IMG/VR virus record: IMGVR_UViG_3300042448_000354
Coordinates: 1 to 28,514 of that record
Strand: one strand, 5' to 3'
DNA: 28,514 nucleotides
Origin: a virus
Position numbers and translations under genes: made by a program. A model generated the notes under the pieces. It did no database searches. It saw only the letters and a program-made list of their open reading frames with translations, and was not told where the DNA came from. This document shows, piece after piece, positions 1 through 28,514 of this stretch. Position 1 is the stretch's first letter. Each line of letters starts with the position of its first letter.

Positions 1-3000
1 GATTACTTGTATTTATTGTTAACAATGTATTATATAACAATGACTTGTTCTCAAATCTAGCTAATACAGCTTTGTTCTGAATACCGTCCAATGAAGTTAA
101 ATTGCCAAAGTTTTGAGGAAAGTCAAAGAATGCTACAGGAGCATAATTTAACCAGCTATTTACTCTTACGCTTGGATTATTAGCTTGTGCCTCAGAATAG
201 ATTGCTCTGAATGGAAAGTTTGTATAACACTGGTTGTTATCAAAATCTACAGGTAAGTGAGAAAAGAAATTTTCTTTATTCTGTTTTGAATATGTTACAT
301 TATATGTATATGTATTGTCAAATTGAATTGGAACAACAGATTGTTGTAACCAGTTATCAGGAATACCAGAACTCACGTGGGGGTAGAAGTCTCCTTCAAA
401 ATTATTAAATGCTTGACGTAAGTCTACATTTATAGAACTTTCTACATAATAATAAGGAATACCATAAGCAAATAGATACATCTTGCCCTCATATGAATAA
501 GCTGTACTACTTAAAGCTGTACTACCTGGAGCAGCTGTAGTAGATGTGGTAGTGGTAGTATTACTTATAATAGTATAATCATTAGGACAATCAAGATAGT
601 TTGCCTTAACAGATATAATATTTTTCATTAATGTTGTACCAGCCATGTAATTGCTTAGTACAGATCTAGCAGAGTACCAGTATTGTGGATAGGCAACATT
701 ACCTAATTCATCGTAGAATATATCACTATCATCAGGAGCTCCCACTCTATTATCAATAAAGAAAGGAAGTTTAGTTTTATAAGCAAATCTGCCAATAAAA
801 GTATCTCCACCAAACACAGTTTGAATTCCTGATACATCACTTAATTGTTTTTGGAAACCTGTATCAATTGTATTATAAGAATATAATTGACCCCACTGAT
901 TAATGTTTATATTCTTAATAGATCCATAATAAGAAACCACTTTAATAGGTTCTTGTGTTTCTGGAGATGCACAAGCATCTCTTTGAGAAATTGTAAATCT
1001 TGAATCATCAGTAATTAAACTGTTCCCAGCAACTACTAAAGATGGAGTTTGTTCAGCAAATGGTAATGGGGTTACACCGTTTGGTGTTTTTAAATAAACA
1101 GAAGATTCTCTTTGAAAGTTATTTATATTATAAGTATCACCAACAGACTGAAAACCAGGAATAAGATATTGATATAAATCAAGTTCTCTTTGTTTAACAC
1201 CTATATTACCAAATGCATCAGGAGCAGCGTTTTGAACATCTGCATTATAATCATATTGAGCAGTGGAATTAAATGAGTATGTAAAGTTTCTTCTGCTAAT
1301 ACCATTAATATAAATTGTTAAATATGCTTGGTAAGCAGTAAACATCGCTGTAGCATCTAATGTACCTGTAATTCTAGCAATGTTATAACTTGAATTCAAA
1401 GCATCTACTTGTGCTTGTTTAGTAATTAACTTATATAATGCATGATTTTTAACTTGTACAAAATGGGCTCTACCTCCTCCAAATACAGCACTTTCTAACT
1501 TAAGCACATTACCTAAAAAAGGTTGTCCAAAAGAAGTCTCTGGTGAATTAAACACCATTCTATATTTAGAACTATTATCAAATCCACTTAAGTTATTTGG
1601 AAAACAGTTTGTATTTTTATTATTAGTTGTTTCTAATATCGTATATTTATCAGATCCACTTACACGACTAGGAACAGTTGTAGAACTTACAGTAGTAGGA
1701 TTATTTGGTACAACAGTTATATTGACACTTACTAATGAAACTGGATCAGTGTATATAAATGCTGTAGACGATCCATAAGCAGTTAATGTATAAGAAATAG
1801 CTGTAACGTTAGTAAATGTAGCAACTCCTGTAATTACTAAAGGAAGTGTAACAGAACATATTTCTGTCATACCAAGTGGCATATTAATTGCTAGTACTTC
1901 TCCTGAATAACAATCAGTATATTGTAATGTGCCAGCCGTAGTTACTACAACTTTAAATGTTTGACACTGAGAGTTATATGCATTATTCTGTTCAAGTAAG
2001 AATGGATCAGTTTTAATGTCATTATAAGGATAGTTAGGATAGTAATAGTAAGTAGCAGTAGGACTAGTTGGGTCCTCTCTTGTATACTTACCTACATTTC
2101 TTAACATACCTTTTGCTACAATAGATTTGTTTGTAGCTCTATCACCTCTTACAATTTTATATGCAACTATATCAGCTTTTTGATCAGCTGTTAAATTAGA
2201 ATTATCAATTAACGATATTACCTGTTGTGTATTTATTTTAACACCAATAGGGTATAAAGCATTTGCTTTCTGCAATTCTGGAAGATTATAGTTTGGAGCC
2301 TGTGACTCAAACATTGGACTAACTAGAATATCAGGAAACTTATGATGACGAATCTTTTGTCCAGCTAAAGCTCCATATAAAAGAGTGTTACATGGATATT
2401 CTTCATTAGATTCCCAATATGCAAAATCACCAAATTTATATGGTGTAGCATTTCCAATATTAGGTCCTAAAGCATCTCCAACTACAGTTGCAGTGTTGTA
2501 TATTTTCCAATAAGGAGCAGTTGTTCCTGTACCAATAAAATCAGCATTTGTAGATTTATCAACAACCACCAAATCATCAGCTGTAGCAACTCTACCAGGG
2601 ATATGAAAACCACTTGTTTGTTTGCCGTTTCTTAATAAGAAAACAATTTCAAATGCATATATTTCATCACGCAGATACCCACGTAAGTTAGTAGCATTTA
2701 ATTCATCAGCGTAAGTTTCTCCAGCAGGAATCTTATAAGTTTGCCATTGAAGATCAATCTTACTAGCAATACTTTGATAGTTAATTTTATCAATAGATGT
2801 AAGTTGATCCCATACAAGAATATCTTGTACAGCTGTTACATCTTGTGCAATATCATAATATGGAAACTTTTCAAATATTTCAGCAACTGTTAAATTAATT
2901 GCTTCTTCATATTGCCCTGTATAAGTAATTTGATTTGTAGCACCATCAATAAAATATGTACCTACTAATTGAACAGAGGTAATATCATTTATTGTTTTAA

Positions 3001-3811
3001 TTACAGCCAAATTGTAATATTCAAAATATCCTGTTAAATCAATGTTGCTTATATCCACTACAATAGATCTTCCAACAGGATAGTTAAAATCAAGTGTTGT
3101 AAGCTTTGGATTTGCAATAGGAGTTGGATTAGTTACTGAATAGTAAGATGTGTATGCATCTCCTTGTGCACTACAATATTGAATAGCAAATTGATATGTA
3201 CCAGCTCTTAAATCTCCCCCATTAATAATACTATTAACACTTAAACCTGGAATATTAAAATTAGGTTGTATCTTTAATTTATTACAATCAAGTATTGGTG
3301 TTACAATAGGATCACAAATAACATCATCTGCAAAAGTTGTAATATATGGAATATTATCAAGATCTAAATATCTTCTAGGGTTTAATCCATCTGTCCAATA
3401 AATCTCTGTACTACAGTTTGAAATCTTGTGTACAGCTTTTTGTATTGGATAGTTAATATTAAAGTTTAAACAAAGTCCTTCTACGTACATGTGATAGATA
3501 CAATCGTTGTTATCCATGTATCCAATCTGAGAAGCCCCAGTTTCAGGATTAGTTAGAAAGAATATATGTTGATTCCTCTCTTGAATAAAATGTGTTCCAA
3601 TAAGAAGAAAGTTCTCAGGAAAGTTTAGACATAACTCATTACCTGGTTCATTTTGGTAGTTTACAGCAGTGGCACTAAAATTCTCAACAGATGCATTTAA
3701 GGCATAAGTAAGCTTACCCTTCTCAACCTGGTTTACAGATGAGTCCATATTTAGTCCAGTTCTACCTAAACTAAATTCCTGTCTAATATTTCCTTGTTCT
3801 TGATCTGCCAT
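1..3811 (-). CDS. Crassvirus muzzle/tail-stabilisation-like protein, partial (C-terminus beyond left edge)
   Basis: The frame opens at an ATG ending at 3811 (MADQEQGNIRQEF) and stays open for about 1270 codons to the window edge, so the C-terminus is missing. It is rich in beta-type sequence, Asn, Thr and Tyr, with no signal peptide or transmembrane segment. It lies last in the tail operon, 5 bases after a ring/tail-tube candidate. Position, great length and neighbours fit the large muzzle or stabilisation protein at the distal tail of crAss-like virions; I infer this from context rather than from a motif. Around residues 1080-1094 there is a Thr-rich stretch (NTTTTTSTTAAP) like the linkers in the fibre genes, and a weaker one near residue 710. 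A large fibre protein is the main alternative. Confidence 0.6.
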   Translation of the reverse strand, partial: MADQEQGNIRQEFSLGRTGLNMDSSVNQVEKGKLTYALNASVENFSATAVNYQNEPGNELCLNFPENFLLIGTHFIQERNQHIFFLTNPETGASQIGYMDNNDCIYHMYVEGLCLNFNINYPIQKAVHKISNCSTEIYWTDGLNPRRYLDLDNIPYITTFADDVICDPIVTPILDCNKLKIQPNFNIPGLSVNSIINGGDLRAGTYQFAIQYCSAQGDAYTSYYSVTNPTPIANPKLTTLDFNYPVGRSIVVDISNIDLTGYFEYYNLAVIKTINDITSVQLVGTYFIDGATNQITYTGQYEEAINLTVAEIFEKFPYYDIAQDVTAVQDILVWDQLTSIDKINYQSIASKIDLQWQTYKIPAGETYADELNATNLRGYLRDEIYAFEIVFLLRNGKQTSGFHIPGRVATADDLVVVDKSTNADFIGTGTTAPYWKIYNTATVVGDALGPNIGNATPYKFGDFAYWESNEEYPCNTLLYGALAGQKIRHHKFPDILVSPMFESQAPNYNLPELQKANALYPIGVKINTQQVISLIDNSNLTADQKADIVAYKIVRGDRATNKSIVAKGMLRNVGKYTREDPTSPTATYYYYPNYPYNDIKTDPFLLEQNNAYNSQCQTFKVVVTTAGTLQYTDCYSGEVLAINMPLGMTEICSVTLPLVITGVATFTNVTAISYTLTAYGSSTAFIYTDPVSLVSVNITVVPNNPTTVSSTTVPSRVSGSDKYTILETTNNKNTNCFPNNLSGFDNSSKYRMVFNSPETSFGQPFLGNVLKLESAVFGGGRAHFVQVKNHALYKLITKQAQVDALNSSYNIARITGTLDATAMFTAYQAYLTIYINGISRRNFTYSFNSTAQYDYNADVQNAAPDAFGNIGVKQRELDLYQYLIPGFQSVGDTYNINNFQRESSVYLKTPNGVTPLPFAEQTPSLVVAGNSLITDDSRFTISQRDACASPETQEPIKVVSYYGSIKNININQWGQLYSYNTIDTGFQKQLSDVSGIQTVFGGDTFIGRFAYKTKLPFFIDNRVGAPDDSDIFYDELGNVAYPQYWYSARSVLSNYMAGTTLMKNIISVKANYLDCPNDYTIISNTTTTTSTTAAPGSTALSSTAYSYEGKMYLFAYGIPYYYVESSINVDLRQAFNNFEGDFYPHVSSGIPDNWLQQSVVPIQFDNTYTYNVTYSKQNKENFFSHLPVDFDNNQCYTNFPFRAIYSEAQANNPSVRVNSWLNYAPVAFFDFPQNFGNLTSLDGIQNKAVLARFENKSLLYNTLLTINTSN

Positions 3812-3816
3812 AATTA

Positions 3817-4785
3817 TTAATTATTTCTTCTCCTGCCGTATCTGTTAGTTCTATTAGGTAGTTCATATTGAGCAAACCTTTGCAAATCATTTTTAATTCT
3901 TCTTTGCTTCTCCCAAGGAGTTTGTTTCTTAATCTCAATATCAGCCATGATAAATGCTTCATCATGTAACTGTTTGTAATAAGCTAGCTTTTGTTGTATT
4001 TGTTGGAAGGTCTCATCATTAATTTGATTTGAAAGAGTTTCAAACACTTTATATTTAATGAATGCTTCTACAAACTCTCTAATACGATAGTTATCAGGAA
4101 TCAATTGATTACCTATATTATCATACTCTGTAGCATAAAATAATAAATGTACTACACCATTTCTGAAGTTAGTAACAAATTTGTTATCTCTAATGTCAAA
4201 TGAATCATAGCCAGCAGAACCAGGAGTAAACTCATGCACTGTTGGAGGGGGAGCATAAAACTCCCAAGCATTACTGTATTCAACCTCACAGTTGTTTCTT
4301 GCAGAAATGTTACCTGGTTTTAATAAATATTCTTGTCTATAAGATCTAGCTATTGCATTGTTTGTTTTGTATACAGCTTGTATAAGCTCAGGCATACATG
4401 TAGGACAACCTGTTGTACATTGAGGATTGGTACAGGGTACTGTTCCACTAATGATAGGTGCTATCTGAATAGTTGTTTGAGATGCAGCTTGTGAATAGAA
4501 TGAGTTAGCTGATTGATAAGGATACCCTGGAATCTCAGTACACATCCAAGCTTCTCTAGCAGCATAAAAGTTATCAGGAAGCCTAGCTTGGAAGTCTTCA
4601 ATATAAAGAACTTGCTCAGCAATAGCATAAGTTGTCCTACCTAACTTGTTTAAACACTTGTTTAAATAAGTAGGGAAAAGCAAATCATCCACAGCTCCTG
4701 TGTCAAAATAGCTTTTTAATTCTTCTTTAACAGTTGCATAAACTGGTTCAGGAGATACAAATCTGTACTTATAATAGTATGACAT
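3817..4785 (-). CDS. Tail ring/tail-tube protein candidate of crAss-like phages
   Basis: This 322-residue protein starts MSYYYKYRFV and has no recognisable enzyme motif. A four-cysteine cluster (C118, C123, C127, C130, in PCTNPQCTTGCPTC) could hold a metal or a disulphide knot. The last 35 residues are strongly basic (ending NRYGRRRNN), as if contacting DNA or an acidic partner. It lies 3 bases after the IHF/HU-like gene and 5 bases before the muzzle-like gene, inside the operon driven from about 7270-7302. This slot in crAss-like genomes holds conserved tail ring/tube proteins, so that role is inferred from context and general resemblance. Which ring it would form cannot be told by eye. Confidence 0.55.
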   Translation of the reverse strand: MSYYYKYRFVSPEPVYATVKEELKSYFDTGAVDDLLFPTYLNKCLNKLGRTTYAIAEQVLYIEDFQARLPDNFYAAREAWMCTEIPGYPYQSANSFYSQAASQTTIQIAPIISGTVPCTNPQCTTGCPTCMPELIQAVYKTNNAIARSYRQEYLLKPGNISARNNCEVEYSNAWEFYAPPPTVHEFTPGSAGYDSFDIRDNKFVTNFRNGVVHLLFYATEYDNIGNQLIPDNYRIREFVEAFIKYKVFETLSNQINDETFQQIQQKLAYYKQLHDEAFIMADIEIKKQTPWEKQRRIKNDLQRFAQYELPNRTNRYGRRRNN

Positions 4786-4788
4786 AAT

Positions 4789-5265
4789 TTATTTTTTCCA
4801 CTCACGATAGATGTGTTGATACGTATCGTTTGTTTTTATATAATGTGAGAGCAATCTTGATGTAACTCTTGAAGGTTTAAAATACCACAAGTCTATGTTT
4901 CTTAGTCTGGCAGTTTCTTTAAACCATACCCAGCCAAAAAAGTAACCCTCTGTGTGATAATTAAAGTTGTATATAATTTTTCCCTTCTCTTTAGACTTTT
5001 GCCAGTCTACTGGTAAGTTAATGTACTCCTTACCATTGATATCCTTAACCTTCTTTCTTTTCTTTTTATTGATTGAGAACTCACCAAACCCAAAAGGTAG
5101 CTTTGCTTTTTCTCCAGTTTCTAGTATATAACTTTTAAAATTCTCATTATAAGAATATAAAATGTTTCTCCACTCATCAAATGTAATTTTAATTGTGGGA
5201 TGCTTCTTGCAAAAGTTATTGTAGTTTTCTTTACTGGAGCTTCTCCAATCAATTTTTATCCTCAT
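4789..5265 (-). CDS. Small basic protein with IHF/HU-like arm, tail operon copy
   Basis: This 158-residue, Lys- and aromatic-rich protein has a segment at residues 56-72 (LPFGFGEFSINKKKRKK) resembling the GFGxF-x-basic beta-arm start of HU/IHF DNA-bending proteins. crAss-like phages typically encode two such proteins within their virion gene block, and the second one here is at 26419-26772. The rest (a Trp/Tyr-rich middle and a basic C-terminus with SRLLSHYIK) is not ordinary HU, so it would be a divergent member. The start codon overlaps the stop of the ring protein upstream by one base (TAATG), indicating translational coupling. DNA binding is inferred; a structural tail role is also possible. 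Confidence 0.5.
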   Translation of the reverse strand: MRIKIDWRSSSKENYNNFCKKHPTIKITFDEWRNILYSYNENFKSYILETGEKAKLPFGFGEFSINKKKRKKVKDINGKEYINLPVDWQKSKEKGKIIYNFNYHTEGYFFGWVWFKETARLRNIDLWYFKPSRVTSRLLSHYIKTNDTYQHIYREWKK

Positions 5266-5999
5266 TACTGGGTTGGTTGTGCATTAGGAGCTTGCCCATC
5301 AACACCGTTATCTGCCATATCTGTTTTAATACTAAAATATGTAGATAATAATTTTTGAGACGTAAGCTCTAATACTTGTTTCTCAAGATATCCTGGACAA
5401 CCATATTCTTTATCCAAAGGATTTTTGCAGTATTCTTCATTAGTAACCTCAGGACCAGTTCCACAACCACATTCTGGATACGCAATATCATTAGGAATAT
5501 CTTCTTCAAAGAATGCTGATATCCTAACTGATTTTAAATTTGGATTACTCAAATATAAGTAACCTTCATTTGCTATCCAATAGTATGTTTGTTTTTTAAT
5601 AATAGGAAGTCCCAGTAAGTTTAAATATCTATTGATTGTAATCTCTTTAAACTTTGTACCCATTCCTCCCATAGCGTTTATAGAATAAACACCTTGTATT
5701 AAATATTGATAATTTCCTTCTGTAATCCTAGGAAGTTTATATTTACTTCTAGAAACAGTACATGGATCTACGTAATTACAACAGTCAGAAATAGGAACTT
5801 CTACCATTTCCAAACATTGGATGGTATTAAAGACAGTATCAGTAGCCCAAAGCTTTCTGAGATTTGTCTCACGTTTAACTAATAACTGTGTGTTGTTTCT
5901 AATCTCTGATGCTATAACCCTATCTGTGATAACGTTATCTGTGGATATAAGCTTATGCATTCCACGCACATCTGAAACTAACTTACGTAATGTTGCCAT
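5265..5999 (-). CDS. Conserved crAss-like tail/ring structural protein
   Basis: This 244-residue protein begins MATLRKLVSDVRGMHK. The pattern of N-terminal VSDVR-HKLIS-D, middle EVPISDCCNYVDPC (residues 67-80), KLPRITEGNY, FFEEDIP and C-terminal NPLDKEYGCPGYLEK-LLSTYF is one I associate with a strongly conserved Crassvirales virion protein found near the tail genes. There are several Cys pairs (C73/C74, C177/C179, C191, C201). It shares a one-base stop/start overlap with genes on both sides, so it is translated in step with the phosphoesterase upstream and the IHF/HU-like protein downstream. A ring or tail-tube role is inferred. No catalytic motif is visible. Confidence 0.65.
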   Translation of the reverse strand: MATLRKLVSDVRGMHKLISTDNVITDRVIASEIRNNTQLLVKRETNLRKLWATDTVFNTIQCLEMVEVPISDCCNYVDPCTVSRSKYKLPRITEGNYQYLIQGVYSINAMGGMGTKFKEITINRYLNLLGLPIIKKQTYYWIANEGYLYLSNPNLKSVRISAFFEEDIPNDIAYPECGCGTGPEVTNEEYCKNPLDKEYGCPGYLEKQVLELTSQKLLSTYFSIKTDMADNGVDGQAPNAQPTQ

Positions 6000-7240
6000 T
6001 ATAAATACTGTTTAAATATATTTGTCATTCCTGACCCTTGTTCTATTAAGAATCCAGTCACTTCTGCTTTAGACATTGTATGACCGTTCTTATCATCCCA
6101 AAGGCTTTTAGCATTAGAAAATGCTGGTATTTGGTAAAATTTAATACCATTGAAGTCGTGACTAACCTCATGGTGTTTGTCTCCTGTGAATATGTAGAAG
6201 TTGTTATGGAAAGACCATCCTTCTCTAAATTCTATTGGGAATAGTGCTGCTAACTTAGCAGGCTTAATTGCATCTCCATGGTTAAACATCATTGCTGAAC
6301 CACCATAGCTTATGTACTTTCTATACTTAGGAGAGCAGTCAAAAGTTAATCTGTCTGTGTTTCTAAAATACGTTTGTAACCAGTTAACCATATGCCATCC
6401 TACAAACTCATCATGATTACCTGCTACGTACACAACATTCACATTCTCAGCATATTGTAATAACATTGTAATCATTAACACCTCATGTCCACAGATGTAT
6501 TCAAAAGATGTTTGATATGTATGAGTGTTTGTTTGAGGAGTACCCTTTGTGGTCATTCCTGTAAACTCACTGTTAAACTCATCAGAACCAATGATGTATG
6601 TAATTTGTTCTAAGTTGTTGGAAAGCTGTGCTTGATTAGCAATCAACTCTACCTTGTACATGATGTTAGAAAGCCTATCAACTATATCATTGTTGCCATC
6701 AATATCATATTTGTTTAAATGAGAGTCTTGTTTGTTGATAATTAACATACCGTTACTCTTACCATTTATAAACTTAGGACTCATAATGTCCTGACTAACA
6801 GGCTCATATGAAGCTAAAAAGTCCACAAAGCTATCTTGAAACACTTGCTCTGCAGACTTCTTTCCTAACCAGGCTTTTACTTGCCAGTGTGGATTATCTC
6901 CGTTTCCCCAATAGTTTTGTACGTATTTAGTTATCTCCCACTTATCTGTGTCTATCTTACACTTCTCAATAAGCTCATCAAGGCTTTTAATCTCTTCTGA
7001 GACATTGGCTACAATCTCTCCAGTTCCTTTCACTAGGTCTTCTGTAAACTTAACTACAGTGTCCTCTAGATCAGATATATAGTTGCCAGTGATGGCCTCT
7101 TCTTCTCTCTTTCTAATATCTGTTAATAACTCATCAATCTCTAATTCTGTCACTCCTAGCTTGTCAGCGTAATATTTCTTTGATTTTTTCCAGTGTAACA
7201 TCTGCTGTAGCTGCTCCAAAAGGGGTTGGTTTCCAGACAT
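5999..7240 (-). CDS. Calcineurin-like metallophosphoesterase with N-terminal helical/HTH region
   Basis: The 413-residue protein shows the ordered metal-binding motifs of the calcineurin-like phosphoesterase family: DSH at 172-174, GSDE at 218-221 (in place of GDxxD), GNHD at 274-277, NHGD at 320-323 and GDKHH at 353-357. The family hydrolyses phosphomono- or diesters with two metal ions; the substrate cannot be read here. Residues 15-45 (YYADKLGVTELEIDELL) look like a helix-turn-helix, followed by a helical stretch to about residue 95, so it may bind nucleic acid. It is first in the tail operon, with its own promoter 30-60 bases upstream and a terminator before that. Finding an enzyme at the head of a tail-structure operon is unusual. 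It could be a virion-borne nuclease or phosphatase. Confidence 0.8.
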   Translation of the reverse strand: MSGNQPLLEQLQQMLHWKKSKKYYADKLGVTELEIDELLTDIRKREEEAITGNYISDLEDTVVKFTEDLVKGTGEIVANVSEEIKSLDELIEKCKIDTDKWEITKYVQNYWGNGDNPHWQVKAWLGKKSAEQVFQDSFVDFLASYEPVSQDIMSPKFINGKSNGMLIINKQDSHLNKYDIDGNNDIVDRLSNIMYKVELIANQAQLSNNLEQITYIIGSDEFNSEFTGMTTKGTPQTNTHTYQTSFEYICGHEVLMITMLLQYAENVNVVYVAGNHDEFVGWHMVNWLQTYFRNTDRLTFDCSPKYRKYISYGGSAMMFNHGDAIKPAKLAALFPIEFREGWSFHNNFYIFTGDKHHEVSHDFNGIKFYQIPAFSNAKSLWDDKNGHTMSKAEVTGFLIEQGSGMTNIFKQYL

Positions 7241-7269
7241 ATAGGTTTTAAGTTTGGTTAAAATTAAAG

Positions 7270-7302
7270 TAAAGGTATGAAACTTTTTTGATATTTTCCA
7301 AA
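7270..7302 (-). promoter_or_regulatory. Bacteroidota-type promoter of the tail operon
   Basis: On the minus strand a TTTG (7299-7302) is followed after 21 bases by TACCTTTA (7270-7277). This is one base off the Bacteroidota housekeeping form TTTG-N19-21-TAnnTTTG. It lies just beyond the terminator of the fibre block and about 30 bases before the phosphoesterase start, so it should drive the 7240-to-1 operon. Confidence 0.7.
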
Positions 7303-7351
7303 TTTAGTTAACTAATTTAATTATATAGTTTAATCAATTTGATTAGAGTTC

Positions 7352-7410
7352 AAAAAAAAAACCCCCAGGGTAGAAACCCCAGGGGATGCCCTGTAAACCA
7401 ACAAACAGGG
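7352..7410 (-). terminator. Strong intrinsic terminator after the fibre block
   Basis: In the minus direction CCCCTGGGG (7377-7385) pairs with CCCTGGGGG (7362-7370) around a six-base loop, followed by ten T (7352-7361). Just upstream a second hairpin, CCCTGT (7389-7394) with ACAGGG (7405-7410), is followed on the plus strand by five T, so it could also stop transcription from the other side. Together they separate the fibre genes from the separately promoted tail operon. Confidence 0.85.
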
Positions 7411-7424
7411 TTTTTAATAATTTA

Positions 7425-7907
7425 TTATAAACAAGGCCCAATTTCTGTTATTGAAATAGCTTCAGAACTTGAATCTACAGAATCTCTTGCAGCACAAATT
7501 TCTCTACATTGCGTATTTACTACACTTGACTCTATAGATGTTCCATTACAACTTATGTAAGTAAAAGGAAAAGCATCTCTATCTCCTGTACCATCATTTG
7601 CACAAACCTCATAACCATAACATTCAATAGGAGGTATTAAAGTTGTACTTGAACTAGTTGTGCTAGTAGTACTAGTTGTTGTAGCAGGAGCACCTGATAC
7701 ATCTAAATAAAGATCTCTTTGACAAGCTCCTGTAGACCTAACTAAAACTTCTGTAGTTCCATCAGGAACAGTTGCGTTATAGCCAGCTACCAAAGATGCT
7801 CTAGATACACCAGAGATGATTATTGTTGAAAACCCATCTGCATTTGAGTATATGTTAAAAGGTCCTGTATCAGAACCAGCTGTTGTCAAAGTTATTAATA
7901 CTGTCAT
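7425..7907 (-). CDS. Small modular fibre-associated protein: shared N-domain, Thr linker, Cys-rich C-domain
   Basis: This 160-residue protein has three parts. Residues 1-73 form a beta-type module that aligns by eye with residues 1-72 of the neighbouring 421-residue protein: both have xITLT near the start, a Leu-Val/Leu-Ala-Gly turn and a closing RSTGAC or TSTGAC. Residues 75-90 are a Ser/Thr linker (ATTTSTTSTTSSSTTLIPP). Residues 95-160 are a compact Cys-rich domain (C97, C102, C120, C134, C138, C159). It is last in the fibre block, 14 bases after the propeller gene and just before the terminator. I infer a virion-surface decoration sharing an attachment module with its neighbour. No signal peptide or enzyme motif is seen. 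Confidence 0.6.
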   Translation of the reverse strand: MTVLITLTTAGSDTGPFNIYSNADGFSTIIISGVSRASLVAGYNATVPDGTTEVLVRSTGACQRDLYLDVSGAPATTTSTTSTTSSSTTLIPPIECYGYEVCANDGTGDRDAFPFTYISCNGTSIESSVVNTQCREICAARDSVDSSSEAISITEIGPCL

Positions 7908-7921
7908 GTTGGTTTATTTAA

Positions 7922-9187
7922 TTAAGGTAATTTTATCCAATCAGATCCAGAATTTGTAGATCTCCAAAGTCCAGTTGTTTCTGAAGCAATTGCTACAAAT
8001 GAATTATAAGAAATTGATACACTATTCCAAAGTTGAGAACTTGTCACTGGAGAAAGCGTACCAAATGAAACTGATTTATATAATCTACTTGTACCTGTAA
8101 GAAATTGCATAGCTATAATATTTGTACCGCTTCCATCTATAGTTATATCACCCCATTGAGTAGAAACTCCACCAAAATTTGCGTATGTTTCTCCATAGTC
8201 TATACTTCTTTTTAATTGAACAGCTCCAGGACTAAATCCATAAACTCCACCTTGATTAGCAACAACCACCTTTGATCCATCTGCATTTGTACTCACTGCA
8301 AAATATGTTTGATCTTCATCAAGTGCTTTAGGTGTAAAAATACTTGAGGCACTTGTTGTTCTTCCTACACTACCTCTAAGTGGTGCTATAGAAAAATTGG
8401 GACTAGCAGCATATTGACGATCACCTGAACTATTTATTGCAACATCATATACTAATTGAGGAAGAACATCAATACCTGCATTAATTGAAAACTCCACTCT
8501 TACAAAAGATACTCCATAGTCTGAAGATCTCCAAACTTGATTTAAGTATGGCTCGTTTATTGCTTCACCTGAATTCATTGAACCAACTATTACATATTGT
8601 CCTGTTCTATTTGTAGTGATTGAAGAATATGCATTACCTGTACCCCCTGTAGCATTCCAATTAACCCCATAGTCTGTAGATCTTACAATAGTAGATGGTT
8701 GTCCTGATTGTTGTACAGTGCAATATATATATTGACCTGTTCCACTTATTGCAACTCGTTTTATTAAATTTGCTGCAGCAGCTACAAAAACTGATCTATA
8801 TGTAAGTCCGTAGTCATTAGAAATATATAACTTATTATTTGTTGAACATATTACAGCTACGTATTTACCATCATTTGAGCTAGTAACATCATCTCTACTT
8901 ACAGCAACACTAGTAAAATAAAGATTGTTAGTTGGATTAATTGTAGTGGTTGTAGTTGTAGTACTAGCACATGGAATAGCTTGTGCTATTACATTTGTAC
9001 AAGCTCCAGTAGATGTTACTGTCACTTGACTAGCAGCATTATCTACATCAACAGTTTTACCTGCAAGCAGTTCTGCTTTTGTAGCAGTTGATGGACTTAC
9101 ACTTCCAACATCTGCTGTAAGATTAAAGTTTGGTCCTAAGTTAGCACCTAACCCAGCTCCTAATGTTAATGTTATATTTATTGCCAT
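7922..9187 (-). CDS. Asp-box (BNR-type) beta-propeller adhesin with shared N-terminal module
   Basis: The 421-residue protein begins with the approximately 72-residue module also present in the 160-residue neighbour, then a linker of seven consecutive Thr (residues 76-82), then a propeller. Five Asp-box-like motifs of the form S-x-D-x-G-x-T-W/Y recur: 123-130 SNDYGLTY, 170-177 STDYGVNW, 221-228 SSDYGVSF, 328-335 SIDYGETY and 410-417 STNSGSDW. Between them run repeated blade strands such as DGKYVAVICS and GTGQYIYCTV. Asp boxes are structural marks of sialidase/sortilin-type propellers, and I see no sialidase catalytic arginine triad I would trust. Its place in the fibre block suggests glycan or receptor binding at the virion surface, possibly with hydrolase activity. 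Confidence 0.75.
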   Translation of the reverse strand: MAINITLTLGAGLGANLGPNFNLTADVGSVSPSTATKAELLAGKTVDVDNAASQVTVTSTGACTNVIAQAIPCASTTTTTTTINPTNNLYFTSVAVSRDDVTSSNDGKYVAVICSTNNKLYISNDYGLTYRSVFVAAAANLIKRVAISGTGQYIYCTVQQSGQPSTIVRSTDYGVNWNATGGTGNAYSSITTNRTGQYVIVGSMNSGEAINEPYLNQVWRSSDYGVSFVRVEFSINAGIDVLPQLVYDVAINSSGDRQYAASPNFSIAPLRGSVGRTTSASSIFTPKALDEDQTYFAVSTNADGSKVVVANQGGVYGFSPGAVQLKRSIDYGETYANFGGVSTQWGDITIDGSGTNIIAMQFLTGTSRLYKSVSFGTLSPVTSSQLWNSVSISYNSFVAIASETTGLWRSTNSGSDWIKLP

Positions 9188-9200
9188 TTTTTATTTTATT

Positions 9201-10064
9201 TTATATACACCCACCATCACATCTTGAAAATACGTTTAACGTTAATGTGTTTCCAATATCTCCACTTGTAACAATATATGTTGCTGAAAATAAAGTAGTA
9301 GAACCATTACCGCATGAAGCATCTGCTATAATACCAGATGTGTATGCGTTTGCTTTATCGTCAGGATTAGTACATCCATATGTAGTGACTTCAACATTAA
9401 TTGAATCACCCATAGAAACAGCATATATACCACTTGCATTTGTACTTCTACTTTCAACAACTGAACCATTTACATATAAATCCATATTACCAATAACACC
9501 TGAACCACTTTCATTAAAAGTCCAAGATAAGTTCGCAGTTGAAGCAGTGTTACAAACTACAGTGAGTCCATTGTAATTACATTGAGGTATAGTAGTTGTA
9601 CTAGTTGTAGTGCATGGATAGTTTGCATAACAACATCCTGAATAATTCACAGAAGATAAACGAACACCAACAACTGAACCTCTTAAAATTCCACAACCTG
9701 TTACAGGTCCACCTTCTCCTCCAGATGAACATGCAATAATTCCTATAGACCCACCGTAAGGAAGATAATAATAATATGTATTTCCAGAACAATCTTGATA
9801 TGATATAGTTTGACTAAATCCATCTGACATTTGATTATATACTTCAACACCTGATACACAAGGACATGGATAGTCTTGATATTTAGGAGCTCGTGTATCA
9901 GGATAAGTAGACCAAGGGCTAACTGTACCATCTATATAGTAGTTAGTACTAGCTTCTCCTTTGCTCATAATACTACCATCAAGAGGAGGAGTTGTCCCAG
10001 GCTTCTGTATATATCCCATTGTAGCAAGATCTGCTCCTGTTACTAAAAAATTACTAACTTTCAT
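9201..10064 (-). CDS. Two-module Cys-rich tail fibre/adhesin protein
   Basis: This 287-residue protein starts at the ATG that overlaps the stop of the collagen-like fibre by one base. Residues 1-153 form an N-terminal module rich in Gly, Tyr and Cys (pairs PCPC and CC). A Thr linker flanked by Cys follows at about 155-167 (CTTTSTTTIPQC). Residues 168-287 look like an Ig/fibronectin-type beta domain (LSWTFNESGSG, MDLYVNGSVV), ending CDGGCI. No catalytic residues are recognised. Genes on both sides encode fibres or adhesins, so it is most likely part of the host-recognition apparatus. The AAACCAA leader found before several genes lies at 10067-10073. Confidence 0.6.
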   Translation of the reverse strand: MKVSNFLVTGADLATMGYIQKPGTTPPLDGSIMSKGEASTNYYIDGTVSPWSTYPDTRAPKYQDYPCPCVSGVEVYNQMSDGFSQTISYQDCSGNTYYYYLPYGGSIGIIACSSGGEGGPVTGCGILRGSVVGVRLSSVNYSGCCYANYPCTTTSTTTIPQCNYNGLTVVCNTASTANLSWTFNESGSGVIGNMDLYVNGSVVESRSTNASGIYAVSMGDSINVEVTTYGCTNPDDKANAYTSGIIADASCGNGSTTLFSATYIVTSGDIGNTLTLNVFSRCDGGCI

Positions 10065-11926
10065 TATTGGTTTAATTTAGCTTCTAATTCTGCTATGCGT
10101 TTTTCTAATTGTGCTATTTTTAATGTATGTACATCTGAATAGTTAACTACTAGTTTATCTTCTCCTGATACAACATCTGGTAAAATTGCTTGTACCTGTT
10201 GTGCAGAATATCCATATCTAATTTGATTAGACTCTTCATCTGTACGAGTAAATTTAATCACTTGTATTCCTAATACATCAATATTAGGATTTGTTTCTAA
10301 TACATTTTTAAATCTGATATCTGATGTTTCATAGAATGAACCAGCATTTAATTGAGAACCACTAATTGTAACTCCTGTATTTGCTGTTGCACTGTTTGAT
10401 GTACCATTTGCTGTAAGAACAGCTCCTGATGTTGTAGGAGAAATGGAATTAAATCCTGCTCCATTAGCTCCACTAGTTCCAGAAGTTCCAGATGTACCTC
10501 CTGTACTAGCTCCTGAAGAACCAGAAGTACCAGAAGTACCCCCAGTGCTAGCTCCAGATGTACCTGAAGTTCCTCCAGTACTTTGACCTGAAGACCCTGA
10601 GGTACCAGATGTACCACCTGTACTTTGACCTGAAGATCCACTGGTTCCAGTTGTACCAGAAGTACCTGTTGTTCCACTTGTGCCAGTTGTTCCACTTGTG
10701 CCAGTAGTTCCACTTGTACCGCTTGTACCTGAAGTTCCAGACGTACCAGAAGTCCCTGACGTTCCACTCGTACCAGATGTACCAGTGGTTCCAGATGTGC
10801 CTGATGTGCCAGTGGTACCGCTAGAACCAGCTGTTCCAGATGTTCCTGAACTACCAGCAGCACCTACAGGAACTAACATAAATACTTCACCACTAGCAGG
10901 ATTTGTACCCTGAGCTGCAGTTTGAGTAACTATAAATCGTTCAAAACCCACTTCAAAAGGAGAAGTGGATACAATTTCTAATATTTTAAATCTAGAAGAA
11001 TCAACCGTACTAACTAGCTTAAGTGCTGAGAAAGGGTTCAGTGCATCTAGATATGCTGAGAAGTCAGCACTAGGATTATATGATAAATCACTGATAGCAA
11101 TTTGAGAAGCAGAGGCTAACCAACTTGCATCATTTAAAGTGAAATATGTAGCACCAGGATTAATGTCTGTGTTTGTACTAGGATTAAATCTCCATTGTGC
11201 AAGACCTCCTTCAAAGCCTGATGTACCAGATGTGCCAGTTGTTCCACTGGTTCCAGTTGTTCCTGAAGTACCAGTGGTACCAGAAGTACCAGTTGTTCCA
11301 CTTGTGCCAGTAGTTCCAGAAGTTCCAGTTGTACCACTAGTACCTGTTGTTCCTGAAGTTCCAGACGTACCAGTTGTTCCATGAGTACCATCTGTACCAC
11401 TTGTACCAGAAGTTCCATCTTCACCACTTGTTCCAGCAGTACCAGATGTACCTGTAAGACCACTTGTACCGTTTGCACCACTAGTTCCATTAATACCACT
11501 TGTTCCATCAGCACCTCTTCCACCAGATGTTCCACTGGTTCCTGAAGCACCGTTTGTACCACTTACACCAGAGGTACCAGAAGTACCGTTACCACCAGAA
11601 GTACCATTGGCACCAGATGTTCCAGATGTACCAGAAGCTCCTGGTGTACCGTTAATACCAGAAGTTCCTGATGTTCCACTTGTACCACGAGTGCCAGAAG
11701 AACCAGACGTACCTGAAGTACCTGTTCCTCCACCACCTGTACCAATGGCATCATCTAATTTTTCTATAGCAAGAGTTAAGCAGTTTCCGTTTTGAACTCC
11801 TGAGTTTGGTAAATTAGGACCAACGTATATTACATTATTTGAATTGCTAATGCACTCAGCACATCCACAGTTTTCACTAGGATGATAATAAGCGTCATAG
11901 CAAGGTGTACCAGGTAAACAAGACAT
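10064..11926 (-). CDS. Collagen-like fibre with C-terminal S74 intramolecular chaperone
   Basis: The 620-residue protein has five parts. Residues 1-62 are a Cys-rich N-terminus that resembles the start of the 367-residue collar protein (VGPNLP-x-GD/NCL pattern). Residues 67-237 are a Gly-X-Y collagen-like repeat dominated by GTSGTS/GTSGTT and almost lacking proline. Residues 238-356 form a globular beta insert. Residues 357-488 are a second Gly-X-Y block with a 14-residue higher-order repeat (GGTSGTSGSSGQST). The C-terminus from about 533 matches the S74 peptidase/chaperone family: SDIRFKN, YGYSAQQVQAILPDVV, VNYSDVHTLKIAQLEKRI. S74 domains trimerise the fibre and cut themselves off at the Ser-Asp bond, here S535-D536. 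It should form a long trimeric fibre for receptor contact. Confidence 0.85.
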   Translation of the reverse strand: MSCLPGTPCYDAYYHPSENCGCAECISNSNNVIYVGPNLPNSGVQNGNCLTLAIEKLDDAIGTGGGGTGTSGTSGSSGTRGTSGTSGTSGINGTPGASGTSGTSGANGTSGGNGTSGTSGVSGTNGASGTSGTSGGRGADGTSGINGTSGANGTSGLTGTSGTAGTSGEDGTSGTSGTDGTHGTTGTSGTSGTTGTSGTTGTSGTTGTSGTTGTSGTTGTSGTTGTSGTTGTSGTSGFEGGLAQWRFNPSTNTDINPGATYFTLNDASWLASASQIAISDLSYNPSADFSAYLDALNPFSALKLVSTVDSSRFKILEIVSTSPFEVGFERFIVTQTAAQGTNPASGEVFMLVPVGAAGSSGTSGTAGSSGTTGTSGTSGTTGTSGTSGTSGTSGTSGTSGTSGTSGTTGTSGTTGTSGTTGTSGTTGTSGSSGQSTGGTSGTSGSSGQSTGGTSGTSGASTGGTSGTSGSSGASTGGTSGTSGTSGANGAGFNSISPTTSGAVLTANGTSNSATANTGVTISGSQLNAGSFYETSDIRFKNVLETNPNIDVLGIQVIKFTRTDEESNQIRYGYSAQQVQAILPDVVSGEDKLVVNYSDVHTLKIAQLEKRIAELEAKLNQ

Positions 11927-11945
11927 TTATAGTTGATTTAGAATA

Positions 11946-13049
11946 TTAAGGAATATACATGATGTAATAAGAAGCAATTACAGGTTGAATGTTTGGATGA
12001 CCTTGATTACTACCAGTGTTTGTGTTGCTTACATTTACAGTTGTTGCTACAGTGATACCTGTTGTAGAAGTTGTAGTTTGAACATTCTTTGGTGTTCTAT
12101 TTACAATACCAATACTACCTGAACTATCCCAACCTTCTGGTGTATTACCAACATAATGACTATGCCCAGGATCTGTTACAGTGGATGAAGCACTTGCTGT
12201 TGCAGTGTGTGTGTGACTAGGAAGTTGATTAACATTTATAGCCACTGTGTTTGCACCAGCAATATCTTCAAGATCATAATTTGGATTACCAGCATAAACA
12301 GGATCTACAGCAGCGGTTAATGGTCCACCAGGAACATTAAGAATAGCTCCTACACCAACTCTACCTCTTTTATCAGGAGTGCCGTTAGAACCATTACATA
12401 AATAGATTTTATCCCATCCTAATGTTCCTATACCAGCACCTGTACCATCAAAGTTTGTAAGAGGACCATAGTATTCAACTACTGTAAAAGGAACCATCTT
12501 TAAATAGTTCTGAGTTACATTACCTGATTGACCAGCTATGTAAGCAGCTATTAATGCATCTAGGTCAGACAGCTTTACATAGTTTGTGCTTACATCTAAA
12601 TCTAATGCTGCTAAATCTGCCACTACAACACAAAGTCTTGTAATAACAGCTTGTAAGATAGCATGTGTGTCAGAAGAGGCTGTTACACCTGTAAGACAAT
12701 CTATTGTATAATCTGCATTTAATACAGCAATATCAGCAGCAACTGCAGTCACCTGAGCTTGTAAACTACAAACAGATTTAACTAACGCTGTGAATAATTG
12801 AGTAGAATTAGGAGAAGTGATTCCTATTAAGAATCCATTTATAAGAGCACATTTATCACCAGAAGCAATAGTTATAACATCACCTGTACCAGTTAATAAC
12901 GGAACAAGTTTAGTTGTAATCATTTCTTCTACATGAAGCAATGTATCTCCTGTAGTAATATTTAGAGCAGGGATAGTTGGACCTGTATATCTAACACATT
13001 GATCAGATACAGTCTCAACACATCCATTAAAACAACTTGTACAAGACAT
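11946..13049 (-). CDS. Phage tail-collar domain fibre/baseplate protein
   Basis: The 367-residue protein carries a tail-collar domain. W212 begins WDKIYLCNGSNGTPDKRGR (212-230), followed by VGVG, then LPSHTHTA (277-284) and DPGHSHYVGN (293-302), whose HxH pairs are typical metal ligands. It ends with the family's hydrophobic tail (NIQPVIASYYIMYIP). Residues 1-40 are Cys-rich and end CVRYTGPTIPALNITTGD, resembling the start of the collagen-like fibre downstream, so both may dock to the same virion site. Residues 85-175 look helical or coiled. The gap to the fibre gene is 19 bases. A collar or short-fibre role on the tail or head is well supported; its exact place in a crAss-like virion is not. 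Confidence 0.8.
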   Translation of the reverse strand: MSCTSCFNGCVETVSDQCVRYTGPTIPALNITTGDTLLHVEEMITTKLVPLLTGTGDVITIASGDKCALINGFLIGITSPNSTQLFTALVKSVCSLQAQVTAVAADIAVLNADYTIDCLTGVTASSDTHAILQAVITRLCVVVADLAALDLDVSTNYVKLSDLDALIAAYIAGQSGNVTQNYLKMVPFTVVEYYGPLTNFDGTGAGIGTLGWDKIYLCNGSNGTPDKRGRVGVGAILNVPGGPLTAAVDPVYAGNPNYDLEDIAGANTVAINVNQLPSHTHTATASASSTVTDPGHSHYVGNTPEGWDSSGSIGIVNRTPKNVQTTTSTTGITVATTVNVSNTNTGSNQGHPNIQPVIASYYIMYIP

Positions 13050-13057
13050 TTTATAAT

Positions 13058-13324
13058 TTATTTATTTATTAACAATATTACTCTACTTGCAATCATCTCC
13101 ACTGTAAAAGGTGCACAGTATTCTGGATTACAAAGTTTGTAAGTTAATATTTGTTTATAGTGTAGTAAGTCACCAATTACCTGTCCTGGAATAAAATAAT
13201 TCAAGGAGTATACAATATTATTATACTGATCATTAGCTAACGCAGTTAGTCTAAGATCAATATCAGTTAATAGTGCAGGTATGCTAGCACACTCAATACA
13301 GTCCGTTAATCTTGGTGATAACAT
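13058..13324 (-). CDS. Small hypothetical protein of the fibre block
   Basis: This 88-residue protein (start MLSPRLTDCIECASIP) shows no family I recognise. Cys pairs occur near both ends (CIEC; CNPEYC). The middle is helical with several Tyr, and the last residues are hydrophobic (VILLINK) but too short to be a membrane anchor. Its start lies inside the 47-residue Cys-rich gene upstream, with 32 bases shared in another frame, and it ends 8 bases before the collar gene. An ATG a little further in could be the true start, but none obvious is present. Because it lies between virion genes, an accessory structural or assembly role is a guess. Confidence 0.5.
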   Translation of the reverse strand: MLSPRLTDCIECASIPALLTDIDLRLTALANDQYNNIVYSLNYFIPGQVIGDLLHYKQILTYKLCNPEYCAPFTVEMIASRVILLINK

Positions 13325-13436
13325 TTCTTATTCTTTGATTAATTTGTTTCAGCTTGTTATTACATGCTGAACACAAGCCATTAATTAATTGACATCCGCA
13401 GCCTACTTTAAGGCCACAATCTCTACAGTTTGCCAT
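13293..13436 (-). CDS. 47-residue Cys-rich zinc-ribbon-like protein
   Basis: A short frame starts at the ATG ending at 13436, one base after the stop of the 186-residue gene, and ends with TGA at 13293. The protein has six cysteines in a ribbon-like pattern: CRDC (C4, C7), CGC (C13, C15), and LCSAC (C22, C25), then a basic helical tail (KLKQINQRIR). It overlaps the next gene by 32 bases in another frame. The tight spacing and dense Cys pairs argue that it is real despite its size. Small zinc ribbons of this sort occur in phage structural blocks. Zinc binding is inferred, and the function is unknown. Confidence 0.6.
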   Translation of the reverse strand: MANCRDCGLKVGCGCQLINGLCSACNNKLKQINQRIRNVITKINGLY

Positions 13437-13437
13437 A

Positions 13438-13998
13438 TCAATAGAAGTTATTTATATAGTTGTTTCCAGAACAACCACAGTTGTTCCTAATAAAATTATC
13501 TAATTGTCTATCTGCCTGTAAATATAATCTGTTAGCTGTATCTATTGCACAGTTATTAGCAGCAGCAATAGAGCCTTGAATCATATAATATATACTATTT
13601 AGATTCACTTTTGCTTGTGTTCTAATTGCACTATCACATTCCATCATATCAAGCTTCATGAAAGCATTATCAAATTTTTCTTGAATTCTTTCAGTACGCA
13701 TTATGTTCTTTTCTACAAAGTTTAAATATGCAGGAGCAACAGAATATTTCATAAAGTATACACCATCTGGAAGAGGTTGCATACCTCCTGCAAGAGTATT
13801 AAGTCCTAATATAATAGAATTATAAACATTAAAATCTTGAGGTATAAAAGGAATAGACACAGGAACAGTATATCCAGGAATAGTAATCTCCATAGTTGGA
13901 GCAACAACATTAGGAGGCTGTGTATCATAAACTGATATATCAGCAACACCTAGTGTTTTTGTATTGAAAGTATTTATTACTAAAAAATCTAGAGTCAT
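13438..13998 (-). CDS. Hypothetical virion protein preceding the fibre genes
   Basis: This 186-residue protein has two visible halves. Residues 1-92 are beta-type and Pro-rich (PGYTVPVSIPFIPQ). Residues 93-172 are helical, with heptad-like spacing and scattered Cys (C121, C150). The C-terminus is NNCGCSGNNYINNFY. No known motif is seen. It is first after the intrinsic terminator at 14014-14053 and one base ahead of the Cys-rich mini-gene, so it opens the fibre block. The ATG at 13998 is preceded by AT-rich sequence containing the terminator T-run, so expression probably relies on read-through or on a promoter I cannot identify. A head-fibre base or adaptor role is possible. Confidence 0.55.
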   Translation of the reverse strand: MTLDFLVINTFNTKTLGVADISVYDTQPPNVVAPTMEITIPGYTVPVSIPFIPQDFNVYNSIILGLNTLAGGMQPLPDGVYFMKYSVAPAYLNFVEKNIMRTERIQEKFDNAFMKLDMMECDSAIRTQAKVNLNSIYYMIQGSIAAANNCAIDTANRLYLQADRQLDNFIRNNCGCSGNNYINNFY

Positions 13999-14013
13999 GT
14001 CTTTAAAATAAAA

Positions 14014-14053
14014 ATGCCAGAGGACTTGAGATTATCCTCTCACCCTCTGGCAT
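14014..14053 (-). terminator. Intrinsic terminator between capsid and fibre blocks
   Basis: ATGCCAGAGG (14014-14023) and CCTCTGGCAT (14044-14053) form a perfect 10-bp stem with a 20-base loop. In the minus direction it is followed by TTTTATTTT. It lies in the 81-base gap between the Thr-tailed virion protein and the 186-residue gene, so it should lower fibre gene expression relative to capsid genes. Confidence 0.85.
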
Positions 14054-14079
14054 AGGTTAATATGATTCTACTTTTATTC

Positions 14080-15219
14080 TTAAGGAATCAAAGTAGTTGT
14101 TGTTGAAGTACTAGGCCAAATAGTAGTTGTAGTACTAGTTGTAGAAGTGATATCACCACTTTCATCAGATACAACACCCAAAGCAGCCTCTAATACATCT
14201 AAGATGTCTTGAGTTAACGCTTGTGGAGCAGCAATGATTACTTGAGAATCTTCAATGATATAATCACCCCACTTGTAAGCAGATTTGTCATACTCATTAA
14301 ACTTGATATACAAAGTATCGTAAGTAGTACCATCAGTTACCCAAGACTCAAAGTTCTCGTTGTAACCAACCATTCTGTACAAATGCTTCAAATAACCAGC
14401 TTGGTAGCTATAGAAGTTTTTCTCTAATTGTTGAATCTCTCCAGAAGTACCAGAAACATAAGAACTACGTTGAGTAATTACAGCTTGAGCTACTTGGTTA
14501 CAAGGATCATCAACAATGAAGTCAGCAGTTGTAGCTGGACCAGAGAAGATGAATGTACGGAAATACATACGGTCATACTCCCAAGGGAATGCAGCCACAT
14601 CACATGGTTGTCCATAGATAGTCAAAGGCTTACCGCTAATAACTAACTTAGCACTTGCATTATTACCAACTCTTTGGAATTGATAGAAAGTGTCAAAGCT
14701 AATGTTGTCAGGGTTGTTACCTGGAGCTTTTTGACGTAACTTGATGATTAATTCATCAATTAAAGCAGGTACATCAACATCTGTACAAGGATCACCACCA
14801 CATTCTAAACATGGAGCGTTTACAGTTACACTACGAGTGAAACCGTTGAAATACAATGTGTCAATGTAACTAGAGAAAGCACGTAATGTTAAAGTTACAA
14901 CTTCACCTGGTTTTACAGTGAAATCACCAACTTCTGTTACTTGGTTAGCAGCAACTGGATTACCTGTAACTTTGTACCATTCAGATACATTGTCTGCAGA
15001 AATCTTGTCAGAACGCTTAGAACCTTGTAAATACGTGTTTACTCTACCTTGAGCTAAATAGAAATAAGGAGCAGCTGCAATGTTACCTACAGTTGCAACA
15101 GCATAGTTATTGGTATAAATACCAAACTGACCAGCTGTTAAGTCTTGTGTTGATCCAGAGCTAGGTAATGAATTTCCTACTGGTACAACAAAGAGGGTGG
15201 TTAATGAAAAATCCGCCAT
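14080..15219 (-). CDS. Abundant virion protein (capsid auxiliary/decoration candidate) with Thr-rich C-terminal tail
   Basis: The 379-residue protein begins MADFSLTTLFVVPVGN, continues with SGSTQDLTAGQFGIY, and has a compact mixed alpha/beta body with a Cys cluster CLECGGDPC at about 136-144. Like the capsid gene it uses CGT for Arg repeatedly, where the fibre genes mostly use AGA, suggesting high expression. It is the last gene before a strong terminator. I infer an abundant shell or decoration protein, or possibly a major tail protein; no motif settles it. The last 22 residues are two Thr-rich blocks (TSTTSTTTTIWP, then STSTTTTLIP) matching linkers in the downstream adhesins. The tail stops right after the linker as if a following domain had been lost or never added. 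Confidence 0.55.
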   Translation of the reverse strand: MADFSLTTLFVVPVGNSLPSSGSTQDLTAGQFGIYTNNYAVATVGNIAAAPYFYLAQGRVNTYLQGSKRSDKISADNVSEWYKVTGNPVAANQVTEVGDFTVKPGEVVTLTLRAFSSYIDTLYFNGFTRSVTVNAPCLECGGDPCTDVDVPALIDELIIKLRQKAPGNNPDNISFDTFYQFQRVGNNASAKLVISGKPLTIYGQPCDVAAFPWEYDRMYFRTFIFSGPATTADFIVDDPCNQVAQAVITQRSSYVSGTSGEIQQLEKNFYSYQAGYLKHLYRMVGYNENFESWVTDGTTYDTLYIKFNEYDKSAYKWGDYIIEDSQVIIAAPQALTQDILDVLEAALGVVSDESGDITSTTSTTTTIWPSTSTTTTLIP

Positions 15220-15245
15220 TTTGTTTTATTTTAAATTATGAAAAA

Positions 15246-15977
15246 TTACTCGTTTGTTTGAATCCTCATCTGAGCTGATTGAACTGCAGACATGTTTTCT
15301 GTGTACATTGCTAAATTTTGAACTGTTAAATCTACTAATTCATCTTCTAAGTATAATTCAAGTTCGCAATTTTGGTTAATTGATGGTTGTCCATCAAAGT
15401 CAGTATACCCTACTGAATCAATATACACTGGGTATCTCATATAAGATATGTACATCTTACTTGGTGTAAATGTACCATCTGTAAATATACTTATCTCATC
15501 AGAAGATATAAAGTTGAATGTCTCTTGATATTCAAAAGAAGGTCTATAATGAGTATTGTTTAAAAGCACAGATAAATCACCATGCTTTGCCAAATCCTTA
15601 TTAATCCATATCTTTCTATCAGTACATCTTCCTTTATTAGCCAAAACATATGAGTCTACATAGAACATATATTTAGGAACTAATAAATCTAAATCAGCAG
15701 ACCATTGATTTAACTCTGTGTTTTTTAAAGTTAGAGATAGTTCACCATCAATATAGTTCACTACCAATCTTTGTAGGTCTTCGTAACGCTTTTTAAAAGA
15801 GTCAAAGCCCATACCTGAAACTGTACTAAACCCATCAACCTTTTGCTTTATAAGCTTTATCTGAGCTTCATTTAAAGCTAAAATTTTGTCTTCTAGGTTA
15901 ATTTGTTGATGCTCGTTAGTTGATAGTTTATTTAGTTTCTGGTCTATCTTATATAATAAACTATCTACAGGGATCAT
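15246..15977 (-). CDS. Ring/connector (tail-tube adaptor) protein candidate
   Basis: This 243-residue protein starts at an ATG overlapping the previous stop by four bases (ATGA). Residues 1-90 are helical (KIDQKLNKLS to EDLQRLVVNYIDG). The middle is beta-rich (DLLVPKYMFYVDSY; SDEISIFTDGTF; MYISYMRYPVYID). The C-terminus is again helical and acidic (ELELYLEDELVDLTVQNLAMYTENMSAVQSAQ cut short here for length: key part LEDELVDLTVQNLA). This helix-beta-helix plan and the place just after the capsid gene fit the head-tail adaptor/ring proteins of podophages and crAss-like phages. It is an inference from architecture and order. No enzyme motif is seen. Confidence 0.55.
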   Translation of the reverse strand: MIPVDSLLYKIDQKLNKLSTNEHQQINLEDKILALNEAQIKLIKQKVDGFSTVSGMGFDSFKKRYEDLQRLVVNYIDGELSLTLKNTELNQWSADLDLLVPKYMFYVDSYVLANKGRCTDRKIWINKDLAKHGDLSVLLNNTHYRPSFEYQETFNFISSDEISIFTDGTFTPSKMYISYMRYPVYIDSVGYTDFDGQPSINQNCELELYLEDELVDLTVQNLAMYTENMSAVQSAQMRIQTNE

Positions 15978-16942
15978 ACAGAGGCTAGTTTTTTAAGTTT
16001 CAATTTTTGTTCCAAAGTGATCAATGCATCTTGATTATCTTCATCTGCTAAGAATCTGATTAAATCATCTTCATCTTTTGCAATAGCATGTTCACCTTCA
16101 TATACTTTGTCATTTGCTTTTATTCTATAAATAGAATGTGCAACTGCTTGTTTTACTAAATCTTTAATATGGAGTAAGTTTTCACTCATGTCTGCAAATC
16201 TGTTAAACACTTCTACAGGATTTAAACCAGCGTGTTTACCATTTTTGAATTCAGTTTGTTTTAATAGGTTGTCTACTTGGTTATATACAGACTCTTCTTT
16301 AGAATCTTCACTAACTGGTAAACCTAATAATCTTGCTACCTTACGTTTCTTTTCAGGAGTCATTGCATCAAACTTAACAATAGCCTTGTTGATCAATTGT
16401 TTCTTCTTGAAAATCACTTGGTTTTCAATCTCATCATCAGCAACATAAAATTGTATATCTGCTGAATATTCACCACGCTCCCATGCTTGATAGCTAGAAG
16501 CAATTGTTGGATGAACTCTTAACCATGCAAAAGCTAACTCTTGAGATGGATTACTAAAATCAAAGAAGTTATCACCATCCATTAACTTAACAGCTTGTAC
16601 ATGTAGTACATCATCTGTAGATGTAGACAATCCATAGTTCCAAAATTTAGAACGAGGACCTAAGTCAATATCACCCATAGCAGCTTCAAGTTTAGCTTTC
16701 AATGCTGTAACTCTTTCAACTTCTAACTCTCTTTCAAGATTATCACTAATGCGTCTAATGTAAGCAGCATTTGGATCAAGACCTGTTCTGTACTGTCCAT
16801 CAAGTTCTTTATAAGGATACTTGAAAACACCTGTACCAGGAATTCTTGTTAAGCCTTTCTGTGCAAGACCAGCCTGCATCGTTTGTAACTGAGAATTGTT
16901 ATACTCTTTTTTTAACGTAGAGATTTTTCCTATCTTACCCAT
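15974..16942 (-). CDS. Conserved virion protein following the capsid gene (function unknown)
   Basis: The 322-residue protein (start MGKIGKISTLKKEYNN) is largely helical and charged. Notable stretches are a basic N-terminus, RISDNLERELEVERVTALKAK (about 64-84), and a Lys-rich end KLKLKKLASV. No catalytic motif or membrane segment is visible. The start is fixed by the ACTACATATG leader, shared with the scaffold-like gene and the 99-residue gene, and by the AAACCAA motif at 16959-16965. It is separated from the capsid gene by 168 bases holding two stable RNA structures and is coupled (ATGA) to the ring candidate downstream. Its constant place after the capsid gene suggests an internal head or connector role. 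Confidence 0.5.
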   Translation of the reverse strand: MGKIGKISTLKKEYNNSQLQTMQAGLAQKGLTRIPGTGVFKYPYKELDGQYRTGLDPNAAYIRRISDNLERELEVERVTALKAKLEAAMGDIDLGPRSKFWNYGLSTSTDDVLHVQAVKLMDGDNFFDFSNPSQELAFAWLRVHPTIASSYQAWERGEYSADIQFYVADDEIENQVIFKKKQLINKAIVKFDAMTPEKKRKVARLLGLPVSEDSKEESVYNQVDNLLKQTEFKNGKHAGLNPVEVFNRFADMSENLLHIKDLVKQAVAHSIYRIKANDKVYEGEHAIAKDEDDLIRFLADEDNQDALITLEQKLKLKKLASV

Positions 16943-16970
16943 ATGTAGTTGTTTTTTATTGGTTTATTTG

Positions 16971-17028
16971 CAGATGGTTCCCATTGAAGGGAATGCGGTG
17001 GGGCATGGAGCCCAAACCCATCCATCTG
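16971..17028 (-). ncRNA. Three-way-junction-like RNA structure after the capsid gene
   Basis: An outer 7-bp stem, CAGATGG (16971-16977) with CCATCTG (17022-17028), encloses two smaller hairpins: TTCCC (16978-16982) with GGGAA (16989-16993), and GGGC (17001-17004) with GCCC (17010-17013). The pairing is perfect in all three stems and the GC content is far above the surroundings. It lies between the capsid gene and the next gene on the transcribed strand. I do not recognise a named RNA family in it. It may be an mRNA processing or stability element, a translational control leader, or a separate small RNA. Confidence 0.5.
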
Positions 17029-17033
17029 TGTAA

Positions 17034-17071
17034 GAAGATTCCCCCTCGTTGAGGGAGGGGGGAACATCTTC
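17034..17071 (-). other. Stable hairpin downstream of the capsid gene
   Basis: GAAGAT (17034-17039) pairs with ATCTTC (17066-17071), and the C-rich run 17041-17045 pairs with the G-run 17056-17062, giving a long GC-rich hairpin with a one- or two-base bulge. No T-run follows on either strand, so it is not a classical terminator. It may protect the 3' end of the capsid message or mark a processing site. TCTGTGTA occurs on both sides (17025-17032 and 17072-17079). Confidence 0.6.
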
Positions 17072-17110
17072 TCTGTGTAGTTTTAAGGATTTTAACCCTT
17101 AACTCTTTTA

Positions 17111-18664
17111 TTAGAATTGAGGAATTTCTTCAATCAATACTGTTCTAGATAAATCTTCAATGAATACATCACAACGATCTTTCATCCAGATTTCGTATCC
17201 TGGGAATTTATTTGCAGAACTCATACCTTGAGACTTAGCAAAGCCTAAGTGGTGACGAGTACCATCAATATAACCCCAAGTCATAGAAGGAGCACCCTTC
17301 ATACGTACTTCACGAATGTTGTTGATCATAGAACCATCAGACATTGGAGATACATCAAACACCATAAATACTGGAGTTGACTTCTTATTCTGACCAAATT
17401 CTAAGTTTGTTTGAGGAAGATCTAATTCTTTCAAGTGGATCAATTCAACACGACCAGTCTCACGTGTAACCATTGCATCAAATGCAAAGTTGTAAGTAAT
17501 GTGTTGACCTTCTCCTTGTAAATATCTGTTACCAGAATCAGCCATGAAAGTTAAACCTGAATTCAATGCATCATTCTTTAAAGCTTGTTGGAACACGTCA
17601 AAACCAGCTTCGTTAGTGTACATTTTAACTCTACGATCCTTAACATCAACACGTCTGTAGAACAAGTCACCAAACACTGAACGAATCAAGTTTGCAGTGA
17701 ACTCACCACGGTTGTATTGTACTAAGTTACCGTTATTACGCATTCTGTGGTAAACACCAGCAGATGTACGCTTTAATTCTTGCTTAGAACCATTAGTCTT
17801 CACGGTACCAGGCTTAGCCCAGATCATACGCTTAACTTTTAATTCTAACATAGACTTACGCATCCAGAACTCAATAAATGGTTCCCACTTAACATCATTA
17901 CGAGTTAAAGGTAATTGGTTACGTCTTTGAGGAGCATATACTAAAATGTCTAAAGCTTTACCAGAAGCATCAACCATCATCTTATCATCAGCCCACTCAG
18001 TGATTTTGTGCTCATAACCATATGCAGAACCTAAAGATTCAAACATTGTGATTTGCTCACCTAAACGAGGAAGACCTAATAAGTCTTGGTCAAATTCACC
18101 AATTGCAGCATCAACTAATTCCAATTCAATACCAACTCTTAAGAAGTTAGGACTAACGAAATCTACAGTTGGATTGTCTGTAACTAAAGTGAAAGTGTAT
18201 AAGTAACCCATGTTCCAGTTTACTGGATCTTTGATTACATAGAAACGAGGACCATACTGACGAGTACCTACAGATACAATTGCATTCTTAGAGAACTCAT
18301 TAGTATCAATTACTAATTGGAATTCTTGACCATCAATACCTGGCTTGCTCAGCTCTAAAGTACTTGTTGGAATGTCAATGATTTTAGGGAACTTGTATGG
18401 AACTTGTACCTGCCACTTCCAAGCATCACTGTTGTTGTCAATATAGTAAGGAGTGCTCTTGTTAATCATGTCCAAGAAGTCATTACTGTAAAGAGAGCTT
18501 TGAGTATACAAACTGATAATTTTCTTATCATAATCTGCTGGCTCTGTAGAGTGAAAGCTTTCCAAGTGGTTAGCATCTGTTAATTTACCTACAGCACGCT
18601 TGTCCATAGAAGCTACTCTTGCGTAAGTAAAACCAGTTAAACCTGGAATTGTTTGAATTGCCAT
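17111..18664 (-). CDS. Major capsid protein (crAss-like, HK97-fold presumed)
   Basis: This 517-residue protein starts MAIQTIPGLTGFTYARVASM. Its length, its place just after a scaffold-like gene, and features such as DNHLESFHS-like start (residues about 31-39 ANHLESFHS), TPYYIDNNSDAWKWQVQVPY, and WMRKSMLELKVKRMIW fit the crAss-like major capsid protein. The family is taken to have the HK97 fold and forms the icosahedral shell. Codon use is biased toward CGT for Arg and frequent-use codons, in keeping with very high expression. It lies 36 bases after the scaffold-like gene, with a long A-run as leader and no Shine-Dalgarno. Two RNA structures follow its stop. A non-capsid identity is unlikely given the full set of neighbours. 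Confidence 0.85.
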   Translation of the reverse strand: MAIQTIPGLTGFTYARVASMDKRAVGKLTDANHLESFHSTEPADYDKKIISLYTQSSLYSNDFLDMINKSTPYYIDNNSDAWKWQVQVPYKFPKIIDIPTSTLELSKPGIDGQEFQLVIDTNEFSKNAIVSVGTRQYGPRFYVIKDPVNWNMGYLYTFTLVTDNPTVDFVSPNFLRVGIELELVDAAIGEFDQDLLGLPRLGEQITMFESLGSAYGYEHKITEWADDKMMVDASGKALDILVYAPQRRNQLPLTRNDVKWEPFIEFWMRKSMLELKVKRMIWAKPGTVKTNGSKQELKRTSAGVYHRMRNNGNLVQYNRGEFTANLIRSVFGDLFYRRVDVKDRRVKMYTNEAGFDVFQQALKNDALNSGLTFMADSGNRYLQGEGQHITYNFAFDAMVTRETGRVELIHLKELDLPQTNLEFGQNKKSTPVFMVFDVSPMSDGSMINNIREVRMKGAPSMTWGYIDGTRHHLGFAKSQGMSSANKFPGYEIWMKDRCDVFIEDLSRTVLIEEIPQF

Positions 18665-18700
18665 TTTTTTATTTTTTTAATTAATGTTTATTGAAATTGT

Positions 18701-19987
18701 TTATTGAAACCATGAGTTAGCTTTGACTGGTTGTTTAGATTTCACAGCACTTTTACTAACCTGTCTGGCTACCTCACCAAACAATTCATTTGACTTTTTG
18801 GTGACACCATTCTTTTGAATCGTAGAAAGTGTAGGATCTTTTTCCAAGATCTTAAGTAAAAGAGCAACTTTCACTTTTCTTTCATGATTCTCAGGACGTT
18901 TAAGTTCTAGAATAGTACGATCAAAGTCTGTTAATGTTTCACCAGAATTTGTCTTGTACTTATCTGTTACTAAGAAATCTTGTAGTTCACCAGCCAGTTT
19001 TGGATTAAGAGGAATACCATCAAACTCTTTTGCTTTTAGCTTGTCTTGTAACACTTGGGTTACATTATTAGCATATTGCTGTTTATATTGAGCTTGTTGT
19101 TGTAATTGTACTTCTTTCTCTTGTTCCATTTTTTGAAGCTTTACAGCTTCTTTCTTTACTAAGACCTTGTGATGCTTTGTAGCAACACTTTCAAGATCTC
19201 CGTAGTTCTTAAGTCTTTCAACTTCAGATGTAACATCTTCAGGATCAAATCCTTGATCAGCTAAAGCTTGTTTAATTACAGAAACCTGATTTGCTTCTTG
19301 TGCAAGATCCATTTCAGCAAATGATTGAATTTGGTTATATGTACCAAAGTAATCTTTAGGATCAACTCCTTTTACAAATATGGCATCAAATGCATTACGA
19401 TAATCTTCTCCAAATTGACCAATGAAGTTATCAACCACTTCAATAGCTCCTTTCTTTTTCTCAGCATTAAACTTCTCTAAGAATTGTTCTGGAGTTGTAA
19501 TTGGTTCTTCTTCTTCATCTTCTCCTTGAGTGAATACACCCAGTTTGAAAAGGTCTTTAGATAAAGATGAAAATGTTGACTCAGGAGCATCATCTCCTTC
19601 CTCTTCATCAGCATCATCTTGTTTACTATCTTGTTTACTAGTTTTTGCAACTGGTTGATTATCAGTATCTTCTGAATCATCACCATCTTCTTCATCGTCT
19701 CCACCTAATAAGAAGTCTGTTAAAGATTTCTTTTCATCAGGTTTTTTATCAGAAGTGTCATCACTAGAATTGTCTGCATCAGGTTTTTTACCTGAATTTG
19801 CAGAAGTAGTTTTTTTATCAGGAGCAGGAGGGGGAGTGTCATTAATATCCTTAATGTCATCAGGATTAGATGTAGCACTATCAGGGCCCATTAAATCGTT
19901 TAACAATTCAGCGTTGCCCATTCCCATTTCCATTGTATCTTGGATACTAAAGTTCCCAAAACCTGGATTATCTAGATTTTCAGCCAT
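18701..19987 (-). CDS. Acidic, coiled-coil head scaffold-like protein
   Basis: This 428-residue protein has a short N-terminus with Met/Gly repeats (DTMEMGMGNAELL), then a disordered Pro/Ser/Lys to Asp/Glu-rich stretch from about 36 to 165 (GGDDEEDGDDSEDTD), then a helical domain with a Gln/Lys/Glu coiled coil at about 270-320 (KLQKMEQEKEVQLQQQAQ). The C-terminus is basic (SAVKSKQPVKANSWFQ). High charge, low complexity, helicity and a place directly before the capsid gene are standard for capsid scaffolding proteins, which direct shell assembly and then leave. It has its own promoter (20019-20049) and an ACTACATATG leader, which should match its dose to the capsid protein. The role is inferred from composition and order, not from a motif. 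Confidence 0.7.
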   Translation of the reverse strand: MAENLDNPGFGNFSIQDTMEMGMGNAELLNDLMGPDSATSNPDDIKDINDTPPPAPDKKTTSANSGKKPDADNSSDDTSDKKPDEKKSLTDFLLGGDDEEDGDDSEDTDNQPVAKTSKQDSKQDDADEEEGDDAPESTFSSLSKDLFKLGVFTQGEDEEEEPITTPEQFLEKFNAEKKKGAIEVVDNFIGQFGEDYRNAFDAIFVKGVDPKDYFGTYNQIQSFAEMDLAQEANQVSVIKQALADQGFDPEDVTSEVERLKNYGDLESVATKHHKVLVKKEAVKLQKMEQEKEVQLQQQAQYKQQYANNVTQVLQDKLKAKEFDGIPLNPKLAGELQDFLVTDKYKTNSGETLTDFDRTILELKRPENHERKVKVALLLKILEKDPTLSTIQKNGVTKKSNELFGEVARQVSKSAVKSKQPVKANSWFQ

Positions 19988-20018
19988 ATGTAGTTGAGTT
20001 TTAATTGGTTTTGTAATG

Positions 20019-20049
20019 TAAAAGTATACTATAGTAAATTAATATCAAA
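20019..20049 (-). promoter_or_regulatory. Bacteroidota-type promoter of the scaffold/capsid operon
   Basis: In the minus direction TTTG (20046-20049) is followed after exactly 19 bases by TACTTTTA (20019-20026), one base off TAnnTTTG. It is in the 120-base gap upstream of the scaffold-like gene and would give a leader of about 28 bases containing AAACCAA and ACTACATATG. Confidence 0.65.
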
Positions 20050-20107
20050 GAGATGAAGCTCTATATAGATCATTATTTAAGATAATATAGCATTAATATT
20101 TTTTACT

Positions 20108-20638
20108 CTAATCTAATTTATTAATAAAGTTGTCATTTATAAGTCTAATGCTTCTTATTGGAGCTAGGTCAGTGAGTGTAACTTGTTGAACTTCAACCCC
20201 CCACTTCTTAGCTTCCACCCTCACTTTCTTAGTAAGAGTGTTATCAATTTCAGCATCTGTACACTCATCTAATGTCATAGACATAATGACATTTTTAATG
20301 ATAGCTTGTGCCATATCTGATATAGCATCTTGAGCATCCCAAACTTCTAATAAGAATATTTTAACGTCAGCTATCTTATATTTAATCAATCCTTTCACAA
20401 CAATATTCTGTTTATCTGCTGTATACAAAGATTGTGCATCAAGACTTAATGTTGTAGTGACAACATGCTGGTCAATCACCTCGTCAAACATTGGAATTTT
20501 CAAATGTATTCCAGGTTCAAGAACTTTTTTAAATTTTCCAAACCTAAGTAATACAGCTTTCTCGTAATCTCTTATTATAATTATTGGGGTTAGTTGTAAC
20601 CACCAATTAGATATAATCTCAATCAGTTTATCAAACAT
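20108..20638 (-). CDS. SPFH/band-7 (stomatin/prohibitin-like) membrane protein
   Basis: The 176-residue protein has an N-terminal hydrophobic stretch (residues 8-22, IISNWWLQLTPIIII), then the SPFH pattern: EKAVLLRFGKFKKVLEPGIH (26-45), IPMFDEV, SLDAQSLYTADKQNIVVKG (65-83), IKYKIADVK, and KKWGVEVQQVTLTDLAPIRS (144-163). In cells these proteins (HflK/HflC, stomatin, prohibitin) form ring or cage assemblies on membranes and regulate FtsH-type proteases. It is shorter than the bacterial relatives and lacks their long C-terminal coiled coil. It begins 2 bases after the portal stop and precedes the scaffold promoter. An SPFH protein inside a head operon is odd. It might anchor capsid assembly at the membrane, shield a phage protein from proteolysis, or alter the host membrane. 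Confidence 0.85.
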   Translation of the reverse strand: MFDKLIEIISNWWLQLTPIIIIRDYEKAVLLRFGKFKKVLEPGIHLKIPMFDEVIDQHVVTTTLSLDAQSLYTADKQNIVVKGLIKYKIADVKIFLLEVWDAQDAISDMAQAIIKNVIMSMTLDECTDAEIDNTLTKKVRVEAKKWGVEVQQVTLTDLAPIRSIRLINDNFINKLD

Positions 20639-20640
20639 AA

Positions 20641-23223
20641 CTATTTAGTTTTCTTGTTCGCCCTACCTTTAGCATTCTCTTTAGCAATAGCTAAATCATT
20701 TGCTTGATTCTCTCTAGATACTTTTAACTTTTCTTTTTCTACTTCAAGTTTTTGTAAAGCTAATGTATTTTTAGATTGAATATCGTTCATTTTTAATTGA
20801 TAATCATTAGCAGCTTTTGTTTGTTCACGCATTAATTTATCAACTTCTAAAGCATCAGGAACTCCATTTATGTCTGTATCTGGTAATCCCCCTTTAGATT
20901 CAGCAGAAATAATAGCAATTTCTTTCTTATTAATTCTGTCTAATGCATTTTGATAATCATCATGAGCTATTTTTTCAGCTTGCATTTGTTTAGCACTTTC
21001 AATAGCTGCCATAGATTGCTGTTGCTGTTGCTCAAGTTCTTGTTGCTTTTGTTGCATTTGTTGATCTTGCATTTGATCTTGACGATCTTTAAGTGTCTTA
21101 AACACCTTCTTCATCTGACGTACAGAGTTAGTGCTGTAAAGCTCAATGATATCATGTAATGAACCACCGTTTTGTAAAACAGCTTGAGATAAGCCTCTAA
21201 TTTCATTAAACATTTTCTGATCTTCTGGTCTATTAGTTAAATACACTTTAAGATCACGGAACTTAAGATCTGTACCATTCACTTGTACAAATGCAGATTC
21301 TCCTTCGTTAGTAATATATGAAATAGTTGACTCAGGTTTTTTAGCTTCTACATATAGTGATGCATCAATTATAGCTTGATAAAGCTGACCTAATACGTAT
21401 TCATGTGCAACAAATATAGGCTCAGTTTGAGAATATGATTGTGTAATAGCAGTGTTAGTACCTGTAGCTGATTCACTAGCTGAAATAGATCCCATACGTT
21501 GTCTAGACATACCTATCAATTCCCAACACTCATTCTTTAATTGTTGAGCTAGTGTATATCTAGATTGGATCTCTTGCGTACGTGTAAGATCAATATCACG
21601 GAACTGGTTAAATGATGATGGGCTCTTCAAATTTTCTGGAGAGTCATCAATAAACATTACACCACGGTTACGTGCTTCCATTTCCCATACATCAAGAGCA
21701 TCTTGAGCATCTCCATCTTTAGGAATAGGAATATGTCTAATAGATGTTAAATACACCTTACCAACTTCTTTTTCTAACAGCTTGTATAATTGATTCATAC
21801 AAACGTTATAAAGAACCTGAAAAGGTTTCATCATATCTACCAAGCTTCTAGCTTCTGTATTCTTAACTTCATGTACTAATCCAATGATAGGACAATAAGG
21901 AAGTAATTTATATGGTTTAATATGATAGATGTCTGGACCAATCTTAACTCCTTGGTACCATTCATTAATCCATCCCCACTCTAACGATTGTTGTGTAGGA
22001 ATAGTTCCAGATTTGTAGTTTTCATCTACTAGTAAAGATTGCTCATTACCTAACTCATCTAAGTAAATTAATTTACCAATCTTCTTTTTAGAAATCCAAT
22101 ATGTACGTACAACAACATACTTGTAACCAAATGAACTAACATTAGATGTAAGACCTAAGAAGTCTTGTAAGCCATCATTGTTCTCTTTCATTTCAGACTC
22201 AATTACCATTCTTGTTTGTAACACTAATGGATCATATGTATCATATTGTACTGAATCAATACCTGGAATAGCATTAGGATTACCTAGATTAGATTCACGT
22301 ACGTTAATCAAACCATAGTCTTGTAATGAACTACGTAAGTGATCAATCTCTTCTTTAGTGATATCAGGGAACGTTTCAATAATCTCAGATAGTTCCATCA
22401 CCATAACTGTACCAGCAGCATATGCTCCTTGTGCACGTCCTGAAGGATCTGAAATATATTTTCTATCTGGTGTAGTTAAGAAGAATGTATTCTTAGGGTT
22501 AGCCACCTCAATATTAAATCCAACTTTTGAGTTATCTTCATATACATGATAGAACTCTCTAGAAGAAATTAATAAATCTCTAAACGCATCTTCACTTTTT
22601 TCTTTTAAAATAAACTCAGCTTTCTGAGCTGTTAATACATGATTAGCCCACTTCTCTGCAACAGATGTATAAGAATCAAGTTGATCTTTTACATCCTCCA
22701 TTGTCATTTTTTGCAAGTCTTCGTCAGAGATTTCTTCTCCTTTTAAATCAGCTTGTTCTTGTATTTTAGACTGAGCTTGATTAATTACATAATCTTGTAA
22801 TATACTTGTTTTAAATTCAAGCTCTTCAGACTTACTATCATCATCAAATGCCTTCACACGGAAAGCATCTGGACGTTTAGAAATCTCACCTACTAATTCA
22901 TTAATAGGTGTTGTCATTATAGAATAATGTTTTACATATGCAGGAAGCTGTAAATCAGCTGTTAGCATATCTGTAAAACTTCTCACCTCAGGTTCTTGGT
23001 AAAAATCCTCATGTCTTAAAATACCCTTAACAAGATCGTAGTTCTTAACAAACGTATCACGGTTCTTTACATACTCAGCGTAAGCTTTGTTTGCAAAGTA
23101 GTCCATTGTATTCTTTATCCAACTCTCATCCATCTTTTCCTTCTCAGTTTTAAACTGATCAGGGAAGATGTTTAAATAGGCATACCTAATTGTTGCGTCT
23201 TTTGTATATCTTATAATTGCCAT
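20641..23223 (-). CDS. Portal protein (crAss-like)
   Basis: The 860-residue protein follows TerL with a one-base overlap (TAATG) and precedes the scaffold and capsid genes. It fits the crAss-like portal in size and layout. Residues about 30-120 are helical (TMDYFANKAYAEYVKNRD). The central part holds clip/stem-type sequence (PFQVLYNVCMNQLYKLLEKE; RQRMGSISASESATG; LAQQLKNECWELIGMSRQRM). The last 150 residues are a Gln/Lys/Glu coiled coil (QQQQQSMAAIESAKQMQA, DLAIAKENAKGRANKK) as in barrel-forming portals. Portals form a 12-fold ring at the capsid vertex through which terminase pumps DNA. TAG serves as its stop. No other interpretation is likely given its partner genes. Confidence 0.85.
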   Translation of the reverse strand: MAIIRYTKDATIRYAYLNIFPDQFKTEKEKMDESWIKNTMDYFANKAYAEYVKNRDTFVKNYDLVKGILRHEDFYQEPEVRSFTDMLTADLQLPAYVKHYSIMTTPINELVGEISKRPDAFRVKAFDDDSKSEELEFKTSILQDYVINQAQSKIQEQADLKGEEISDEDLQKMTMEDVKDQLDSYTSVAEKWANHVLTAQKAEFILKEKSEDAFRDLLISSREFYHVYEDNSKVGFNIEVANPKNTFFLTTPDRKYISDPSGRAQGAYAAGTVMVMELSEIIETFPDITKEEIDHLRSSLQDYGLINVRESNLGNPNAIPGIDSVQYDTYDPLVLQTRMVIESEMKENNDGLQDFLGLTSNVSSFGYKYVVVRTYWISKKKIGKLIYLDELGNEQSLLVDENYKSGTIPTQQSLEWGWINEWYQGVKIGPDIYHIKPYKLLPYCPIIGLVHEVKNTEARSLVDMMKPFQVLYNVCMNQLYKLLEKEVGKVYLTSIRHIPIPKDGDAQDALDVWEMEARNRGVMFIDDSPENLKSPSSFNQFRDIDLTRTQEIQSRYTLAQQLKNECWELIGMSRQRMGSISASESATGTNTAITQSYSQTEPIFVAHEYVLGQLYQAIIDASLYVEAKKPESTISYITNEGESAFVQVNGTDLKFRDLKVYLTNRPEDQKMFNEIRGLSQAVLQNGGSLHDIIELYSTNSVRQMKKVFKTLKDRQDQMQDQQMQQKQQELEQQQQQSMAAIESAKQMQAEKIAHDDYQNALDRINKKEIAIISAESKGGLPDTDINGVPDALEVDKLMREQTKAANDYQLKMNDIQSKNTLALQKLEVEKEKLKVSRENQANDLAIAKENAKGRANKKTK

Positions 23224-25265
23224 TATGTAAACAATTTATTTCTTTTATATTTATTATGAGAGGTTCCAAACATCCCACCTCTTGATTCTGTAAACAGTAC
23301 GTTTCCTTTCTTCTTACTAAACATTGCCTTCACTCTATCATCAGATGTTCCACCAATCTTACCCATAATAGGGTCCATCTTTAATGCTTGTGCAATGGCT
23401 AACTCTGCAGCAATGATTCTATCAAAGTTACCTGAATCATTGTATTGGATAATCTCTTCAAGCAATACAGGATCAAATATCTTACTCACACCTAACACTT
23501 CTCTTATAGTATCACCAGCCTCATTTGTTTCTTTGAATATCACAGACTCCATATACTTCTTCAAGCAGGTGTGAAGATACTCAATTATTTTATCACTTGA
23601 ACGATGAATTCCGTAATCTCTTTTAACTGTTGTGTTTGGAACAATTTCTTTAAGCCATTCAGGCTGCTTCTCTAAATAGTGAGCATCCCCTTTGGCCTTC
23701 ATATATTCTATAAATGATATATCATCATTCTCACACAGTGTTCTTGCATTGTAATACTTAATAAGAAGTCTAGCTTGTTCTTCCCAAATCTCTTTCTTAT
23801 CAGGTCTTGCACAATACGAAGCTACGAACATATCTTGATACTTCTCACCACTAATTTCATGCATTCTTTTATATATGAATACAGAACCAAGTGAACTTGA
23901 ATACACAGACTTACCTTGTCTATAAGGGTCAACTCCTGCTACATACAATCCATAAGGAGGGTTTTCTACAGGGAATTCATATATAACTATAGGAGCATCT
24001 TTTGTATCACTGTTCTTTAATGGAAAGTTAGATATAGGAAGCTTGTCTGTAAACTCATGCTCAATACCATTTTCTCCAGAGAACAATGTAACAGGAGTTC
24101 CTGTTCTTTCTTGTTGTAACAGTCTGGTTTTCTGTCTCTTAGCTGATTCAATATCAAAGATGTTTGTATCCTCATTCAAGAAGATATCATCCACCTCCAT
24201 TGGGTAGTACATCTTCTCCTTCAAATAAGCAATTCTATCTCCAGCCTTTTTAAGTCTTTCTAGGTTCTTCTCTGTAATCTCTTTAGCTCTTTCCTCATCA
24301 CCCACTAACATTTCAACGTTATATAAGTCTGATCCAGTAGGCTCATTTAAGAAAGCTCCTAATGTAGATTTCTCTTTAGCTTCCATTCTATATTTAGCTG
24401 GGATGAATAAGCCATGTATACGCTTATCATCTTTTGCATTATTATATGTAAGGAAATTAAAGTTGTCTACGTCAAACATCAGGGATTTTGCATCCTGAAA
24501 TTTCTTCATATCACCACCAGTGCCTGTGAGAATTGGAGAACATCCCCAACCATAGGGTGTAGTGAAACCTGGTATAGCCGCCTGTAAACCTCTAAGAAAA
24601 TTTCCTTTACCAATCTCATCTATAATTAATTTACGTGGTTTTGTACCTGCAATTGCTTCTTCATTATTACCTTCATCAAGGTTACGTATCAGAATGGAAG
24701 AGAATGGGATACGTTCACCAGATTTGGTTTTAATACCTAATGTGACCTGGTTTTTCCAGTTATCCTCAATTCTCTGCCATCTCCAATACTCAGGGATAAA
24801 GTTTAATCCTTTATCTATTTTATCCGTAATAAGTTTTATATCTGGTGCATTCAAACCAGCAATAATATTCTGGGAGTTCTCATCAAATGTTGCACCCCAT
24901 GCAATATAGGATGCTTCAAGAACGGATTTAGCAAAACGTCTAATACCTAGAATAACCAAGCCCTTTTTTTCCTGTTGGGCTCTATCAATTTCGTTTGTTA
25001 CCAGCCACTCATTATCTCTTAAAAACGGATTAGCATATTTTTGTGCAATTCTTCCTCTATCATCTATGACATCCACCTCAGTGTGCCATATATTTAGGTG
25101 CCAATATAAAAAGGGGTTGATATACACACCCCCCATCATAGCACCATTTAAACATAATTCTCTATGGAAATCAAAGAACGGTTTACATTCAGCAGATTCC
25201 TTATCAGGAATACGTTTCTGATTTATGAACCAATCTTTGTAATCTATGTTTTGTAGTTCAATCAT
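23223..25265 (-). CDS. terL: Large terminase subunit (packaging ATPase and nuclease)
   Basis: The 680-residue protein has the expected order of motifs. The Walker A-type GIRRFAKS is at 107-114, Walker B LIIDE at 213-217, and a coupling motif TGTGGD at 247-252. The nuclease domain follows, with acidic residues in AGVDPYRQG (D445) and CENDD (511-515). TerL cleaves concatemeric DNA and translocates it into the head through the portal, which is the next gene (one-base overlap). The 110-residue gene just upstream also overlaps its start by one base and may be its small partner. Length is within the usual range for crAss-like TerL. All key motifs are intact. Confidence 0.95.
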   Translation of the reverse strand: MIELQNIDYKDWFINQKRIPDKESAECKPFFDFHRELCLNGAMMGGVYINPFLYWHLNIWHTEVDVIDDRGRIAQKYANPFLRDNEWLVTNEIDRAQQEKKGLVILGIRRFAKSVLEASYIAWGATFDENSQNIIAGLNAPDIKLITDKIDKGLNFIPEYWRWQRIEDNWKNQVTLGIKTKSGERIPFSSILIRNLDEGNNEEAIAGTKPRKLIIDEIGKGNFLRGLQAAIPGFTTPYGWGCSPILTGTGGDMKKFQDAKSLMFDVDNFNFLTYNNAKDDKRIHGLFIPAKYRMEAKEKSTLGAFLNEPTGSDLYNVEMLVGDEERAKEITEKNLERLKKAGDRIAYLKEKMYYPMEVDDIFLNEDTNIFDIESAKRQKTRLLQQERTGTPVTLFSGENGIEHEFTDKLPISNFPLKNSDTKDAPIVIYEFPVENPPYGLYVAGVDPYRQGKSVYSSSLGSVFIYKRMHEISGEKYQDMFVASYCARPDKKEIWEEQARLLIKYYNARTLCENDDISFIEYMKAKGDAHYLEKQPEWLKEIVPNTTVKRDYGIHRSSDKIIEYLHTCLKKYMESVIFKETNEAGDTIREVLGVSKIFDPVLLEEIIQYNDSGNFDRIIAAELAIAQALKMDPIMGKIGGTSDDRVKAMFSKKKGNVLFTESRGGMFGTSHNKYKRNKLFT

Positions 25266-25597
25266 TATTTTCTATTTGCTAAAAACTCAGCAGCAGCTCC
25301 TGACAACTCACCCTTTCCTCTCACTTCCACCTTAGCTTCTTCCATGTTTCTTAGCTTATCTACCACTTCTACTAGAGCAAGGTAGTTCTTCATTGTCTCC
25401 TGTACAAACTTACCCTGAGCTTCAATACTAGCTATTACCATAGGTAACATTCCTCCTTTAGCTGTAGGCTTCCACTCAATTCTATCTTTCAATTCATGTA
25501 GTGGGTTTGCATTTACATAAGCTTTCCAGGAAACAAGCTGTGCTTCTGCCCATTCAAGCTCTGTGTTTATATATGTAGTTTTTTTAATAGTCGCCAT
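25265..25597 (-). CDS. Small protein before TerL, small-terminase candidate
   Basis: This 110-residue protein (MATIKKTTYINTELEW) is mostly helical, with a likely coiled region at about 58-92 (IEAQGKFVQETMKNYLALVEVVDKLRNMEE) described here by position: key residues Q61, Y73, V78, L83. It ends AAAEFLANRK. No HTH can be called by eye. Its stop overlaps the TerL start by one base (TAATG), and its start overlaps the 93-residue gene by 14 bases. In many tailed phages the small terminase is encoded just ahead of TerL, and this size and helicity would allow it. That is context only. crAss-like small terminases are not clearly defined to my knowledge. Confidence 0.5.
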   Translation of the reverse strand: MATIKKTTYINTELEWAEAQLVSWKAYVNANPLHELKDRIEWKPTAKGGMLPMVIASIEAQGKFVQETMKNYLALVEVVDKLRNMEEAKVEVRGKGELSGAAAEFLANRK

Positions 25598-25865
25598 CTT
25601 CTTCTTCTTTTAGTATATTATCAAGGTCCATACCTTCTTTTATAATCTTATCAATCTCAGACTCATCTGTATGTGGAACGTCCATTTCAATCTCTGTCTT
25701 ATATTTTTCCAAAGCAAAGACTAATTCTTTGTCTGTCATCCCCCATATATCTCCATAATCACTAAGAGCTGTAGCAAGATGCCTTCCTAAATTGTATGTA
25801 GGAAAGTCTTTATGTAGTTCTTGTAGTATATAAAGAGCTTTTTCGTAGTTGTTCTTTTTACTCAT
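25584..25865 (-). CDS. Small acidic helical protein of the packaging operon
   Basis: This 93-residue protein is acidic. Its N-terminal two thirds look helical (EKALYILQELHKDFP; LGRHLATALSDYGDIWGMT; KELVFALEKYKTEIEMD) and a disordered acidic tail (ILKEEEDGDY) follows. I recall small proteins with the SDYGDIWG-TDKEL pattern in crAss-like and related phage packaging regions, but no function is attached to them. It overlaps the gene upstream by four bases (ATGA) and the gene downstream by 14, so it is translated as part of a tight series. It could be a packaging accessory or head-completion factor. Confidence 0.55.
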   Translation of the reverse strand: MSKKNNYEKALYILQELHKDFPTYNLGRHLATALSDYGDIWGMTDKELVFALEKYKTEIEMDVPHTDESEIDKIIKEGMDLDNILKEEEDGDY

Positions 25866-26140
25866 ATTAAATCATTCAAGTCTTTATCAGACAGTTTTTG
25901 ATTCAGAAGCTCACTTATATCCATTCCTTGTATAGGAACATTTTTAAAGTTTTCTTCAGCTCCTTCCATCATATAGTCTTTTGTAAATGATACAGCCATC
26001 CTATCTTGATCACTCTCTTGATTATCATCTGGAGCACCTGTAATATCAATATAGTCCACACCTTTATTATAGAGATCTACTAAGATTTCTATAAAATTAT
26101 CTAGGTGAATCTTCTTAATATGCATTACCTTATTGTCCAT
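25862..26140 (-). CDS. Small acidic protein of the packaging operon
   Basis: The 92-residue protein (MDNKVMHIKKIHLDNF) contains a helix and strand pattern NFIEILVDLYNKGVDYIDI at about 15-33, an acidic linker (APDDNQESDQDRM), and a helical end (ISELLNQKLSDKDLNDLI). There is no catalytic motif, Cys or membrane segment. It overlaps the zinc-ribbon gene upstream by 11 bases and the next gene by four. Its position among other small conserved genes between the IHF-like gene and TerL suggests a regulatory or packaging accessory. I cannot assign a family with confidence. Confidence 0.5.
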   Translation of the reverse strand: MDNKVMHIKKIHLDNFIEILVDLYNKGVDYIDITGAPDDNQESDQDRMAVSFTKDYMMEGAEENFKNVPIQGMDISELLNQKLSDKDLNDLI

Positions 26141-26429
26141 GAACTTCTTTTTTTAATGCTTCCTCCTCTTCTACATTGGCTATAACAGCTTCCCATTTCT
26201 TAAGAGGACAGTCACATGATAAACATTTTGTTTTAGCAATTAACATACATCCACAATTTGTGCAATGTACATCAGGTCTGACAGTTTTATGTTTTGTTGA
26301 TATGAGATCACACTCCTCACATATAGCCATTCTTTCATCACTCACTTGTTTAATGTAAGTTCTCATATTCTCAGCTGGGAAAAGGTTATTTTTCCAACCC
26401 TCATATATCTGGGAGAAGTTAATCTTCAT
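26130..26429 (-). CDS. Zinc-ribbon protein (eight cysteines)
   Basis: The 99-residue protein has four Cys pairs: C37/C40 (ICEEC), C56/C59/C61 (CTNCGC) and C69/C72/C74 (CLSCDC). This pattern is consistent with a double zinc ribbon. The N-terminus (INFSQIYEGWKNNLFP) resembles a short helical docking segment, and the C-terminus is acidic (NVEEEEALKKEV). Zinc ribbons in phages bind DNA, RNA polymerase or partner proteins; which applies is not visible. The start is set by an ACTACATATG leader with two AAACCAA copies (26439-26445, 26449-26455), though it overlaps the upstream gene by 11 bases. A transcription or packaging cofactor is plausible. Confidence 0.65.
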   Translation of the reverse strand: MKINFSQIYEGWKNNLFPAENMRTYIKQVSDERMAICEECDLISTKHKTVRPDVHCTNCGCMLIAKTKCLSCDCPLKKWEAVIANVEEEEALKKEVHGQ

Positions 26430-26772
26430 ATGTAGTTCTTGGTTTAAGTTGGTTTATCTGCACTATTGTCTTTTCTAATGTGACAATAGAAGACTTTCTC
26501 TTTTGCTCAGACGTATTAACATCATTAATAATACGTTCCATAGCTAGCTTTTTAGCATTTAGCTTCTCCACCTTCTTTCCTGCCTTCTTCCTGTTAAAGA
26601 AGAGCTTTCCAAATCCAGAAATTTCTATGCTGTCATTTAAGTCCATTGCCTCATTGGCTGATTGGAACTGATGATTGACCACTGTCTCAATTGTCTTCTC
26701 TGAAACCATCATCTTAACAGCTAGTGTCCTGACTAGATAATCCTTCACTGACATTGAGATTGGCTTATCCAT
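26419..26772 (-). CDS. IHF/HU-like DNA-binding protein (head operon copy)
   Basis: This 117-residue protein matches the IHF/HU-like family conserved in crAss-like phages. It has an N-terminal helix pair (SMSVKDYLVRTLAVKM, SEKTIETVVNHQFQSANEA) followed by SIEISGFGKLFFNRKKAGKK (48-67), the characteristic GFGxF-x-x-x-x-x-A turn into the DNA-gripping arm. The C-terminal 45 residues are a helical extension absent from bacterial HU. Such proteins bend or compact DNA and could aid packaging or control the operon. It overlaps the winged-helix gene by 8 bases and the zinc-ribbon gene by 11. A second, more divergent relative is at 4789-5265. Confidence 0.8.
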   Translation of the reverse strand: MDKPISMSVKDYLVRTLAVKMMVSEKTIETVVNHQFQSANEAMDLNDSIEISGFGKLFFNRKKAGKKVEKLNAKKLAMERIINDVNTSEQKRKSSIVTLEKTIVQINQLKPRTTYED

Positions 26773-27127
26773 GACTTACAGTTATTTGTAAGACAATGTC
26801 TTTCTCAAAGTCTAGGATGATGACTGGGTTGACCTTCACCTTGGTACCGTCCTTGACAAATACACCAATACGTTTAAGTTTGGAGATGATGTTGTTGATG
26901 GTTGGGGGCGAGCTTTTGTACTTCTCACAGAACTCTTGACGAACATTGGCATAGGAGATGTTACCTTTGATGGCTGTGAAAGCAATCAATTGCACCTCAC
27001 GTTCTGTCAATCCAAGACCATTCACAGCTGACAGTATATTGTAATACTTCTCAGCCACAGCGTAGGAATCCCCCACTGGTCTCTTCATTTTCTGAACAAT
27101 TAGCTTCTTGTTGTTTGTTGGTTCCAT
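26765..27127 (-). CDS. Winged-helix DNA-binding protein, first gene of the late operon
   Basis: The 120-residue protein shows a helix-turn-helix/winged-helix core. LGLTEREVQLIAFTAI (38-53), ISYANVRQEFCEKY (57-70), the recognition-helix candidate SSPPTINNIISKLKRIGVFV (72-91), then the wing DGTKVKVNPVIILDF (93-107). It begins about 9 bases after the predicted transcription start of a consensus promoter, so it is nearly leaderless, and it borders the repeat-rich intergenic region. I infer a regulator or site-binding protein, possibly acting on the adjacent symmetric repeats. Since it heads the packaging operon, a small-terminase-like DNA recognition role is an alternative. Confidence 0.65.
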   Translation of the reverse strand: MEPTNNKKLIVQKMKRPVGDSYAVAEKYYNILSAVNGLGLTEREVQLIAFTAIKGNISYANVRQEFCEKYKSSPPTINNIISKLKRIGVFVKDGTKVKVNPVIILDFEKDIVLQITVSHG

Positions 27128-27139
27128 AATTAGTTAAAG

Positions 27140-27170
27140 CAAAGGTATGTATATTCCTTTGATTGTCAAA
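27140..27170 (-). promoter_or_regulatory. Consensus Bacteroidota promoter of the packaging/head operon
   Basis: In the minus direction TTTG (27167-27170) is followed after exactly 19 bases by TACCTTTG (27140-27147), a full match to TTTG-N19-TAnnTTTG. The start codon at 27127 lies only some 13 bases beyond the -7 element, so the message should have a leader of under 10 bases. Confidence 0.85.
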
Positions 27171-27278
27171 TAACTATTTTAGTTATCTGGAATAGGAATG
27201 CTATATTATGCACTATTTTTATAATCCATTATATTCTACCAATAAATTGTAGATAGTGTATTAGCTGATTAGATGTAC

Positions 27279-27303
27279 TTAGGGCCCCCCCTAAATCCCC
27301 CCC
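27279..27303. repeat. Inverted repeat with two C7 tracts
   Basis: TTAGGG (27279-27284) and CCCTAA (27289-27294) form a perfect dyad around CCCC. C runs of seven lie at 27285-27291 and 27297-27303, five bases apart, so the minus strand has two G7 tracts in otherwise AT-rich DNA. They could fold as a quadruplex-like structure or slip during replication. Confidence 0.7.
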
Positions 27304-27350
27304 AAAGTTACGAAGACTATTTTGAAACTACCAAATTTATTTTCACCTAT

Positions 27351-27383
27351 TATCAAAACTTGCAAAATATTATAGTTTTGATA
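27351..27383. repeat. Perfect 10-bp inverted repeat
   Basis: TATCAAAACT (27351-27360) and AGTTTTGATA (27374-27383) are exact reverse complements with a 13-base spacer. No T-run follows, so an operator or cruciform is likelier than a terminator. Confidence 0.75.
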
Positions 27384-27438
27384 CAACAGGAGTTTATAAT
27401 TTTGGTGGAACATTCCATCACTATACACCATAACATAC

Positions 27439-27499
27439 CATAATGTGTTATAAAAGCAACATTGTTAAGCTGAGCATATCCCTTATAAGACACATTATG
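27439..27499. repeat. Long inverted repeat
   Basis: CATAATGTGTTATAA (27439-27453) pairs with TTATAAGACACATTATG (27483-27499): ten bases, a two-base bulge, then five more, across a 29-base loop. Its right arm runs into the four-site TGTTCAC array. Confidence 0.75.
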
Positions 27500-27551
27500 T
27501 TCACAAACAAAGCTTGTTCACGAATACGTGAACAGAAGGAAAATGTGAACA
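27498..27551. repeat. Perfectly symmetric four-site TGTTCAC/GTGAACA array
   Basis: TGTTCAC occurs at 27498-27504 and 27515-27521, and its complement GTGAACA at 27528-27534 and 27545-27551. Gaps are 10, 6 and 10 bases, so the whole block is a dyad. The inner pair extends to TGTTCACG / CGTGAACA around AATA. The layout implies binding by two protein dimers or a tetramer, as at an operator or replication initiator site. Confidence 0.85.
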
Positions 27552-27555
27552 ATAT

Positions 27556-27605
27556 GTAAAGCTATAGCTTGACAAAACGTAAGATGGGTAAAGCCATAGC
27601 TTGAC
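27556..27605. repeat. Two 18-bp direct repeats containing a palindrome
   Basis: GTAAAGCTATAGCTTGAC (27556-27573) recurs at 27588-27605 with one change, a 32-base period. The first copy contains the perfect palindrome AAGCTATAGCTT. Confidence 0.8.
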
Positions 27606-27635
27606 TTTTGGCAGAATATAGACTTGTTATAACTT

Positions 27636-27674
27636 GCCAAATCAGGAAGTGAAACACAGCCAAACCTGGAAGTG
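27636..27674. repeat. Two 16-bp direct repeats
   Basis: GCCAAATCAGGAAGTG (27636-27651) recurs at 27659-27674 as GCCAAACCTGGAAGTG, two changes, period 23 bases. Confidence 0.7.
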
Positions 27675-27703
27675 TGTCACAAATATTTGAAAAACTGTGA
27701 CAC
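27674..27703. repeat. GTGTCAC/GTGACAC inverted repeat
   Basis: GTGTCAC (27674-27680) and GTGACAC (27697-27703) are exact reverse complements with a 16-base AT-rich spacer, the spacing of an operator with half-sites on one DNA face. Confidence 0.65.
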
Positions 27704-27740
27704 TCTTGTAACATATTTATATAGTTATTTGTTACGAAAA

Positions 27741-27799
27741 ATGGGGGCAAAGTTTAATTTATGGGTGCAATTTATACTGTAAGTATAAAAATGGGTGCA
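27741..27799. repeat. Three ATGGGKGCA direct repeats
   Basis: ATGGGGGCA (27741), ATGGGTGCA (27761) and ATGGGTGCA (27791) start 20 and 30 bases apart, close to whole helical turns. A perfect 8-bp dyad, TTTATACT (27771-27778) with AGTATAAA (27782-27789), lies between the last two. Confidence 0.65.
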
Positions 27800-27824
27800 T
27801 GAAACATTTGGAAAAATTCATGCA
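27796..27824. repeat. Perfect 8-bp inverted repeat TGCATGAA/TTCATGCA
   Basis: TGCATGAA (27796-27803) and TTCATGCA (27817-27824) are exact reverse complements with a 13-base spacer, the same spacer length as the dyad at 27351-27383. Confidence 0.7.
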
Positions 27825-27866
27825 AACATTTAACATGGGGCCATGGAACATTTAACACAGGGGCCA
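27825..27866. repeat. Two direct repeats AACATTTAACA plus GGGGCCA
   Basis: AACATTTAACA occurs at 27825-27835 and 27847-27857, period 22, each followed closely by GGGGCCA. A partial copy (AACATTTGG) sits near 27804. Confidence 0.65.
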
Positions 27867-27901
27867 CTTAAGCCATTGGTCCTCAGATGATTATACCCAA
27901 G

Positions 27902-27915
27902 GTTCCATGTGGAAC
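27902..27915. repeat. Operator-like palindrome GTTCCA-TG-TGGAAC
   Basis: GTTCCA (27902-27907) and TGGAAC (27910-27915) are exact reverse complements two bases apart. A related dyad, TGGAA-CA-TTCCA, is at 27406-27417. Confidence 0.6.
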
Positions 27916-27956
27916 TATTTTACAAAATTTTTTTCTAGATGTTACAACCCCCTTAT

Positions 27957-28029
27957 CCATGGGAGGAGAGGCTACTCCACATGGTGACCCCTCCTGTGAT
28001 TTGAGCGATTGGGGTAGCCCCCAGGGGTC
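27957..28029 (+). promoter_or_regulatory. Structured leader with two GC-rich hairpins before the plus-strand gene
   Basis: First hairpin: CCATG plus GGAG (27957-27965) pairs with CTCC plus CATGG (27975-27984) with one bulged A. Second: GACCCCT (27986-27992) pairs with AGGGGTC (28023-28029), enclosing an inner GGGG-TAG-CCCC (28011-28021). They end 54 bases before the plus-strand ATG and would fold in its leader RNA. I find no match to a known riboswitch. A phage polymerase promoter or DNA-level site is also possible. Confidence 0.5.
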
Positions 28030-28083
28030 TCAAAGACACAATTAAACATTGGGAACAGAACACAATCTGAACAAAAACACATT

Positions 28084-28514
28084 ATGGCACAGCCACAAAC
28101 AAAAACAGCAAAGACAGCAGTAGCTAAAAAGCCTGCAATTTTTAACATCAGAAGAAATGCACCTGAAACTAACGGCACCACAGAGCGTGTGTTGGCAGGC
28201 ACATTACAAGACTATCTTGTAGATAGCGAAGAATTATCATTGAGTGATAATGTTAACTATCCTGTAATGAATGTTAAGACTGACCAAGCTGTCACTCTTA
28301 AAATTAATTATGAAGGTACATCTGACTACGGTTTATTGTGGTTCAGTCGTCCATTGAGTGCAAAGCTTCGTAACAAGTCTATCAAGCTTGCTGATATGTT
28401 GAACTATCCAATTCAAGAGCAACCAATCTTCCAAGATATTGATAATACAATACCTTTGATTAGTGATGAAACAGGCGAACAAGTCGTTAAGTATATCATT
28501 AGTAATCCAGAAGG
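28084..28514 (+). CDS. Divergent plus-strand protein of unknown function, partial (C-terminus beyond right edge)
   Basis: An ATG at 28084 opens a frame of 143 codons with no stop up to the edge. The protein starts MAQPQTKTAKTAVAKKPAIF, a basic Ala/Lys/Thr tail that looks disordered, then a mixed alpha/beta part (LQDYLVDSEELSLSDN, YEGTSDYGLLWFSRPLSAK, KLADMLNYPIQEQPIFQD, GEQVVKYIISNPEG). Arg is CGT four times in the later part, suggesting high expression. I recognise no family. It is the first gene of the opposite transcription unit, which in crAss-like phages usually carries replication and early functions; a DNA-binding or single-strand-binding role is a guess only. No good TTTG-TAnnTTTG promoter is seen upstream, so another polymerase may read it. 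Confidence 0.7.
   Translation, partial: MAQPQTKTAKTAVAKKPAIFNIRRNAPETNGTTERVLAGTLQDYLVDSEELSLSDNVNYPVMNVKTDQAVTLKINYEGTSDYGLLWFSRPLSAKLRNKSIKLADMLNYPIQEQPIFQDIDNTIPLISDETGEQVVKYIISNPE

Follow-up and report, generated by a model that had tools for sequence, protein, structure and literature searches.

An orphan array in a phage genome resembles the operators of AbiEi antitoxins and may act as a titration decoy

The virus record analyzed here (IMG/VR IMGVR_UViG_3300042448_000354; its 28.5 kb are hereafter the window) carries at 27498–27551 four copies of the heptamer TGTTCAC in mirror order with gaps of 10, 6, and 10 bp. With the half-site reduced to its six-base core, these 54 bases read TGTTCA-N11-TGTTCA-N8-TGAACA-N11-TGAACA, that is, two inverted 23-bp arms around an 8-bp center (table 1). 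Arrays of this kind have a rigid geometry, are located at the start of AbiEi genes in bacteria, stand as orphans in phages, and are present or absent between near-identical phages. We judge the chances to be evenly balanced that the window array is an AbiEi-type operator bound in trans by the AbiEi protein of the host, most likely as a titration decoy. Taken separately, binding of host AbiEi to the phage array is probable from the sequence comparisons described below and, given such binding, titration would be a somewhat better than even guess as its purpose, rather than control of phage genes. What is new here is a known operator type in a place and role for which we found no report in the literature.

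The window encodes leftward terminase, portal, and major head protein genes according to PHROGs. The best single match of its terminase (23223–25265) is that of the Leptolyngbya phage Lbo-JY46, a cyanophage (40%), and it matches at 33% those of Cellulophaga phages phi17:2 and phi4:1, which we take to be crAss-like phages. The crAss-like label given by the first-pass annotation is in line with the Cellulophaga matches. A blastn search of positions 26400–28514 against named phages revealed no distant match. The heptamer TGTTCAC occurs six times in the whole window for 5.16 expected, and four of the six lie inside the 54 bases of the array; the unusual feature is the arrangement of the copies, not their number. 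The mirror arrangement and its three gaps are exactly as first annotated. The mirrored flanks ACAT and ATGT, also pointed out at that stage, are part of a 14-nt inverted repeat (86% identity). Within the array, the six central bases, GAATAC, are nonpalindromic and gap 3 does not mirror gap 1. The starts of the two flanking divergent genes are 371 and 533 bp away.

Table 1. Features of the window and array places inspected in bacterial genomes carrying 11/7/11 arrays
Feature	Location	Strand	Basis or remark
Half-site 1, outer left, TGTTCAC	27498..27504	+	pattern match
Half-site 2, inner left, TGTTCAC	27515..27521	+	pattern match
Half-site 3, inner right, GTGAACA on +	27528..27534	-	pattern match
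Half-site 4, outer right, GTGAACA on +	27545..27551	-	pattern match
Left 23-bp arm TGTTCA-N11-TGTTCA, proposed AbiEi-type repeat	27498..27520	+	outer geometry as in arrays at 22/29 AbiEi_2 genes; 23 bp given for AbiEi repeats in the available text of PMC3985639
Right 23-bp arm TGAACA-N11-TGAACA, proposed AbiEi-type repeat	27529..27551	-	same as left arm
956-bp intergenic region holding the array	27128..28083	.	between leftward gene 26765-27127 and rightward frame at 28084
57-bp segment present in the window, absent from L100	27499..27555	.	alignment; limits uncertain to within a few bases, each end having TAT
120-aa winged-helix-like protein, first candidate binder, not supported	26765..27127	-	co-occurrence, profile comparison
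Array at AbiEi_2 gene	L354, L358, L359		
Array before AbiEi_3/AbiEii pair	L350		
Array at far end of DUF6088/AbiEii pair	L349		
Array directly after HNH_2-type gene	L348 2642-2694		Pfam
Array directly after HNH_2-type gene	L352 2506-2558		by likeness
Array following a HipA gene and preceding, by 65 bp, a small gene and then BrxA, BrxB, BrxC (BREX)	L355 2564-2616		
Array by Schlafen AlbA_2 gene	L356		
Array near HipA-like gene	L351		by eye
Array, no such neighbor recognized	L353, L357		

The exact four-site pattern of 28 letters was found in ten other IMG/VR contigs. Nine are from relatives of the window phage and the last one, L002, is a 180-kb contig whose array differs in its gap letters and takes up the whole stretch separating a tRNA-Cys gene from a tRNA-Arg gene. 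A 3-site form of the pattern retrieved 15 viral and 57 bacterial-genome stretches. A 20-letter form matched 32 viral contigs, against none for the same letters reversed, and a form with a center of 7–8 bp matched at least 119, against none with a center of 9–10 bp. As reversed letters or a wrong center spacing give no viral match, the geometry of the array is rigid. Similarly, among 395 genomes, 21 contain arrays with 11/7/11 spacing and up to two mismatches, and the reversed control gave none. The array is thus neither due to chance nor peculiar to the window phage. This supports the initial view that such symmetry is rarely accidental and points to a dimer-of-dimers DNA-binding protein: the array is symmetric in a functional way and would accommodate a dimeric winged-helix DNA-binding protein at its two inverted repeats. 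Some arrays have a further half-site at the same period (G350 25133–25198, G369 766–831, and G375 17316–17381). Others have mirrored or nearly mirrored gaps too, all 53 bases forming one palindrome (L227, L284, G404:C1:2450435-2450487, and G071:C15:10971-11023).

Many of the bacterial arrays reach up to, or extend over, the start of one recurrent gene. According to Pfam, it encodes an AbiEi_2 protein (E value of 3.3e-31 for L034), an antitoxin and transcription regulator of type IV toxin–antitoxin (TA) systems. Thirty of the 57 loci found with the 3-site pattern have an AbiEi_2-like gene by our own models, which were built from 13 of these proteins, so that 13 of the 30 positives are the models' own seeds. 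The array lies on or over the start of the frame in all 30, including L018, which ends inside the gene, and L039, two cases unconfirmed by PF09952 in their genomes. At L057, the array is one base before an AbiEi_2 gene running past the end of the locus, and in five more loci (L028, L062, L068, L027, and L043) the array is on the start side of a gene of another AbiEi subtype. In total, an AbiEi-family gene is found at the array in 36 of the 57 loci. For the remaining 21, where some of the flanking proteins were tested against family libraries, no AbiEi neighbor was found; among them the array neighbors a Fic gene (L020), a nucleotidyltransferase gene (L061), or a capP gene (L042).

A sample collected blind to the array gave the same picture. 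In the phylum of G047, the Flavobacterium genome from which L034 derives, 36 of 296 genomes have AbiEi_2, with 39 matches yielding 29 new loci. Allowing centers of 6–9 bp and outer gaps of 10–12 bp and requiring at least 21 of the 24 core letters, we identified a four-site array at the start of 22 of these 29 AbiEi_2 genes, whereas none of 1740 shuffled regions reached 20. The motif and spacing of the window therefore occur at genuine AbiEi genes. Spacings in the 22 are 11/7/11 (12 arrays), 11/7/10 (nine), and 11/8/11 (one). The center of 8 bp seen in the window is thus a minority form in this host sample; the predominance of 11/8/11 among the AbiEi_2 loci found with the center-8 pattern follows from that pattern. 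Among the 21 genomes with 11/7/11 arrays, 12 had AbiEi_2 in the array-blind search. The other nine comprise four searched for AbiEi_2 without a match and five unsearched, and the 12 array places inspected in these nine are described in table 1. Since no AbiEi neighbor was found for 21 of the 57 loci and some arrays are next to BREX, HNH nuclease, or capP genes, AbiEi may not be the sole binder. In L042, the array (1982–2035) follows the capP gene, which is CBASS associated, by 86 bp.

An AlphaFold model of AbiEi_2 (pLDDT of 88) had no Foldseek match in the PDB at an E value of 0.001 or better; the more probable of the partial matches are winged-helix repressors. Residues D34 and K53 are invariant in the N-terminal domain of the aligned AbiEi_2 proteins (L034 835–1836), in a D...(E)xK setting suggestive of PD-(D/E)XK nucleases.

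Operators of this type have been described. In the available text of PMC3985639, AbiEi of Streptococcus agalactiae, a winged-helix antitoxin whose C-terminal domain alone is enough for antitoxicity, binds two 23-bp inverted repeats that start with TGTT and are 3 bp apart in the promoter just before AbiEi, and thereby represses its operon. The window array likewise consists of two inverted repeats of 23 bp, the published AbiEi length, with TGTT at the outer ends. By contrast, the S. agalactiae operator has different letters (TGTTGCTTTTA) and a center of 3 bp instead of the 7–8 bp of the phage arrays, and it is located at TA genes rather than alone (PMC3985639, as far as available). Its exact letters were found in none of the viral contigs. 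As described in the part of PMC7319586 at hand, Rv2827c of Mycobacterium tuberculosis, another AbiEi-type antitoxin, also binds multiple 23-bp inverted repeats, four in number, but arranged as two pairs with 13 bp between the repeats of a pair and 4 bp between the pairs.

In viruses, by contrast with these operators, the array stands alone. At least 142 viral loci, from which L014 with its degenerate fourth site was left out, carry the array by one or the other of two forms of the pattern. We grouped them on the basis of at least two shared protein families into 63 approximate clusters, 47 of them singletons; as the clusters are fragment based, with genes called by a simple frame rule and not by a gene finder, this is an upper estimate of the lineages among these loci. 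An AbiEi_2-like gene is present at the array in one of 143 viral loci among the matches listed, L243. Searched in whole viral records, most of which are fragments, PF09952 was found in none of 16, including the window, and in one of 40 of a second set, which is L243, knowingly included, and AbiEi_4 was found in none of 26. The window array, with no AbiEi gene of its own record starting at it, is therefore an orphan and not an autoregulatory operator.

The array is at one place in each of 16 viral records. In a second set of 37 records, 30 have it at one place and three at two overlapping places, and four, whose gaps the pattern does not cover, gave no match. Two arrays are present in one short locus, L094. 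In the noncore columns, host and phage arrays are correlated (r = 0.592, permutation P = 0.0004, 15 host arrays and 49 phage clusters), as expected from one kind of binder. The phages are varied: the terminase of one cluster is 64% identical to those of mycobacteriophages, and the helicase of another is 40% identical to those of Cellulophaga phages. No array was present in the 8.7 kb fetched of Mycobacterium phage Astro, which is related to one cluster (best score 18/24). Considering proteins of at least 70 aa in the viral loci, no family is common to more than four of the 63 clusters, which makes a binder encoded by the phages close to their arrays less likely. One family of GIY-YIG-like endonucleases, with weak Pfam matches below the cut-off, is encoded near the array in four separate clusters (L232/L254, L240, L002, and L094). 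We also considered the array as the target of a homing endonuclease and rejected this, the GIY-YIG-like family being near arrays in just 4 of the 63 clusters.

The binder is probably the AbiEi of the host because AbiEi genes are the commonest bearers of the array in bacteria, relatives of these proteins bind such repeats, and we found no phage gene tracking the array. In the decoy model, the phage would carry an operator-type site without AbiE genes, and the host's own AbiEi would bind it in trans. Each of the multiplying phage genomes would bring four more half-sites and draw AbiEi away from the abiE promoter of the host, whose AbiE module would thereby be mis-set during infection. Repressor titration, in which extra operator copies on replicating DNA draw off a repressor, is known as a plasmid tool. 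The phage arrays would resemble it in being extra operator copies on replicating DNA, although in the literature we found no natural phage decoy for a TA repressor. Several points count against a decoy. A single array per phage genome would make a small sponge, AbiEi_2 is present in just the 36 of 296 genomes sampled in the phylum of G047, and any effect of titrating an antitoxin should be to release the toxin, an outcome unfavorable to a phage. Since in the available text of PMC3985639 the C-terminal domain is antitoxic by itself, the effect of titration on control of the toxin is not predictable.

The chief rival of the decoy is a cis operator: host AbiEi bound to the array would repress or time a phage promoter, and the phage would in this way read the AbiE state of its host. 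We consider it unlikely, although several observations point that way. The window array is flanked by divergent genes, a position compatible with an operator, and in several clusters the array is less than 100 bp before a gene. Genes around the arrays of the viral loci do not follow a promoter-like layout, however. The gaps holding an array are codirectional, divergent, and convergent in 74, 26, and 14 cases (n = 114), compared with 422, 92, and 61 of the other gaps (n = 575); 12 loci with the array at an edge and 14 with the array in a frame, a class inflated by short frames over tRNAs, are outside these counts. Array gaps are convergent as often as others (12.3% vs. 10.6%, P = 0.62), which speaks against a promoter-only role, and divergent gaps are weakly favored (22.8% vs. 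16.0%, P = 0.10). There is no common neighboring gene and, in the intergenic region of the window, no excess of promoters (five vs. 4.8 expected), a weak test covering the sigma-70 type. This loosely constrained position fits a decoy better than a promoter operator.

The same two readings meet at the tRNA genes. Among the matches listed, 26 of the 142 loci, from 11 clusters, have a tRNA or tmRNA gene no more than 10 bp from the array, and one of these arrays overlaps a predicted tRNA. Striking at this close range, the association is less so over 200 bp, where 27 arrays compare with 9.5 expected at random positions but 17.8 at random noncoding positions. According to PMC7725324, in the text available, one AbiE toxin is a predicted tRNA nucleotidyltransferase, so that a role of AbiEi in controlling phage tRNAs would be plausible and a cis operator is favored by the 26 loci. 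Against this, 16 of them have a tRNA within 9 nt on both sides of the array, which is therefore between two tRNA genes and inside a run, not before it. The available part of PMC7725324 also proposes that phages use tRNAs to counter tRNA-directed AbiE toxins. The arrays adjoining tRNA or tmRNA genes would be, like these tRNAs, a phage feature blunting such a toxin, but that proposal concerns tRNAs and not operator DNA. The position next to tRNA genes may be meaningful in itself. Going beyond the window, we tentatively propose, at somewhat less than even confidence, a countermeasure that needs no gene: dozens of unrelated phages (crAss-like, mycobacteriophage-like, and up to a 371-kb phage) would carry an orphan AbiEi operator, some within tRNA runs, which would capture host AbiEi and couple the tRNA supply or the infection program to a tRNA-directed TA module.

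Comparison of the window phage with its relatives revealed an accessory array that is gained and lost. L100, L101, and L103 are relatives without it. In L100, which is 99% identical to the window in the neighboring 120-aa protein, it is missing by a clean 57-bp indel. Conversely, L152 has flanks 72–75% identical to those of the window around a 168-bp array-holding block that is 97% identical. Across five distinct relatives including the window, variable columns amount to 1 of 28 in the half-sites, 7 of 26 in the gaps (P = 0.022), and 61 of 120 in the flanks. The half-sites therefore look kept where the array is present, with the reservation that the four other relatives were first found by pattern (three by all sites, one by three), so that the conservation of the core is partly sample selection; the unbiased part consists of seven loci recruited by homology, with three distinct arrays.

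The clean indel in L100 also agrees with a role as cassette boundary, in which the array would be an exchange site for defense cassettes and the phage would carry an empty site. The abiE operons of L360 and L362 have an array at both ends, the operon-facing array halves of L360 being identical inverted copies, and L349 and L360 share their downstream flank next to different AbiE-type TA modules, with the array at the junction. We nevertheless regard this role as very unlikely. In 65 AbiEi loci, many of which extend only a little past the operon, a second array beyond it is found at three distinct places only (L201/L362, L211/L360, and L361), and that of L361 is 66 bp before another AbiEi gene. 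Furthermore, arrays keep to the starts of AbiEi genes, and no family of recombinases is found repeatedly next to phage arrays.

More doubtful still is a site for a regulator of the phage itself or an origin, bound by the 120-aa protein or another phage protein. The first-pass annotation had proposed this nearest neighbor as the binder, calling it a winged-helix protein, and it does have a weak HTH_Mga match, below the cut-off. We collected 80 relatives of this protein, of which five with less than 300 bp upstream were dropped. Seven of the other 75 have the array (28/28) and 68 lack it, their best score, 19/28, being at the level of shuffled sequences; three of the 68 have less than 440 bp and could hide an array, and without them the proportion is 65 of 72. 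Some of the array-less relatives are 95–99% identical in the protein. A scan of the whole loci of all 80 with flexible spacing retrieved the same seven at 24/24, the next best scoring 19. The array does not co-occur with the gene, and the profile of the 120-aa protein does not match that of AbiEi_2 (hhalign probability of 4%), which argues against this protein as the binder. The outcome that had been named as fatal to the earlier proposal, flanking genes kept and sites absent, is what most relatives display; it affects the link to the neighboring genes, not the array. Moreover, no gene family near arrays is shared across clusters. In favor of an origin, the intergenic region is long and the minimum of the cumulative GC skew (24000–28514) falls in the 500-bp step holding the array (27250–27749), where divergent transcription alone would give the same; a replication origin, resting on location and this local minimum, was not retained. 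A replication initiator site or a switch between divergent units, the two functions originally suggested, are possible for the window phage alone and are unsupported as general functions because in other phages arrays occur in convergent gaps and between tRNA genes.

The least credible reading is an RNA element, that is a hairpin, a terminator, or a processed small RNA: the hairpin folds (−19.5 kcal/mol), its inner part is flagged as terminator-like by a scan, and processing of the tRNAs would release any array lying between two of their genes, but the two 11-nt gaps pair like shuffled partners (4.02 vs. 4.04 of 11, P = 0.55, 49 clusters), so that a long stem with complementarity along its whole length is not kept, arrays are not enriched in convergent gaps, and a terminator at the AbiEi start is hard to explain. 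The three bases inside the inner half-sites do pair in excess (1.67 vs. 1.09 of 3, 0 of 2000 shuffles), indicating an inner dyad longer than TGTTCA, which is equally expected of the DNA site of a dimer.

If capture of host AbiEi by these arrays is confirmed, phages would act against, or listen to, a TA defense with 54 bases of DNA and no protein, and searches for antidefense genes would miss such arrays. A simple sequence signature may then predict which phages meet AbiE-bearing hosts, and a shared operator code would be suggested for several AbiEi subtypes across phyla. Sensing or countering of AbiE by phages would also become directly testable. We found no report of an AbiEi operator in phages in a literature search that fell short of most subscription papers.

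The intergenic region of the window holds other repeats. Directly to the right of the array are two 18-bp copies of GTAAAGC(T/C)ATAGCTTGAC (27556–27573 and 27588–27605), each near-palindromic. Similar 18-bp copies are present in the same intergenic region of relatives, including the array-less L100, and they are possibly the phage's own operator. Farther to the right, at 27736–27862, short repeats are found around ATGGGTGCA / AACATTTAACA.
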